Made by a program: the position numbers and the translations under genes
Notes under the pieces: generated by a model
Database searches by the model: none
Told to the model about the DNA's origin: nothing
Seen by the model: the letters and a program-made list of their open reading frames with translations, nothing else
From: Acidobacteriota bacterium
Lineage (GTDB): Bacteria; Acidobacteriota; Blastocatellia; RBC074
Direction: 5' to 3'
Length of the DNA: 64,000 bases
Assembly: GCA_016196035.1 (NCBI GenBank)
Contig: JACPYM010000015.1
Location: 128,525 to 192,524 of the forward strand
Shown: positions 1 through 64,000 of the stretch, piece by piece
How the letters are laid out: every line of letters starts with the position of its first letter
Position numbering within the stretch: the first letter of the stretch is position 1

Positions 1-1272
1 GCGGGCGCTGCGTTCGATGGTTTCCAACGCGCGTCGTCGCACCTCGTCATCTACCGCTTTGTTCAGCAGCGCGCTCGTCCAGCCCAGAATGGCATTGAGC
101 GGAGCGCGCAATTCGTGCGAAACCAAAGCCAGAAAGCCGTCTTTGGCCTGGTTGGCGGCTTCGGCCTGCTGCCGGGCCTTTTGCGCCGCTTCATAGAGGC
201 GCGCATTTTCGACGGCCACGGCCAGTTGATTGGCGATGGCTTCCATCAACTCCTGATTCATTTCATTGACGGCGCCCAACGGATCGAACGGGCCGACCAC
301 CAATAACCCGCTGACCGTCTTTTTGGCTTTCAATGGCACAAACATGAAAATTAGGCCTGCAAGATAGGGTTCGGCGCGCTTCGTCGGAGCCGCGCTAGGC
401 AAGGCCTCGCCAGGCGTCGCGAACAAGGCTGGACTCAGCGGATGCAGCGCTACTTCTCCTTGGCGGCAAATCTCAGCCAACTGGCTTTGGGCCAAATTGG
501 TAGTCGCCAAGTCCCGCAACATTGATTTCGGCAAGTGGCGGTGCGCTCTGAGTACCAGCCCTTCTTCTTCTTGCAAAAAAATGGCGGCCACTTCGACATT
601 GAGCGTCGCTTGCAACTTTTTTGGCGCGGCTTGCAGAATCTCATCCAGGTCGAGCGATTGGCTAATCGTCACTGCAATATCGTGTAACACGCTGAGGCGG
701 TTGCTCGTGGATTTCAGGTCTTTTTCGCGCGCATGCAAATGGCGGTTGAGTTGCACGTATTGCTCGCATGTGGACAGCCATAAATCGAGAATCTGGCGAC
801 GTTCCGCCGTAATCAGGTGGCGTTTCCCATTGAATTCCAATTCGAGTCCGGCTGGTGATTTGCCCTGCTCGCACAAAGGGCGATTCGCCAGCAAGTAATT
901 GATCCGCGCCAGCAAATAAGCAGGCTCATAGGGTTTCGTAATGAAATTGTCCGCGCCGCATTCCAACCCGCGCAACACCTCCATGCCGTCAGTCAACACT
1001 GTCAGCAGAATCAGCGGAATGTGGTTGAGGTTTTCATCGGCTTTGATTTGCCGCGCCAGTTCAAAGCCATCCAGTTCAGGCAGGGCGACCTCGGCGACAA
1101 TCAGCGCCGGACGGTGTGCGCGCAACAGCTCCAACGCCTGTTTGCCGTTCTCTGCAAGCAACCATGAAAAACCAGCTTCTTCCAAGTGGAAACACAGCAT
1201 TTGGGCCTGCATCCGGCTATCTTCAACAACCAGAATCAGCCGTTCCGTATTTCCTGTTAGGGGATTCGACAT
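1..1272 (-). CDS. Hybrid response regulator / GAF / histidine kinase, C-terminus cut by window edge
   Basis: Two-component signalling protein read on the minus strand from an ATG at 1272, with GGAAAGGA upstream as ribosome binding site. The first ~120 residues form a receiver domain: acidic pair in VVEDS, conserved Thr in LLTVLTD and Lys in ITKPY. The phosphoacceptor position is Glu61 (context VAEVALPELDG) rather than Asp. A linker and a GAF-like domain (about residues 190-350) follow. A HisKA dimerisation helix comes next, with phosphoacceptor His386 in LVSHELRAPLNAILGW. The ATPase domain must lie beyond position 1. Receiver-first architecture suggests a cytoplasmic kinase tuned by another kinase or by a GAF ligand. 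The signal sensed is unknown. Family assignment is secure; the partial state is due to the window edge. Confidence 0.88.
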   Translation of the reverse strand, partial: MSNPLTGNTERLILVVEDSRMQAQMLCFHLEEAGFSWLLAENGKQALELLRAHRPALIVAEVALPELDGFELARQIKADENLNHIPLILLTVLTDGMEVLRGLECGADNFITKPYEPAYLLARINYLLANRPLCEQGKSPAGLELEFNGKRHLITAERRQILDLWLSTCEQYVQLNRHLHAREKDLKSTSNRLSVLHDIAVTISQSLDLDEILQAAPKKLQATLNVEVAAIFLQEEEGLVLRAHRHLPKSMLRDLATTNLAQSQLAEICRQGEVALHPLSPALFATPGEALPSAAPTKRAEPYLAGLIFMFVPLKAKKTVSGLLVVGPFDPLGAVNEMNQELMEAIANQLAVAVENARLYEAAQKARQQAEAANQAKDGFLALVSHELRAPLNAILGWTSALLNKAVDDEVRRRALETIERSAR

Positions 1273-1766
1273 CGCTGCAAATTCCTTTCCTCAACTCACT
1301 GTAATGCGCACTCGCGTGACAATTTGCCACTGATCTTCTCGCTTGTGGTGTATTCAGGTAAAACATCCAGGCAACTTTCACCACCACGTTGGATCGGTCG
1401 TTTGTGTTCAAAATCAGTACGACATTGTCTGCGCCAAGTACGATTACGCTAACCAAATACCCCATCGCAAGCTTTGTACCCATGGTTTTAATAATAACCA
1501 CTTGCCTATCTGTGACGGCGGCAACCGCACTCTGCCCGGCATTAAAAGCGCTTGCGTGCATACAGCAAGGTAGCAACGCGCAACCGGAGAATTTAGAAAA
1601 ACGATATGGTTGGTCAGCGCTCGAGCCAGACCTGCTGTCGTCTGACCTGCGCTCACTTCAGCGAACAGGCATTACGCCAAGCCTTTTGGGGGTTTTCTGG
1701 CCGGAGAATTGCCATGTAACGGATTGTCAAGTTGAGTTAGGCCGTTTGATGCGGAGGGAAATTATT
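1273..1766. other. Intergenic region without a convincing gene
   Basis: This is the gap between the divergent kinase and small-protein genes. Open frames exist on both strands, but none has a ribosome binding site together with recognisable protein content. It should hold promoters for both flanking genes; I could not assign -35/-10 boxes with confidence. Confidence 0.4.
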
Positions 1767-2074
1767 ATGCCAAGCGGCGACAAATCAAAATACACCGACA
1801 AGCAGAAGCGGCAAGCGGAGCACATTGAGGAGGGATACCGGGAACGTGGTGTTCCGGAAGGGGAGGCTGAAGCCCGTGTCTGGGCTAGCGTCAATAAAAT
1901 CCACGGAGGAGGCAAAAGGGCGGTTCCGGGCGCGGTAAGGCCGTCAACAAAGAGCCAGCGAAAAAAGGAGGGCGAAGCGGCGGTGCTAGTGCCGCGCGCC
2001 GCCCCGCTGCGGCGCGTAGTGCTTCGGCGAAAAAAGCCGCCCGGACACGCGCCCGTAATGCTGGAACGAAGTGA
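1767..2074 (+). pseudogene. Small basic 'plasmid stabilisation'-type protein with a one-base frameshift
   Basis: The start ATG at 1767 has a strong GGAGGGAA site at 1752-1759. The first ~50 residues (MPSGDKSKYTDKQKRQAEHI, later EEGYRERGVPEGEAEARVWA and SVNKIHGGG) match a widespread small protein often annotated as plasmid stabilisation protein. At the AAAAGGG run near 1914-1920 the frame breaks. Restoring one base gives a lysine/alanine/arginine-rich tail (KKGGSGRGKAVNKEPAKKGG and onward) ending at TGA 2072-2074, just before the next gene. In the unshifted frame the protein runs to 2096 with an unrelated tail. The family is recognised from memory and its function is poorly established; the name probably overstates what is known. 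The shift could be a sequencing error, a real mutation or, less likely, programmed slippage. Confidence 0.65.
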
Positions 2075-2076
2075 TC

Positions 2077-3414
2077 ATGCAGCAGGAAAAGTATAAATAT
2101 CGGTTGGAGCGAGACCCGCTCGGCCAGGTGCGTGTTCCGTCGGAAGCCCTCTACGGCGTGCAGACCCAGCGGGCGTTGAACAATTTCCCGATCAGTCGCT
2201 TGCGCATCCACCACGCTTTGATTACGGCGCTGGCAGAGATCAAACAGGCCGCCGCTGAAGCCAATATCCAAACTGGACGCCACTCCGCCACGCTGGGCGA
2301 AGCTGTGATCCTGGCCGCAAAGGAAGTGATCGCCGGTCAGTGGCGGGAGCAGTTTTGCCTGGATGTCTTTCAGGCGGGCGCCGGAACTTCTTACAACATG
2401 AATGTCAATGAAGTGATCGCGAATCGCGCGCTCGAATTGCTAGGATTCGAGCGCGGCGCTTATGCGCAGCTTCATCCGAATGACCACGTCAATCAGTCGC
2501 AGTCTACGAATGACGTCATGCCGACGGCGATGCGGATTGCCGCGTTGCGATTGCTGCACGAACTGGCGCCGGTGCTAGCTGGGCTTAGCGAATCATTCGA
2601 TACAAAGGCACTGGAATTTTCCGGCGTCACCAAATCAGGCCGCACGCATTTGCACGACGCTACGCCAATGACGCTCGGTCAGGAATTCGCCGGGTATGCG
2701 GAAAATCTGGCGCGTGCACTCAGGCGGTTGCAGGTAGTGGAAGATTCATTGTTGGAGGTTCCGCTCGGCGGAACTGCCATCGGCACCGGCATCAATACGC
2801 ATGCTGATTATGCGCGGCTGGCAGTCACATGCCTGAGTCGAATCACAGGCTTAGCCCTACGCGAAGCACCCAACCGGATTCAATCCCAACATAGCCTCGG
2901 AGATTTTCTTGCGCTCTCCGCCGCGTTGCGTGGTTACGCGGTGGAGTTGAACAAGATTGCGAATGATTTGCGGCTACTCAGTTCCGGGCCGCATACCGGG
3001 CTTGATGAAATCGAATTGCCAGCCGTGCAGCCAGGGTCTTCGATTATGCCCGGCAAGGTCAATCCAGTGATGGCTGAAATGGTCAATATGGTCTGCTTCC
3101 ACGTGATTGGTCATGATCTTGCCATCACCTTGTGCGCGGAGGCTGGGCAGCTTGAGTTGAATGTGATGATGCCTTACGTGGCTTATGCTCTGCTCGAAGC
3201 GCTCGAAATCATGAAGAATGCGGCGCAGGCGTTCGATGAAAAATGCGTCCGGGGGATCCGTGCGCATCCGGAGCGTTGCCGGGAGTATGCCGAACGGAGC
3301 GTCGGACGGGCTACTTCACTCAACCAAACACTCGGTTTTATGGGTGCCGCTGAAATCGCGCAACGCGCCATTGAAACTGGCAAGAGTATTGACGAGCTGC
3401 TTCGTGAACGCTAA
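2077..3414 (+). CDS. aspA: Aspartate ammonia-lyase (aspartase/fumarase superfamily)
   Basis: Probably catalyses reversible deamination of L-aspartate to fumarate and ammonia in the cytoplasm. The 445-residue protein has the full superfamily fold. The N-terminal ERDPLGQVRVPSEALYGVQT is followed by the TKSGRTHLHDATP segment. The catalytic flexible loop GSSIMPGKVNP lies at about residues 320-330, with the catalytic serine within it. After that loop it reads VMAEMVNMVCFHVIGHD and AEAGQLELNVMMP, closer to aspartases than to class II fumarases (which read PTQCEALTMV at that place). I chose ATG 2077, preceded by GGAACGAAG, over the GTG at 2071. It sits 2 bp after the restored stop of the upstream small gene. 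Fumarase activity cannot be excluded. Confidence 0.85.
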   Translation: MQQEKYKYRLERDPLGQVRVPSEALYGVQTQRALNNFPISRLRIHHALITALAEIKQAAAEANIQTGRHSATLGEAVILAAKEVIAGQWREQFCLDVFQAGAGTSYNMNVNEVIANRALELLGFERGAYAQLHPNDHVNQSQSTNDVMPTAMRIAALRLLHELAPVLAGLSESFDTKALEFSGVTKSGRTHLHDATPMTLGQEFAGYAENLARALRRLQVVEDSLLEVPLGGTAIGTGINTHADYARLAVTCLSRITGLALREAPNRIQSQHSLGDFLALSAALRGYAVELNKIANDLRLLSSGPHTGLDEIELPAVQPGSSIMPGKVNPVMAEMVNMVCFHVIGHDLAITLCAEAGQLELNVMMPYVAYALLEALEIMKNAAQAFDEKCVRGIRAHPERCREYAERSVGRATSLNQTLGFMGAAEIAQRAIETGKSIDELLRER

Positions 3415-3489
3415 CAGATTTTGTCAGTACGCTGATGAGGATGAGTAAGAACATGTTACCCGGAGCAGCGGAGTATCATTGAAGAGCCG

Positions 3490-6447
3490 TCATACACGCT
3501 CAAGCGCTGCAAACGGAAGCCGCTCGCAGACCTGGGCTAGCCGCAACTCCGCTTCAGCCTCATTCATACAAATACGGCTGCCTGTGAATATGTCGCGATA
3601 GCAACCCCGCAGCTCAGCGTGCATTTGGATGGCAGTATCGTCCCAGACGCGGCTGCCTGTGGGCGCTTCGGCCTCTGCCAGCAGTGAGAGGAAAAAGCGC
3701 GTTGCCACAACGATCACGGTCTGCTGCTTGTGGCGGCGCGCAAAACTGACGACGTGACGCGCCCGTGCGCCCATGCTTTGCAGCGGCAAGTATTGGCCGC
3801 ATTCAAATACCTCGCGGTGTTTACGTCGAAAATTGAGCGCTTGGCTTGTCACAAATAGCTTAATCCTTCCGTCCATGAGATTCCGCAGCAATTCTTCCGC
3901 GAACATTGGCGCGTCCGGCTCATTGGTCGGGCGCAGTGAAATAAGAAGCTGCTGGCGCCTGGCGTAATCAACGGGCTGGCGGTTATCCGGATCAACCAGA
4001 CTGAAATCCCAAAGTTCCGTGCCTTGATAAAAATCAGGCACGCCGGGTACCGTCAGCTTGAGCAGCGTCTGCGAAAGCGAGTTGAAAGCGCCCGCCCGCG
4101 CCAGCGGCGCTTGAAATTCCTGGAAGGCCGGCAGGAATGGACCGTCTGGCATCAGAATGCGTGTCGTGAAATCGCGCATGGCCTGTTCGTAGTCCTCGTT
4201 TGGACTGAGCCAACTTGAGTGTCGTTTGGCTTCCCGCAGAGCCTTGACCATGTATTCCTGCATCCGTTGCAGAAAGGATTGGCGCGCCGTGTCATCCTCG
4301 AATTGGAATGGAAAGGCGCCGACCAGCGTTTGATAGAGCAGATACTCATCGCGGGCGTCCGGTGCAGGCAAATCGTTTACGTCCGTTTTGAATTTCCGGT
4401 TAAGGCGTTGCCACAGGCGCAGGGCGCGATCCCAGCGCGCCGGTATTTCAGATAGGACATTAAGCCGCGCGCGGACGTCTTCGCTGCGTTTGGTGTCGTG
4501 GGTTGAGGTGGCGAGCAGCGTATGTGGCCACTCAGCCAAGCGTTGCTGATTCGCCGCATGAAAGGCGGTGGGAGAAAGCCCAAAGCGCGCGGGATGGCTA
4601 CCGACTTCGCATAACGAGGCCAACGGGTAATAACGGTAAAACGCCGTATCCTCGACCCCTTTCGCCGTGACCGGGCCGGTTAGTTGCTGAAAGCGCATGA
4701 CGAAATTGCGCCGCTCTAAACGCTGCTCCGCCGCAAGGTCGCCCGGTTCTTCCAGCAACAACAGCGAGCGGATGAAGTCGAAAATCGTTTTGCTGAGCGC
4801 TGGGTTACGAAGCTGCGCGCGTCGCACGGCAATTTGGATGGAACGCCGATCTTCTGCGCTGATTTCAGGGGTGCCGATTTGGGGCTGGGATTCATTTTTC
4901 CGAGGGTGAATGTAACTGCGATAAACCGGAAAGCACGCAATTACCTCACCGAGCGCCTGGTGTAGGCTATTGAGAGTGAAATCGCGTGAGTACCGGTGCT
5001 GTTCAGCGATGCGCTCCAGACTGCGTGCCAGCACATGCAATTCGCCGGACATGGCGGCGCGCAAGATCAGCTTTTTGCCCGCATAGGCCACCTCTTCAAA
5101 GCCCAAGGTTTCACCGGAAACTCGTTGCCAGATTTGTTGAAAAGCCGCTTGGCCACGTTCATCTACGAACAAGCCATTCAGCAGGTTGAGAAACTCGTAG
5201 CCCGTCGTGCCGTGGGCCGCCCAGCGCGCGCGTAGCCGTTCGTCGCGTCCCAAAATCTTTTCGACCACAACGTAGCATCTTTGCTGAGTCCTGGTTTGCT
5301 GGCCAGTGGTTTGCTGAGTGGCACTGGAGCCGCCTGCCGAGCGCAGCGCGCGCTGGCAGATGCGCCGCAATTGTTCCAGATAACGTTCGGGGTAGAGCAG
5401 CCCGTCAATATGATCAATGCGCAGGCCCGTGATAACGCCTTCGCGCAATAAACGAAACACCAGCCGATGCACAGCGGTGAAAACCTTTGGCTCTTCGACG
5501 CGGATGGCGGCCAGTTCGTTGACATCGAAGAAGCGGCGGTAATTGATCTCATCGGCAGCTACGCGCCAGAAAGACAACCGATAAGCCTGGGCAGCCAGCA
5601 ATTTCTCCAATTGATCGAAACTGTGTTGCTCGCCTTTCACTCCGTTGAAGCTCCGCACGACACGCCTGAGTGCGCGCCGTATCTCGCGGCTGGAATTGAC
5701 CAACGCGGAAAGCCGGCGTTTGACGCTTTCCTTTTCGCGGCGGCGTTGTTTCACCTTCTCTGGATTGAGTTCCTCGCGCGGTGGCAGATGCTCAAGCGCG
5801 AACATGATGCTTTCGAGTTCGGCTCGCTGTAACTGAGCCTCTTCGGTCTTTAGGGTGATTGATTCCAATAACGCTTTGAGAATCAAAATCGAGGAGCGTG
5901 GCGCGATAGGCAGCCTGGTTTCGTAATACTGAACAAAGAACCCGCCGCGCTGATAGCTCAGGCGCAGTTCCTGGTTTTCCAGCACCCGGCCATATTGATC
6001 CCCCAAGATCGGCAGCAAGACTTTGTTCTTCAGATTCTCTTTGGGTGGTTGCCAGTCAATATCGAAGAACGCGGCATACGGCGAGCTAGGACCATTCTCC
6101 AGCAGGTCATTCCACCATTCGTTGCCGGTTCCGGCAATACACATATGATTGGGCACAACATCGAGCAGCATCCCCATTCCACGCTCCCTGAGCGCCGCTG
6201 CCAACTCCTGCAAGTTCTCCTCAGTTCCCAGCTCAGGATTGAGCTGGGTGGGGTCAGTCACGTCATAGCCGTGCAAGCTGCCAGGGCGGGCCACAAACAA
6301 GGGCGAAGCGTAATAATGGCTGATGCCGAGCGCATCCAGGTACCCGACGAGATTGGCTGCTTGTGGCAACGTGAATTGAGCATGAAATTGCAGGCGGTAA
6401 GTGGCCAAGGGAATACGCGCGTCAACTTGGGTCACGGATTTCGTCAT
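3490..6447 (-). CDS. treY: Malto-oligosyltrehalose synthase (TreY)
   Basis: Converts the reducing-end alpha-1,4 linkage of malto-oligosaccharides into a trehalose-type alpha,alpha-1,1 linkage; TreZ then releases trehalose. It is a GH13 enzyme of 985 residues, longer than many family members. The N-terminus shows [15 protein letters not shown] and the YYASPL and [16 protein letters not shown] segments typical of TreY. The catalytic set is visible: nucleophile Asp345 in GLRIDHIDG, acid/base Glu396 in VVVEKILG and Asp651 in [16 protein letters not shown]. The gene stands convergent to the aspartase gene and divergent from the treZ cluster, so TreY and TreZ are not in one transcript. No treX-type debranching enzyme lies beside it; the GDE gene at 9.2 kb may fill that role (inference). 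Confidence 0.96.
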
Positions 6448-6965
6448 TTCATCTCATTGCAATCACTGCACGCCGAACAGACACACTGTATCGCCACGCG
6501 ACATAGGCCATCCTTACAGAGCTTTGTTTCACTGGATGGCAAGTGGCGCGCCACCGTTTTAATACCGGGGTCGGCCCGCTGTAATTGAATAAGAGCAGTC
6601 CAGGAGATTGCGCGGAGTGGCTGTGTGCACGGTTCCAGTCCGATTTTGCGATAAAGCTGGCGCGTAAATTGCACGATGGGGACTGGCTTGACTCGTTCTT
6701 CAACAGCATCCTGGAGGAACCCTGTGTCGTCGCAAGTCGAGCTGATTACTAGAGTTGTTGCGACCTTTGGAAACAACAACTTAGCAAATTGGCGACGGGG
6801 ACACTGAAACCCAGTGGGCGACCATCATTCTCCATTCTATATTCTCCATTCTCTTGCAGAGGCCGTCTTGATTGAGGTTTACCACTGCCCAGGAATGGGC
6901 AACAAGTCTACTGTAGTGCCATTTGGCTGGTAGTAAGTAACTCATTATTTTGAAGAGGTGTAACG
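6448..6965. other. Intergenic region between treY and the treZ cluster
   Basis: About 0.5 kb, AT-richer than its neighbours, separating divergent transcription units. A short direct repeat of the unit ATTCTCCATTC occurs near 6828-6853. A 111-codon minus-strand frame overlaps the treY start but has no recognisable content. Promoters for both flanking units are expected here; I could not assign them reliably. Confidence 0.4.
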
Positions 6966-7235
6966 ATGAGAGCTAAGACGAAGCAGAAAGAATTGCATGA
7001 AGAAGGGCAAGCCTACGATCACAATACTGCGGCGGCGCCAGACTTTCAGGAACAAATCCGCCAGCGTGCTTACGCCCTGTTTCAGCAGCGCGGCAGCGAC
7101 GGTGGTGACGCCCTCAGTGATTGGTATCGAGCCGAGGCGGAAATCCGGGCGGCATTAGGCGCGTCTGAGGTTAACAACTTTTCCCAAACCAAAAACAAGG
7201 CTGGCAGCCGAAGGCTTACTACCTGGGCTTTTTAA
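6966..7235 (+). CDS. DUF2934 family small protein
   Basis: 89 residues, soluble, function unknown. The core FQEQIRQRAYALFQQRG, then SDWYRAEAEIRAAL, matches the DUF2934 signature: an IRxRAYxLWxxRG helix followed by a DWxxAExEl helix. GAAGAGGTG at 6952-6960 is a good ribosome binding site for the ATG at 6966. treZ follows after 14 bp, so the two are probably co-transcribed. DUF2934 genes are often found near glycogen/trehalose or stress genes; a role there is only inference. The C-terminal ~25 residues are low complexity. Confidence 0.72.
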   Translation: MRAKTKQKELHEEGQAYDHNTAAAPDFQEQIRQRAYALFQQRGSDGGDALSDWYRAEAEIRAALGASEVNNFSQTKNKAGSRRLTTWAF

Positions 7236-7249
7236 CGCTGAATACCGGG

Positions 7250-9208
7250 ATGAAAAACAATCGCAGTCTGCCCATCGGCGCGGAGGTATTGGAAAATGGC
7301 GACGTCCATTTTCGCGTGTGGGCACCACAGCACCGAAAAGTGGAAGTCGTTTTTGACGGCCTCGAAAACTTAAACTTCCCGCTGCAAGCGGAAGCGTCAG
7401 GTTACTTTGCTGGGGCGACGCGAAAGGCGAGCGCGGGAGCGTGTTACCGGTTCCGCCTCGATGAAGAGGAACGGCTTTATCCTGATCCCGCTTCGCGATT
7501 TCAGCCGGACGGGCCGCATGGTCCTTCGCAGGTGGTGCATCCGCGTGACTTTCCTTGGACAGATCAAGCCTGGCGAGGCGTGAAGCTCAAAGGTCAGATG
7601 ATATACGAAATGCATATCGGGACTTTTACGCGCGCAGGCACTTGGGCGGCGGCGCAAGCGGAGTTGGCGGAGTTGGCGGAGTTGGGGGTGACGGTGTTAG
7701 AGGTAATGCCGGTGGCCGATTTTGCGGGCCGTTTCGGTTGGGGCTATGACGGCGTGAATCTGTTCGCGCCGTCACGTTTGTATGGCCAGCCGGATGATTT
7801 TCGCCGGTTTATTGATCACGCACACGCGCTCGGCCTCGGTGTGATTCTGGATGTTGTTTATAACCACTTGGGGCCGGACGGGAATTACCTCAAGAGATTT
7901 GCCGAGGATTACTTTTCGACCAAGCATAAGACCGAATGGGGGGAGGCGCTCAATTATGACGGCCCCAACAGCCAACCGGTGCGCGAATACATTCTCACCA
8001 ATGCTGCGTATTGGATTACGGAATATCACCTGGATGGTCTGCGCCTCGATGCCACACAAAGCCTTTACGACGATTCGGCTGAGCACATTCTGGCGGCGTT
8101 GACGCGCACGGTACGCGCGGCGGCAAAGGGGCGAGAGACGCTCATCGTCGGCGAAAATGAGCCGCAACACATGCGCTTGGTGCATCCCGCCGAGCGCGGT
8201 GGCTACGGACTCGACGCGCTTTGGAATGATGATTTCCATCACAGTGCGATGGTGGCAATGACCGGACGCACCGAAGCCTATTACACCGATTATTGCGGCA
8301 AACCGCAGGAATTCATCTCCGCCGCCAAATATGGCTTTCTCTATCAAGGCCAATGGTATCGTTGGCAACAGCGGCGGCGCGGGTCGTCCGATTTGCGCCA
8401 GTCTCCGGCGGCCTTCATCACCTTCCTGCAAAATCACGATCAAGTCGCCAATTCAGGCCGTGGCGAACGTTGCCATCGGCTGACAAGCCCAGGACGGTAT
8501 CGCGCGCTGACGGCCCTGCTTTTGCTGGGGCCTGGCACGCCCATGCTCTTTCAAGGGCAGGAGTTCGCTTCGTCGAGCCCTTTTTATTACTTTGCTGATT
8601 TTGAGGGCGAACTAAAACGCTTGGTCAGAGAAGGGCGCGCAGCCGCGCTCGCCCAATTTCGCGGCCTGGCCACGCCAGAGATGCAGGCGGCGCTGGCCGA
8701 TCCGGGTGACCTCGCTACGTTTGAACGCTCCAAACTTGATTTTGCCGAGCGCGAACGCCACGCCCACGTGTATCAATTGCACCGCGAGTTGTTGCAATTG
8801 CGCCGTAACGAAGCGGTTTTTCGCGCGCAGCAACCAGACGCGCTGGATGGTGCGGTGCTGGGCGCTGAAGCTTTTGTGCTGCGCTTTTTTGGTGACGATT
8901 TGGAAGGGCACGCCGATCGCTTGTTGTTGATCAATCTGGGTGTTGATCTGGTGCTGAGCCCCGCGCCGGAGCCTTTGTTAGCGCCACCGTCAGGTCAGCA
9001 TTGGGACGTGTTGTGGTCGAGCGAAGACCCGCGTTACGGCGGGTTAGGCACTCCGCCGCTGGAAACGACGGCTAACTGGCTGATCCCTGGTCATGCGGCG
9101 GTCGTGTTGCAACCGGCGGCGGGCACGACAGTGGTGGAAGCTTCGTTGATCCATCCTGAAGTGCAACAGGAAATGCTGTTGAAAGCGGCGGGTCAAAAGC
9201 TGGATTGA
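7250..9208 (+). CDS. treZ: Malto-oligosyltrehalose trehalohydrolase (TreZ)
   Basis: Hydrolyses the maltosyl-trehalose bond made by TreY, releasing free trehalose. The 652-residue protein starts with an N-terminal CBM48/isoamylase-type beta domain (GAEVLENGDVHFRVWAPQHR), then a GH13 barrel. Catalytic residues are readable: Asp267 in GLRLDATQS, Glu302 in LIVGENEP and Asp397 in FLQNHDQVANS. GRFGWGYDGVNLFAPSRLYG and the QGQEFASSSPF segment are characteristic of TreZ rather than of glycogen branching enzyme. It lies in a same-strand run with the DUF2934 gene upstream and the debranching gene 27 bp downstream, which suggests one operon for converting glycogen or maltodextrin to trehalose. It may respond to osmotic or desiccation stress (inference). 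Confidence 0.96.
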   Translation: MKNNRSLPIGAEVLENGDVHFRVWAPQHRKVEVVFDGLENLNFPLQAEASGYFAGATRKASAGACYRFRLDEEERLYPDPASRFQPDGPHGPSQVVHPRDFPWTDQAWRGVKLKGQMIYEMHIGTFTRAGTWAAAQAELAELAELGVTVLEVMPVADFAGRFGWGYDGVNLFAPSRLYGQPDDFRRFIDHAHALGLGVILDVVYNHLGPDGNYLKRFAEDYFSTKHKTEWGEALNYDGPNSQPVREYILTNAAYWITEYHLDGLRLDATQSLYDDSAEHILAALTRTVRAAAKGRETLIVGENEPQHMRLVHPAERGGYGLDALWNDDFHHSAMVAMTGRTEAYYTDYCGKPQEFISAAKYGFLYQGQWYRWQQRRRGSSDLRQSPAAFITFLQNHDQVANSGRGERCHRLTSPGRYRALTALLLLGPGTPMLFQGQEFASSSPFYYFADFEGELKRLVREGRAAALAQFRGLATPEMQAALADPGDLATFERSKLDFAERERHAHVYQLHRELLQLRRNEAVFRAQQPDALDGAVLGAEAFVLRFFGDDLEGHADRLLLINLGVDLVLSPAPEPLLAPPSGQHWDVLWSSEDPRYGGLGTPPLETTANWLIPGHAAVVLQPAAGTTVVEASLIHPEVQQEMLLKAAGQKLD

Positions 9209-9235
9209 ACAACCAGGGCAGGACAGGAGCTTGTT

Positions 9236-11269
9236 ATGAGCGAAATCGTGCGTCGCCTTGTGTGGCCTGGAAAAGAAAACGCGGAATCGTTGTTGGCGCG
9301 GGAATGGTTAGTGACCAACGGTTTGGGCGGATATGCTTCAGGCACATTGGGTGGCGTGGCCACGCGCCGCTTTCACGGTCTCTTGATCGCCGCACTACCC
9401 GCGCCGTTCGGGCGCACGATGATGCTCAATCGGCTCAGTGAAACGCTTCATCTGCCCGAAGGCACCGCCATCTCGTTATGTGGAGAAGAAAGCCAGCCCG
9501 ATGCCCCTGAGATCATCGTGGCCCAATACCTGGCCGAATTCAGGCTTGAGCGCGGCTTGCCTGTCTGGCGGTTCGAGATCGGCCAAACGGTGCTCGAAAA
9601 ATATCTGCTGCTGCCACATCGGCAGAATACCGTGCAGATAAGTTACAAGCTGCTCGCAGGTCCCGGGCCAGTCCAACTCGAATTGCGGCCAGCGCTCTAT
9701 TTTCGTCCGCACGAAGGGCGTGTGGATGAGCCGCTGCTTGAGCCTTATACGTTACTGGCAAAGGGCGACCGGTATGAAATTAGTGGTCGGCAAGGTCACC
9801 CACCGCTGCGGTTGCGTTTGTTAGGGGAAGAGGCCGCTCTGACCTTGAAGCGCGATCTGATCCGCGATTTGCATTATCGAGTCGAAGCGCGGCGCGGCTA
9901 TGACGCGCAAGGTGTGTTGTGGAGCCCAGGTAGTTTTACCACCGAACTGTCAGTCAATCGCACGGCTACGTTGATCGCCTCGAGCGAAGCCTGGGAGACC
10001 GTCGACGCACTGGCGCCGGAAGAAGCGCTCTCAGCCGAGCGCGAGCGGCGTGAGCGGTTGCTGTTAGCCGCCCCACCGCAAGCGCAGGAAGGACTGGGCG
10101 CGGAATTGGTGCTGGCGGCGGATCAATTCATCATCGTTCCCGCCGGACGCATCGAAGAAGCCGCCCGCGCCCGCGCCGCTGGTGACGAGGTGCGCACCGT
10201 TATCGCCGGGTATCACTGGTTCACTGATTGGGGGCGTGACACGATGATCTCGCTTGAAGGTCTGACGCTGGCGACGGGCCGTCTCGCTGAAGCGGGCTGG
10301 ATTTTACGTACCTTCGCGCATTACGTGCGCGACGGCCTGATCCCCAACGTGTTCCCGGAAGGCGAAAGAGAAGGGCTCTATCACACGGCGGATGCTTCGC
10401 TCTGGTTCTTCCATGCGTTGGATCGGTATCTGCAAGCGACAGGAGACCGTGAGACTTTGCGCGTGATTCTGCCCGCATTACGGGAGATCGTGCAGCAGCA
10501 TTTGAACGGCACGCATTTCGGCATCGGCATGGACGAGCGCGACGGGCTGCTGCGCCAGGGCGCGGCAGGCTATCAACTCACGTGGATGGATGCGAAGGTA
10601 GGCGATTGGGTCGTGACGCCGCGCCGGGGCAAAGCCGTTGAAATCAACGCGCTCTGGTACAACGCACTGCGCTTGCTGGCGCAATGGGTCAGTCAGGAAG
10701 AGAACGCGGCTGAGGCCGAGAGCTTCAAGCGCTACGCCGAGCAGGCGAAAGCCTCTTTCAATGCCCGCTTCTGGTATGGCGCGGGCGGCTACCTCTACGA
10801 CGTGATAGACGGCGAACACGGCGACGACGCGGCCTGTCGTCCCAATCAGGTGTTGGCCTTTTCCCTCACACATCCCGTACTCGCGCGGGAACGCTGGCAG
10901 CCGGTGCTGGAAGTTGTTAAAGCCCGCCTGCTGACGCCTGTGGGTTTGCGCTCGCTCGCGCCGGGACATCCTGATTACCAGGTAAAATATGACGGTGACT
11001 TGCGCACACGCGATGCGGCCTATCATCAAGGTACCGTTTGGACTTGGCTGCTTGGGCCTTTCCTGGATGCCTGGTTACGGGTCTTTCCCGCAGATGCGCC
11101 GCGCGCGCGCCGCCTGCTCAGCGAATTTGATTTGCATCTGAACGAAGCCTGCGTTGGCTCAATCAGCGAAATCTTCGACGCTGAACCGCCTTACCAGCCG
11201 CGTGGTTGTATGGCGCAAGCCTGGAGCGTGGCCGAAGTGCTGCGAACCTGGGTTAAGACGGCGTCCTAG
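9236..11269 (+). CDS. Glycogen debranching enzyme, amylo-alpha-1,6-glucosidase type
   Basis: A 677-residue enzyme of the bacterial/archaeal GDE type. The N-terminal domain begins REWLVTNGLGGYASGTLGG, then ATRRFHGLLIAAL. The C-terminal (alpha/alpha)6 catalytic domain carries AGYHWFTDWGRDTMISLEGL at about residues 325-345 and the later FNARFWYGAGGYLYDVIDG. It should hydrolyse alpha-1,6 branch glucoses of glycogen, giving linear maltodextrins for TreY. GGACAGGAGC at 9221-9230 supports ATG 9236. The 27-bp spacing from treZ supports one transcript. In many TreYZ clusters a GH13 TreX supplies debranching; here this unrelated GDE enzyme takes that place, which is an inference from context. Confidence 0.9.
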   Translation: MSEIVRRLVWPGKENAESLLAREWLVTNGLGGYASGTLGGVATRRFHGLLIAALPAPFGRTMMLNRLSETLHLPEGTAISLCGEESQPDAPEIIVAQYLAEFRLERGLPVWRFEIGQTVLEKYLLLPHRQNTVQISYKLLAGPGPVQLELRPALYFRPHEGRVDEPLLEPYTLLAKGDRYEISGRQGHPPLRLRLLGEEAALTLKRDLIRDLHYRVEARRGYDAQGVLWSPGSFTTELSVNRTATLIASSEAWETVDALAPEEALSAERERRERLLLAAPPQAQEGLGAELVLAADQFIIVPAGRIEEAARARAAGDEVRTVIAGYHWFTDWGRDTMISLEGLTLATGRLAEAGWILRTFAHYVRDGLIPNVFPEGEREGLYHTADASLWFFHALDRYLQATGDRETLRVILPALREIVQQHLNGTHFGIGMDERDGLLRQGAAGYQLTWMDAKVGDWVVTPRRGKAVEINALWYNALRLLAQWVSQEENAAEAESFKRYAEQAKASFNARFWYGAGGYLYDVIDGEHGDDAACRPNQVLAFSLTHPVLARERWQPVLEVVKARLLTPVGLRSLAPGHPDYQVKYDGDLRTRDAAYHQGTVWTWLLGPFLDAWLRVFPADAPRARRLLSEFDLHLNEACVGSISEIFDAEPPYQPRGCMAQAWSVAEVLRTWVKTAS

Positions 11270-11480
11270 CAAAGTCTGGTAAGGAGCGCCGAACGTGCCG
11301 CAATGTTGGAGCGCCGTACACGCGCTGTCGTTCGCCGGTACACCGGTTTGCAATATCTGTTGTAAATCAACGCAAAACTCGCCGCTTGCTGCTTGGCGCA
11401 GTGTTTGCACTATAGCGAGTTGCAAAATCATGTTGCACAAACCATTTAATCCACCAATCAGCTTTGAAAGGAGCTACCTA

Positions 11481-11960
11481 ATGACAACGACAACGATCAT
11501 GACTCGGGATGAAGTAATTTCCACGCTCAACAATCTGATCGAAACCTGCCGCGATGGACAGGCCGGATTTCAAGCCGCCGTCGAGGGCGTCACCAATCCT
11601 TCGCTCAAAGAAGTGTTCTTTCAATACGCGCAACAACGCAGTCTGTTCGTCTCTGAACTGCAAGGGGAAGTACGCGCGCTTGGCGGCGATCCACAAACGA
11701 CAGGCAGCGTCGCGGCTGCCTTACATCGCGGCTGGGTCAATATCAAAGCTGCCGTCACGGGCAAGAACGAGCACAGCATTCTGGAAGAGTGTGAACGAGG
11801 CGAAGATTCGGCGGTGAAAAACTACCAGGAAGCGTTGAAAGAAAATTTGCCGCCGAGCCTCAACAGCTTGGCCAACCGCCAATATCAGGCCATCGTCACC
11901 ACACACAATGCGGTGCGCGATTGGCGCGATCGAGTCAAAGTGGCGAGCGCCCGCGCGTGA
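11481..11960 (+). CDS. PA2169-family four-helix-bundle protein (DUF2383)
   Basis: 159 residues, ferritin-like four-helix bundle. The sequence TRDEVISTLNNLIETCRDGQ, followed by GFQAAVEGV and later SLFVSELQGEVRALGGDPQT, matches the PA2169/DUF2383 family. Conserved Glu/His metal ligands are mostly absent, so ferroxidase activity is unlikely. GAAAGGAG at 11466-11473 fixes ATG 11481 rather than the upstream in-frame ATG at 11295. These proteins are common in stress-related loci of soil and plant bacteria; their function is not established. Its position in the trehalose island suggests a general stress role (inference). Confidence 0.82.
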   Translation: MTTTTIMTRDEVISTLNNLIETCRDGQAGFQAAVEGVTNPSLKEVFFQYAQQRSLFVSELQGEVRALGGDPQTTGSVAAALHRGWVNIKAAVTGKNEHSILEECERGEDSAVKNYQEALKENLPPSLNSLANRQYQAIVTTHNAVRDWRDRVKVASARA

Positions 11961-12072
11961 AGTTACCGCTCCCAAACTGACATCTGGCAGGGGAGGAGAT
12001 TGAGTTCAAAGGTTCGGGTTCACCAGGCGCGCGAATGACGCAGATGCGCCGTATGTATCTGCATCATCCGCG

Positions 12073-12248
12073 TGCCTAGAGCGGTTTTCATTTGCGTGTA
12101 CGGTAGGCGCGCCGCGCCGGGACAGTACCGCGCGCGTGAGCAAGCACGGCTGACTGACGCAACGCCGAAGCGCCGCTTGCTCACGCGCGCGGTACTGTCC
12201 CGCTGCGCGGCTTTTTGCCATACACCGAAGTGAAAACCGATCTAGGCA
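12073..12248. mobile_element. MITE-like palindromic element, copy A
   Basis: The ends are imperfect inverted repeats. The left end reads TGCCTAGAGCGGTTTTCATT and the right end, on the other strand, TGCCTAGATCGGTTTTCACT; similarity continues for about 30 bp. Nested inside is a perfect 28-bp inverted repeat (12118-12145 and 12175-12202) with core GGGACAGTACCGCGCGCG. No transposase gene is present. Another element with the same ends lies at 36131-36229. I read it as a non-autonomous element; it could also act as a transcription terminator. Confidence 0.55.
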
Positions 12249-12348
12249 TCCGACAAACGAAACGAACTTGCCGCCAGATGCTAGCGGGGGGACGCGGCCA
12301 AAGAGCATAGTTTACTGCCGCACCGCTTTTCTGATGACGTGGCTGCCT

Positions 12349-14004
12349 ATGATTGAAGACCTCTGGTACAAAAACACGATTATTTATAGCCTCGATCTCG
12401 ACACGTTTATGGACGCGAACGGCGATGGGGTGGGCGATTTCGAGGGACTGGTGCGGCGGCTTGATTACCTGCATTCACTGGGCGTAGAAACCGTCTGGCT
12501 CGCGCCGTTTCAGCCCTCGCCCAATCGCGACAATGGTTATGACGTGATGGATTATTACGGGGTGGACCCGCGCCACGGTTCGAGCGGCGACTTCGTCGAA
12601 TTCATGCATCAAGCCAACAAGCGCGGCATCAAAGTGATCATTGACCTTGTCGTGAACCACACTTCCGATCAGCATCCCTGGTTTCAGGCGGCGCGCCACA
12701 GCAAAGATTCCCGCTATCGCAACTGGTACGTCTGGTCAGAGACGCGTCCGCTGGCTTGGAATCTGGGCATGATCTTTCCCGGCGTGCAGGAAGCCATTTG
12801 GACTTATGACAAGGAAGCGGGCGAATACTACTTCCATCGGTTTTATGAACACATGCCCGACCTCAACACGGATAATCCCGATGTACGCACAGAGATTCGT
12901 CGCATTATGGGGTACTGGCTCGAACTCGGCGTGGCCGGTTTTCGTGTAGATGCGGCGCCGTTCCTGATCGAAACGCCGCCGATTGACGACAAAGCAATTG
13001 AATATAGATTCGAATTCCTCGCCGAGATGCGGAAGTTCCTGCAATGGCGGCGCGGCGATGCGATTCTGCTTGCCGAAGCCAACGTCGCACCGGAAGAAAA
13101 TCTGGATTATTTCGGCGCGCAAGGCCAGGGCATTCAGATGATGTTTAACTTCCATGTCAATCAACGGCTGTTTTACACGCTGGCGACCGGCGACACACCG
13201 CCGCTGGCCGCCGCGCTCGAAGCAACCAGGACCTTGCCGGATGGCGCACAGTGGGCGCACTTCCTGCGCAATCACGACGAACTTGACCTAGGGCGCTTGA
13301 GTCAGGACCAACGCGCGGCAGTGCTCGCGCGCTTCGGACCTGAAGCGCGGATGCAGCTTTATGAGCGCGGCCTGCGCCGCCGCCTGGCGCCGATGCTCGG
13401 TGATCGCCGCCACTTGGAACTCGCTTATAGCTTGCTGTTCGCGCTGCCCGGCACACCGGTCATTCGTTATGGCGATGAGATTGGCATGGGTGAAGACCTG
13501 AATCTGAACGAGCGGGATTCGGTGCGCACACCGATGCAATGGTCAGATGAAGCGCACGCCGGTTTCTCTGCCGCCCCCAAGACTGTTTGTCCGGTGATTG
13601 CCGAGGGCGAATACGACTACAAACAAGTCAACGTCGAGGCGCAGCGACGCAACCCGCACTCGCTGCTCAATTGGACAGGACAGATGATTCGGCTGCGCAA
13701 GGAGTGCCCGGAAATCGGTTGGGGAACCTGGGAGATTCTGCCGACAGGCTCGGCAAAGGTGTTGGCGTTGCGTTATGACTGGCGCGGAACTTCGCTGGTG
13801 ACGATTCATAACTTTGACGATCGGCCGCATGAGATCGAAATCAAACCGAACTGTCGTGGTGAAGCGCGCTTGATCAATTTGCTGGCCGAAGAGGAAAGCG
13901 CCGCCGATGCACAAGGCCAATACAAGATTCTGCTCGAAGCCTATGGCTATCGTTGGTACAGAGTCGGCAGCCTGAATTACGCCATACGACGCGTGAAGAT
14001 GTGA
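12349..14004 (+). CDS. Alpha-amylase family glycosyl hydrolase, trehalose-synthase-like
   Basis: A GH13 enzyme of 551 residues, starting MIEDLWYKNTIIYSLDLDTF. The pattern DANGDGVGDFEGL then FQPSPNRDNGYDVMDYYGVD resembles trehalose synthase/maltose glucosyltransferase and related oligo-1,6-glucosidases. Catalytic residues are Asp201 (FRVDAAPFL), Glu243 (ILLAEANV) and Asp310 (LRNHDELDLG). It lacks the C-terminal maltokinase fusion seen in some TreS proteins. The exact reaction (maltose to trehalose, or hydrolysis) is unresolved. The start is uncertain: ATG 12349 matches family N-termini but has only a weak ribosome binding site, and ATG 12334 or 12268 are in frame. It lies just after a MITE-like element that separates it from the preceding genes. 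Confidence 0.85.
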   Translation: MIEDLWYKNTIIYSLDLDTFMDANGDGVGDFEGLVRRLDYLHSLGVETVWLAPFQPSPNRDNGYDVMDYYGVDPRHGSSGDFVEFMHQANKRGIKVIIDLVVNHTSDQHPWFQAARHSKDSRYRNWYVWSETRPLAWNLGMIFPGVQEAIWTYDKEAGEYYFHRFYEHMPDLNTDNPDVRTEIRRIMGYWLELGVAGFRVDAAPFLIETPPIDDKAIEYRFEFLAEMRKFLQWRRGDAILLAEANVAPEENLDYFGAQGQGIQMMFNFHVNQRLFYTLATGDTPPLAAALEATRTLPDGAQWAHFLRNHDELDLGRLSQDQRAAVLARFGPEARMQLYERGLRRRLAPMLGDRRHLELAYSLLFALPGTPVIRYGDEIGMGEDLNLNERDSVRTPMQWSDEAHAGFSAAPKTVCPVIAEGEYDYKQVNVEAQRRNPHSLLNWTGQMIRLRKECPEIGWGTWEILPTGSAKVLALRYDWRGTSLVTIHNFDDRPHEIEIKPNCRGEARLINLLAEEESAADAQGQYKILLEAYGYRWYRVGSLNYAIRRVKM

Positions 14005-14024
14005 TCGTGGACACGATCATTGCC

Positions 14025-14239
14025 ATCGGGAAATCCGCCGATCGGAAGGCGTGGATGACGAAACCTGGTTGCATCACCTGCGGCGGCGGGAATATTCGGG
14101 CTAGTTCCGAACTCACATCAAGGATGAGAGCCTAGCCGCTGAAGCAGAGCGGATCGAAATCGCGGTTGACCTCGCGGCGCAAGAGAGCCGCGCCCGCATC
14201 CGAGAAGCGATTGAGCGGCGTTATACCGCGCCCGTTTAA
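14025..14239 (+). pseudogene. Remnant of a hydrolase-type C-terminal domain with an in-frame amber codon
   Basis: One reading frame encodes GVDDETWLHHLRRREYSG, then TAG, then FRTHIKDESLAAEAERIEIA and finally QESRARIREAIERRYTAPV before TAA at 14237-14239. The part after TAG continues in the same frame. It resembles, from memory, the C-terminal tail of a HAD-type phosphatase, in which the TAG position would be Trp (TGG to TAG needs one base). No start codon with a ribosome binding site and no N-terminal domain are present upstream. I therefore call it a decayed gene fragment. The family identity is tentative; the interrupted coding frame is seen directly. Confidence 0.45.
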
Positions 14240-14328
14240 TGTGAATGCTTGTGTTTGATGTTACGACGTAGAAACCGCGCAGGGCGAACGCGCACCAGCC
14301 TTAACGCCAGAGCTTTCGACATTCTGCA

Positions 14329-15876
14329 CTATTGCCAATAGGTGCGATCCAGTGTGCGGTACTGCACGGCTTCAGCAATCTGCGCTTCACCGACTTGCTC
14401 GTGCCCATCGAGGTCGGCGATGGTGCGACTGACTTTGAGAATGCGATCATAGGCGCGCGCCGACAGGCCGCGTTTAAGGATCGCGCGTTCCAGCATTTGC
14501 TGTGTGGGCGGTTCAAGCTGGCAGTATTTGCGAATGTGGCGCGGCGGCATCTGGGCGTTGCAAAAGACGTGTTCGCCTGTGAAGCGTTCTTGCTGGCGTT
14601 GCCGTGCGCGTAAAACACGCTGGCGAATCGAAGCCGAACTCTCGCCGTTTTCCTTGGCTGACAACTCGCTGACTTTTACAGCGGGCACATCAATGTGAAT
14701 GTCTATGCGGTCGAGCAGCGGGCCGGAAATTTTGGAAACGTAGCGTTGAATCTGCATCGGCGAGCAGCGGCATTCATGCGTGGGATCGCCGAAATAGCCG
14801 CAATTGCACGGGTTCATCGCGCCCACCAGCATGAAGCTGGCCGGGAAGGTCAGCGACATCGCGGCGCGGCTGATCGTGACCTTTTGGTCTTCGAGCGGCT
14901 GGCGCATGACTTCCAACACATTCCTTTCAAACTCCGGCAATTCGTCGAGGAAGAGCACGCCGTGATGGGCCAGGCTGACCTCGCCGGGGCGGGGAATCGC
15001 GCCGCCCCCGATCAAACCGGCATCGCTGATCGTATGGTGCGGCGAACGAAAGGGGCGAATCGTCAGCAGTCCGCGCGCGTCGGTGTAACCGGCGACGCTG
15101 TGAATCTTGGTCGTTTCGAGGGCTTCTTCAAAGGTGATGGGCGGCAGGATGGTTGGGAGGCGTTTGGCCAGCATGGTTTTGCCGGAGCCGGGCGGGCCGA
15201 TCATCAGTATGTTGTGGCCGCCAGCGGTGGCGACTTCGAGTGCGCGTTTGGCGTGCATCTGGCCGCGCACTTCGCTGAAATCCACGGCGTATTGATCGGC
15301 GGCATTAAAGAGCGCTTCGATGTCCACGCGCAATGGGTCGGGTGGCGGCTCGCTGTTGAGCAAAGTGATGACTTCGCGCAGGGTGTTGACCGGATAAACG
15401 TCCACGCCGCTGACCACGGCGGCTTCGCAGGCGTTCTCGGTCGGCAGCAACAGGCGTTTGAGACCTTTGCGTTTGGCCGCCACGGCGATGGGCAGCGCAC
15501 CGCGAATCGCGCGGATGCGGCCGTCCAGCGCCAGTTCGCCGACCAGCAGCGTGTCGTCCAAATGTTCGCGTTTCAGGTCGCCATTCGCGCCGAGGATGCC
15601 GACGGCGATGGGCAGATCAAAGGCCGAGCCTTCTTTTTTGATGTCGGCGGGCGCGAGGTTGATCGTGGTTTTGTAAACGGGGAAGAACAGGCCGCTGTTG
15701 GTAATCGCCGCGCGGATGCGTTCGCGGCTTTCGCGCACGGCCAGGTCGGGCAGACCCACAACGATGATCATGGTTTCGCTCTGCGAATCGCCGGGGCGCG
15801 GCGTCAGATCAACTTCGACTTCGACCAATTCGGCGTCAATGCCATAAACAGCGGCGCTGAGCGTTTTGAAAAGCAC
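14329..15876 (-). CDS. comM: YifB/ComM-like Mg-chelatase family AAA+ ATPase
   Basis: 515 residues, full length for YifB/ComM. It has an N-terminal Lon-like ribosomal-S5-fold domain ([19 protein letters not shown], then [19 protein letters not shown]). The AAA+ core carries Walker [16 protein letters not shown] (Lys233) and Walker [12 protein letters not shown]. The C-terminus holds the Mg-chelatase-like lid ([17 protein letters not shown]). In transformable bacteria ComM is a hexameric helicase promoting branch migration of incoming DNA during natural transformation; YifB is widespread also in non-transformable species. It is transcribed alone, convergent to the trehalose island. No other competence genes are in view, so the role here is inferred from homology only. 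Confidence 0.93.
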
Positions 15877-16062
15877 GGCTTACCTCCGAGGAAAAATGGC
15901 GGCGGTCATTGGCCTATTCGCCGCAGCGCTTGCAAGCGTGAAGACCCAAGGACCGCGCGCATCATAGCGCCGATTGCGCGGAACGCCAAAACTGTGGCTG
16001 GCGCGAAATTGGTTTTGTAACTTGCGCCTTGTGGCTATACTCAACCCAAGGAGAATCCGAAT

Positions 16063-16320
16063 ATGGAGACGTTGCATATTTCGTTACCTGCGCCGTTAAG
16101 TGTTTTTGTCGAAGAACGTGTTCGTGCCGATGGTTACGCTGATGTGAACGAGTATTTTCGCGCCTTGGTCTTGGCTGATCAGCGCCGCAAAGCGCAGGAA
16201 AAGCTGGAGGTTTTGCTGGTCGAGGGCCTCAATTCCGGCCCGGCGGAACCTTTGACCAAGGCTGACTTGGAAGAAGTCAAACGCACAGTGCGGGAACGCT
16301 TAGCCGCCAAGGGAAAGTAA
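16063..16320 (+). CDS. parD: ParD-like ribbon-helix-helix antitoxin
   Basis: 85 residues. The N-terminus METLHISLPAPLSVFVEERV is the beta strand and first helix of a MetJ/Arc-type ribbon-helix-helix DNA-binding domain. GYADVNEYFRALVLADQRRK matches the ParD family. The C-terminal half is charged and helical, as expected for the toxin-wrapping segment. AAGGAGA upstream supports the ATG. The toxin gene starts 5 bp after the stop, so the pair is an operon, and the antitoxin probably represses its own promoter. Assignment as a type II antitoxin is good; the exact subfamily is less certain. Confidence 0.85.
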   Translation: METLHISLPAPLSVFVEERVRADGYADVNEYFRALVLADQRRKAQEKLEVLLVEGLNSGPAEPLTKADLEEVKRTVRERLAAKGK

Positions 16321-16325
16321 ATGCG

Positions 16326-16640
16326 ATGAATGTTTTTCGCCGCACACAGGTCTTGGCAGATCTTGCCGATTGTGCCTTCTATCTGGCGCTGACTGACCCT
16401 GCTATTGCCGACCGGTTTTTGGAGGCTTTTGAAGCCTCGGCCACACGTCTTGCCCAAATGCCCTATATCGGTGTCGCACAACTTACCGACAATGCTGCTC
16501 TTTTCGGCTTGCGCCGCTGGCCCGTCAAAGGCTTTGAAAAGTATTTGATTTTCTATCTGGTGTTCGATGACGCAATTGACATCATTCGTGTCTTACATGC
16601 CGCGCAAGACATCGCGGCCGTTCTGGCAGATGAAATCTGA
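16326..16640 (+). CDS. parE: ParE/RelE-superfamily toxin
   Basis: 104 residues with RelE/ParE topology. An N-terminal helix hairpin (ADLADCAFYLALTDPAIADR) is followed by the beta-sheet core GLRRWPVKGFEKYLIFYLVF, then IDIIRVLHAAQDI. The LRRWPVKGFEKYLIFY and RVLHAAQD blocks are typical of ParE rather than of mRNA-cleaving RelE. ParE toxins inhibit DNA gyrase; that is family knowledge and was not tested here. ATG 16326 follows the antitoxin stop by 5 bp; an ATG at 16321 reads directly into a stop. Chromosomal pairs of this kind may stabilise the locus or act in stress. Confidence 0.83.
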   Translation: MNVFRRTQVLADLADCAFYLALTDPAIADRFLEAFEASATRLAQMPYIGVAQLTDNAALFGLRRWPVKGFEKYLIFYLVFDDAIDIIRVLHAAQDIAAVLADEI

Positions 16641-16672
16641 AGTGACAACATAAGAGGAGTAAACAAGTACAG

Positions 16673-17734
16673 ATGTTTGTCATCATTATGGCGGGCGGTT
16701 CCGGCACACGCTTCTGGCCGGCCAGCCGCGCGCATTATCCCAAGCAATTTCTGAACATCACCAGCGACCGTTCGATGCTGGCTGAAACCATTGCCCGTGC
16801 CGAACGCTTCACGCCGCTTGACCACATCGGCGTCGTCGTTGGCAGCGTGCACGCTGAATTGACGAACCAGCAAATTGGCGCGCAGCCAGTCAAGGTGCTG
16901 ATCGAACCCTTTGGCCGCAACACCGCCGCGTGCATCGGGCTGGCCGCGTTGCACGTCAAGCAATGGGGCGGATTGGATGAGCCGATCATCATTCTGCCCG
17001 CCGATCATTTCATCGCCGATGTCGCAACCTTCACCGCCACGCTTCAGGCGGCGGCAGAAACCGCGCGCAACGGTTCCGTCGTGACCCTGGGCATTCAGCC
17101 GACGCGCCCTGAAACCGGCTACGGCTACATCCACACCGGCGCGGCGCAAGGCGCAACGAACGGCTTGCCGTATTTCCAGGTCGAACGCTTTGTCGAGAAA
17201 CCGAATTATGAAACGGCGGTCGGCTATTTGGCGGGCGGCGATTATTTCTGGAACAGCGGCATTTTCATTTTCACTGCGCGCACGATTTTGCAGGAGATCG
17301 AAATCTGTCTGCCGAAGCTTTACGCCGGGTTGTTGGAAATCGAATTGGCTATCGGTTCCCCTGCCTATGACACCGTGGTCGAGCGCGTTTACGGACGGCT
17401 GGAATCCATCTCGATTGATTATGGTGTGATGGAAAGGACGCAAAAGCCGATTTATGTCTTCAAGGCTGATTTTGGTTGGAGCGATGTTGGCAGTTGGCAG
17501 GCATTGTATGAATTACGCGCCAGCGAATACGACGCGCAGGGGAATCTGCTGTTGGGCGACACGTTGGTGTCCGATGCCCACAACAATCTGGTGTTTTCTT
17601 CGACGGATCGCAAAGTCGCGTTGCTGGGTGTGGCAGGATTGGTGGTGGTGGATACGCCCGACGCCGTGATGATCGCGCCGCTGGATCGCTCGCAAGACGT
17701 GAAGGTTTTTCCCGAAATGCTCAAAGCCAAATAA
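16673..17734 (+). CDS. manC: Mannose-1-phosphate guanylyltransferase
   Basis: Makes GDP-mannose from mannose-1-phosphate and GTP, feeding exopolysaccharide, O-antigen or glycoprotein synthesis. 353 residues, a single nucleotidyltransferase domain without the C-terminal isomerase fusion of type II enzymes. The signature [14 protein letters not shown] (residues 6-19) binds the nucleotide and PPi. [28 protein letters not shown] and [10 protein letters not shown] are also diagnostic. AGAGGAG at 16650-16656 supports the ATG. No other sugar-nucleotide gene is nearby, so it is probably a stand-alone housekeeping copy. A long inverted repeat follows the stop. Confidence 0.94.
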
Positions 17735-17745
17735 ATAGGGAGTTA

Positions 17746-17835
17746 GCCACAGAGGCACGGAGCCACAGAGGAAGAAAGAGAGCGGTTGGCAAACGAATCG
17801 TTCTTGCTTGCTCTGTGGCTCCGTGCCTCTGTGGC
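17746..17835. repeat. 25-bp perfect inverted repeat between convergent genes
   Basis: Arms at 17746-17770 and 17811-17835, unit beginning GCCACAGAGGCACGGAGCCA, separated by 40 bp. It lies between the 3' ends of manC and the binding-protein gene and could act as a bidirectional transcription barrier. No T-tract follows, so it is not a classical intrinsic terminator. Confidence 0.7.
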
Positions 17836-17858
17836 AATCCTGCTGACCTCGGCATCTT

Positions 17859-19568
17859 TCAGCGCCGATACAATTCCTCGCAATTCCACAACACAAAATC
17901 GTTGAGTATGCCCGGCTTTAGATTGCCGATGCCGTTGCGGGCGGCGACCAGCAAGTGCCGCGCGGCTAGCATGATGAAGGGTTGTTGCTCGGCCAGAATT
18001 GCTTGCGCCTCGTCAAATAGGCGTTTGCGCGCCACCGGATTGACCGTGACGGCTTGTTGTTTCATCAGCTCATCCAGCCGCGCTTCCCACGGCGTGACGG
18101 GGCGCGCCTGTTTGGGATACCACCAGTGATTGGCGCCGTGGCTGAAGAGGATGTTGATGTGTGCGTTCGGATCAACATCGCCGCTAGAGACAGCCAAGAG
18201 GCAAGCTTCGTAGGTAAAGCTTTCGTTGATACGCGCCAGCAAAGCGCGTGATTCGATAGGGGCGACGTTGACCTTGATGCCGAGTTTGGCCAAGTCCGCT
18301 TGCAACAAGGCCGAAATCTTTTGCCGCAGCGCATTGCCCGCATTGGTAATCAACGTGAATGTCACCGCCTGTCCGCGCGGATCGAGCAAGGTTTGACGCG
18401 CCGCGACGTAACGGAAGCCCGCATCGGCCAATAAGCTTTTCGCACGATTCAGGTCGTAGGGATACTTGTGCACATTGGCGTTGTAAAAGAGTTTGTCGCC
18501 CGCCGAGAGAAAGGCGTATTGCGGCGACGCCTTGCCTGCAAAGACGAGATTGACCAAGGCCTGCCGGTCAATGGCCTGCGAAATGGCGCGGCGGAATTGG
18601 GCGTCTTTGAACCAGTTCAGTTTGACGGGATCAACCAGCGGCTGGCCATTCGCCTGTTTGCCGTCATTCAGATTGAACCACATGACTTCGCGAATCAGGC
18701 TGGGGCCAAGGTCGTAAACCTTGGCTTGGCCCTGTTTTTCCAGGTCGCTCAGCGTCGCCAAATCATCCGCATTGACGGGGCTGAGCAAATCGGTTTCGCC
18801 CTTTTGAAACTTCAGCAATTGCGTGTTGTGGTCGGGGTCGAGGCTGAAGACGAGTTCGTCGAGATACGGCAGGGGTTGTCCGGCGGCATCGGTCTTCCAA
18901 TAGTTTTCATTGCGCGTGAGCACGACGCGCTGGCCCGGGACGAAAGCGCGCAGCTTGAACGGGCCTAAGCCAACAATCTGTTCGGGCGGCGTCGTGAGCG
19001 TCCAGGCTTGCGTGAAGCGTCCGGCGCGATAGGGCTGTTCCAGAATATGCTTCGGCAAAATGGGCACGCCGTCGAATAAGCGCACGGCCCCGGCGTAGGG
19101 CGCGGGGAAGTTGAAGGCAACGGTTGCGTCATCCAGCTTTTGCGCCTGCACGCGCTGGCCTTCGAGGTTGAAGAGATCGGCCAGCGGCGAAGCGATTTGC
19201 GGATCGTTGAGCACTTGAAAGGTGAAGATTACGTCGGCGGCGGTGAAGGGCCGTCCATCAGAAAACCGCACGCCCTGGCGCAAGTTGAAGGTTAGCACTT
19301 TGCCATCGCGCGAGAATTTCCACGCGCGCGCCAGCATGGTTTCAGGTTGCTGGGTTTGGCGGTTGACGCGAATTAACGCGCCCATCAAGCAATCGGTGAT
19401 GCTGTAGGTTTGATCGTCGGCGGCCAGCAAGCGATTGAAGGTGCGCGGCCCAACGGATTTCGAGAGCACCAAACGCCCGCCGCGTTTCGGCTGGTTGGGT
19501 TGCGCCGCACCCAGCGGCGGCAGGCCAAGACAGGCGAGCAAGAAAAAACCAAGCGCGTGCTTCATCAT
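17859..19568 (-). CDS. Peptide/nickel-type ABC transporter substrate-binding protein (SBP_bac_5)
   Basis: 569 residues with a signal peptide (MMKHALGFFLLACLGLPPLG, cleavage near AAQP). It belongs to family 5 extracellular solute-binding proteins. KRGGRLVLSKSVGPRTFNRL opens the mature domain, and FNLRQGVRFSDGRPFTAADV is the family signature. The C-terminal part shows HINILFSHGANHWWYPKQ, typical of oligopeptide binders. GGAG precedes the ATG by a normal distance. It is the third gene of a permease-permease-binding protein unit, an order reversed relative to most dpp operons. Ligand probably peptides; it cannot be told apart from other family-5 ligands by sequence alone. Confidence 0.9.
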   Translation of the reverse strand: MMKHALGFFLLACLGLPPLGAAQPNQPKRGGRLVLSKSVGPRTFNRLLAADDQTYSITDCLMGALIRVNRQTQQPETMLARAWKFSRDGKVLTFNLRQGVRFSDGRPFTAADVIFTFQVLNDPQIASPLADLFNLEGQRVQAQKLDDATVAFNFPAPYAGAVRLFDGVPILPKHILEQPYRAGRFTQAWTLTTPPEQIVGLGPFKLRAFVPGQRVVLTRNENYWKTDAAGQPLPYLDELVFSLDPDHNTQLLKFQKGETDLLSPVNADDLATLSDLEKQGQAKVYDLGPSLIREVMWFNLNDGKQANGQPLVDPVKLNWFKDAQFRRAISQAIDRQALVNLVFAGKASPQYAFLSAGDKLFYNANVHKYPYDLNRAKSLLADAGFRYVAARQTLLDPRGQAVTFTLITNAGNALRQKISALLQADLAKLGIKVNVAPIESRALLARINESFTYEACLLAVSSGDVDPNAHINILFSHGANHWWYPKQARPVTPWEARLDELMKQQAVTVNPVARKRLFDEAQAILAEQQPFIMLAARHLLVAARNGIGNLKPGILNDFVLWNCEELYRR

Positions 19569-19602
19569 TTTGTCACTCCATCGTCAATGTAATTCAACGC
19601 CA

Positions 19603-20685
19603 TCACCAACCGCGCGAATCAACAGCAGACGTTTGCGCGCGCGGATCGAAGACGTCTTTCAATCCTTCAGCCAATAAATAAAACGCCAGACTGGTAATGA
19701 ACACCGCCACGGCAGGCGCGAGGTTCCACCAGTAATTCGTCAAGGTCTGCACGTTTTGCGCGCCCCCCAGCATGTTGCCCCAACTCGGTAGCGGTTCCGG
19801 CAGGCCCAGGCCCAGATACGACAGCGTGACTTCGGCCAGAATGTAGCCGGGCGCGGCCAACGCCGCTTGCGTCAGCGTGAAGCCCGCCAGTTGCGGCAGC
19901 AGGTGGCGGCGCATGATCCAGCCATCGCTTGCGCCCAACGCCAGGGCGGCGGTGACGTATTCTTGCTGGCGCAACGCCAAGACCAAACCGCGCGTCAGCC
20001 GTGCCAACTGCGCCCAGCCAAAAAAGCCGATGACCAGCACCAGCGCGCCGAAGACCTGCTCCGGTTCCAAGTTTAGCGGTAAAGCGCTGCGCAAAGCGAT
20101 GACCAGATACAGCGCTGGTAAGGCCAGGAACAATTCCGCCAAACGCATCAAACCGAAATCGAGCCAGCCGCCATAAAACCCCGCCACCAGGCCGACAATC
20201 AACGCCAGCGGCAAGGCCAGCAACAACGCGGCGGCGGCAAGCAATAAAGAAAAGCGCGCGCCATGCAATACGCGCGTCCACACATCGCGGCCCAACCCAT
20301 CGGTTCCCAACACAAACACGCGCGCCGGTTCTTCCACGGTGAATAGATGCGTCGTAGATGGGAGCAAGCCCAACCAGCGATAGGCCGCGCCCCGGCGCCA
20401 GAATTTCAATGGATAAACGGCGGAGGCAGCTTCGCTATATTGCCGTGTGGTTTGATCCAGCAATTTGCTGACCGTCACGCGCGGCGGCCATCGCCAGCGG
20501 CCTTGCGCGTCTTTGAACTGCCAGCGGCTAGGTGGGGCAAATGGATATTCGCGGTGCTGTTCGGCGGGTTCATACGGCGCAAGAAAATCGGCGAACACCG
20601 CGCCCACGATTAAGAGCGCCAACAAGCCGCCGCCAGCCAATAATCTGAGACGTGCTTTCATCAAAGTATTCAGGAAGGTATTCAC
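19603..20685 (-). CDS. Peptide ABC transporter permease, DppC/OppC type
   Basis: 360 residues; inner-membrane permease. An N-terminal membrane segment (LLAGGGLLALLIVGAVFADF) is followed by a long periplasmic loop with several acidic/aromatic stretches. About five more helices follow, with the binding-protein-dependent transport signature EYVTAALALGASDGWIMRRH, the EAA loop that contacts the ATPase. The C-terminus ends GLKDVFDPRAQ, as in DppC. The start codon is GTG at 20685, overlapping the upstream permease stop by 4 bp, which implies translational coupling. An ATG at 20661 is an alternative start. The periplasmic loop (~100 residues) is longer than in the E. coli protein. Confidence 0.9.
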   Translation of the reverse strand: MNTFLNTLMKARLRLLAGGGLLALLIVGAVFADFLAPYEPAEQHREYPFAPPSRWQFKDAQGRWRWPPRVTVSKLLDQTTRQYSEAASAVYPLKFWRRGAAYRWLGLLPSTTHLFTVEEPARVFVLGTDGLGRDVWTRVLHGARFSLLLAAAALLLALPLALIVGLVAGFYGGWLDFGLMRLAELFLALPALYLVIALRSALPLNLEPEQVFGALVLVIGFFGWAQLARLTRGLVLALRQQEYVTAALALGASDGWIMRRHLLPQLAGFTLTQAALAAPGYILAEVTLSYLGLGLPEPLPSWGNMLGGAQNVQTLTNYWWNLAPAVAVFITSLAFYLLAEGLKDVFDPRAQTSAVDSRGW

Positions 20686-21662
20686 GAACGCCGCAAGCGC
20701 GGATCAACCAGCAACAACAGCACATCCGCCAAAAGATTGCCCAGCGCCAGCAATAGCGCGGCCCACAGCAGGCACGCCAGCAAGACAAAGACATCGCGGC
20801 TGAGCAGCGCATTCACCGTCAAGCCGCCCAAACCCGGCCACGACAACACCGCTTCGACAATGAAGGCGCCGGAAAGCAGCGCGCCGAGGGAATTGCCCGC
20901 CTGCGTGATCAAGGCATTGGCGGCGGGTTTCAAGGCGTGTTTGAACAGGATTGCACCTTCGCTCAAGCCCTTGGCGCGCGCTGTCACGATGTAATCCTGT
21001 GTTAGGCATTCGCGCACGCTGGCGCGCACTTGCTGGAAGTAGTGCGGGAATTGCCGTAGCGCCAGTACCAACGCAGGCAAAGCCAAATGCCAGGCGAAAT
21101 CGGCCCAGCGTTGCGGCCACGCCAGGTTTTCTGAATCCGTCGCGACCACACCGCCCAGCGGAAACCAGTTCGTGCGTGCGGCGAAGAGTAAAAACAACAG
21201 CGCCAGCAAGAATGACGGCGCAGCCAGCAACAATGCCGACAACGACGCCAAGCCGTGATCCAACCAGGGCGCGCGCCCGCTGGCGACGAACACCCCCAAA
21301 GGCAAAGCCGCCAGCCAAGCCAGTGCGAGACTCGCGCCCGCCAGCCAAATTGTGTTGAACAGGCGTTCGCGTATGAGCGTGCTGACGGGCGCGTAATAGA
21401 TCAGCGAATAACCCAGATCGCCCTGCGCCGCGCGCCACAGCCATTTGCCGAATTGCGTGGGCAAGGGCTGATCCAAACCATGTTGTTGCCGCAAGGTTGC
21501 CAGTGTTTCCGCTGAAATTTGCGGGTTCTCGCGCAGTTCGGTCAGAAAGTCACCCGGCGCGAGCCGCACCAGCACGAACGCACCGCAGGCCACCGCCAGC
21601 AACAGCGGCAGTAAGAGCAGCAGGCGTTTCGCAATGAGTTTAATGAGAGTTTGGCGTAACAA
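20682..21662 (-). CDS. Peptide ABC transporter permease, DppB/OppB type
   Basis: 326 residues from the preferred TTG start at 21662, which has AGGAAG a few bases upstream; an in-frame TTG at 21731 would add 23 residues. The first helix (IAKRLLLLLPLLLAVACGAF) is followed by VRLAPGDF and LRQQHGLDQPLPTQFGKWLW, all standard for DppB. The coupling loop DYIVTARAKGLSEGAILFKH is the EAA motif. It is the first gene of the transporter unit. No ATP-binding subunit is found here, so energising subunits must be encoded elsewhere. It is divergent from the sigma factor gene at 21.9 kb. Confidence 0.88.
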   Translation of the reverse strand: MLRQTLIKLIAKRLLLLLPLLLAVACGAFVLVRLAPGDFLTELRENPQISAETLATLRQQHGLDQPLPTQFGKWLWRAAQGDLGYSLIYYAPVSTLIRERLFNTIWLAGASLALAWLAALPLGVFVASGRAPWLDHGLASLSALLLAAPSFLLALLFLLFAARTNWFPLGGVVATDSENLAWPQRWADFAWHLALPALVLALRQFPHYFQQVRASVRECLTQDYIVTARAKGLSEGAILFKHALKPAANALITQAGNSLGALLSGAFIVEAVLSWPGLGGLTVNALLSRDVFVLLACLLWAALLLALGNLLADVLLLLVDPRLRRS

Positions 21663-21855
21663 CGTGCTTCCTGTTTCCTGAAAATGACGCGGCGAGAGCC
21701 TAACAAATGCGGAGGCATTTGCCAGCGGCAACTGAGAGCGGGCGCAAAAAAAATTGACGCCGCTGTCTTAGCGGCGTTGCCACCAAATACGCCAGCAACG
21801 CAAGTTTCCTGCTTGTTCGACAGGCGGCCTGGGAATCCGGCTGTTCGTTGACATC

Positions 21856-22461
21856 ATGGGAGAGCGCCCATATCGTAACCTCATGTCCGAATACTCACGG
21901 CTCCCTGATAGCGAACTCCTCACGCGCTGCCTGGCGGAAGACGCAACCGCCTGGGAAACATTGGTGCAGCGCTATCAACGGCTGATCGCTTCGATCACGT
22001 TCAAATTCGGGTTTCCGCAGGAAGACGCGGCGGACGTGTTACAGGCCGTCTTTCTGACGCTCTTTCAACAACTGGCCAGCTTGCGGCAGCAGGCGAAGTT
22101 GAGTTCGTGGATCATCACGGTCACCGTGCGCGAATGCTGGAAAATGCGCCAGCGCCGGGGCAAGACCGATTCGCTGGATGCGCCGGACTGGAACCCCGCC
22201 AACGATCCGGCGGATGACAGCCACCTGCAAATGGACGAGGCCATTCTCACGCTGCAACGACAACATCTGTTGCGCCAGGCGGTCGAAGCTTTGTCAGAGC
22301 GCTGCCGCGATTTGCTGAAACGGCTCTTTTACACCGACTCACCACCCAGTTACGCCGAATTGAGCCAGCAACTGGGGATGCCCACCGCCAGCATCGGCCC
22401 CACCCGTGCCCGCTGTTTGGACAAGTTGAAAGAAAATTTGTCGCAGGAAGAATTTTTTTAA
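21856..22461 (+). CDS. ECF-type sigma-70 family RNA polymerase sigma factor
   Basis: Up to 201 residues. Region 2 is seen in LTRCLAEDATAWETLVQRYQ, then ASITFKFGFPQEDAADVLQA and FLTLFQQLASLRQQAKLSSW. Region 4 is a helix-turn-helix at LKRLFYTDSPPSYAELSQQL, then GMPTASIGPTRARCLDKLKE. The linker between them is acidic and lacks region 3, as in ECF factors. The TA.IG.TRARCL ending of region 4 is common in ECF factors of Acidobacteria and Planctomycetes. ATG 21856 or 21883 (MSEYSRLPDSEL) could be the start. It heads the same-strand run sigma, anti-sigma-like, TPR-CHAT, subtilase, and probably directs expression of this run and other targets. Confidence 0.92.
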   Translation: MGERPYRNLMSEYSRLPDSELLTRCLAEDATAWETLVQRYQRLIASITFKFGFPQEDAADVLQAVFLTLFQQLASLRQQAKLSSWIITVTVRECWKMRQRRGKTDSLDAPDWNPANDPADDSHLQMDEAILTLQRQHLLRQAVEALSERCRDLLKRLFYTDSPPSYAELSQQLGMPTASIGPTRARCLDKLKENLSQEEFF

Positions 22462-22565
22462 CGGCCCAGGTATTTTTTGCCCGCCTGGCCGACACTCACT
22501 GGACAGGAGTGTCGAAACGCTCCCGTCCCTGGTTCCAAATCGTTCGCCCAAGCTGCCCAAGCTAG

Positions 22566-23222
22566 ATGAAAACCATGAATACCGGCACACCCAACGAGTG
22601 TAGCACCCTGGAAAATATGCTCGACTACTTACGAGGAAATGGCGCTCCGTCCACACGCGACTCGATTGCGGCGCACCTGACCACCGGTTGCCCAGCCTGC
22701 CTGGAAAATCAGGCGTGGCTGACCGAAGTGCTGCAATTGGCGGCCAGCGATCATTCTTTTGACTTCTCACCGGCGGCGTTGGCCCGCACGGTGGCGCTTT
22801 TCAAAACAGAATGGCGCAAACAGCGGCCCACGTTGCGGCAATGGCTGGCGCAATTGGTGTTCGATACTATGTTGCAACCGCAATTGGCCACTGTCCGATC
22901 GGGCGCGCCGGCGCTGGCTCAGAGCCGTCAATTGCTGTTCCGCGCTGAGCCTTATGATATTGACCTGCGCTTTGAGGTCGGCGAAGATGGCCGCACCGAA
23001 GAGTTGATCGGTCAAATCTTAAGTACCGCTGCAGATCCGCAGTCGCTCAGCAATCTGCCCGTGCAACTTTGGCAAAACGAGTTGTTGCAAGCCGAGGTGC
23101 AAACCAACGCGCGCGGCATTTTCAAATTCAATCAGGTGGCCCCCGGCCGCTATCAGATCAGGCTGCTGCTGGCTGATGGCGAAATTTGTCTCGATTCCCT
23201 GGAAACCACGCAGAGTGCCTAA
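22566..23222 (+). CDS. Putative soluble zinc-finger anti-sigma factor with C-terminal regulatory-like beta domain
   Basis: 218 residues. The N-terminus (CSTLENMLDYLRGNGAPSTR, then AAHLTTGCPACLENQAWLTE) carries an H-x4-C-x2-C motif close to the zinc-binding anti-sigma motif, and the gene follows an ECF sigma gene by 104 bp. Unlike most anti-sigma factors it has no membrane helix. The C-terminal half (QTNARGIFKFNQVAPGRYQI, then RLLLADG) looks like a small beta-sandwich of carboxypeptidase-regulatory type, preceded by a segment DIDLRFEVGEDGRTEELIG. The anti-sigma role is inferred from motif and position. A soluble inhibitor of this kind would need removal by binding or proteolysis, which makes the adjacent CHAT protein interesting. 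Confidence 0.66.
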   Translation: MKTMNTGTPNECSTLENMLDYLRGNGAPSTRDSIAAHLTTGCPACLENQAWLTEVLQLAASDHSFDFSPAALARTVALFKTEWRKQRPTLRQWLAQLVFDTMLQPQLATVRSGAPALAQSRQLLFRAEPYDIDLRFEVGEDGRTEELIGQILSTAADPQSLSNLPVQLWQNELLQAEVQTNARGIFKFNQVAPGRYQIRLLLADGEICLDSLETTQSA

Positions 23223-23243
23223 CGCCGCACTCCGATAGAGCGC

Positions 23244-26090
23244 ATGGAGCGACAAACCCAAATTCGCGATTTGATCCGCCAGCACGAACTGAACGGGCTG
23301 GCAGAGGCGCTTGCGCTCGAAACCGCCGAGATCAACCTGCCGCTGATCGAACGGTTGAAAAAAGAGGTGGATGTCCAAATCCGCACGGACGCCCGCCGCG
23401 CTTTGCAACTGGCGACATTCACCCGGCAATACGCACAATTCACGCCTGATCTGTGCGCCCGGGCGTTAGGTGCCCGCGCCCAGGCCCAAGCGCTGCACGT
23501 CAATGGCCGCTACGCCGAAGCCCTCGAACAATACGAAGCGGCCCGCCGCTTGTACGCTCAAACCGAACAACCTGTCGAAGCCGCCCGCGTCGCCCGCGCG
23601 ATGGTTGACGCGCTGATGTACCTGGGCCGTTACGAAGAGGCGCTGGAACTGGCCGCGCAAGCGCGCGCTGTTTTCGAGACGAAAGGCGAGGACTTGCTGG
23701 CCGCGCAACTGGCGACCAACGTCGGCAACATTTATCACCGGCTTGATCAAAATCACGCGGCGCTGGAATGTTATGAGCGCGCGCGGCCCGTCTTTACCGC
23801 CGCCCATGATCAACTGGCGCTGGCGACCCTGGCGCTCAACAGCGCCAACGTCCATTCCAACCTGGACGACTTTCGGCAGGCCGAAGACCTTTACGAACAG
23901 GCTTACTCACTTTACGCCGAGCAAGGGCGCACGCAGGCGGCGCTGCACGCGAAATACAGCATCGGCTACCTGCGCTTTCTCAAGGGCCACTACCACCAGG
24001 CCATGCGCGTCTTGCACGCCACCGCCGCCGAAGCCGAAAGCAATGGCGATGAATGGTTGCGCGCGCTCTGCGAACTCGATCTGGCCGAGATTTACCTGCA
24101 ACTCAATGCGCATCAGGAAGCCGCGCCGCTGGCCCAACGCGCGCGCGAGCGTTTCGTCGCGTTGGGGCTGCGTTATGAAGCGGCCAAGGCGCTCACTTTT
24201 GCCGGGCTGGCGCAGTTGCAGCAGCTTCAACTGGACGGAGCCGAGCGCCTCTTGCAACAGGCGCGGCAGGAGTTTGTGACCGAGGGCAACGAGGTTTATC
24301 AGGGCTTGCTGGATGTTTATTTGGCCGAACTGGCGCTGGAACGCGGACAAGCCGGCGCTGCCTTGCGGCTGGCGACCGAAGCGGAACGCTGCTTTGCCGA
24401 GCAGGAATTGAAGACCAAGACCTGTTACGCGCAACTCGTCGCCGCCCGCGCCTGGCTGTTGTCAGGTCAAGCGGCCCAAGCGCGTGAATTGACTGAGCGC
24501 ACGCTGGAAAATTGCCGCACGCTGGAAGCGCCCTGGCTTGCCGCACAGTCCCACGAGTTACTAGGCGATCTGTTGGTGGCTGAAGACCAGCCGCAACACG
24601 CTTATGAGCAATACACACACGCCGTCGCCAGCATCGAACGCATTCGCGGCAGCATCCGCGTGGACGAATTTCGCAGCGCGTTTTTTAAAAACAAGCTGGG
24701 CGTGTTTGAAAAATTGATTCGCCTGTGCCTACAGAACGGCGATGCCGAGGGTGACGCCAAGGCGTTTTTCTTTCTGGAAAGCCGCAAGGCCCGCACGCTG
24801 GTTGATCTGCTGGTCAACGAATTGGAACCCGCGCCCAGCGGCGCGCCGCAAACCGATCAAGGGTTGTATCAACGCTGGCAACAACTGCGCGAAGAGTTGC
24901 ATTGGTATTACAGCAAGCTCAGCCGGAACGATGCCAACGATCAACGGCGGCGCTTGGCGTTGGATGAACGCTTGCGCACCGAGATTCAGACGCGCGAACT
25001 GGCGCTGACTGAGCTGGCGCGTCAGGCGCAAGTGCACGACCCGGATTTTGACTGGCTGCACAATCTCGCCGGTCTCTCAGTGTCCGAAGTTCAAGCCGTG
25101 CTGGCGGCGGATGAAGCCTTAATCGAATACTATTTCGATGAAGAAGAGTTGAAGATTTTCGTCATTGACCGGCAATCCGCGACGGTGGCGCATAGCCCCG
25201 GCCAGCGTGGCGCGTTGAAAGAATTGATCGCCGAGTTGAAGTTTCAATTCGAGAAATTCAATTACGGCACGGCCTATTTCAGCACGCATCAGGAACAATT
25301 GCTGCGCAGCCTCAACGCCTGTTTGCACGAACTTCATCAGGCGTTGTTTGCGCCTGTTGCCGCGCGCGTGGCAGGCCGCAAGCTGATCTTCATTCCGTTT
25401 GATTTCTTGCACAGCGTACCGTTCCAGGCGCTCTATGACGGCACGGAGTATCTGCTCGACCGGCACGAGATGGTGTTTGCGCCCAGTGCGCGGTTGTACG
25501 CTTGGGCCGCCAGCAAGCCTGCGCCCAAGCGTGACCGCGCGCTGATTCTGGGCGCGGCAGATGCCGTCGCGCCGCAAATTACCGCCGAGATCGAAGCAAT
25601 TCGTCAACTTTTCCCGGACGGTCATTGTCTGACAGGTGCTGACGCCACGTTGACGCAACTGGCGGCGCTGGCGTCAGAGAGCAATTTGCTGCACATCGCC
25701 TCGCACGCGATTTTCCGGCAAGACAATCCGCTCTTTTCCGCGCTCAAGCTGGCGGATGGCTGGCTGAATTTTTACGACATCTGTGCGCTGCACCTGCCGG
25801 GGTCATTAGTGACCCTGAGCGGGTGCAGCACCGGAGCCAATCGTGTATTGGCGGGTGATGAACTCTTGGGTTTGGTGCGCGGCTTTTTGATGGCGGGCGC
25901 AACCACGCTGGTGGTCAGTCTGTGGGCCGTCCACGATCAGGCGACCGCGCACTTGATGACGGCTTTTTATCAACGCTTACAAGCTGGCGTGGCCCCGCGC
26001 CCGGCTTTACGCGAAGCGGCTCTGGCGACCCGGCACGAATACCCGCACCCCTATTTTTGGGCGCCGTTCGTGTTGATCGGACGCAACTGA
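23244..26090 (+). CDS. TPR-CHAT protein (caspase-like protease domain)
   Basis: 948 residues, no signal peptide, so cytoplasmic. Residues ~70-480 are tetratricopeptide repeats (ALHVNGRYAEALEQYEAARR, NIYHRLDQNHAALECYERAR, ANVHSNLDDFRQAEDLYEQA). A helical linker follows (ESRKARTLVDLLVNELEPAP). The C-terminal CHAT domain (~640-948) starts around VQAVLAADEALIEYYFDEEE and has the expected dyad: His821 in LLHIASHAIF and Cys861 in LVTLSGCSTGAN. The end LLGLVRGFLMAGATTLVVSL, then WAVHDQAT, is classic CHAT. Both catalytic residues are intact, so it is probably an active cysteine protease. ATG 23244 is 21 bp after the anti-sigma-like gene. Related TPR-CHAT proteins (Csx29 of type III-E CRISPR) cut a protein that inhibits a sigma factor; the arrangement here invites the same idea, which is inference. 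Confidence 0.93.
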   Translation: MERQTQIRDLIRQHELNGLAEALALETAEINLPLIERLKKEVDVQIRTDARRALQLATFTRQYAQFTPDLCARALGARAQAQALHVNGRYAEALEQYEAARRLYAQTEQPVEAARVARAMVDALMYLGRYEEALELAAQARAVFETKGEDLLAAQLATNVGNIYHRLDQNHAALECYERARPVFTAAHDQLALATLALNSANVHSNLDDFRQAEDLYEQAYSLYAEQGRTQAALHAKYSIGYLRFLKGHYHQAMRVLHATAAEAESNGDEWLRALCELDLAEIYLQLNAHQEAAPLAQRARERFVALGLRYEAAKALTFAGLAQLQQLQLDGAERLLQQARQEFVTEGNEVYQGLLDVYLAELALERGQAGAALRLATEAERCFAEQELKTKTCYAQLVAARAWLLSGQAAQARELTERTLENCRTLEAPWLAAQSHELLGDLLVAEDQPQHAYEQYTHAVASIERIRGSIRVDEFRSAFFKNKLGVFEKLIRLCLQNGDAEGDAKAFFFLESRKARTLVDLLVNELEPAPSGAPQTDQGLYQRWQQLREELHWYYSKLSRNDANDQRRRLALDERLRTEIQTRELALTELARQAQVHDPDFDWLHNLAGLSVSEVQAVLAADEALIEYYFDEEELKIFVIDRQSATVAHSPGQRGALKELIAELKFQFEKFNYGTAYFSTHQEQLLRSLNACLHELHQALFAPVAARVAGRKLIFIPFDFLHSVPFQALYDGTEYLLDRHEMVFAPSARLYAWAASKPAPKRDRALILGAADAVAPQITAEIEAIRQLFPDGHCLTGADATLTQLAALASESNLLHIASHAIFRQDNPLFSALKLADGWLNFYDICALHLPGSLVTLSGCSTGANRVLAGDELLGLVRGFLMAGATTLVVSLWAVHDQATAHLMTAFYQRLQAGVAPRPALREAALATRHEYPHPYFWAPFVLIGRN

Positions 26091-26139
26091 GACTGCTCAA
26101 CTGTGTGACCTGTAGTTTAGTCTGTGGAGGATCTTTACA

Positions 26140-27375
26140 ATGTGGATTCGAAAATCATCCTTACTCTGTATCTTTGTTTTGCTGTTAGGCGTGTTGGGGC
26201 CAACGTCCGCCTTCCATCCGGCCAGCCGTGCGGCGGGCACGGATGAATTTCTGTCCGGGCAAATCACGGTCGTCTTGCAGCCGGGCGCGGACATCAATGC
26301 CTTCAATGCGCTGCACAACACTTATGTGATCGAGCAATTGCCCGGCAGCGATAGTTATTTGTTAGGTCTGGCGTCAGGCGTGAGCGTAGACGCCGAGCTG
26401 GCTGAAGTCGCTGGCGACAATGACGTGGTCGTGGCCGAGCACAACTTTGTGGTGAAACCGGCGGAAGTCCGCCAGATCAGTCACGCCTTTTTGGATCAAA
26501 TCAGCCACGCCTTTCTCGACACGCAATCCCCGGCCAGTTTTTACGGGCAGCCGTCGCTGGCCAATCTGCATCTGCCGCAGGCGCAAAACATCGCGCGTGG
26601 CGCGGGTGTGCGTGTCGCCGTGATTGACACGGGGCTGGATATGAATCATCCGCTCTTTGGCGGGCGGCTGGCCTGGCCGATGTTCGACTTTGTTGATAAC
26701 GACGGCAGCCCGCAGGAAGAGCCGGGCGGCAACGGTTATGGTCATGGCACCTTTGTCGCAGGCTTGATCGCGTTGACCGCGCCGCAAGCGACGATTATGC
26801 CGTTGCGGGCTTTTGGGCCGGATGGCACGGGCAGCAGTTTCAACATCGCCAAGGCGATTCGCTACGCCACCGACAACGGCGCGCAAGTCATCAACCTGAG
26901 CTTTGGGCTGTCGCAACCCGATGGATTTATCAAGGATGCGCTGAGTTACGCCTACTCGCGCACTTACATGGTGGCGGCGGCGGGCAATGACAATCTGAAT
27001 GCGATTCATTTTCCGGCTTCGTTTAAGAGCAAGACTTTGGGCGTGACCTCGGTAACGGACAATGATCTGAAGGCGGCGTTTGCCAATTACAACGCCGATG
27101 TGCAGGTCGCGGCGCCGGGCGTCAATCTTTACAGCGCCTATCCCGGCAACAATTGGGCGTGGTGGAGCGGCACTTCATTTTCGACCGCCTTGGTGAGCGG
27201 TGAAGCGGCGTTGATGCTCTCGCTGCGGCCCAATTTGAACCGCTCGAACGTGAGCAGCATCATCACCAGTTGCGGGCCGAGCATCAATTCGCTCAATCCG
27301 GCCTACAACGGCAAGCTGGGCAAGGTGCGGATTGATTATCTGTCGGCGCTCAATCAGACCCTCAAAAGCAAATAA
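26140..27375 (+). CDS. Secreted subtilisin-family (S8) serine protease
   Basis: 411 residues with a signal peptide (MWIRKSSLLCIFVLLLGVLG, then PTSAF). A short inhibitor-I9-like propeptide spans about residues 40-115. The catalytic triad is complete: Asp163 (VAVIDTGLD), His202 (GYGHGTFVAG) and Ser346 (SGTSFSTALVSGEAAL), with oxyanion Asn283 (VAAAGND). Between propeptide and catalytic domain the octapeptide QISHAFLD occurs twice in tandem. The gene follows the CHAT gene by 49 bp on the same strand and ends at an intrinsic terminator, so it belongs to the sigma-CHAT unit. GTGGAGGATC upstream is a good ribosome binding site. It probably acts outside the cytoplasm, on extracellular peptides or on envelope proteins. 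Confidence 0.94.
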   Translation: MWIRKSSLLCIFVLLLGVLGPTSAFHPASRAAGTDEFLSGQITVVLQPGADINAFNALHNTYVIEQLPGSDSYLLGLASGVSVDAELAEVAGDNDVVVAEHNFVVKPAEVRQISHAFLDQISHAFLDTQSPASFYGQPSLANLHLPQAQNIARGAGVRVAVIDTGLDMNHPLFGGRLAWPMFDFVDNDGSPQEEPGGNGYGHGTFVAGLIALTAPQATIMPLRAFGPDGTGSSFNIAKAIRYATDNGAQVINLSFGLSQPDGFIKDALSYAYSRTYMVAAAGNDNLNAIHFPASFKSKTLGVTSVTDNDLKAAFANYNADVQVAAPGVNLYSAYPGNNWAWWSGTSFSTALVSGEAALMLSLRPNLNRSNVSSIITSCGPSINSLNPAYNGKLGKVRIDYLSALNQTLKSK

Positions 27376-27412
27376 CCTTTTTCGATTTCTATCCACAGCG
27401 TCACAGTGTTTC

Positions 27413-27449
27413 AGCGTGCGCGACCGTCAGGTCACGCACGCTTTTTTTG
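27413..27449 (+). terminator. Intrinsic terminator ending the sigma/CHAT/subtilase unit
   Basis: Stem AGCGTGCGCGACC (27413-27425) pairs with GGTCACGCACGCT (27430-27442), with one internal mismatch, across a 4-base GTCA loop. It is followed directly by a run of seven T residues. It lies 37 bp after the subtilase stop, within reach as a transcript end for the four-gene run, and separates that run from the threonine genes. Confidence 0.88.
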
Positions 27450-27501
27450 TGGCGGCGGGCCTTTGCGGCAGTCGGGAAAATATGGTACGTCTTGCGGCAC
27501 T

Positions 27502-28713
27502 ATGATCTCCATCGCTGATATTCAGGCCGCGCGCGAACGGCTCGGCCAAGCCATCTATCACACACCCTGTCCGCACTCCGTCACGCTCAGCAAACTGTGC
27601 GGCCCGCAAATTTATTGCAAGCTCGAAAATTTGCAAATGACCGGCAGCTTCAAAGAACGCGGCGCGCTGAATAAATTATTGCAACTCACCGATGCCGAAA
27701 AAGCCGCCGGCGTGATCGCCGCCAGCGCCGGCAATCACGCGCAAGGCGTCGCCTATCACGCCACGCGGCTCGGCCTCCGATCTGTCATTGTGATGCCCAA
27801 GCCGACGCCGCTCATCAAGGTTTCCAACACACGCGACCTGGGCGGCGAAGTCATCCTGCACGGGGCGAATTATGACGAAGCCTTTGCCCACGCGACCGCC
27901 CTCGCACAGCAACACGGTTATACTTTCGTCCACGCCTTTGACGACGACGCGATCATTGCGGGGCAGGGCACCATCGGCCTCGAATTGCTGGACGAAGCCG
28001 TCAAATTCGATGCGGTCGTCGTGCCCATCGGCGGCGGCGGCATGATCGGCGGCATCGCCGTCGCGCTGAAAACCATGCGCCCCAACATTCGCATCATCGG
28101 TGTCGAACCGGCCTATGTGCCTTCGATGAAAGCGGCGGTTGAACAGGGCCACATCGTCGAAGTCGCCGGTCAACCGACCATCGCGGATGGCTTGGCCGTC
28201 AAACGCGTGGGCGAACGTCCACTCGAAATCGTCCAGCGCTACGTAGACGAAATCGTCACCGTTACCGAAGGTGAAATTTCGAGCGCGATTCTCAAAATGC
28301 TCGAAATCGAAAAAACCGTTGTCGAAGGCGGCGCCGCCGCCGGACTGGCCGCGCTTCTCTTCAAAAAACTGACTGGTTTGGCTGGCAAAAACGTCGCGGT
28401 CATCATTTGCGGCGGCAACATTGATCCGAATCTGTTGACCAAGATCATCGAACGTGGCCTCGCGAAAGATGGCCGTTTGGTGCGCGTGCGGACGATCGTG
28501 CGCGACCGGCCCGGCGAACTCGCGCGCATTTGCCAGCACGTCGCCGAGGTCGGCGGCAACATTATGGAAGTCGAACACAACCGCGCCTTCTCCGAATTGG
28601 AAGTCGGCGGCGTCGAGATTGATTTAACCCTGGAAACGCGCGGACGCGAGCAAATCGAGCAGCTTTTGAATGTCTTGCGTCAGGATGGCATCGAGGCCAG
28701 CGAAGTGAAGTAA
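27502..28713 (+). CDS. ilvA: Threonine ammonia-lyase (threonine dehydratase) with C-terminal ACT domain
   Basis: PLP enzyme converting L-threonine to 2-oxobutyrate and ammonia. 403 residues from ATG 27502; an in-frame upstream ATG at 27406 overlaps the terminator and is rejected. The PLP lysine is Lys51 in [14 protein letters not shown]. The glycine-rich phosphate loop is [10 protein letters not shown], and [14 protein letters not shown] lies between. The last ~75 residues ([20 protein letters not shown]) form one ACT domain, the layout of catabolic/TdcB-like or short biosynthetic enzymes with allosteric control. It is close to two other threonine-using genes but separated from them by a 34-bp inverted repeat. 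Whether it is biosynthetic (isoleucine) or catabolic is undecided. Confidence 0.93.
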
Positions 28714-28806
28714 CCGGTACGGAACCGGGAGCGATAGCGACCGGGTGCCCTCGAATAAGTCTCACACGGAGTCACCCGGTCGCTATCGCTCCCGGTTCCG
28801 TACCGG
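28714..28806. repeat. 34-bp perfect inverted repeat
   Basis: Arms at 28714-28747 and 28773-28806, beginning CCGGTACGGAACCGGGAGCG, with a 25-bp spacer. It starts right after the threonine dehydratase stop. Part of the arm (GGGAGCGATAGCGACCGG) resembles the arm at 30152-30173, so it belongs to a loose family of intergenic hairpins in this window. No T-tract is present. Confidence 0.75.
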
Positions 28807-28962
28807 CGCATTCCGTGAGTCTTGGTGAGCCTTTCTACGTGCTGAGCTTCGGCTTACGAACGGCGCAGGTGACGCGAAGGCAGTGTTGACCAAACGACAA
28901 CAAGCTGGAAAGCTGGCTGTACATCTGCTTGAAAACAACAGAAGGAATTCATAGGTACATTC

Positions 28963-30147
28963 ATGAGAGCACTAAGAAAAGACAAGCTTGATGTTCAAGG
29001 CTTGCGCTACATTGACGATGCACCAGAGCCTGCCTTGCATCCGGCGGAAGTCAAAATCCGCGTCTTTGCAGCGGGGATTTGCGGCACCGATTTTGGCATT
29101 TACCACTCCGATACGCGCCAGGGCATTCGCGACGAGATGTTGCGCCTGTTGGGCGGCGAGTTGAACCGCTACCAACCGTTGGTCATCGGTCACGAATTTT
29201 GCGGTGAAGTCGTCGAAATCGGCGCGGGTGTGCCGCGCGCGCTGGTCAGCGTGGGCGATTATGTCACCAGCGAAATGCACATCGCCTGCGGCTATTGCCA
29301 TCAATGCATGACCGGGCGCAAACACGTTTGTCAGAACGTGCAGATCAAAGGCGTGCACCTCGACGGGACGTTCGCCGAATACGTCTGCGTGCCCTTTGAA
29401 AACTTAATCAACCTGGAACGCTTCGGCGGCAAGGCCATGATTCCGCCACGCTTTGGTGCCTTTCTGGATGCGCTCGGCAATGCCGTGCATACCGTGATGG
29501 AAGGCGATGTCTCTGGCAAAACGGTCGCGATTCTCGGTTGCGGCACGCAAGGCATGATGGCGACAGCGGTGGCGCGTGCGCTGGGCGCAACGCGTATTTA
29601 CGTGACGGATTTTTCGGTCACCAGCGGCGGCATTGACGCGGGCCATCTCGCCAAACGCTTTGCCATCGCCAAAGAGATGGGCGCGGATTATTGCTTCGAC
29701 ACCAACGAACAAAACGCGCCAGGGCAAAAAGCCGAACTCTTTTTGCGCGTCGCTGACGAACACGGCGGCGGCGTGGATGTCGTGCTCGAAATGAGCGGTT
29801 CGGCGGCGGCTTACAACGACGCCGGTCGGCTGGTCAAAAACGGTGGCGCCATCATGCTGCTCGGCATTCCGTCACGCCCCTTGGCGGCCTTTGACATCGG
29901 CAACCACGTCATCTGGAAAGGCGTGACGATGCGCGGCATCTTTGGCCGCCGCATGTTCGACACCTGGTACACGATGCTCGATCTGTTGGCGGCGGATAAA
30001 TCTGGCCTCAAAGCCAAGCTCGAAAAGATCATCGCCCGCCAGCCCGTGTTGCTCGAAAATTTCGAGCGCGGTTTTGAAATGGTGCGCTCGCAGGAAGCCG
30101 TCAAGGTGTTGCTGACGCCTGATCCAAATTTTAAGGTGGAGGCATAA
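28963..30147 (+). CDS. Zinc-dependent medium-chain dehydrogenase, probable L-threonine 3-dehydrogenase
   Basis: 394 residues, MDR superfamily. Catalytic zinc ligands Cys40, His77 and Glu78 ([20 protein letters not shown]) are present. The structural zinc site Cys109/112/115/123 ([15 protein letters not shown]) is intact. The Rossmann motif GCGTQGMMA follows at about residue 192. Function is inferred from the next gene, which encodes 2-amino-3-ketobutyrate CoA ligase: together they would oxidise threonine to glycine and acetyl-CoA. An insertion around residues 50-70 ([20 protein letters not shown]) distinguishes it from E. coli Tdh, so a related polyol or alcohol substrate remains possible. 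AGAAGGAATT upstream serves as ribosome binding site. Confidence 0.78.
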
Positions 30148-30149
30148 GT

Positions 30150-30214
30150 CAGTACCGCGAGCGGTAGCGAGCGCGCGGTTTGCCAAATGCACGCTCGCTA
30201 CCGCTCGCGATACC
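30150..30214. repeat. Inverted repeat between tdh-like and kbl genes
   Basis: Left arm near 30152-30173 (GTACCGCGAGCGGTAGCGAG) and right arm 30192-30214 pair with one mismatch over 22 bp. It fills most of the 81-bp gap between two genes expected to be co-transcribed. It shares the CAGTACCGCG start with the repeats at 12.1 and 51.3-51.6 kb. Confidence 0.68.
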
Positions 30215-30228
30215 GATGCTGAACTATT

Positions 30229-31458
30229 ATGAATCCCGAACTGATTTACTCGACCTTACAACATGAACTCGATAAGCTAGCCGAGGCGCAGACCTACAAG
30301 TACGAAGTGCCGCTCGAAAGCGAACAGGGCGGGCGCGTCCGCGTGCAAGGCCGTGTGTGTGTGATGCTGGCGTCGAATAACTATCTTGGGCTGGCGAATC
30401 ACCCGCGTATTAAAGAGGCTGCTCAACAGGGCCTCGACAAGTGGGGTTTCGGCATGTCATCGGTGCGCTTCTTGTGCGGCACCGAGCCGATTCATCTGGA
30501 ATTGGAACAGCGCATTGCCCGCTTCGTCGGTTGCGAAGCAGCGATCCTGCATTCGTCCTGCTTCGCAGCGAACGAAGCGTTTTTTACGGCCCTGTATGCC
30601 AACGATTTTGGCGAGACGAATTACGAAGACGTGATTTACAGCGACCAGTACAACCATGCCAGCATCATTGACGGTGTGCGTCTGTGCCGCGCGGTCGCCA
30701 AACAAACCGCGTCGAAACTGTATCGCAACCGTGACGTTGCGCATTTGCGCGAACTGCTTGAAGAAGATCGCGACAAGAATTACCGGCTGAAAGTCATCGC
30801 CACCGATGGCGTCTTCTCGATGGAAGGCCACCTCGCGCCGCTGCCCGAACTGGTCGCGCTCGCGCGTGAATTCGGCGCGTTGCTGTTCGTGGACGAATCG
30901 CATGCCTCAGGCGCGCTCGGGCAAACCGGGCGCGGCACGCCCGAAGAGTTGGGCGTGCATGGCGAGATTGACGTAATCACCGGCACTTTCGGCAAAGCGC
31001 TGGGTGGCGCGTCGGGCGGCTTCATCGCCGGGCGGCGCGAATTGGTCGAATTCCTGCGCCAGAAATCGCGGCCTTACACGTTTAGCAACACCGTGCCGCC
31101 GGCGGTCGTGACGGCTTCGATTGCCGCCATTGACTTGATTGAGAATGAGCCGGGCATCGTCAATCAATTGCACGCGAACACGGCGTTCTTCCGCCGCGAA
31201 ATCGTCAACGCGGGGTTCACCATCCTGCCCGGCCACCACGCCATCGTGCCAATCATGCTCGGTGAAGCGGCGCTGGCGCAGGAGATGAGTCGCGCGCTGC
31301 TCGACGAAGGCGTTTACATCAAAGGCCTCTGGTATCCGGTTGTGCCCAAAGGCGAAGCCCGCTTGCGCGCGCAGATTTCTGCCGCGCACACACAGACGGA
31401 TTTGGAGCAAACCATCGCGGCCTTTAAGACGGTCGGCAAAAAGCTGGGCGTTATTTAA
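30229..31458 (+). CDS. kbl: 2-amino-3-ketobutyrate CoA ligase (glycine C-acetyltransferase)
   Basis: PLP enzyme of the alpha-oxoamine synthase family. It cleaves 2-amino-3-ketobutyrate with CoA to glycine and acetyl-CoA, the second step of threonine catabolism. 409 residues, usual length. [35 protein letters not shown], and the PLP lysine Lys256 in [15 protein letters not shown] identify the group; the [16 protein letters not shown] segment favours KBL over serine palmitoyltransferase and BioF. It follows the dehydrogenase gene on the same strand, supporting the Tdh/Kbl reading of both. The intervening hairpin repeat may lower read-through. Confidence 0.93.
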
Positions 31459-31470
31459 CGCAGAAAAGAG

Positions 31471-31571
31471 AGATTACGGAACAGACGGAAATAACGGAAC
31501 AGACTGAAAAGAACCGACAACTGGCCTGATCCCTTCCGTCTGTTCCGTTATTTCCGTCTGTTCCGTAATCT
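31471..31571. repeat. 34-bp perfect inverted repeat with internal GGAA direct repeats
   Basis: Arms at 31471-31504 and 31538-31571, beginning AGATTACGGAACAGACGGAA. Within each arm the unit ACGGAACAGAC occurs twice. Pairing continues for a few bases outward with interruptions. It sits between kbl and the hydroxyproline operon and would separate two catabolic units. Confidence 0.75.
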
Positions 31572-31604
31572 CCTCTTCCGATTGCTTCTCTTTCCTTAAC
31601 CAAT

Positions 31605-32540
31605 ATGCAACGTCTCAAAGCAATTGATTCACATACCGGCGGCGAACCTACGCGCGTTATTGTCAGCGGCTTCCCCGATTTGGGCAAAGGCTCGATGGCC
31701 GAACGTATGCGGCGGTTCAAAGCCGAGTTCGATCAGTATCGTTCGGCCATTGTCAACGAACCGCGCGGCAACGACGCCATCGTCGGCGCGTTGTTGTGCG
31801 AACCGGTTGATGCGGCCAACGCGGCGGGCGTGATCTTTTTCAACAACGTCGGCTACTTGGGCATGTGCGGGCACGGCACGATAGGCCTGATGGTGACGCT
31901 CGCGCACATGGGCCGCATTCAACCCGGCACGCAGCGCCTCGAAACGCCCGTCGGCACAATCGCCGCCACCTTGCATGCGAACAATGAAGTCAGTGTGGCC
32001 AATGTCCAAAGCTATCGTCACGCAGCAAATGTAACTGTAGATGTGCCTGGCCTCGGCGTCGTGCGCGGCGACATCGCTTGGGGCGGCAATTGGTTCTTTC
32101 TAGTGAATGACCATGACCAGCAATTGACGTTGCAACATCTAGACGACCTGACCGCTTACACCTGGAAGATTCGGCAGGCACTCACGGCGCAAGGCATCAC
32201 GGGCGCGCATGGGCAGGAGATTGATCACATCGAATTGTTTGTGCCTTCGCAACTCGATGGCGTGCAAAGCAAAAACTTCGTGCTCTGTCCCGGCAAAGCC
32301 TATGACCGCTCGCCCTGCGGCACGGGCACAAGCGCGAAGCTGGCTTGTCTGGTGGCCGACGGCAAACTGAAAGAAGGCGAGACTTGGAAACAAGAGAGCG
32401 TGGTCGGCAGCGTGTTTGAAGGCAGCGTGCGCAGCGCGGATGGAATGATTCAGCCGACGATCAAAGGCTCCGCGTTCGTCAACGCTGAGCTTGAATTGAT
32501 CCTGGACGAACGCGACCCATTCTGCTGGGGCATCCGGTGA
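31605..32540 (+). CDS. 4-hydroxyproline 2-epimerase (proline racemase family)
   Basis: Epimerises trans-4-hydroxy-L-proline to cis-4-hydroxy-D-proline without cofactor. 311 residues. The two catalytic cysteines of hydroxyproline epimerase are present: Cys88 in MCGHGTIG and Cys238 in [12 protein letters not shown]. Threonine dehydratases of the same fold carry Thr at the second position, so an epimerase/racemase is indicated. [17 protein letters not shown] is the family N-terminus. Proline racemase activity is possible from sequence alone, but the downstream D-hydroxyproline dehydrogenase and deaminase genes point to hydroxyproline. The stop overlaps the next start by 4 bp, showing translational coupling. 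Confidence 0.92.
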
Positions 32541-33700
32541 ATCTCCAATCTCCAACCTCAAATTCACATACCGCGTTTGATGTGGTCATCATTGGCGGCG
32601 GCATAGTTGGGGCAGCCTGTGCGCGTGAATGCGCTCTGGGCGGATTGCGCGTCGCCATCATCGAGCGCGCCGTCATCGGCGGCGGTGCGACGGCGGAAGG
32701 CATGGGCCACATCGTGGTGATGGATGATTCAGAAGCGCAGTTCGCCTTGACGCGCTATTCGCAACAGCTCTGGCAGGAATTGGCGAATGAATGGCCTGCG
32801 ACCGCCGAGTATGAGCAATGCGGCACGCTTTGGGTGGCGGCGGATGACGAAGAGATGGCCGAAGTTCACCGCAAGCGCGAATTTTATGGCGCGCGCGGCG
32901 TGGCGACTGAAGTGCTAGATGCACAGCAATTGGCTGAAGCCGAACCGCATTTGCGCCCAGGCTTGGCGGGCGGATTATTTGTGCCGAGCGACGGCGTGAG
33001 CTATCCGCCCTGCGCGGCGGGCTATTTGTTGGCCGAAGCGCAACGGCATTCGGCGCAATTGTTTTTGGGGAAAGAGGTGAAGGCGATCAAGTCAGAGTGC
33101 GTGCAATTGAGCGATGGCACATTTCTCGCGGCGCGCTTCATCGTCAACGCCACGGGCAGTTGGTCGCCCGAATTGACGCCGGGCATTGACGTGCAAAAGC
33201 GCAAGGGACATTTGGTCATCACGGATCGTTATCCCGGTTTTGTCCGGCATCAGTTGATCGAGCTTGGTTATTTGAAAAGTGCGCACTCGCACAATGCGGC
33301 TTCGGTGGCGTTCAATGCCCAGCCGCGCAAGACGGGGCAAATTCTGATCGGTTCTTCGCGCCAGTTCGGCGTGCACACGCGCGACGTTGATGCGCCGATG
33401 CTGGCCTGGATGTTGCGGCGCGCGGCGGAATACATGCCCGGCCTGGCTCAGCTTTCTGCCCTTCGCGTCTGGACAGGTTTTCGCGCGGCGACATCAGATC
33501 ATTTGCCGCTGATTGGTCCGTATCCCGGCAGCGACAGCCTCTATCTGGCCACCGGCCACGAAGGGCTGGGCATCACGACTTCGCTGGGCACGGGGCGGCT
33601 GCTGGCGGATCAATTGCTGCAACGCCCGTCCGCGATTCCGTGCGAGCCGTATTTGCCTGCGCGAGTTGCCGTGCAGAAACGGGAGACTGCTCATGCCTAA
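32537..33700 (+). CDS. FAD-dependent D-amino-acid dehydrogenase subunit (D-hydroxyproline dehydrogenase beta)
   Basis: 387 residues of the DAO/glycine oxidase family. A Rossmann FAD-binding motif lies at residues 17-27 ([14 protein letters not shown]). The substrate part includes [20 protein letters not shown], and the C-terminal FAD motif is [20 protein letters not shown]. It would oxidise cis-4-hydroxy-D-proline to a pyrroline carboxylate. Together with the 2Fe-2S and NADH-oxidase-like genes just downstream it matches the three-subunit hydroxyproline dehydrogenase described in Pseudomonas-type lhp/hyp clusters. The next start overlaps this stop by 8 bp. The start is GTG at 32537, in a 4-bp overlap with the epimerase gene. 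Confidence 0.9.
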
Positions 33701-33941
33701 TGCCGTGACGCTTTCGATCAACGGCCAGCCTTGGCGTGTGCCTGCGGAAAGCACGGTGGCGGCGGCCGTGCTGTTGAGTGGCGTGACGACTTTCCGCCGT
33801 TCGGTGACGGGCGAAGCGCGTGCGCCTTTATGCGGGATGGGCATCTGTTACGAATGCCGCGTGACGGTCAACGGGCAGGCGCATGCGCGCAGTTGCCAGA
33901 TTGTGTGTGCTGAAGGGATGGAGGTGCGCACCGATGCCTGA
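33693..33941 (+). CDS. 2Fe-2S ferredoxin-like subunit (D-hydroxyproline dehydrogenase gamma)
   Basis: 82 residues. A plant-type [2Fe-2S] site: Cys47, Cys52, Cys55 (PLCGMGICYECRV) and Cys68 (ARSCQI). N-terminal beta grasp VTLSINGQPWRVPAESTVAA. It resembles the small subunit of sarcosine-oxidase-like and hydroxyproline dehydrogenase complexes. ATG 33693 is preceded by GGGAG and overlaps the FAD subunit by 8 bp; its own stop overlaps the next start by 8 bp, so the three subunits should be made together. Electrons probably pass from the beta-subunit FAD through this cluster to the alpha subunit or a quinone. Confidence 0.88.
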   Translation: MPNAVTLSINGQPWRVPAESTVAAAVLLSGVTTFRRSVTGEARAPLCGMGICYECRVTVNGQAHARSCQIVCAEGMEVRTDA

Positions 33942-35220
33942 GCAACACGCTACTGATCTGCTCATCGTTGGCGCAGGCCCGGCGGGTATCGCCGCCGCAG
34001 TCGCCGCGCACGACGGCAAGCAGCGCATCACCATCCTCGACGACAACCCGCAACCCGGCGGCCAAATCTGGCGCGGCGAAGCGCAAACTCCATCTGACAC
34101 TGCCGCTGCTGAATGGCTCAAGCGCGTGCGGGCGACGAATGCGCAATTCATTCACGGCGCGCGCATCTTCGCGCAAACGGACGACGGCGCGCTGCTGGCT
34201 GAAATGACGAATGGCGAGACGCTCAGCCTGCGCTATCAAAAACTGATTCTGGCGACGGGCGCGCGCGAACGTTTCCTGCCGTTTCCGGGCTGGACGTTGC
34301 CGAATGTGTTTGGCGCGGGCGGCTTGCAAGCATTGGTCAAAGGCGGGTTGTCCATCGCGGGCAAACGCGTCGTTGTTGCGGGCACGGGGCCGCTATTGCT
34401 GGCGGTGGCGGCGTATTTGAAAAAGCGCGGCGCGGCGGTTTTATTGCTCGCCGAGCAAGCGCCCTTCACCAAATTGATTGGCTTTGGGTTGCAAGTCGCG
34501 CGGAGCGTAAGCAAGTTCAAACAGGCGCTTGAACTGAAAGGGCAATTGCGCGGTGTGCCGCAACGGTTCGACTGTTGGCCGCTGGCCGCGCATGGCGAAG
34601 GCAAATTGGCACGCGTGACGCTGCGGCAGGGAGCGCGAACTTTCGATCTTGCTTGCGATTATTTGGCCTGTGGCTTTCACCTCGTGCCCAACGTAGAACT
34701 GGCGGCGCTATTGGGTTGTGCCGTGCGCGATGGTTGCGTCGCGGTGGATGAGTTTCAGCAATCCGCTGTGGCTGGTGTGTATTGCGCTGGCGAATCCACC
34801 GGCATTGGCGGTGTAGAGGTTGCGCTGATCGAAGGGCAAATCGCCGGATTGGCTGCCAGCGACCGGCACCATGACGCCCGCCCGCTTTTCGCGGCCCGCG
34901 CCAAGGCGCAACGTTTCGCCGGCGCGCTGAACCGGGCGGTTGCCTTGCGCGACGAACTCAAACAGTTGCCCCAGGCCGACACGCTGGTCTGCCGTTGCGA
35001 GGACGTGAGTTTTGAACGGTTGCAAACCCAGCCCGAATGGCGCGCGGCGAAGTTGCATACCCGTTGCGGGATGGGGCCGTGTCAGGGGCGCGTCTGTGGC
35101 CCGGCGGTCGAGTATTTATTCGGCTGGCAGTCAGCGTCGGTGCGTCCACCGGCCTTTCCGGCCAGTATTGGCAGCTTGGCGCAAGTTGCCGCTTCATCAT
35201 CATCAAATTCAGGAGACTGA
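33934..35220 (+). CDS. NAD(P)/FAD oxidoreductase with BFD-like 2Fe-2S domain (D-hydroxyproline dehydrogenase alpha)
   Basis: 428 residues. First nucleotide motif LLIVGAGPAGIAAAVAAHD; second RVVVAGTGPLLLAVAAYLKK. A C-terminal bacterioferritin-ferredoxin-like [2Fe-2S] domain follows, with cysteines in LVCRCEDVS and HTRCGMGPCQGRVCGP. The architecture matches the alpha subunit of heteromeric D-hydroxyproline dehydrogenase and of related opine/sarcosine oxidases. ATG 33934 lies after GGGATGGAGG and overlaps the ferredoxin-subunit stop. The next gene starts 4 bp after its stop. The substrate is inferred from the operon; by itself the protein would only be called a pyridine nucleotide-disulfide oxidoreductase. 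Confidence 0.89.
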   Translation: MPEQHATDLLIVGAGPAGIAAAVAAHDGKQRITILDDNPQPGGQIWRGEAQTPSDTAAAEWLKRVRATNAQFIHGARIFAQTDDGALLAEMTNGETLSLRYQKLILATGARERFLPFPGWTLPNVFGAGGLQALVKGGLSIAGKRVVVAGTGPLLLAVAAYLKKRGAAVLLLAEQAPFTKLIGFGLQVARSVSKFKQALELKGQLRGVPQRFDCWPLAAHGEGKLARVTLRQGARTFDLACDYLACGFHLVPNVELAALLGCAVRDGCVAVDEFQQSAVAGVYCAGESTGIGGVEVALIEGQIAGLAASDRHHDARPLFAARAKAQRFAGALNRAVALRDELKQLPQADTLVCRCEDVSFERLQTQPEWRAAKLHTRCGMGPCQGRVCGPAVEYLFGWQSASVRPPAFPASIGSLAQVAASSSSNSGD

Positions 35221-35224
35221 CACC

Positions 35225-36124
35225 ATGACTATGCAATGGCGCGGCGTGATGCCCGCAATGACGACCGGCTTAAACGAAGACCTGACGATTGACCACGCCT
35301 TTGTGGCCAAACATTGCCAGTGGTTGCTCGACAGCGGCTGCACCGGCATCGTTGCGCCTGGCTCGCTGGGCGAAGGCAATACGATGACCTTCGCCGAACG
35401 CCTGCAACTGTGGGAGACGCTGGTGCAAGCCACCGAAGGACGTGCGCCGGTGGTGGCGGCGATTTCGGCGCTGAGCACGTCCGAGTCGGTGGCAATGGCC
35501 AAGGCTGCGAAAGAAAAAGGCTGTCGCGGTCTGATGGTGCTGCCGCCCTATGTTTACCAGGGCGACTGGCGCGAGATGAAATACCACGTGGCCGAAACCT
35601 TCAAGGCGACTGACCTGTCGTGCATGCTCTACAACAATCCGGTGGCTTATGGCACCGACTTCCTGCCCGAACAGATTGCCGAGTTGGCCGCCGAACATCC
35701 CAACTTTCAAGCCGTCAAAGAATCGAGCACCGATGTGCGGCGTGTGACGGCCATCAAGGCGCTGATTGGTGACCGGCTCAATTTGTTTGTCGGCGTGGAC
35801 GACGCGATTGTCGAAGGCATCGCGGTCGGCGCGGTCGGTTGGGTCGCCGGCTTGGTCAATGCCTTGCCGCAAGAGTCAGTGGCGGTGTTCGATTTGGCGC
35901 TGAAGGGTGAGCGCGAAAAGGCGTTGGCGTTGTATCGCTGGTTCCTGCCACTGTTACGATTGGATTGCGTGCCGAAATTCGTGCAACTCATCAAACTGGT
36001 GCAGCAGGAAGTCGGGATGGGCAACGCGCGCGTGCGCCCGCCACGGTTGGAGATTGTCGGGGCGGAATTGGAAGAGGCATTAGCGACGATTCGTGGCTCG
36101 TTGGCCACGAAGCCCGCATTGTAA
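35225..36124 (+). CDS. Dihydrodipicolinate-synthase-family deaminase, probable 1-pyrroline-4-hydroxy-2-carboxylate deaminase
   Basis: 299 residues, class I aldolase-type TIM barrel. GVMPAMTTGLNEDLTIDHAF, then GTGIVAPGSLGEGNTMTFAER-like segment (seen as CTGIVAPGSLGEGNTMTFAE) form the family N-terminus. The Schiff-base lysine is Lys165 in QAVKESSTDVRR. In hydroxyproline pathways this family converts pyrroline-4-hydroxy-2-carboxylate to 2-oxoglutarate semialdehyde. It is the last gene of the operon, 4 bp after the dehydrogenase alpha subunit; AGGAG precedes it. The expected final enzyme, oxoglutarate semialdehyde dehydrogenase, is not in this window. A sialate- or KDG-aldolase role is less likely given the neighbours. 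Confidence 0.88.
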   Translation: MTMQWRGVMPAMTTGLNEDLTIDHAFVAKHCQWLLDSGCTGIVAPGSLGEGNTMTFAERLQLWETLVQATEGRAPVVAAISALSTSESVAMAKAAKEKGCRGLMVLPPYVYQGDWREMKYHVAETFKATDLSCMLYNNPVAYGTDFLPEQIAELAAEHPNFQAVKESSTDVRRVTAIKALIGDRLNLFVGVDDAIVEGIAVGAVGWVAGLVNALPQESVAVFDLALKGEREKALALYRWFLPLLRLDCVPKFVQLIKLVQQEVGMGNARVRPPRLEIVGAELEEALATIRGSLATKPAL

Positions 36125-36130
36125 GCGCAA

Positions 36131-36229
36131 GTTAGATCGGTTTTCACATCAGCGTCTGGGAAAAGTCGCCCGGCGGTACCGTCCCGCCACAACGCGCTCC
36201 CGTAAATGTATTTGCAAATCGCTCTAGTT
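36131..36229. mobile_element. MITE-like palindromic element, copy B
   Basis: The left end reads TTAGATCGGTTTTCACATCA (from 36132) and the right end, on the other strand, CTAGAGCGATTTGCAAATAC (from 36227). These match the ends of the element at 12073-12248. The middle holds GGCGGTACCGTCCCGCC, whose reverse complement contains GGGACGGTACCG, again like copy A. It is shorter (about 97 bp against 176 bp). No coding capacity. Confidence 0.5.
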
Positions 36230-36285
36230 TTTGCCGCAGACAAGAAGAAGCTGATTACTTATCTGCGTTCATCTGCGGCAAAGAA

Positions 36286-36320
36286 AAAGGCGCGCAAGCT
36301 GGGATGCTTGCGCGCCTTTC
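36286..36320 (-). terminator. Intrinsic terminator between convergent genes
   Basis: Perfect 11-bp stem GGCGCGCAAGC (36289-36299) and GCTTGCGCGCC (36306-36316), 6-base loop. On the minus strand it is followed by TTTTTCTTT, so it best serves the transglycosylase gene ending at 36343; on the plus strand the T-run is short and it would work less well for the hydroxyproline operon. Confidence 0.82.
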
Positions 36321-36342
36321 CTGTCTTGCGATGCGGTTTTGT

Positions 36343-38070
36343 TTAGCGCCGCGCTTTGACCGGCACCTTGATGACTTGGCCCGCTTTGAGCTTGGCCGAT
36401 GCGCTCAACCGATTGAGCGTCGCCAAATCGCGCACCGAAGTGTTGTAACGGCCCGCAATATCGCCCAACGTTTCGCCGTCTTTGGCTTTGTAGGTGACCA
36501 GCTTGGCCATCGTGCTGGCGGTCGAAGGCGCTGTTGCCGCCGCCACTGGCGCTGAAGCGCCACGCGGAGCCGAAAAGACTACGTTGCGCATCCCGCCATT
36601 GGCAGGCACCACGATCTTTTGACCGGGACGCAGCACGCCGCCATTAACCTGTTCGAGCGCCGATTCTGAAACGCCGGTGCGGCGCGCAATCATTTCAAAG
36701 TTGTCGCCCGCCTGCGCTGTCAGCATGCGCCAGGACGTGCGTTTGTCGGGCGGAATGCGATTGAGCGCCACTTGCAAAACTTTGCCTTTGCCCGGCGGCA
36801 CGCGCACAGCATAAGTCGTGGCCGGAGGCGTCACGCCGCGTTTCAATTCAGGATTGAGGCCCAGGATGTAGTCGTGACTGGCATCCACCGCGTCGGCGAC
36901 CAAGCGCAAATCCACCGCGTTGTTGACCGTGACGTAATCATAGGCCAGCGGCGGTTCCGGTTTGGGCGTAAAGCCATAACGCTGTGCGTTCTTGGCAATG
37001 ATGATCGTCGCCAGAATGTTGGGCACATAGTTGCGCGTTTCTTGCGGCAACATCGGATAGATTTCCCAGAAATCGGCATAGCCACTGCGCGAAATGCAGG
37101 AGTCAATGCGGCCTTCGCCGGAGTTGTAGGCGGCCATCGCCAGTTCCCAATTGCCGGCGTAGCGGTTCGCCAGCCAGCGCAGGTAACGCGCCGAGGCGCG
37201 CGTGGCTTTTTCAAAGCTCGACCGCTCGTCCACCCAGTAATCCTGCTGCAAGCCGTAGTTGCCACCCGTGCCCGGAATGAATTGCCACAGGCCAACTGCC
37301 GATGCCCAAGAACGCGCAATGGGCGACCAGGCGCTTTCGACCTGGCAGAGCCACACCAAATCTTGCGGCACGTTTTCTTCTTTGAAGATACGCCGGGCCA
37401 TCGCAATAAAGCGGCCCGACCGGCGCAACCCATTTTCCATCGTCGCGCGGCCACGGCCCTGATAGTAGTTGATGAAGCTTTGCACCAACGGATTCGGCTT
37501 GAAGTTGAAATCAAGCTTGGCGGCGCTAACAGCGGTTTGAATTTGTTCGGTGGAAACGTTTTTGGTTTCGGCTTCGGTCAATTTCAGTTTGGTCAGATCG
37601 TCCAGCGGGGAAGGCACATAGGTTTGTTGCCCAAACCCGCGATCATCCCCAGCGGGAGGCGTAGTGGAAGCAGGCGGCGTTTGTTGCGCGACCACCGGCT
37701 TCGTTTGATCTTGGGGCAACGTGCTTTCTGCGTAATTCGGCGCCTGTTTGGCCGCCGGAGCGTTTTTCAACAGCGCCATCTGGCGTTGATAAATGCGATC
37801 TACCAACCGGCGGTAATAGTCGCGCAATTGCGAATCATCGGCGTTCGCTTCGAGCACGATGTCCACGGCCTTGTCGTAGGAGCGGCGGGCTTGCTCATAG
37901 CTGCCCGCTTGGAAAAACTCTTCGCCCTTTTGAAATTGTTCGTTGGAGCGGTCAATGACGCGTTGCGTGTCCTGTCGCAGCGGCGTTTGCGCCAGCGCTA
38001 CGGGCGAACAAAGAACAGCGACAAGGACTAAGATGCTTTCAGCGAGCACCACAAATTTATGCTTCAGCAT
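36343..38070 (-). CDS. Membrane-bound lytic murein transglycosylase with two LysM domains (MltD-like)
   Basis: 575 residues from ATG 38070, which has GAGAGGA ten bases upstream; an in-frame ATG at 38100 has no such site. Signal peptide LVLVAVLCSPVALAQ. A TPR-like helical part (FQKGEEFFQAGSYEQARRSY) and a proline/threonine-rich linker come next. The SLT domain has catalytic Glu in WLCQVESAWSPIARSWASAV, then GLWQFIPGTGGNYGL and AMAAYNSGEGRID. Two LysM repeats are at the C-terminus (ending LRPGQKIVVP and LKAGQVIKVPVK). The enzyme cleaves peptidoglycan glycan strands, forming 1,6-anhydro-muropeptides, in the periplasm. Confidence 0.93.
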   Translation of the reverse strand: MLKHKFVVLAESILVLVAVLCSPVALAQTPLRQDTQRVIDRSNEQFQKGEEFFQAGSYEQARRSYDKAVDIVLEANADDSQLRDYYRRLVDRIYQRQMALLKNAPAAKQAPNYAESTLPQDQTKPVVAQQTPPASTTPPAGDDRGFGQQTYVPSPLDDLTKLKLTEAETKNVSTEQIQTAVSAAKLDFNFKPNPLVQSFINYYQGRGRATMENGLRRSGRFIAMARRIFKEENVPQDLVWLCQVESAWSPIARSWASAVGLWQFIPGTGGNYGLQQDYWVDERSSFEKATRASARYLRWLANRYAGNWELAMAAYNSGEGRIDSCISRSGYADFWEIYPMLPQETRNYVPNILATIIIAKNAQRYGFTPKPEPPLAYDYVTVNNAVDLRLVADAVDASHDYILGLNPELKRGVTPPATTYAVRVPPGKGKVLQVALNRIPPDKRTSWRMLTAQAGDNFEMIARRTGVSESALEQVNGGVLRPGQKIVVPANGGMRNVVFSAPRGASAPVAAATAPSTASTMAKLVTYKAKDGETLGDIAGRYNTSVRDLATLNRLSASAKLKAGQVIKVPVKARR

Positions 38071-38311
38071 TAGTCGTAAATCCTCTCGAAAAATTTTCAT
38101 ACCCAGCTATTTTGATGTCGTGTCGTTCAGGGAGCGTGTTAGCGAGAATGTGAATGGAAAGGGGGAACCCCAGCAGCATTGAGTGATGTCTTGACGGGAT
38201 CAATCAGCGAGTGGGGTCGCTAACAACGGGGCACAGTGTAACCTTTACACGGTGGAGCGTCAAACCATGAATTTCCCTATCAATCTTGGTTCTCTAATGT
38301 GCCCTGTTGGT

Positions 38312-38339
38312 TTGACCAGCCCATATTCTCCGTTATAAT
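38312..38339 (+). promoter_or_regulatory. Sigma-70-type promoter of the aldolase gene
   Basis: TTGACC (38312-38317) and a perfect TATAAT (38334-38339) with a 16-bp spacer, 50 bp upstream of the aldolase start codon. The predicted transcript start near 38346 gives a 5' leader of about 43 nt. It is one of the two clearest promoters in the window. Confidence 0.75.
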
Positions 38340-38388
38340 CGCGCTTACCTTCACTCATCCCAACAATCCCAAACGGAGAATTACCGCA

Positions 38389-39459
38389 GTGAACATCAAA
38401 GAGATTGAGCAGCTTTTAGGCGCTGATGGCGAAGCTTTGCTGACACACACGAGCAAGACCATTGATAAAAATCTGTTGCATCTGCCCGGCCCCGATTTCG
38501 TTGACCGTGTCTGGATTAACTCCGACCGTCCGAACAACGTGCTGCGCAATCTGCAAAGCACCTTCAACACGGGCCGCTTGGGCAAGACCGGTTACCTTTC
38601 GATCCTGCCGGTGGATCAGGGCATCGAACATTCGGCGGGCGCGAGCTTTGCGCCGAACCCGATTTACTTCGACCCGGAAAACATCGTGAAACTGGCGGTC
38701 GAAGGTGGTTGCAACGCCGTGGCCTCGACGCTGGGTGTATTGGGCGCGGTGTCGCGCAAGTACGCGCACAAGATTCCCTTCATCGTCAAAGTCAACCACA
38801 ACGAATTTTTGACCTTCCCGAACCAGTTCGACCAGATCATGTTCGGCGGCATCAAGCAGGCCTTCGATATGGGCGCGACCGGCATCGGTGCGACGATCTA
38901 TTTCGGCTCCGAAGAATCCAAACGCCAGATTCAAGAGGTCAGCAAGGCCTTTGCCTACGCGCACGAACTGGGCCTCTACACCGTGCTCTGGTGCTATCTG
39001 CGCAACAACGCGTTTAAGAAGGATAAGGACTACCACGTTTCTGCCGACTTGACCGGCCAGGCCAACCACCTGGGCGTGACCATCGAAGCCGACATCATCA
39101 AACAGAAACTGCCGCAAAATAACGGCGGTTATAACGCCATCTCGTCAAAGGAAAACCCCTACGGCAAGACCAATCCGAAGATTTACACCGAACTGTCCGC
39201 CGATAACCCGATTGATCTGACGCGCTATCAGGTGGCGAATTGTTATATGGGCCGCGCCGGTCTGATCAATTCCGGCGGCGAATCGAAGGGCCAGAGCGAT
39301 TTGGCCGAAGCCGTGCTGACCGCCGCCGTCAATAAACGTGCGGGCGGCACGGGGTTGATCTCAGGCCGCAAAGCCTTCCAACGGCCAATGACTGAGGGCG
39401 TGCAAATTTTGAATGCGATTCAGGATGTGTATTTGGCGAGTGAGATTACCGTGGCGTAA
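38389..39459 (+). CDS. Class I fructose-bisphosphate aldolase, DhnA type
   Basis: 356 residues. The start is GTG 38389, with CGGAGAA at 38374-38380; the upstream in-frame ATG at 38299 lies before the promoter and is rejected. Class I (Schiff-base) aldolase of the archaeal/DhnA type: [52 protein letters not shown] and [20 protein letters not shown] are characteristic. It cleaves fructose-1,6-bisphosphate to triose phosphates in glycolysis and gluconeogenesis. It stands alone, with its own promoter upstream and a strong terminator downstream, as a housekeeping gene. Confidence 0.94.
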
Positions 39460-39484
39460 GCATTCGCGTTGAGCGAACGAAACG

Positions 39485-39524
39485 AAAAGGCCGTCAGCAC
39501 TTGATGAGGTGCTGGCGGCCTTTT
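39485..39524 (+). terminator. Intrinsic terminator of the aldolase gene
   Basis: Stem AAAAGGCCGTCAGCAC pairs with GTGCTGGCGGCCTTTT, 8-base loop TTGATGAG, one G-T pair, ending in TTTT. It begins 26 bp after the aldolase stop codon. Confidence 0.88.
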
Positions 39525-39532
39525 GTGCGAGC

Positions 39533-39607
39533 GTGTCAGTAGCCCGCGCGTAAGCAAGGGCACTGTTGCGCCACTAGAGCCCTTGCTTACGCGCAGGCTA
39601 CTGACAC
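39533..39607. repeat. 29-bp inverted repeat of the CAGTA..CGCGCG family
   Basis: Arms at 39533-39561 and 39579-39607, one mismatch, beginning GTGTCAGTAGCCCGCGCGTA. The arm is a variant of the repeat core at 12.1 and 51.3-51.6 kb (CAGTACCGCGCGCGTSAGCA). It lies directly behind the aldolase terminator and before the convergent radical-SAM gene. Confidence 0.75.
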
Positions 39608-39633
39608 AGACCAGACACCTTCTCACGTCAAAG

Positions 39634-40668
<1,035 letters not shown>

Positions 40669-40670
40669 AA

Positions 40671-42041
40671 CTAGCCTTGGGCTTGAGTGGCATCAAGCGC
40701 CCTCAACATCACATCATTTGCCGAAAATTTGTAGAACTCCGTTCCACGGCTCGCTGCTTCCTGTTTCTCAATGCTTTCCAGTTCCTGCACATCGGCATAA
40801 TCCACCGTGCGCACGCCGCGTTCAGCCAGCAATTGCCGCAAGGCGTTCAGCTTACCCTCAGTGCCTTCAGCACTGCCCGATGTAGCGTATGCCAGGAAGC
40901 GATTGACGACATGGATGCCGCGTTCGCCGTCCTGTTTGGCTTTGCCGACGAGGCCGTCAGAGGCTTGGCGCGACCAGCCGATGACGAAGGTGTCGGGGAT
41001 GCGTTGACCCGTTTGCGGATCGAAAACCTGATAGGCCTCATCGCCGGGATTGTCAGGATCGGGCGCGGTGTTTTTGATGTAGACCGAACCGTCGAAGGGC
41101 AGGCCCAGCTTTTCGTCTACGCGGTCACCGACGGCGAAAATCACTGTGTCCACGGCCAGATCGTGATAAGTGCCCAGGCCGCGCGCCGAAAAGTCTTCGC
41201 CTTTGGGCACGAGCGTGGTGTCTTCCATGCGCAAGGCGCAGACGCGGCCCGCTTCATCAGCCAGGATTTCAGTCGGCGCACTCAGGTAACGGAAGGTCAG
41301 TTTCGTCGGGCTTGCGCCTTCTTTGCCGGGTTCGTGGCAATGCTTGGTCAGGTCTTTGTGCAGCTTATCGAGGCCTTCGCTGTCGAGATGAATGTGCGCG
41401 GCGCAACGCTGCAATTCTTCCTGAAAAGCCGCGCGGTCAATGTTGGCGGCGACGGCCTTGATCTCGATGTCGGTGTAAGCGCGCTGGGCCGGGCCACGGC
41501 GGGCGACGGCGATGACTTCGGGCGTCTTGAGGTCGTGCACCAGCCAGTGCGCGATGTCCACCATCACGTTGCCGATGCCGATGATCGCGACGCGTTGGCC
41601 GAGGGGGAATTGGCGTTCGCTGAACGGCGGCAGGCCGTTGTAATGATAGACCAAATCTTTGGCGTGAAAGACGCCCTGCGCCGCTTCGCCTTTCAGGCCA
41701 AGCGACTTGGTGCCTTGTGCGCCCGCCGCGACGATCAGCGCCGCCGGTTTCAGCACCTCGCGCAATTCATCCAAGGTTAAATCCGCGCCCGCGCCGATCT
41801 TCACGTTGCCGACGTAATGGATACGCGGGTCGGCCAGGATTTTGCGGAACTGCGCACGGATGCCTTCTTTCATCTTGTGCTTATTCCAATAGATGCCGTA
41901 TTCGACCAGGCCGCCAGGTTTGATGTCGCGATTGATGATGATGACTTGATGACCGGCTTCGGCCAGTTTGCGCGCGCCGTAAATGCCCGCCGGGCCTGCG
42001 CCGACGACGACGACGAGATGTCCGCTGTTTTGTTCTGCCAT
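40671..42041 (-). CDS. FAD/NADPH oxidoreductase of ferredoxin-NADP reductase / GltD-like type
   Basis: 456 residues from ATG 42041; upstream in-frame codons to 42188 lie in the intergenic repeat region. FAD motif VVVVGAGPAGIYGARKLAEA and NADPH motif RVAIIGIGNVMVDIAHWLVH, as in adrenodoxin reductase and the small subunit of glutamate synthase. It lacks an N-terminal ferredoxin domain. GWSRQASDGLVGKAKQDGER matches the FprA/adrenodoxin reductase C-terminal motif. It is the first gene of a two-gene operon with the radical SAM gene, a plausible electron source for the SAM cluster (inference). A ferredoxin or flavodoxin partner is not encoded here. Confidence 0.87.
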   Translation of the reverse strand: MAEQNSGHLVVVVGAGPAGIYGARKLAEAGHQVIIINRDIKPGGLVEYGIYWNKHKMKEGIRAQFRKILADPRIHYVGNVKIGAGADLTLDELREVLKPAALIVAAGAQGTKSLGLKGEAAQGVFHAKDLVYHYNGLPPFSERQFPLGQRVAIIGIGNVMVDIAHWLVHDLKTPEVIAVARRGPAQRAYTDIEIKAVAANIDRAAFQEELQRCAAHIHLDSEGLDKLHKDLTKHCHEPGKEGASPTKLTFRYLSAPTEILADEAGRVCALRMEDTTLVPKGEDFSARGLGTYHDLAVDTVIFAVGDRVDEKLGLPFDGSVYIKNTAPDPDNPGDEAYQVFDPQTGQRIPDTFVIGWSRQASDGLVGKAKQDGERGIHVVNRFLAYATSGSAEGTEGKLNALRQLLAERGVRTVDYADVQELESIEKQEAASRGTEFYKFSANDVMLRALDATQAQG

Positions 42042-42141
42042 AGGTGTATTGGGTAGGGAAAAGGTTGTTATTGAGCGGTCAACAAAACGCCTGTTACTGC
42101 GGCGCGGAGAATAACGCAGAAGTCGAATTTGCGCCACTACC

Positions 42142-42260
42142 TGGGTACGCCCGCATCCTTGCGGGCAGTCGTGGCGTTGGAAACACAAAGGCGGCAGGCT
42201 GCAACGCTGATTTCATTACGCCATATCGCTATGCCGCACGCTGGGAAGCGTGCGTACCCA
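42142..42260. repeat. Compound REP-like repeat with two inner hairpins
   Basis: Outer arms TGGGTACGC (42142-42150) and GCGTACCCA (42252-42260). Inside are two independent hairpins: CCCGCATCCTTGCGGG (about 42150-42165) and GCACGCTGGGAAGCGTGC (about 42236-42253). It lies between two same-strand flavoprotein genes, upstream of the ATG at 42041. The two-hairpin layout resembles paired REP/BIME elements. Confidence 0.55.
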
Positions 42261-42264
42261 AGGG

Positions 42265-43803
42265 TCAGCGTCGCCAAGCAAACCATTTGGCAAAGAGCCT
42301 GCGCGCCAGCGGCGTCAAGCGCGTGCGGTTATAAGCATCGCCGAGTTTGCGCAGCACTTCGGCTTGGGTTGGATAAGGGTGGATGGTGGATGACAGCGCG
42401 CCGAGCTTCAGGCCGTGTGTAATCGCCAGCGTCAATTCGCTGATCATCTCGCCCGCGTGGCGCGCGACGATGGTGCCGCCGAGGATGCGGCCCGTCTTGC
42501 GGTCATAGTGCACGCGCGCGAAACCATCTTCTTCACCATCCAGAATCGCGCGGTCAACGTCTGCAAAACTTTCCGTCAACGTGGCGACGTCGTAACCGGC
42601 GGCGCGCGCCTCGGCTTCGTAATAGCCTGTGTGCGCAACTTCAGGATCAGTGAACGTGACCCAGGGCATCACCAGCGAACTCGCCTTGGCATTGCCGAAA
42701 AAGAGCGCGTTGCGAATGACCAGCCGCGCCGTCGCATCGGCGGCGTGCGTGAATTTGAATTGCGAACAGACATCGCCCGCCGCATAGATGCGCGGATTCG
42801 CCGTGCGCAAACGCTCATCCACCAACACGCCGGTGTGGTCGTAATGCACGCCGGCGGCTTCCAGATTCAAGCCTTCGACATTCGGCACGCGGCCAGCGGC
42901 GGAAAGGATCAAGTCGCAAATGACTTCGTGTTGCTGGCCGTCACGTTGATAAACGATGACTTTGTCAGCGCCGCGCTGTTCGACGCGCAGGATGGTGGCC
43001 TGGTTGATGATCGTCAGCCCTTCGCGTTCGAGCTGTTGGTGAATCAATGCAGCGGCATCGGCGTCTTCGCGCGGCAAGAGGCGCGCGACGTCGTTGAGCA
43101 ACGTGACCGCGCTGCCGAAGCGCTGGAAGCTTTGCGCTAGTTCGCAACCAATCGGCCCGCCGCCAATCACGGCCATGCGGCGCGGCAGTTCAGTCAACGT
43201 GAAGATATTTTCGTTGGTGTAACAGCCCGCTTCTTGTAAGCCGGGAATTGGCAACTCCGCCGCGCGTCCGCCGGTGGCGATGACACAGCGGTCAAATTCC
43301 AAACGCTGCCCGGCGACTTCCAGCGTTGACGGGCCGGTGAAGCGCGCGTCGCCTAGATAAACATCCACCTTGTATTTGCCGCCGAAGCGCGCGACCGCAT
43401 CCACCGCGCTGATGCGCGCGCGCAAGCGGCGCATGCGTTCCATCGCGGCGGCGAAATTGATCTGCGGTGTGGCGTTCAGATGAATGCCGAACTCCGCCGC
43501 ATGTTGCAAATCGTAAGCGGCGCGTGCCGCGCGGATGACGGCTTTTGAGGGCACACAGCCGGTGTTCAAACAATCGCCGCCGGTCAACGCGCGTTCGATC
43601 AGCGCGGCTTTGGCGCCCAGGCCGCCCGCGCCGCCCGCACTGACAAGGCCCGCCGCGCCCGCGCCGATGGCGATCAGATTGTATTTGCCGGTAGGCGTCG
43701 GGTTGACGTATTGCGGCGGATGGCAGTTTTCGATGACGACGCGGTCGTGCGGGTCGTCCACCGACAGCATGTGTTCGATCAAGCTGGCTGCCTCTTTGTT
43801 CAT
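42265..43803 (-). CDS. Pyridine nucleotide-disulfide oxidoreductase, MerA/dihydrolipoamide-dehydrogenase-like
   Basis: 512 residues. FAD motif YNLIAIGAGAAGLVSAGGAG, redox-active Cys78/Cys83 in GGDCLNTGCVPSKAV, NAD(P) motif MAVIGGGPIGCELAQSF and the C-terminal dimerisation domain with HPYPTQAEVLRKLGD. It lacks the C-terminal Cys pair and the N-terminal heavy-metal domain of true mercuric reductase, so mercury reduction is unlikely. The group is usually annotated MerA-like. The extended N-terminus (~40 residues before the FAD motif) is normal for this subgroup. It overlaps the TVP38/TMEM64 gene by 4 bp, an association recurring in many bacteria. Physiological substrate unknown; perhaps a quinone or thiol compound. 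Confidence 0.88.
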   Translation of the reverse strand: MNKEAASLIEHMLSVDDPHDRVVIENCHPPQYVNPTPTGKYNLIAIGAGAAGLVSAGGAGGLGAKAALIERALTGGDCLNTGCVPSKAVIRAARAAYDLQHAAEFGIHLNATPQINFAAAMERMRRLRARISAVDAVARFGGKYKVDVYLGDARFTGPSTLEVAGQRLEFDRCVIATGGRAAELPIPGLQEAGCYTNENIFTLTELPRRMAVIGGGPIGCELAQSFQRFGSAVTLLNDVARLLPREDADAAALIHQQLEREGLTIINQATILRVEQRGADKVIVYQRDGQQHEVICDLILSAAGRVPNVEGLNLEAAGVHYDHTGVLVDERLRTANPRIYAAGDVCSQFKFTHAADATARLVIRNALFFGNAKASSLVMPWVTFTDPEVAHTGYYEAEARAAGYDVATLTESFADVDRAILDGEEDGFARVHYDRKTGRILGGTIVARHAGEMISELTLAITHGLKLGALSSTIHPYPTQAEVLRKLGDAYNRTRLTPLARRLFAKWFAWRR

Positions 43804-44531
43804 CGGCTCGTCTCCGAAGTTGGCGAGTTGCTCACGGTTGAGTTCGCCGTTTCAGCGTCGGCTTGCGCCATGACTTTGCGTGCGCTGCGTGTGACGCCGA
43901 TGACGATGGCGATGGTGGCGAGCAAGCCGACGACTTTTAGCGCCTGTTGCCAAAGCGTCGCGCCGGTTGCGGCGCTTCCCGCCAGGGCTTCGCGCGCGGT
44001 CGCGCCCAGGTATACGTAAAGCACCGTGCCCGGCAGCATGCCAAACAGATTGGCGAGGATATAAGCCACCATGCGTACCGTCGTCAGACCCAGCAGATAG
44101 TTAAGCAGCGTAAACGGAAAGACAGGGCTGAGCCGCGCGAGGAAGACCATCTTGAAATCGTTCTGGCCGATGGCGCGATCCAGGGCGGCGAACTTGGGAT
44201 GGGCGGCGGCCCAAAGCGCGACTTTTTCCCGCATCAGCGTGCGCGCCAGTAGGAACGAACACAGTGCGCCGAGATTGGCGCCGGCCAGTACGATGGCCAG
44301 GCCCTTCCAGAAACCAAAGATCGTGCTGGCACCCAAAGTCAGCGCGCTGCCAGGGATGAGCAACACGGTCAGCGCGACGTAAGCCACGACAACGACGAAG
44401 GGCGCGAGCACGCCGAGCGCTTCGATGTGCCCTTGCAAGAGCAGAAACCATTGGCGCATCGGCAGAAAAAGAAAGGCGCTGCCGGTGGCGAGCAGCAGCG
44501 CGAGGAGCAGCAAGGGTTTCAGCTTTTGCAT
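43800..44531 (-). CDS. TVP38/TMEM64 family membrane protein
   Basis: 243 residues with about six hydrophobic segments (LLLLALLLATGSAFLFLPMR; VVVVAYVALTVLLIPGSALT). The conserved VTT-domain pattern IFGFWKGLAIVLAGANLGAL, then RLSPVFPFTLLNYLLGLTTV, is clear. Family members are DedA-related scramblase-like proteins of the inner membrane; a transport role has not been settled. It overlaps the downstream MerA-like gene by 4 bp and follows the DUF1223 gene by 21 bp on the same strand, giving a three-gene unit. Good confidence for the family, low for function. Confidence 0.9.
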   Translation of the reverse strand: MQKLKPLLLLALLLATGSAFLFLPMRQWFLLLQGHIEALGVLAPFVVVVAYVALTVLLIPGSALTLGASTIFGFWKGLAIVLAGANLGALCSFLLARTLMREKVALWAAAHPKFAALDRAIGQNDFKMVFLARLSPVFPFTLLNYLLGLTTVRMVAYILANLFGMLPGTVLYVYLGATAREALAGSAATGATLWQQALKVVGLLATIAIVIGVTRSARKVMAQADAETANSTVSNSPTSETSR

Positions 44532-44552
44532 GATGACTGCCTCGTTGCAAGA

Positions 44553-45416
44553 TCAGTTCAGTCTGATTGCCGCCGCGCCCAGAATGCGGCGATTGAGGTG
44601 TTCTTGAATGAAGGCGACGAGCCGCACGTCCGCGCGTTTCCAACTAGTTGCTAACTTGACCGTGGCTTCTGTCTCGAAGTTTTTTTGTCCGGCGGCGAAT
44701 TGACCGAGCGGGCGCAACTCGCGGGTCACGGCGCTGTGACGCAGCTTGCGGCCAGAGTTTTCGCCGCGCGTGACGCTGGAGGCCAGATTGTTTTCGATGA
44801 CGGCGAGCACGACTTCGGCCTCGTCATTGGCATGCACTTGTGGCAACTGGCTCGCGTGCACGTGTAGCTTCACTTCATCATTGCGTTCCGGATTGACGAG
44901 CGACACTTTTACTTCAGCTTTGGGAAAGGCCGCTGCCTGGGCGATGACCTCGCGCGCTTTGGCCGTGTTGCCGCCGACAAATTCGAACTGTCCATCCACG
45001 ACCATTTGTGGCGTGTAAACGTCCCCACGTCCACCGGTCAGACGCAAGGCTTGTGCGTAGCCCTGTTGCCGCGCGCTATAGGCTTCGGAAGAGAACGGAT
45101 CAGACCAGCCGATGTAATTCCAGTAATCCACGTGTTCACTCAGCGCGATGATTTCAGCGCCGGGCACGGGCGAAGTTTGATCGAGTTGCATCAGCAAGGC
45201 GTCGGCAGGCGGACAACTCGAACAGCCTTCCGAGGTGAACAACTCGACGACGACGGGAACGCGCGGGCCGTTGTAGGCGGAACCGTTGTAGGCGGAAATG
45301 GACGCGGGTGTGACGGCTGCGTTAGCGACGGCGTTTTTAGCCGGGCGCGTGCGTAAGGCGCTCAAAGCCAGAAACAAGGCGGCGGCGGCAATCAAACTGA
45401 ATAGAATACTTTTCAT
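44553..45416 (-). CDS. DUF1223 thioredoxin-fold secreted protein
   Basis: 287 residues from ATG 45416, supported by AAGGAG; the longer in-frame GTG at 45500 has no such site. A signal peptide or anchor comes first (ILFSLIAAAALFLALSA). PVVVELFTSEGCSSCPPADA is the DUF1223 signature with a CSSC redox motif. Later EHVDYWNYIGWSDPFSS, YAQALRLTGGRGDVYTPQMV and VDGQFEFVGG are also family hallmarks. Its fold is thioredoxin-like, so an extracytoplasmic thiol-redox role is plausible but unproven. It is first in a unit with the TVP38/TMEM64 and MerA-like genes; a thiol or electron relay across the membrane can be imagined (inference). Confidence 0.88.
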   Translation of the reverse strand: MKSILFSLIAAAALFLALSALRTRPAKNAVANAAVTPASISAYNGSAYNGPRVPVVVELFTSEGCSSCPPADALLMQLDQTSPVPGAEIIALSEHVDYWNYIGWSDPFSSEAYSARQQGYAQALRLTGGRGDVYTPQMVVDGQFEFVGGNTAKAREVIAQAAAFPKAEVKVSLVNPERNDEVKLHVHASQLPQVHANDEAEVVLAVIENNLASSVTRGENSGRKLRHSAVTRELRPLGQFAAGQKNFETEATVKLATSWKRADVRLVAFIQEHLNRRILGAAAIRLN

Positions 45417-45522
45417 GACAGAAACTCCTTGCGACGAGATCATTGCGCGCGCCCACTGTATGTCAGTTCGCGGGAATCGTTCTGTATGGCTGGTAACCAA
45501 GCCAAATCAAAAGACCAAAAAT

Positions 45523-45566
45523 AAAAGCGCTGCGGTAGAGGTGACCTCTGCCGCAGCGCTTTTTAG
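45523..45566 (-). terminator. Intrinsic terminator of the HU gene, possibly bidirectional
   Basis: Arms AAAAGCGCTGCGGTAGAGGT (45523-45542) and its near-perfect complement (45544-45563), one mismatch, A-rich on one side and T-rich on the other. It lies 23 bp beyond the HU stop on the minus strand. Confidence 0.85.
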
Positions 45567-45588
45567 TCAGCCTGTGAGGCCACCCGAA

Positions 45589-45900
45589 CTACTTCTTTTT
45601 GGGCGGCACGATGGCGTCTTTGCAAGCCTTCGCCACACGGAATTTGACGACGGTCTTGGCGGGAATCTTGATTTCCGCCCCGGTCGCCGGATTGCGGCCT
45701 TTGCGGGCTTTGCGAGCCGCTTTGACCAATTTGCCGATACCGGGGATGGTGAATGCGCCGGCCTTCTTGGTTTGCGCCAAGGCGACGGCGGCCATTTCAT
45801 CGAGGACTTCGCCGGCGGTCTTTTTGCTCAGGCCGAACTTCTCAGCAAAGTGAGCGGCCAGTTGGCTCTTGGTCATTAGTTTAGCTGCTGCTGCTGCCAT
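45589..45900 (-). CDS. HU-family DNA-binding protein
   Basis: 103 residues. Histone-like nucleoid protein that binds and bends DNA as a dimer. KSQLAAHFAEKFGLSKKTAG and the beta-arm RKARKGRNPATGAEIKIPAK are the HU/IHF family pattern, including the RNPxTG tip. The tail KACKDAIVPPKKK is basic. AAAGGAG lies six bases upstream of the ATG. The gene is monocistronic, with its own terminator and a long upstream region. A candidate promoter 310 bp upstream (TTGCGT and TATACT, 17-bp spacer) is described in the gap entry. Very likely highly expressed. Confidence 0.96.
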   Translation of the reverse strand: MAAAAAKLMTKSQLAAHFAEKFGLSKKTAGEVLDEMAAVALAQTKKAGAFTIPGIGKLVKAARKARKGRNPATGAEIKIPAKTVVKFRVAKACKDAIVPPKKK

Positions 45901-46604
45901 TGTGTTGTCTCCTTTTTGAATTGAATGGGCCTACAACTGTTCATTGAATGCCGTGTGCCGTATTGCTGCCGGGTGAACCGGACGCCGGCGCCACGAATGA
46001 ATAGCTGTCAGATGCGGGTTGAGATCAGAAGCGACTTGCGGTGCGCGGCGCAAGAGCGAGATGCAATGATGAGTGCTCGTTGCTCGAACGCTTGTTCGAA
46101 TAGTTCGTCTTGCCCGAGGGGACGCTCACACGCGCTTACCAAAATAACCTCAGCCGCGTTGCCGCGTCTGAAGTTTGAAATTGAAAGAACTACATACTTA
46201 AAACGCGCGGCAGTATAGCCTAGCGAATTCAGGCACGCAAGACGAGAAGCCTGATTTTGCAGGGGGAAATGCGTGATGGCGTGGCAAGGCCGCGTCAGTA
46301 TTGCGTATTCTAGGGCTGGCAGCATGAAAATGGGGGCGTGCTGCAAACACTGTGGTGCGACGGCTCCCTTGCGTTGGTTGGAGCTTGGTTGCCGGTGCAA
46401 GCAAGCACTTTTCAAGGTTGATTCGGCATTGCCAAAACTCAGCGGTTTAGTTTAGAGTCTGCACCGCGTTGCGTGCCTGGAGCCGCGTCTTTATTGATGA
46501 TTGCTCACGTGCCGGTTTGCAAACCAGCTTTTGCAAAGCATGTCTGCGCGCCGCTTTTATGCGTCAGAAATTATTGGCCAGAAATTTTTGGAGGTTCAGG
46601 AACG
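45901..46604. other. Long intergenic region between HU and the LysW-like gene
   Basis: About 0.7 kb without a convincing gene. On the minus strand TTGCGT (46235-46240) and TATACT (46212-46217) are spaced by 17 bp and could drive the HU gene with a ~310-nt leader. A 60-codon plus-strand frame at 46273 contains CKHCGATAPLRWLELGCRCK; its cysteines are suggestive, but there is no clear ribosome binding site, so I leave it uncalled. No repeat stands out. Confidence 0.4.
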
Positions 46605-46790
46605 ATGCCGTTAGCAACTTGCCCGGAATGTGAAGCCGAGATTCACGTTGATGAAGAGATTGACAAGGGCGAAAACATGCATTGCGAAGAATGCGATACG
46701 AAACTGGAGGTCGTGGGGCTTGATCCCATTGAACTCGACGTGGTGTATGACGAAGAGGAAGAAGATGCGCTTGAGGAAGATGAGTATTGA
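46605..46790 (+). CDS. LysW-like small acidic zinc-ribbon protein
   Basis: 61 residues. CPECEAEIHV and CEECDTKLEVVGLDPIELDV contain the two CxxC pairs of a zinc ribbon, followed by an acidic tail. The layout and the LEVVGLDPIELD stretch match LysW/ArgW, the amino-group carrier protein of the LysW lysine/arginine pathway. That carrier ends in EDWGE, whose terminal glutamate is the attachment point; here the end is EDALEEDEY, so the canonical tail is missing. GGAGG at 46591-46595 fixes the ATG at 46605. No lysine or arginine biosynthesis gene is nearby. A regulatory or diverged carrier role is possible; the homology is recognised, the function is not. Confidence 0.78.
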   Translation: MPLATCPECEAEIHVDEEIDKGENMHCEECDTKLEVVGLDPIELDVVYDEEEEDALEEDEY

Positions 46791-46811
46791 ACGTGGCGGC
46801 CCGCGTGCTTG

Positions 46812-47840
46812 CTATTTGGCCGTCGCTTGATAGCCGGTGCGATTGGCGCGCAACTGCACACCGGGGCGCGAGGTTTGCACCTGCAATTGATGATACTGGC
46901 CGTCGCGTAGCTCAGGATAAAAAGCCAACGCATAACTGGCGCGCATCTCTTCGGCGAGGGCTTTGAAAATGGGAGTGAAATCATGTGTGTCGGCTGAGAA
47001 ATCGCGTCCGCCCGTCGCCATCACAATCCGCGTGGCGTCCAAGGGCGTAATGACGCGTTCGTGCGAGGGGGTCGCCGAGAGCATGTACGAAGGCAGCGTC
47101 ATTGAATAAACCGTGACGCCGGCCAGATTGGCGCGGCGGATCAACTCGCGCCGGTCAATGATGCTGGCCGAATCGAAGCCGTCAGTGATCACGACGATGA
47201 CTCGTCGTACCTGACGGCCTTTTCGTGTGCGCGGGGCATTGCGTTCAAGTAAGGTAATGGCGCGGTCGAGCGCGTCATAAATGCGCGTTGAACCTTCAAA
47301 CCGATCGGCTTTGGAAAAGGCGTTCTCGATGCGGTGTGGATCGGCAGTGAACCCTTGCAGGATTTTCACTTCATAGTTGAAGGCCATGGCGGCAAAGACC
47401 GAATCGCCTTTCATCAACGTGGTGAATTTCAAAGCGGCCTCGCGTAACGTGACGGTTTCCGCCGGTTTCAGGCTGCCGGAGAGGTCGAGCGCAAAAACGA
47501 CGGCGAGCGGGCGCGAAATCGTGCTTTCATCATTGACCGAAAACAGGTCGAGCTTGCGCGGCTGCCCATTCTCGAACAATTGAATTTCATCGGGGCGCAA
47601 ATCAAGCACATAGTTTCCGTTCTTATCGGTGGCGACAACGTCCACGGTGACCAGGTCGGTGTCAATGCGCAGCGTGATATTCGGTTTTTCCTGTTCGGGT
47701 TTCTGGGTGGCGGGCACAGGCAATGACCAGCCGCGTTCCCCGATGACGCGCTGCAACTCGTCTGATTTACGTTGCTCTTGCGCCAGGCAGAGCGATGTGA
47801 TGATAAAAATTGCGCCAAGCGCCCAGGTCCCGGATTTCAT
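46812..47840 (-). CDS. Secreted VWFA-domain protein of the acidobacterial type
   Basis: 342 residues. A signal peptide (WALGAIFIITSLCLAQ) is followed by a short beta segment (IDTDLVTVDVVATDKNGNYV, then LRPDEIQLFENGQ). This is typical of the VWFA-related proteins that are expanded in Acidobacteria. The VWA domain shows the MIDAS start VVFALDLSGSLK (DxSxS) and later VVITDGFDS. The C-terminal region reads ADTHDFTPIFKALAEEMRAS, then YALAFYP. Function unknown; such proteins probably bind metal-dependent ligands outside the cell. I start at ATG 47840 because the signal peptide begins there; the ribosome binding site is weak. It is divergent from the regulatory-like gene at 47872, only 31 bp away. 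Confidence 0.87.
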   Translation of the reverse strand: MKSGTWALGAIFIITSLCLAQEQRKSDELQRVIGERGWSLPVPATQKPEQEKPNITLRIDTDLVTVDVVATDKNGNYVLDLRPDEIQLFENGQPRKLDLFSVNDESTISRPLAVVFALDLSGSLKPAETVTLREAALKFTTLMKGDSVFAAMAFNYEVKILQGFTADPHRIENAFSKADRFEGSTRIYDALDRAITLLERNAPRTRKGRQVRRVIVVITDGFDSASIIDRRELIRRANLAGVTVYSMTLPSYMLSATPSHERVITPLDATRIVMATGGRDFSADTHDFTPIFKALAEEMRASYALAFYPELRDGQYHQLQVQTSRPGVQLRANRTGYQATAK

Positions 47841-47871
47841 GACAAGCTTATTAGCATTCGACGGAGTTTCT

Positions 47872-48603
47872 ATGCGGTTAAATTTTCTGAGTCCAACGCT
47901 CCAAGATGAAGGCAAATACGCCATTGCCGCTTTATTGGTTCTGTTTGGTTGTAGCGCGATTTCCGGCAAAGCACAAACCAGCCAGGCTGCTGCTGAAAAG
48001 GCCCCGGCCAGCAAAACCGCCAATGGCATCGTCAAGGGCCGCGTAAAATTGCAGGACAGCAAGTCCCACGAAGGGGTCGTTGTGCGCGTCGTGAAAGCCG
48101 CTGGCGCTGGCGCCCAAAGCGCGCGCGCGCGGCAGGAGACGGAAGCGTCCGCCCGCGAAGTGCAGACGGATAGCAAAGGCGATTTTGAAGTCACCGGCCT
48201 CGCCACCGGCGATTATGTCTTCAGTTTTTCCAGGCCGGGTTATCGAGGCTTTACCACGCGCAAATTGGAAGTGCTGTCAGGCGAGACAACCAAACTGCGT
48301 AGCTTGATCGAAATGGCGAAAGAAGGCGACCCTTTTGCCGTCATCCGTGGCGCGGTGCTTTACGGGGTGGGCTTTACCTTGCCGCATGCCGTGGTAACGA
48401 TTGAGCGAATTGATGGCGGAAAAAAATTCAAAGAAGAAACGGTCTCGCGCGATGGAGGTGAATTTGCCTTTCGCTTGAAAGCGGACAAGGCGACTTACCG
48501 TATCACTGCCGCCGCCCCTGGTTTTGTCACCGCTTCACAGGAGATCACAATCGAGGGCGACGAAGTACGCAACATCGCGCTGACCTTGCAACAGGTAAAG
48601 TAA
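47872..48603 (+). CDS. Secreted carboxypeptidase-regulatory-like domain protein
   Basis: 243 residues. The N-terminus MRLNFLSPTLQDEGKYAIAA, then LLVLFGCSA, looks like a signal peptide, perhaps with a lipoprotein cysteine. Two beta-sandwich repeats of CarboxypepD_reg type follow: VKGRVKLQDSKSHEGVVVRV with GDFEVTGLATGDYVFSFSRP, and VIRGAVLYGVGFTLPHAVVT with GGEFAFRLKADKATYRITAA. These domains are found in many secreted Acidobacteria proteins and fused to TonB-dependent receptors. No enzyme domain is present. ACGGAG upstream supports the ATG at 47872. Divergent from the VWFA gene; the two may be co-regulated. Confidence 0.8.
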   Translation: MRLNFLSPTLQDEGKYAIAALLVLFGCSAISGKAQTSQAAAEKAPASKTANGIVKGRVKLQDSKSHEGVVVRVVKAAGAGAQSARARQETEASAREVQTDSKGDFEVTGLATGDYVFSFSRPGYRGFTTRKLEVLSGETTKLRSLIEMAKEGDPFAVIRGAVLYGVGFTLPHAVVTIERIDGGKKFKEETVSRDGGEFAFRLKADKATYRITAAAPGFVTASQEITIEGDEVRNIALTLQQVK

Positions 48604-48643
48604 ACAAACTGTTTGTTGATGGGCTATCTTCACAGTTGTCGCC

Positions 48644-50119
48644 TCAATTCAACCGCCCCCCGCTCCAATCATCAAAATCCCGCTCGCGGCGTTTCGACGG
48701 GCGTTCCTGCGCCACCTGGCTATAACTCGCCGAACCGCGTGCCTCGCTGCGCGCCAGTTTCTTTTGCGCGTGCAACCCTTCCAGCACCAATTCGCAGCCG
48801 CAGATCAGCGTGCCGTCGGCTTCGTCTTCCAATAAACCGCTGCGCACGGCGTCGAGCAGTCCTTTGACTTTGTTGAATTGGGCGAGCACGTCGGCGCTGC
48901 TGGCGAGTTCGTGAATCAGCAGGCTCTTGCCGTGGTTGAAATGGTCGAGTACCTGGCGCAGGTCAATGCCACTGTAACGTTCGCTGAAAACCTCGCCGCA
49001 GGCTTTGCGAATGAGTTCGCGGGCGATGCGTTCGGCGCCGATTTGTTCGCCTTCGTATTCCAGTTCCAGCTTGCCGGTGATCGCGGGCAGCGCGGCGTAA
49101 ATGTCGCTTAGGCGCGGCGCGACGACGCTTTCGTCATTCAACAACGCACGGCGCTCGGCATTCGAGACGACGCTTTCGAGCAGCGAAATCGGCAGGCGCT
49201 GGCTAACGCCGGAGCGCGCGTCAATGCGTTTGTCGGCGCGGGCGATGAAAGCAACTTGCTCGACGATTTCGCGGATGGCGGACGGGATGACGACTTCCAA
49301 TCCGTCGCTGCTGCGTTCCGTCCAGGCTTCCTGCCGTGTGATTTCCATGCCGTGCGTGAGCGAGGCGGGGTAATGCGTTTGAATCTCGGCGCCGATGCGG
49401 TCTTTGAGCGGCGTGATGATTTTGCCGCGCGCGGTGTAATCCTCCGGGTTGGCCGAAAAGACCAGCAGCACGTCCAGCGGCAGGCGTATCGGATAGCCTT
49501 TGATCTGCACGTCGCCCTCTTGCAAGATGTTGAAGAGTCCCACCTGAATTTTCCCAGCCAGGTCAGGCAATTCATTAATCGCAAAGACGCCGCGGTTGGC
49601 GCGTGGCAACAGGCCGTAATGGATCGTCAATTCGTCGGAGAGCAGGTGGCCGCCGCGCGCGGCTTTGATCGGGTCAACGTCGCCGATCAGGTCGGCGATG
49701 GTCACGTCGGGCGTGGCGAGCTTTTCGACGTAACGCGCGTCGCGGTCAACCCAGGCGATGGGCGCGTCATCGCCGCGTTCGGCGATGAGTTGTTTGCCGT
49801 AGGCCGAGAGCGGCGCGAACGGATCGTCGTTGATTTCCGAGCCGACCAGCACGGGAATTTCGTCGTCAAGCAGCGCCGTCAGATCGCGCAGGATGCGGCT
49901 TTTGGCCTGACCGCGCAGCCCCAACAAAATGAAGTTTTGCCGTGCCAGCAGCGCGTTGACGACTTGCGGGATGACGGTGTCTTCGTAGCCGACGATGCCT
50001 GGGAAGAGCGGCTCGTTGCGCTTGAGCTTGCCGATCAGGTTGCGGCGGATTTCAGTTTTGACATCGCGGTGTTGGTAGCCGCTGGTTTTGAGTGCACCGA
50101 GTGTGAGCGGTTTTGTCAT
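48644..50119 (-). CDS. MoxR/ChlI-like AAA+ ATPase
   Basis: 491 residues. AAA+ core of the Mg-chelatase-I/MoxR clade. The nucleotide loop FILLGLRGQAKSRIL is a Walker A variant (GxxGxxKS). AINELPDLAGKIQVGLFNIL, then QEGDVQIKGYPIRLPLD, is the characteristic insert, and VFSANPEDYTARGKIITPLK precedes the sensor region. The C-terminus is helical and ends with a low-complexity basic tail. The family works as a chaperone-like ATPase with a VWA partner. A VWA gene lies 0.8 kb away, but its product is secreted, so it is an unlikely partner. Function unknown; not magnesium chelation for chlorophyll. Confidence 0.85.
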   Translation of the reverse strand: MTKPLTLGALKTSGYQHRDVKTEIRRNLIGKLKRNEPLFPGIVGYEDTVIPQVVNALLARQNFILLGLRGQAKSRILRDLTALLDDEIPVLVGSEINDDPFAPLSAYGKQLIAERGDDAPIAWVDRDARYVEKLATPDVTIADLIGDVDPIKAARGGHLLSDELTIHYGLLPRANRGVFAINELPDLAGKIQVGLFNILQEGDVQIKGYPIRLPLDVLLVFSANPEDYTARGKIITPLKDRIGAEIQTHYPASLTHGMEITRQEAWTERSSDGLEVVIPSAIREIVEQVAFIARADKRIDARSGVSQRLPISLLESVVSNAERRALLNDESVVAPRLSDIYAALPAITGKLELEYEGEQIGAERIARELIRKACGEVFSERYSGIDLRQVLDHFNHGKSLLIHELASSADVLAQFNKVKGLLDAVRSGLLEDEADGTLICGCELVLEGLHAQKKLARSEARGSASYSQVAQERPSKRRERDFDDWSGGRLN

Positions 50120-50238
50120 AAAAACGGATGCCTTGGGAATTACAGCCAGCTTTAAGGCGTGCTGCGGGTTGATGATTCAAACGACGGGTTCGATCTTACT
50201 TTCGCTGAGTGGCTGCGGCAAGCGTGTGTCCATCGCCC

Positions 50239-50344
50239 GACCGTGAGAGCAGTGCTCTTGCAAAGTCCTCAAAACATCCGCCAAAGACCTTTGACCGTTC
50301 GAGCGCTCGCGCTGGCGACTTTGCAAGAGCACTGACCGTGAGAG
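50239..50344. mobile_element. Short palindromic insertion flanked by an 11-bp direct repeat
   Basis: An inverted repeat CAGTGCTCTTGCAAAGTC (50250-50267) / GACTTTGCAAGAGCACTG (50317-50334) encloses about 50 bp. The element is bordered on both sides by GACCGTGAGAG (50239-50249 and 50334-50344). This is the pattern left by insertion with target duplication. No protein is encoded. The repeat arm differs from the CAGTACCGCG family. Confidence 0.6.
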
Positions 50345-50514
50345 AGGCAAGTGTGGAGTTGGAACCGCTGGACTTTAAGTGGGGCTTGCCCTCGCTCATG
50401 GCCGGGTTACGGACACGTTTTTTTGCCGACTGCTGAAACCTTCGCTTGCGCCCCGCCACTTACGGCACGGCAAGCGCGAACAAGCAACACATTTCAATTC
50501 AGGAGAGAGAAACC

Positions 50515-51324
50515 ATGACCAATCAATTCTTCAAAACCGTCGCCGCCATCGCCGCCTTATGCCTGCTCAGCACCGTCGCCTGGGCGCAAAAAGATGAACG
50601 CGGTTTGAACTGCGACAACAACAATCGCTGGAATAGCGACCGGGCCAATCATTGCGTGATGCGCGAATTTAATGCGACGCCCGGCGGCGTCATCAATGTG
50701 GATGGGCGCACGAATGGCGGCGTCTCGGTGAAAGGCTGGGATCGCGCGGACGTTTTTGTGCGCGCCCAAGTACAAACCTGGGCCAATACCGATGATGAAG
50801 CCAGAGCGCTGGCCGAGCAGGTGCAAGTCGAAATCAGCGGCACGAATATTCGCTCCAATGGTCCCACGACACAGGGGCGCAAAGGCTGGTCAGTCAGTTT
50901 TGAAGTCTTCGTGCCGCGCCGTTCCGACCTCATGCTCAAGGCGCACAACGGTGGCATCAGCGTGCGCGAGGTGCGCGGCAACATCCAATTCGACACCACC
51001 AATGGCGGCGTCAGCCTGACGAAGCTGGCGGGCAATGTGAGAGGCACGACCACCAACGGCGGCGCGAATATCGTGCTGGACGGTCAGCGCTGGGATGGCG
51101 AAGGGCTGGATGTGCGCACGACCAATGGCGGCGTGAAGGTGATTATGCCTGAGGGTTATGCGGCGCATCTGGAAACGGGCACGGTCAACGGCGGACTGAC
51201 CTTTGATTTCCCCGTCACGGTGCAAGGTAAGATTGACCGCGAGTTGAACACCGACATCGGCGGCGGCGGCGCGCCGATTCGCGTGCGCACGACCAACGGC
51301 GGCGTTTCGATTCGACGGCAATAG
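50515..51324 (+). CDS. Secreted NGG-repeat beta protein (DUF4097-like)
   Basis: 269 residues, signal peptide TVAAIAALCLLSTVAWAQ. After a cysteine-containing start (GLNCDNNNRWNSDRANHC) the protein has seven turns of the form (T/H/V)NGG: TNGGVSVKG, HNGGISVRE, TNGGVSLTK, TNGGANIVL, TNGGVKVIM, VNGGLTFDF and TNGGVSIRR. This fits a parallel beta-helix or beta-stack of the DUF4097/DUF4098 type. AGGAGAGAG at 50501-50509 supports ATG 50515. No catalytic motif is seen, and the role is unknown; such proteins are frequently secreted or exposed. Stands between a MoxR-like gene and a cluster of inverted repeats. Confidence 0.78.
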   Translation: MTNQFFKTVAAIAALCLLSTVAWAQKDERGLNCDNNNRWNSDRANHCVMREFNATPGGVINVDGRTNGGVSVKGWDRADVFVRAQVQTWANTDDEARALAEQVQVEISGTNIRSNGPTTQGRKGWSVSFEVFVPRRSDLMLKAHNGGISVREVRGNIQFDTTNGGVSLTKLAGNVRGTTTNGGANIVLDGQRWDGEGLDVRTTNGGVKVIMPEGYAAHLETGTVNGGLTFDFPVTVQGKIDRELNTDIGGGGAPIRVRTTNGGVSIRRQ

Positions 51325-51638
51325 GCGTTGGAACAGTACCGCGCGCGTCAGCAAGCGGAGCTTGAAGTTGTCTGCCAAACGCAATCGAGTGCAGGCTCCG
51401 CTTGCTGACGCGCGCGGCACTGCAACAGCGTAGTTCATGCAAAACGCGGCTGACGCGGAGGCAACGCAGCGGTTTGGACTTTTCGCAGGGGTGCTTAAAT
51501 TCGAGCCGCGATGTTGCCTCCGCGTCAGCCGCGTTTTGCGTTGAATCAGTACCGCGCGCGTCAGCAAGCGGCGGCTTCATCGTTGACCGCTTGATGTACC
51601 AATGACGAACCGCTTGCTGACGCGCGCGGTACTGTCCA
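51325..51638. repeat. Cluster of three tandem inverted repeats (CAGTACCGCGCGCGTCAGCA family)
   Basis: Hairpin 1: arms 51334-51361 and 51395-51422 (28 bp, one mismatch). Hairpin 2: 51439-51465 and 51513-51539, arm GCAAAACGCGGCTGACGCGG, 27 bp perfect. Hairpin 3: 51547-51571 and 51610-51634, 25 bp perfect, with the same arm start as hairpin 1. Hairpins 1 and 3 are preceded by similar sequences (GCGTTGGAACAGTACC / GCGTTGAATCAGTACC). The cluster lies between the convergent stops of the NGG-repeat and beta-barrel genes. Confidence 0.8.
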
Positions 51639-51641
51639 GCA

Positions 51642-52868
51642 TCAGAAGAGGCGGCGCGACAAATTGAAGCCAATCGTGAAACCTTGCAGCGAATCATCCG
51701 CGCCGACCAGCCCGCGCGTTTGCGAGCGTTCTGAGAAGGTCGTGCCCGGCCCGTTCGTGAACGTCAACGTGAACGAGTGGCGGCGCGTCGCGCTGGCTTT
51801 CTGAATCGCAAAGCCCACGACCGGGCGATGAATGCCAGTGAAGCTGCCCGGCGGGGCATAGCGCGCCGCTTCATTGACGCGGTAATTGGCCTCGGCCATT
51901 AACGCCACCGAAGGCCGGATGTTGACCGCTGCCCCGGCACCCAGCGCCACGGCGGTTTCGCCCTGCTCATTCCGCGTCGAACTGACAGTGTATGGCCGGT
52001 CGCCCAGCGTAATCGTCGGCACAAAGTAAACCTGGGCGTGGCGCGTGATGCTGCGCGCCAGCGTGAATTCAAAGCTAGTGGCAAAGTTGCGCTGGAAATT
52101 GTCGCGCCCTTCTACTCCAAAACGCGCTTGCAAACTCAGCGGATGCCCTTTGGATTCCTGCAACAACTGCGCACCGGCATACAGTTCGATGGGGCGGCCC
52201 ATGCCGCCGGGCGAACGGTACGCGCCAACGTGTATGTGGTCATTGATGCCATACACAAAACCGAATGAGGGTAGCGCGATGCTATCCAGTCCGAACAGCC
52301 CGGCGTGGTCGGTCGGATCGCCAAAGGGGAAACGGTGCGTGAAATCCGTCCAGAGTGAACCTTTGGGGATGGGGATCGCTGAGGGCAGGTTGATGACGCG
52401 CACGTCCACGGCTTCATAAACATCGGACTTTTTCGGTTCCGGCGTCGGCGCGGGCTTTGGTGCCTGAGCGATGACGGCGGGTTTGGTTTCAGTGCTGACT
52501 TCCTGCACCGTTTTGGCGCGCGTGTTGATCGTGTAACGCTTGCCGTTGATTTCGACCACGGCTTCGTTGTCTGAAGTGAACGTGACAGGTGGTGTGTCCT
52601 GGCCGCTAGCGAAGCGGTCGGGGAATTGTTGGCGCAACTCGGCGGTGAACTGGTGACCAGCTTGCGCAAAGGCTTTGCCAAAATCGTTGCGTGGCCCGCC
52701 GCCCGCCGGATTGAGGTGGCAGGTGCCGCATTTGCCTTTGAGGTCGGCTTTGGCAAAGGGGTCGGCGTTGTATAGCTTCAGGTAATCGGGCAATGCGCCC
52801 GCCTGGCTGGCAAAAAGTGCCAGCGCGCTCAGCAAAAAAAGAAATTTGCAAAATCGTATTTTCGTCAT
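51642..52868 (-). CDS. Outer-membrane beta-barrel protein with an N-terminal haem-c motif (DUF5777-like)
   Basis: 408 residues from ATG 52868, supported by AGGAG. Signal peptide FCKFLFLLSALALFASQAGA. A single CxxCH haem-binding motif in LKGKCGTCHLNPAGGGPRND is followed by a proline-rich linker. The C-terminal ~270 residues are amphipathic strands (SFGFVYGINDHIHVGAYRSP; AQVYFVPTITLGDRPYTVSS; FTLTFTNGPGTTFSERSQTR) ending in an aromatic-terminated strand ISRRLF-like tail (SRRLF), as in porin-like barrels. The barrel resembles DUF5777, but I recognise it only loosely. Fusion of a mono-haem domain to a barrel suggests extracellular electron transfer, or a haem used as a structural group; this is inference. 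Starts further upstream lack a ribosome binding site. Confidence 0.72.
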   Translation of the reverse strand: MTKIRFCKFLFLLSALALFASQAGALPDYLKLYNADPFAKADLKGKCGTCHLNPAGGGPRNDFGKAFAQAGHQFTAELRQQFPDRFASGQDTPPVTFTSDNEAVVEINGKRYTINTRAKTVQEVSTETKPAVIAQAPKPAPTPEPKKSDVYEAVDVRVINLPSAIPIPKGSLWTDFTHRFPFGDPTDHAGLFGLDSIALPSFGFVYGINDHIHVGAYRSPGGMGRPIELYAGAQLLQESKGHPLSLQARFGVEGRDNFQRNFATSFEFTLARSITRHAQVYFVPTITLGDRPYTVSSTRNEQGETAVALGAGAAVNIRPSVALMAEANYRVNEAARYAPPGSFTGIHRPVVGFAIQKASATRRHSFTLTFTNGPGTTFSERSQTRGLVGADDSLQGFTIGFNLSRRLF

Positions 52869-53024
52869 TCGTGTCAGCTCCTGAATCAACGATGCCCGCG
52901 CAGCCATTGGGATCGTTGTTATTGAATCCGTGTTTATGAGTGTCATTAAGGGGAGCACAAAATACGCGGGCAGAGCAATAACGCCATGTTAGTGAGGAAG
53001 GGAGCCCCGCCAGATCCTTTCGGC

Positions 53025-53801
53025 TCAACAGCCTTTGAAATCCGGTTTGCGCTTTTCCAGGAACGCGCGCACGCCCTCTTCCTTGTCCACGCTGGAAAAA
53101 CAAAGTGCAAAAAGATCAATTTCGGCGTCCAGCCCCGCGTGCAACGTGGTGCGCGCGGCGTTCTTGACGGCGGCTTTGGCCATCGCCAAGGCGACCGGGC
53201 TTTTTTCGGCAATGCGTTCAGCCAGCGCAAAAGTCTTTTCGGCCAATTCGGCGGCAGGATGAACTTCGTTGACCAAGCCCAGCCGGTGCGCTTCGGCGGC
53301 GTCAATCATTTCGCCGGTCAGAATCATTTGCATGGCTTTGCCTTCGCCGACGAGGCGCGTCAGGCGTTGCGTGCCGCCGCCGCCGGGGATGATGCCCAGA
53401 TTGATTTCGGGTTGGCCGAAACGCGCCTGGTCGCTGGCGATGCGCAGGTCGCACGCGAGCGCCAGTTCGCAGCCGCCGCCCAAACAGAAACCATTGATCA
53501 TCGCAAGCAGCGGTTTGGGGAACTCTTCGGCGGCGGTGAAGATGCTCTTGGCCTTCATCACCGCGCGCTGCTGGACGGCGCTGCGCCCCGCGAATTCGTT
53601 GATGTCCGCGCCCGCAACGAAGGCTTTTTCGCCCGCGCCAGTCAGGATGACCACACGGATTTCGGCATCGTCGCGCAATTCATCAAGGGCCTCGGCCAAT
53701 TCGGCGCGCGTGGCGATGTTCAAAGCGTTCAGTTTTTTGGGACGGTTGATGGTCAACAGCGCGATGCGGCCACGCCGTTCGAGCAAGGTGTTTTCGGCCA
53801 T
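53025..53801 (-). CDS. Enoyl-CoA hydratase/isomerase family protein
   Basis: 258 residues, typical crotonase length. Oxyanion-hole segments FVAGADINEF and NGFCLGGGCELALACDLR are present. Both hydratase glutamates are visible: Glu112 (GGCELAL) and Glu132 (QPEINLGIIPGGGGTQRL). It would hydrate short- to medium-chain trans-2-enoyl-CoA in fatty-acid or amino-acid degradation. It is a single gene, with no acyl-CoA dehydrogenase or thiolase nearby. The start MAENTLLERRG matches family N-termini. Confidence 0.93.
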   Translation of the reverse strand: MAENTLLERRGRIALLTINRPKKLNALNIATRAELAEALDELRDDAEIRVVILTGAGEKAFVAGADINEFAGRSAVQQRAVMKAKSIFTAAEEFPKPLLAMINGFCLGGGCELALACDLRIASDQARFGQPEINLGIIPGGGGTQRLTRLVGEGKAMQMILTGEMIDAAEAHRLGLVNEVHPAAELAEKTFALAERIAEKSPVALAMAKAAVKNAARTTLHAGLDAEIDLFALCFSSVDKEEGVRAFLEKRKPDFKGC

Positions 53802-54077
53802 AAATAGAAATCCTCTTCGATCTCAAATCTCAACTTCAAAAACGCAGACACACGCCCAGCAGTCCAGGCTGACTGCGTGAAAGTGATCTTGGTGATGTCA
53901 TGCCGTTTGATGGATTTGGCTTGGTTACGGTCTGCTTCTTTGTCCCAGCGGGGGCATTATGCGTTGGGCCAAACGGCGAACGCAAGCGGCCCGTCTCAAC
54001 ACCGGCTGTGCTGTGCTTGCGCGCGTGCGGCGGTTCTGGCTATAGTGCGATTCATCCTTAAAGCAGTCGTCTTACGC

Positions 54078-54869
54078 ATGCAATCGTCAATGGTCATGGC
54101 ATCTGTCTTTCAGTTGGATAACAACAGCGTAGCGCTCATCACAGGGGCATCCTCCGGCATCGGGCGCGCCACCGCCTTGGCGTTGGCCGCGCGTGGCGTG
54201 CGCCTGGCGCTGTTGGCGCGTTCGGCTAAGAAGCTGACTGAAGTGGTGGGGCAATGCACTCCAACAGACGTACTGCCAATCGCCTGCGATGTGCGTGCTG
54301 AAGCCGCCGTTAACGACGCCGTTGCCGCGCCGTTGGCGCGTTGGGGCCGCGTTGACGTGCTCATCAACAGCGCGGGCCTGAGTCTGAATGGCGCGGTGGA
54401 TGGTTACACGCTGGAGGATTGGCGCACTGTGCTCGACACCAATCTGACTGGGACGTTTCTAACCTGTCGCGCCGTGCTGCCCACGATGAAACAACAAGGC
54501 GGCGGCCAGATCATCAATATTTCATCCGGCGCAGGCCGCAACGGTATTAAGCAGATGGCCGCTTATTGCGCGGCCAAATTCGGCGTCATTGGTTTTACTG
54601 AAGCGCTCGGTTTGGAGGTCCGCCAACACAACATTCGCGTGTCCGCATTGTTGCCAGGCTCCGTCGCGACGGACTTTTCCCGCGTAGCGAAACGGGCAGC
54701 GGCGGACGACGACGACAACGCCCCACGCGAGATTGGTTATTCAATGACGGCGGGGGAAGTCGCTTCGGTGATTGTGGCGATGCTCGAACAACCGGCGCAA
54801 GCCTGGCTGAGTGAAGTCGTATTGCGCCCGCTCAATCTGGAATTGCGACGCACCGAGGGGCAAGTATGA
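54078..54869 (+). CDS. Short-chain dehydrogenase/reductase
   Basis: 263 residues from ATG 54078; ATG 54090 and 54096 are close alternatives. TGASSGIGRATALALAARG (NAD(P)-binding TGxxxGIG, residue 22 on), LINSAG, catalytic Ser in INISSGAG, and Tyr163/Lys167 in YCAAK make a classical SDR. The Asn of NNAG is Ser here, a common variant. Substrate unknown. It is followed by the zinc-ribbon membrane protein gene after 21 bp on the same strand, which suggests co-transcription. The upstream in-frame extension to 53877 contains no SDR sequence and is rejected. Confidence 0.88.
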   Translation: MQSSMVMASVFQLDNNSVALITGASSGIGRATALALAARGVRLALLARSAKKLTEVVGQCTPTDVLPIACDVRAEAAVNDAVAAPLARWGRVDVLINSAGLSLNGAVDGYTLEDWRTVLDTNLTGTFLTCRAVLPTMKQQGGGQIINISSGAGRNGIKQMAAYCAAKFGVIGFTEALGLEVRQHNIRVSALLPGSVATDFSRVAKRAAADDDDNAPREIGYSMTAGEVASVIVAMLEQPAQAWLSEVVLRPLNLELRRTEGQV

Positions 54870-54893
54870 ATCTTGTGAAGAGGATCAACGGTG

Positions 54894-56399
54894 ATGGCAA
54901 CTGACACCGTTTTGTGCACAGGTTGCGGCATCACGCTGCGACCGTTTATGACACGCTGTCCGCGTTGTGGCGCGGAACGCGAGGCCGTCTCCGCGCCCAG
55001 GTCTGCCGCTCCTGACCAAGTGGATATGTTGCGGTTTCATAGTGAAACGGCCCGCACTACCACCGCCTCGCAAGCCGCCGCCGCCGTCCCGGCCTTACAA
55101 CAGGCGCTGGCTCCCGCCCAAACCACCGTCGTTCCGCTGGATGATTTGCGGCGCCGCGCCGCGCAACAGGAAGAATTCCAACCCACGCTGCCCAACACCG
55201 TAGTGATGTCGCCGCCGGATGAGGTGCGGCGCTTTCCGCTCTTCACCCGCGCGCAGATCATTCTGATCCTGGTCGGCCTAGCATTGCTTGGAATAGGTCT
55301 GTTGATTGGCTTCCTGCTTTGGTCGCGCGAAAAGGCCGACACTTCGCTGAAGCTGAACGAGCCGCCGCTCGTCAGTCAATCCGCCGCCGCGCTCGCCCTG
55401 CCCGTCGCCAGCCCGACGCTCGATCCAAGCGCGTCGCCTTCGCCCACGCCACCGCTCTCAATTGACGATCAGGTGTTGTTTGAAGAAGCGAAGAAGGTTT
55501 TGGCCGCTTACAATCCCACCGGCTTTGCGCGCTACAAAATCACGGTGAAAGACGGCGTCGTCACCCTCGACGGCAGCGCTGAACACCAACCGGAAAAAGA
55601 AGGCGCCACCAACGTCTTACGGCTGTTAGCCAAGGCCAAACAAATCGTCAACAACCTGGCCGTCAAATCAGACTTGTCTCTGCTGCCCTCGCCCATGGCG
55701 CAACCTACTGCACAACCCGCGATCACGCCCGCCAGCACCGAAGCCAGTTTGAATCCGCCGTCCACCAATGCTGCTTTGCCAGCCAATCCCGCTGCCGAAG
55801 CGAATTCCCCAGCAGCGGAAGCCGAAACCCAACGCGCCCGCCAGCGGGAAGCTGAACGCCTACAGCGCGAACAGGAAGCCGCCCGCCAACGCGAAGCCGA
55901 GCAGCAACGCCAGCGCGAAGCCGACGCCCAACGCCAACGCGAAGCCGAGGCTCAAAAGCAGCGCGAAGCCGAAACTCAAAAGCAACGCGAGGCCGAAGAA
56001 GCCGCGCGCCGCCAGCAACAGCAAGAAGAAGCGCGCCGCCTGGAAGCAGAGCGGACGCCAACCCGACCGCGCCGAGCTGAACCGGATGCGCTACGCTCCG
56101 GCACCGTCGCCTGGAGCGGCGTCGTGGATGGCGTTGACGAAATCGTCATCGGTGGTGGCAGCGCCGCCGTGCGCCACCTGAGCGGCGAAGCCGTGCGCGA
56201 CACCCGCGCCTCTTTCAGCGCAGCCGTTCCCCGCGCGCCTGTTTCTGTAAAGCTGCTTTCCACCAGCGGACGTGGCACGATCCAAATCGTCCAGCAACCT
56301 GCGGCGACAAATGGCTATACAACCATCGTGCGTATTGACGACAGTGCGCAGCGGGGCGGACAGGCGCATCAGTTTACGTTGCGGTGGTCGGTGCAGTGA
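54894..56399 (+). CDS. Zinc-ribbon, single-pass membrane protein with BON-like domain and coiled coil
   Basis: 501 residues. Order of parts: N-terminal zinc ribbon (CTGCGITLRPFMTRCPRCGA), low-complexity linker, one membrane helix near residue 125 (IILILVGLALLGIGLLIGFL), a BON-like small domain (YKITVKDGVVTLDGSAEHQP), a proline/alanine spacer, then a long coiled coil made of repeated QREAE units (about residues 305-385). It ends with a beta domain (SGVVDGVDEIVIGGGSAAVR). The start is ATG 54894 or GTG 54891, with AGAGGA upstream. It follows the SDR gene closely. I do not recognise the whole protein. A role in sensing or scaffolding at the membrane is only a guess. Confidence 0.72.
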   Translation: MATDTVLCTGCGITLRPFMTRCPRCGAEREAVSAPRSAAPDQVDMLRFHSETARTTTASQAAAAVPALQQALAPAQTTVVPLDDLRRRAAQQEEFQPTLPNTVVMSPPDEVRRFPLFTRAQIILILVGLALLGIGLLIGFLLWSREKADTSLKLNEPPLVSQSAAALALPVASPTLDPSASPSPTPPLSIDDQVLFEEAKKVLAAYNPTGFARYKITVKDGVVTLDGSAEHQPEKEGATNVLRLLAKAKQIVNNLAVKSDLSLLPSPMAQPTAQPAITPASTEASLNPPSTNAALPANPAAEANSPAAEAETQRARQREAERLQREQEAARQREAEQQRQREADAQRQREAEAQKQREAETQKQREAEEAARRQQQQEEARRLEAERTPTRPRRAEPDALRSGTVAWSGVVDGVDEIVIGGGSAAVRHLSGEAVRDTRASFSAAVPRAPVSVKLLSTSGRGTIQIVQQPAATNGYTTIVRIDDSAQRGGQAHQFTLRWSVQ

Positions 56400-56443
56400 G
56401 GCTAGTTTGAGCGGACGTTAGGAAGAAGTTGGTCTGGCGCTTT

Positions 56444-56671
56444 TCAAGTCGTGGCCAAAGGCGGTTCAATTTCTTGTGCACGCCAAGCCGCAAATGCCAA
56501 GGCTTCTCGCAGATCGGCTAATTCGAGATATGGGTAAAGCTGCAAAATCTCTTCGTCTGAATGTCCAGCCGCTAGCAACCCGACTACAGTTCCAACGGTT
56601 ACGCGCATTCCGCGCAAACAAGGTTTGCCGTCCATAACTTTGGGATCAGATGTGATTCTGGTTAGCTGCAT
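56444..56671 (-). CDS. DUF433 antitoxin-like protein
   Basis: 75 residues. ITSDPKVMDGKPCLRGMRVT, VGTVVGLLAAGHSDEEILQL and YPYLELADLREALAFAAWRA are the DUF433 (winged-helix-type) consensus. These proteins are usually the antitoxin next to a PIN-like DUF5615 toxin. Here no such gene follows within 44 bp of its stop, so the antitoxin is either an orphan or was separated from its partner. The neighbourhood (56.7-57.7 kb) has lower GC than average, suggesting an acquired patch. Confidence 0.82.
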   Translation of the reverse strand: MQLTRITSDPKVMDGKPCLRGMRVTVGTVVGLLAAGHSDEEILQLYPYLELADLREALAFAAWRAQEIEPPLATT

Positions 56672-56782
56672 TGTTTGACTCCATCAGTTCCTTAGTTTTC
56701 CTGAAAATCAACCAACTCATCCCTTGGTGGTTTAACACGTAATATGCCTGACGTAGCAGCACAATTTCTTGCGAAAAGTATC

Positions 56783-57745
56783 CTATTGATTTGGCTGTGG
56801 GCCGACAAGAATAGTTGCCCTGTGCCCTGGAAGTTCTTTTTCATAACCGCCCGCTGCCGGATAGCCTATAGTGCCAAGCGCAGACTGAAGCGTTTTCGCA
56901 CCTACTGGTTGATCGCTCGCATCACGTACTAGGATTGTTAGTCCTGGCGGGAATGATCCAAAGGGGTTTGCTACAACTCCAATAAGGTTCCAGTCTGTAG
57001 CCGCTAGCGCCTTGCCAAGTTGGAATGCGAATGACCGCGCCTCCTCGTTATTTGGGGGATAGAGTATTTCGATATTTGCCGCAGGAGCTGACTTCAACAG
57101 TGAGATTAACTTGCTCTTCTGGGCTGACGTTAAAGCACGAGGAGTCGGTCTGGTGTTGATGGTTACGTTATCACCAGTGTTAAAGACTGCTCCAGGAGAA
57201 GGGCTGTTATTGAGATTGATTGATTTCTCAGAGGTGCTTTGGGGAGGATCTTGTAGATGTCTGATTCGAGATGGTCTGTCTTTGGGGGAGACTGATTGCG
57301 CTTGCGCTATTGGCGTTGATGCAACTGGTACTTGTGGCCCAGGCTGAGCGGCCAGATCATTTTCCGTGATTTGTCTGGTCAAGGGTTCCTCGGAGCGTAA
57401 GCTTGAGTTTGGTCTTACTCCCAATGTATTTGCCAAAGCAGGCGGCCATCCAAATACAAAGCTTGTAAAGAGGCAAAATAAGAAAGCCACGTATAAAATA
57501 GCCATTGCCCAAGCCAGTAATGCTGTTAGCCATCTTTTCCCGGGCAAATCTTGAACAATCTGTGTGAAGAGGAAGTAGACCAACATTAGTACTGGCAGGA
57601 CACAGATACCGACAAGTGCAATCTTGAGATCTTTTATCAGGCCAGTAATGATGGCAAATGCTGCTGCAATTCCAACAAGGCCCCAAGCATATTTAACAGC
57701 CGGAGTCTCCTTGGCGGCGTCGCGTAAAACTTGTATTGGGTTCAT
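56783..57745 (-). CDS. Membrane protein of unknown function with three N-terminal helices
   Basis: 320 residues. About three hydrophobic segments within the first 105 residues (AWGLVGIAAAFAIITGLIKD; KIALVGICVLPVLMLVYFLF; LLAWAMAILYVAFLFCLF). A proline/serine/glutamine-rich linker follows, then a compact C-terminal domain from about residue 205 (SAQKSKLISLLKSAPAANIE; ALAATDWNLIGVVANPFGSF; GTIGYPAAGGYEKELPGHRA). That C-terminal domain looks globular and could be cytoplasmic or periplasmic. No family recognised. The gene is visibly AT-richer than its neighbours, which points to horizontal acquisition. It lies downstream of the ribonucleotide reductase gene on the same strand, separated by a hairpin. 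Confidence 0.7.
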   Translation of the reverse strand: MNPIQVLRDAAKETPAVKYAWGLVGIAAAFAIITGLIKDLKIALVGICVLPVLMLVYFLFTQIVQDLPGKRWLTALLAWAMAILYVAFLFCLFTSFVFGWPPALANTLGVRPNSSLRSEEPLTRQITENDLAAQPGPQVPVASTPIAQAQSVSPKDRPSRIRHLQDPPQSTSEKSINLNNSPSPGAVFNTGDNVTINTRPTPRALTSAQKSKLISLLKSAPAANIEILYPPNNEEARSFAFQLGKALAATDWNLIGVVANPFGSFPPGLTILVRDASDQPVGAKTLQSALGTIGYPAAGGYEKELPGHRATILVGPQPNQ

Positions 57746-57773
57746 AAGTAAAACGTTGAGAAACCAGAAACGA

Positions 57774-57815
57774 CCTAAGCCCGACCAAGTGACTTAAGCA
57801 CTTGATCGGGCTTTC
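57774..57815 (-). terminator. Terminator-like hairpin after the ribonucleotide reductase gene
   Basis: Stem CTAAGCCCGACCAAGTG pairs with CACTTGATCGGGCTTT over about 14 bp, 7-base loop. On the minus strand only a weak T-rich stretch follows. It lies 37 bp past the reductase stop. Confidence 0.6.
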
Positions 57816-57851
57816 GGTATATTGCCGAAATTGTCCTGCGTTACCTGCGTA

Positions 57852-60335
<2,484 letters not shown>

Positions 60336-61163
60336 GTTGTATCCGACCTGCCTTCCTCCGAAATCCGATCCGAAGTTTATTGCCTCACAGTGACAGCCAG
60401 GCAAACCGCCTGCTGTTGACAAGTACCTGACGGGCACGCCCCGCCAAGATTCTTGGGGATGCAAGCTTCAAGGGCAACACTCAATCTACTGAGCAGTAGC
60501 AGGACCGTGAACCGGCCTGGGGGAGGACTGCTGTGAACGCAAAACGATCAAGCATTCGCGTTGAAACCGAATAAAGAACTACTGACGTTGTGTTTGATTG
60601 TGCGTGGAGTGATCGCTCAAAAATGACAAATACCGGAAAACGTCTCAGATGCTCTCACTCAGTGTTGCGCATTTCTTCTGCGGGTAGTCTCGCCATACAC
60701 CACACCACCAATCCAGGGCGCTAGTGGGACCAAAACTGAGAAAGCATCAAGCCGTGAAGTATTTCCTTTAGCTGTTACTGCTTAATTACTTCGATTTCCA
60801 GCGTTTGAGCGATTCGGAATATAGGCCACTAGATGCGGGACTGTCAAACGAATTTTGCAACAAGATATAGTGGTTTTACTTAAGTGTTAGATCGTAAAGG
60901 CAAAATAGTTTTAAGGCCAATTTGAGCTGCTGCTTTCGTGTGCAGCAAGAGAAAAATGGCGCATTGCAGCGTGAGCTTGAGCGCTGGTTGGCCTGTCAGA
61001 TTTAGCGGACACGTGGCAGTGTAGAAACCGGTTTGCGCGCTCAGCAAAGGATGCGGTAAGCTGCTTGCGCAAGTTACCAAGCTGTTCCAGTTGCACTTCC
61101 AATAACAACCTTGATTACGGAGGCTGTGCGCCGTGCAGGCAGCGTAGCGTCTGAGGACAAACT
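60336..61163. other. Long intergenic region upstream of nrdJ and the TMEM14-like gene
   Basis: About 0.8 kb, AT-rich in the middle. It contains a minus-strand promoter candidate (see 60818-60847) and, if that is used, a ~475-nt nrdJ leader. I looked for a cobalamin riboswitch there and found neither the B12 box nor its flanking pattern; some local stems exist. No convincing ORF was seen in the rest. Confidence 0.45.
60818..60847 (-). promoter_or_regulatory. Sigma-70-like promoter candidate for nrdJ
   Basis: On the minus strand a perfect TTGACA (60847-60842) and TATATT (60823-60818) are separated by 18 bp. The gene start is about 475 bp downstream, so the transcript would have an unusually long leader. 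Box match is good; use is unproven. Confidence 0.5.
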
Positions 61164-61487
61164 ATGAGTACACCGTGGGTAGTGTTGATTTATGGCATTC
61201 TGGTGGCGGCTGGTGGCGTGATGGGCTACGCCAAGGCGGGCAGCACCGCTTCGCTGGTGGCTGGCGCCGTATCTGGACTTTTGTTGGCTGGCGGTGCGGC
61301 GCTGATGCTAAAGGGGAATTACCAAAATGGCTGGTGGCTTTCGTTGGTGGTGACATTGTTGTTGTTGGGCCGCTTTGGGAAGGCCGCACTGACCAGCGGG
61401 CTCAAATTTATGCCCGGTGGGATGGTCATCATTGTTAGCCTCATTGTGTTGGCGGCATTGTTTATGAATCGCACAGCAAGTCGCTGA
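61164..61487 (+). CDS. TMEM14-family small membrane protein
   Basis: 107 residues with four hydrophobic segments (WVVLIYGILVAAGGVMGYAK; SLVAGAVSGLLLAGGAALML; WWLSLVVTLLLLGRFGKAAL; MVIIVSLIVLAALF). GVMGYAKAGSTASLVAGAVS and FMPGGMVIIVS match the TMEM14 (UPF0136) family of eukaryotes and bacteria. Bacterial function is unknown. GAGGACAAACT directly precedes the ATG. The superoxide dismutase gene follows after 93 bp. Confidence 0.85.
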   Translation: MSTPWVVLIYGILVAAGGVMGYAKAGSTASLVAGAVSGLLLAGGAALMLKGNYQNGWWLSLVVTLLLLGRFGKAALTSGLKFMPGGMVIIVSLIVLAALFMNRTASR

Positions 61488-61580
61488 AACTGTCTTGAAT
61501 GAATAGCACTTCTGGGCAGGCCTGCTTGGGCTTGCCGCTCGTATACTTTTTTGAATTAACTTTTAGGAGGGAACTAACCA

Positions 61581-62210
61581 ATGGCTACTGTTTATAAAGC
61601 GCAAAGCTTCAACTTGAGCAACCTGAATGGCATCTCTGATGGGACGCTAGCGATGCACTTCAAATTATATGAAGGCTATGTGACCAACACGAACATTCTG
61701 AACGAGAAGATTGCCACCATGGCCAAAGGTGAGATCACCGCGAACGAAATGCCGGTTTATTCGGAACTGACGCGCCGTTTGGGATTTGAATATAACGGCA
61801 TGGTTTTGCACGAGTGGTACTTCGGCAATTTGAAAAACGATGGTAGTGGCGACCCGGCGGCGGATTCGGCTTTTGCCAAAGCGGCGGCGGCCAGCTTCGG
61901 CAGCTATGAGCAGTGGAAAAAGAACTTCGTTACTGTGGGGAAAATGCGCGGGGTGGGTTGGGCAGCGACCTACCTTGATCCGGTCAGTGGCGGCTTGTCG
62001 AACCACTGGATCAACCTGCACGAGTCGGGCAATGTGGCGGGTTTTGTGCCGGTACTGATTATGGACGTTTGGGAGCACGCTTTTATTCGCGATTACGCTC
62101 CGGCAGATCGTCCGAAATATATTGAGGCGTTCTTCTCGAACATCAACTGGGATGCCTGCGATGAACGCCTGACCAAAGGCGCCGCGAGTCGCCCGGCAGT
62201 GATTGGCTAG
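61581..62210 (+). CDS. Iron/manganese superoxide dismutase
   Basis: 209 residues. Detoxifies superoxide in the cytoplasm (no signal peptide). The four metal ligands are present: His26 (MHFKLYEGYV), His77 (VLHEWYFGNL), Asp162 and His166 (DVWEHAFIRDY). It is a divergent member: the usual HTxFWxNL around the second ligand reads LHEWYFGNL, and the consensus DVWEHAYY reads DVWEHAFI. Metal choice cannot be told. AGGAGGG at 61565-61571 is a strong ribosome binding site. A terminator follows the stop. Confidence 0.92.
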   Translation: MATVYKAQSFNLSNLNGISDGTLAMHFKLYEGYVTNTNILNEKIATMAKGEITANEMPVYSELTRRLGFEYNGMVLHEWYFGNLKNDGSGDPAADSAFAKAAAASFGSYEQWKKNFVTVGKMRGVGWAATYLDPVSGGLSNHWINLHESGNVAGFVPVLIMDVWEHAFIRDYAPADRPKYIEAFFSNINWDACDERLTKGAASRPAVIG

Positions 62211-62250
62211 TCGCAATTGGCAAGCGCCGGTGGTTATCGAACTGAAAAAC

Positions 62251-62289
62251 GAAAGCCCGCCTTTGATGAAAAGGCGGGCTTTCGTTTTG
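62251..62289. terminator. Bidirectional intrinsic terminator between sod and htrA
   Basis: Stem GAAAGCCCGCCTTT (62251-62264) and AAGGCGGGCTTTC (62271-62283), loop about 6 nt. T-run TTCGTTTT on the plus side, A-run on the other side. It ends the sod transcript and probably the htrA transcript. Confidence 0.88.
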
Positions 62290-62317
62290 TTTAAGATTGT
62301 TAGCTAGCAGTTGACGG

Positions 62318-63946
62318 CTATTCTTGCGGTTGCACAAGCACGACGCGCGCACCACCCGTGTCACGGACGCGGATGAACGCCTGCTTCTTGCCGCCGAGTT
62401 TCGCTAAGGCAGCGTTGAACTCATTGACATTGCTAACAGGTTGGCGGGCGACCTCAATGATGACCATGCCAGGGCGCAAGCCAGCCGCAGCGGCATCGCT
62501 GCCAGGGTCAACATCGGTGATCACCACCCCGGTCGTGCCTTCGGGCAAGCGGTATGGGCGCGCTTTTTCTGGTGTCAGATTGTCTACGCTGACACCGGCG
62601 AGCGGGCCGCTGGCTTTGGCTGACGCGGCGATAGGCGTTTCTTCTTTTTCCTTCGCCACCGGTTCAACTTCGGCAAGTTTGATGGTCAAATCGCGCTCGG
62701 AACCGTCACGCCAAATTTTTACTTTGACGGGCGTGCCCGGCGACGTTTGCGAAACCATGTTACGCAACTCGCTGCTATCCACGATGCGCTTGCCATTGAT
62801 CTCGGTAATGATGTCATACGGTTTGACGCCAGCCTGATCGGCGGGTTGACCTTTTTCGACATCCGAAACGAACGCGCCAGAGGTGCCGTTATAACCGAGT
62901 TCTTTGGCATACTCATTCGATACTGCGCTGACCACAACGCCCAGCTTGCCACGCCGGACTTTGCCACCCTTGACGAGTTGATCCATCACATTGCGCGCCA
63001 TCTTGGCCGGGATGGCAAAACCGATGCCGATGCTGCCACCGCTGCCGCCCGCCAAAATTTGCGAGGGGATGCCGATCAATTCACCGCGCAAATTCACGAG
63101 CGCCCCGCCCGAATTGCCACGATTGATGGCAGCATCGGTTTGGATGAAATCTTCGTAGGGCTGACTGCGAATGTCACCGGTGCGTGTGGTGCTGCGGCCT
63201 TTGGCGCTGATGATGCCCATCGTGACGGTCTGGCCGACACCTAGGGGATTGCCAATCGCCAAGACTAAATCGCCAACTTGTACAGCTTCGGAATCGCCGA
63301 ATGTTACAGTCGGGTAGCCGCTGCCTTCGATCTTGATGACAGCCAAGTCACTGGGCGGATCGGTGCCGATGACTTTGGCGACGACTTTGCGCCGGTCAGG
63401 CAATTCGACCTCGACTTTTTCCGCCCCTTCCACGACGTGATTATTCGTGATGATGTACCCATCACCAGTCACGAGCACGCCAGAGCCGACTCCGTTGGGC
63501 ACCAAACGCGGCGCGCGCTCCTGGCCTTCGCCTTGTGGCTGACGAGGTTGCGGGACCACGCGGCGGCGCGGTGTGCTTTCATCATCCTGATCCGGCAAGC
63601 CAAAGAAATCGCGGAATGGATCAATAAAACCAAACCCCTGACGGCGTTGATCCTGTCGCGCGGAAACTTCGATGGTCACGACGGCGGGCGTGACGGCTTT
63701 GGCGATCTGCGCAAAACCGCCATTCAAAACGATGTTCTGATCTAAAGCCGGACTTGGTGCGGCGACGGCTGATTTCGGTTCTTCAGCCCGCGCACTTGAA
63801 AAGGGCATCCAGCCCTTGGCGGTAACCACGGCGCCCAGCAACGTGCCCAGCATGAGCACCCCGGCGGCGACGCCACTGAGCAACTTCCAGCTTGGACGGC
63901 GCGGTTGCTCGCGCGCAATGATGATGTTGTCGAATTCATTATTCAT
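62318..63946 (-). CDS. degP: HtrA/DegP-type serine protease with two PDZ domains
   Basis: 542 residues. Membrane-anchored or secreted: the N-terminus has a hydrophobic helix (LLSGVAAGVLMLGTLLGAVV, residues 22-41). Trypsin-like triad His170 (YIITNNHVV), Asp200 (SDLAVIK), Ser279 (NRGNSGGAL). Two PDZ domains follow, about residues 310-395 and 440-530, the second with GLRPGMVIIEVARQPVSNVN. An insert of charged/proline-rich residues precedes the protease core. It degrades or chaperones misfolded periplasmic proteins. I use ATG 63946, ten bases after GAGGGAG; a GTG at 63955 sits too close to that site. Confidence 0.95.
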   Translation of the reverse strand: MNNEFDNIIIAREQPRRPSWKLLSGVAAGVLMLGTLLGAVVTAKGWMPFSSARAEEPKSAVAAPSPALDQNIVLNGGFAQIAKAVTPAVVTIEVSARQDQRRQGFGFIDPFRDFFGLPDQDDESTPRRRVVPQPRQPQGEGQERAPRLVPNGVGSGVLVTGDGYIITNNHVVEGAEKVEVELPDRRKVVAKVIGTDPPSDLAVIKIEGSGYPTVTFGDSEAVQVGDLVLAIGNPLGVGQTVTMGIISAKGRSTTRTGDIRSQPYEDFIQTDAAINRGNSGGALVNLRGELIGIPSQILAGGSGGSIGIGFAIPAKMARNVMDQLVKGGKVRRGKLGVVVSAVSNEYAKELGYNGTSGAFVSDVEKGQPADQAGVKPYDIITEINGKRIVDSSELRNMVSQTSPGTPVKVKIWRDGSERDLTIKLAEVEPVAKEKEETPIAASAKASGPLAGVSVDNLTPEKARPYRLPEGTTGVVITDVDPGSDAAAAGLRPGMVIIEVARQPVSNVNEFNAALAKLGGKKQAFIRVRDTGGARVVLVQPQE

Positions 63947-64000
63947 AGACTTCACACTCCCTCAAAAACTTCTTGATTTCCTCTGCAATTCCAACTGTCT

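Follow-up and report, generated by a model that had tools for sequence, protein, structure and literature searches.

The palindrome studied here, at positions 50250-50334 of the window (the whole 64,000-nucleotide stretch of DNA that was analysed), is a true MITE insertion accompanied by a target duplication, and a member of an ISAs1-type family. Our main reading, to which we give a probability of about 0.92, is that it is a MITE with the ends of an ISAs1-family insertion sequence, mobilised in trans, and that the window copy is a derivative from which the core has been deleted. According to the proposed mechanism, an ISAs1-type DDE transposase supplied in trans would bind the 18-bp ends, insert the MITE and leave a 10-bp duplication. 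The window palindrome by itself is ordinary; the interesting part is the apparent exchange of cores between unrelated ends.

Structure of the window copy

The first-pass annotation had described an 84-bp palindrome flanked by an 11-bp direct repeat. Both structures are real, but both lengths had to be corrected. The element covers 85 bp, and the duplication is the 10-bp sequence ACCGTGAGAG; it appears as 11 bp because the apparent right-hand repeat begins with the G that ends the TIR, and a G happens by chance to precede the left copy. The parts of the locus are as follows.

50240..50249, + strand: left target duplication ACCGTGAGAG, 10/10 identical (locus L047), the length of 10 being family-wide
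50250..50267, + strand: left TIR CAGTGCTCTTGCAAAGTC, with positions 4 and 8 different from those of the family TIR CAGGGCTTTTGCAAAGTC
50268..50295, + strand: left subterminal arm, equal to columns 19-46 of the 186-bp consensus
50295..50296, no strand: junction at which the heptad hairpin core is missing, 101 bp corresponding to columns 47-147 of the consensus
50296..50316, + strand: right subterminal arm, equal to consensus columns 148-168
50317..50334, - strand: right TIR, the exact complement of the left TIR, both variant bases included
50335..50344, + strand: right target duplication, 10 bp, on the same basis as the left copy

A repeat search of 50150-50450 returned these TIRs as the sole inverted pair, with arms of 18 nt (50250-50267 and 50317-50334) that are complementary at 18/18 positions and separated by a spacer of 49 nt. 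The repeat GACCGTGAGAG has only two exact matches in the window, at 50239 and 50334, and two more sites with one mismatch. The window copy's own end reads CAGTG, not CAGGG. Its right arm and TIR, together with two further bases, are 100% identical over 41 bp to another stretch of the own genome (G000:C54:54394-54434). As single-stranded DNA the window copy folds at -23.1 kcal/mol, compared with -11.5 (sd 2.2) for shuffled sequences (z -5.33), and none of 200 shuffles folded as well.

A MITE family in the own genome

The palindrome had been interpreted as the scar of a short mobile insertion, and this interpretation is supported by relatives in the own genome, by a family-wide 10-bp duplication and by insertion sequences with the same ends elsewhere. 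Second copies, which the annotation suggested looking for, occur at dozens of places. When the window stretch was compared with the own genome (9.59 Mb, 139 contigs, 97% complete), at least 66 matching stretches were found, with 40 of the 67 first-look candidates scored. The TIR, with no more than three mismatches, has 124 matches in this genome (62 + 62), versus 13 (8 + 5) for the backward pattern. Among the fetched own-genome loci (L009-L067), 39 two-ended copies of 58-193 bp with the TIR CAGGGCTTTTGCAAAGTC were defined by both ends having no more than six mismatches summed, longer pairs and one-ended copies being excluded.

The 10-bp flanks of these 39 elements are alike at 8 or more of 10 positions in 25, at 9 or more in 19 and at all 10 in 10, while 14 elements are without a duplication of at least 8/10. 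By comparison, among 38000 mismatched pairings of left and right flanks, 8/10 was reached by 23 and a higher value by none. For duplication lengths from 4 to 14, there are 10 perfect cases at 10 bp and either none or one at every other length; therefore, the duplication length of the family is 10. The elements accordingly show the features of MITEs: they are short, multicopy and without a transposase gene, and they have TIRs, a duplication of fixed length and ends that match an autonomous element, in this case through the G078 insertion sequence described below, which belongs to another family of the class. One member (L017, 1983-2345) carries a REPIN-like sequence inside a MITE of the CAGGGCTTTTGCAAAGTC-ended family, giving a 363-bp element.

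ISAs1-family insertion sequences with the same ends

In the ISAs1 family, the TIR begins with CAGGG and the target duplication is 8-10 bp. Ends starting with CAGGG together with 10-bp duplications, which we take to point to ISAs1, led to this family being named as the candidate before any matching insertion sequence was found. The exact TIR is present in 6 of 162 genomes of the class, the own genome included, and the backward control is 0 in all rows. One of these genomes, Pyrinomonadaceae MGR_bin67 (class Blastocatellia), contains an element of 1322 bp (G078:C227:11485-12806) with facing TIRs, 18/18 at both ends, and an ORF of 393 aa between them. The product of this ORF scores 229 bits with the ISAs1 model NF033564 (cut-off 70) and also matches PF13808 and PF01609.

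The exact end was also found in 70 stretches of contigs from named genomes (a set that may not include the own genome), some of which will be chance 18-mers. In five of the 70 (L173, L192, L201, L215 and L229), a transposase related to that of G078 lies beside the TIR; L201 is the G078 element itself, and the others are 78% (L173), 53% (L192), 51% (L215) and 46% (L229) identical to it. Two of the five come from Pyrinomonadaceae, two from Anaerolineae and one from a Ktedonobacter bin. In L229, both ends are present (0 and 1 mismatch) in 1291 bp, and the score with NF033564 is 223 bits. L215 also has both ends (0 and 3 mismatches versus the pattern) in 1308 bp, with an internal stop in frame, and L192 and L173 are partial or situated at or close to the end of a contig. 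Of these, G078 and L229 alone look like whole elements with the MITE-type end.

In addition, 14 ISAs1-like loci of the class were examined, and ends could be recognised in seven, all of them starting with CAGGG. One of the seven is the G078 element itself. The ends follow transposase relatedness, as listed here for the other six by identity to the G078 transposase.

L126: 55% identity, end CAGGGTTCTTGCAAAGTA
L146, L147 and L152: 41-42% identity, end CAGGGTCATTCAGTTCTC or close to it
L130: 34% identity, end CAGGGTAAACGCACCTCA
L132: 32% identity, end CAGGGCAATCGCATCTTA

Clear duplications are present at two of the seven loci with recognised ends (L147, 9/9; L130, 10/10), and no clear duplication was seen at L126, L132, L146 and L152. 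The insertion sequences with the exact MITE-type end show no target duplication either (L095, 3/10; L215, 3/10; L229, 5/10).

The MITE shares with the ISAs1 family (NF033564) the identical 18-bp ends of the 1322-bp element and a target duplication, which is 9 and 10 bp in two class members. It differs from that family in being without a transposase gene and in its interior, since the MITE arms just inside the TIR, read by eye, bear no resemblance to the insertion sequences with the same ends. Consequently, the MITE is not a simple internal deletion of these insertion sequences. This dissimilarity counts against the main reading, as does the lack of a duplication at the insertion sequences with the MITE-type end. 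On the other hand, ISAs1 elements in other genomes have the same ends and the family has 10-bp duplications, which suggests that these MITE copies were moved by such an ISAs1-type transposase.

In the own genome, no ISAs1 transposase was detected by the family model NF033564, and a search with the G078 transposase gave none among the 11 of 13 first-look candidates that were scored. There are seven PF01609 loci, none of which has the TIR at four mismatches or fewer within the returned stretches. The MITE family looks orphaned in this host because no ISAs1 transposase was found in the 9.6-Mb draft, with the caveat that drafts often lose repeats, and it is probably immobile there now.

The full-length copy and the origin of the 85-bp form

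Full copies are 172-193 bp long, usually about 186 bp, and a typical one folds along almost its entire length. The alignment of 21 copies of 179-186 bp has 186 columns and is symmetrical around its middle. Columns 41-146 form the core, a long hairpin built of TGAYTCC heptads, and the full copy L011 folds at -60.2 kcal/mol versus -22.0 for its shuffles. Changes occur on both sides of the palindrome at 24 of 67 pairs, 21 of them within the core, versus 9.2 in shuffles (0/500 as high), a control that can be inflated by sequence relatedness. Similarly, among the 39 elements, 8 deviations are common to both ends of one element, whereas 1.96 are expected (7 of 10000 permutations as high); part of these represents one subtype, GTGCTC for GGGCTT, to which the window copy belongs. 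Either hairpin-templated repair or selection for folding would explain the mirrored changes. The loop of the core lies one way in 12 of the 21 copies and the other way in 9, the two forms being reverse complements bar point changes. This suggests that the core inverts between its own arms.

Compared with the consensus of the 21 aligned full-length copies, the window copy consists of columns 1-46 and 148-186 with four substitutions, two per end and at mirrored positions. Three adjacent placements of the joint are possible, that is, a 2-bp AC microhomology is present at both edges, and the missing 101 bp are the central hairpin, cut near its base. The likeliest course is probably replication slippage between the 2-bp AC repeats across the hairpin, by which the central 101 bp would have been lost. 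Other short forms are found at L009 (78 bp), L050 (67 bp) and L044 (58 bp), and their junctions, read by eye, all differ, which fits the expectation for separate deletions.

Cores and ends as possible modules

The heptad pattern has 103 matches in the own genome (100 of them listed) and none in the backward control. In all fetched own-genome loci, 59 core hairpins were counted, of which 34 have the ISAs1-type end on both sides (no more than four mismatches each) and 13 on one side, these two classes being enriched by the choice of loci. Four more have another end, CAGTAGTTCCAAA, on both sides, and eight have neither end; these come from 12 of the 15 heptad regions that were read outside the already fetched elements, the other three having no hairpin by the rule used. 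The flanking 5-mers of the four CAGTAGTTCCAAA-ended cores are alike at 5, 4, 4 and 5 of 5 positions, and the 15-letter form of this end has 10 matches in the own genome with at most one mismatch, versus 1 for the backward form. These loci (L238, L243, L246 and L248) represent a second MITE-like family, with the end CAGTAGTTCCAAA, 5-bp duplications and the same heptad core.

Heptad arrays with no ISAs1-type end visible by eye are also present at 15 loci of other genomes of the class. Between ISAs1-type ends, Acidobacteria Bin_42R has CTAAAAC-type heptads, Anaerolineae UWPOB_ANAER4 a CCCTCATCCCC hairpin (duplication 10/10) and a Limisphaerales bin an ACGGAT-type repeat (duplication 9/10). The CCCTCATCCCC motif occurs at 24 sites in the Anaerolineae genome (backward control 0). 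The ISAs1-type end is present on both sides of 2 of the 24, with duplications of 10/10 and 3/10, and a third end, CTAGAGSCKGTTATGAACTTT, on both sides of 3 of the 24 with no more than six mismatches (backward form 0/24). L283, L285 and L303, in the same Anaerolineae genome as L197, are CCCTCATCCCC hairpins between CTAGAG..GTTATGAACTTT ends of the third type. The Bin_42R heptad pattern is not very specific (39 matches versus 13 backward); of the 30 loci examined, 13 carry the ISAs1-type end on both sides, 6 on one side and 11 on neither, although several of these loci represent one and the same place and some that are close to contig ends are mis-centred. A MITE of the Bin_42R type was also found at L207 (184-367), on a contig binned as Gammaproteobacteria Bin_33, which is either a binning stray or a transfer.

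One core is common to two end types in the own genome, where a TGAYTCC core of about 96 bp is enclosed in some copies by ISAs1-type ends, with duplications of 10 bp, and in others by CAGTAGTTCCAAA ends, with duplications of 5 bp. The same is indicated in one more genome. Capture or exchange would seem to be the cause of this sharing. We tentatively propose, at somewhat below even odds, that ends and hairpin cores are traded as modules: across several phyla, a transposase lineage would have its ends filled with whatever heptad or palindromic hairpin the host has available, and one such core would serve unrelated transposases at the same time. To be a good substrate, a short element may require a foldable core.

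Alternative explanations

Could the 85-bp form instead be the ancestral MITE, into which the heptad hairpin was inserted afterwards? The same TIR does enclose unrelated cores in other hosts, as this order of events would allow. However, the window copy corresponds to the full-length consensus minus the core, with four substitutions, and the junctions of L009, L050 and L044 differ; a late arrival of the hairpin is therefore unlikely. As for a hairpin that is retained because it regulates the adjoining divergent genes (as a terminator, attenuator or RNA), the stable fold, the position in a divergent spacer and the covarying arms of full-length copies are all compatible with it, but hairpin-templated repair can also give covariation, no terminator- or sigma-70-promoter-like site was detected in 50100-50520, and the one Rfam match is far below gathering and is taken as chance. 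The dozens of further copies across the genome argue against it as well. One of the two neighbours encodes a DUF4097 protein and the other has no Pfam match at 1e-3. The left-hand gene was matched in 7 of 10 same-family relatives, and both neighbours lie in order on one contig in four (G003, G006, G009 and G010). The proposal to look for the empty site in related genomes thus succeeded only in part: gene order is kept in these four, but the spacer is too diverged for an alignment and no exact empty site was found. The spacer and joined flanks gave weak matches only against 11 loci of relatives (best 46 bp at 76%), and nothing in the relatives' spacers aligns with the element. Taken together, we regard a regulatory hairpin as very unlikely. 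A paralogous near-empty site was seen by eye within the genome, where the copy at 2028 of L014 lies inside a REPIN-like repeat of which another copy occurs in L017; the comparison shows a CG slip at the joint and is not exact.

REPINs are likewise short multicopy palindromes, and they are not known to leave such a target duplication. A REPIN or REP doublet moved by a RAYT (Y1 HUH) transposase would account for a short palindrome with many copies, and REPIN-like pairs are present 1 kb off (51334-51422 and 51547-51634). Nevertheless, the ends of the window MITE are DDE-type ends common to a DDE insertion sequence, and the 10-bp duplications in the family led us to reject this reading, which has very little probability left. 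The REPIN-like pairs themselves, CAGTACCGCGCGCGTCAGCAAGCGG / CCGCTTGCTGACGCGCGCGGTACTG, have many matches in the own genome and in members of the same taxonomic family, and an inverted repeat with 43-nt arms, 84% complementary, lies between them (51439-51539). That a chance palindrome happened to meet a chance direct repeat has a negligible probability and is refuted by the copies across the genome; the fold compared with shuffles, the 10-bp duplications and the rarity of exact GACCGTGAGAG in the window also speak against it. The ISAs1-ended MITE with a deleted core is therefore the reading that we retain.

Comparison with known systems and significance

TIMEs have Tn3 ends and 5-bp duplications. 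The window family differs from them in its ISAs1 ends and 10-bp duplication, while both are non-autonomous miniature elements. TIMEs are presented as Tn3-derived miniature elements, and the title of their description mentions mosaic transposons (PMC4133298). The MITEs of Anabaena sp. 90 are small, multicopy, hairpin-forming elements with inverted ends and a mostly intergenic location, and they were assigned to type II on the grounds that their ends resemble no insertion sequence in that genome (PMC3542288). The window family, in contrast, has a matching insertion sequence, though in other genomes, and its core is common to a second TIR type. No description of the MITE family or its core was found in the titles and opening parts of abstracts searched, which included few subscription papers, and a search of the literature with the element and hairpin sequences gave no related paper, its one match being unrelated by title.

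For the MITE family seen in Acidobacteriota, Anaerolineae and a Limisphaerales bin, a likely mobiliser can now be named, and the host draft provides an example in which such a family appears orphaned. If the exchange of cores is true, MITEs can arise without internal deletion of a parent element, their ends capturing a ready-made hairpin, and this could account for MITE interiors without a counterpart in any insertion sequence.
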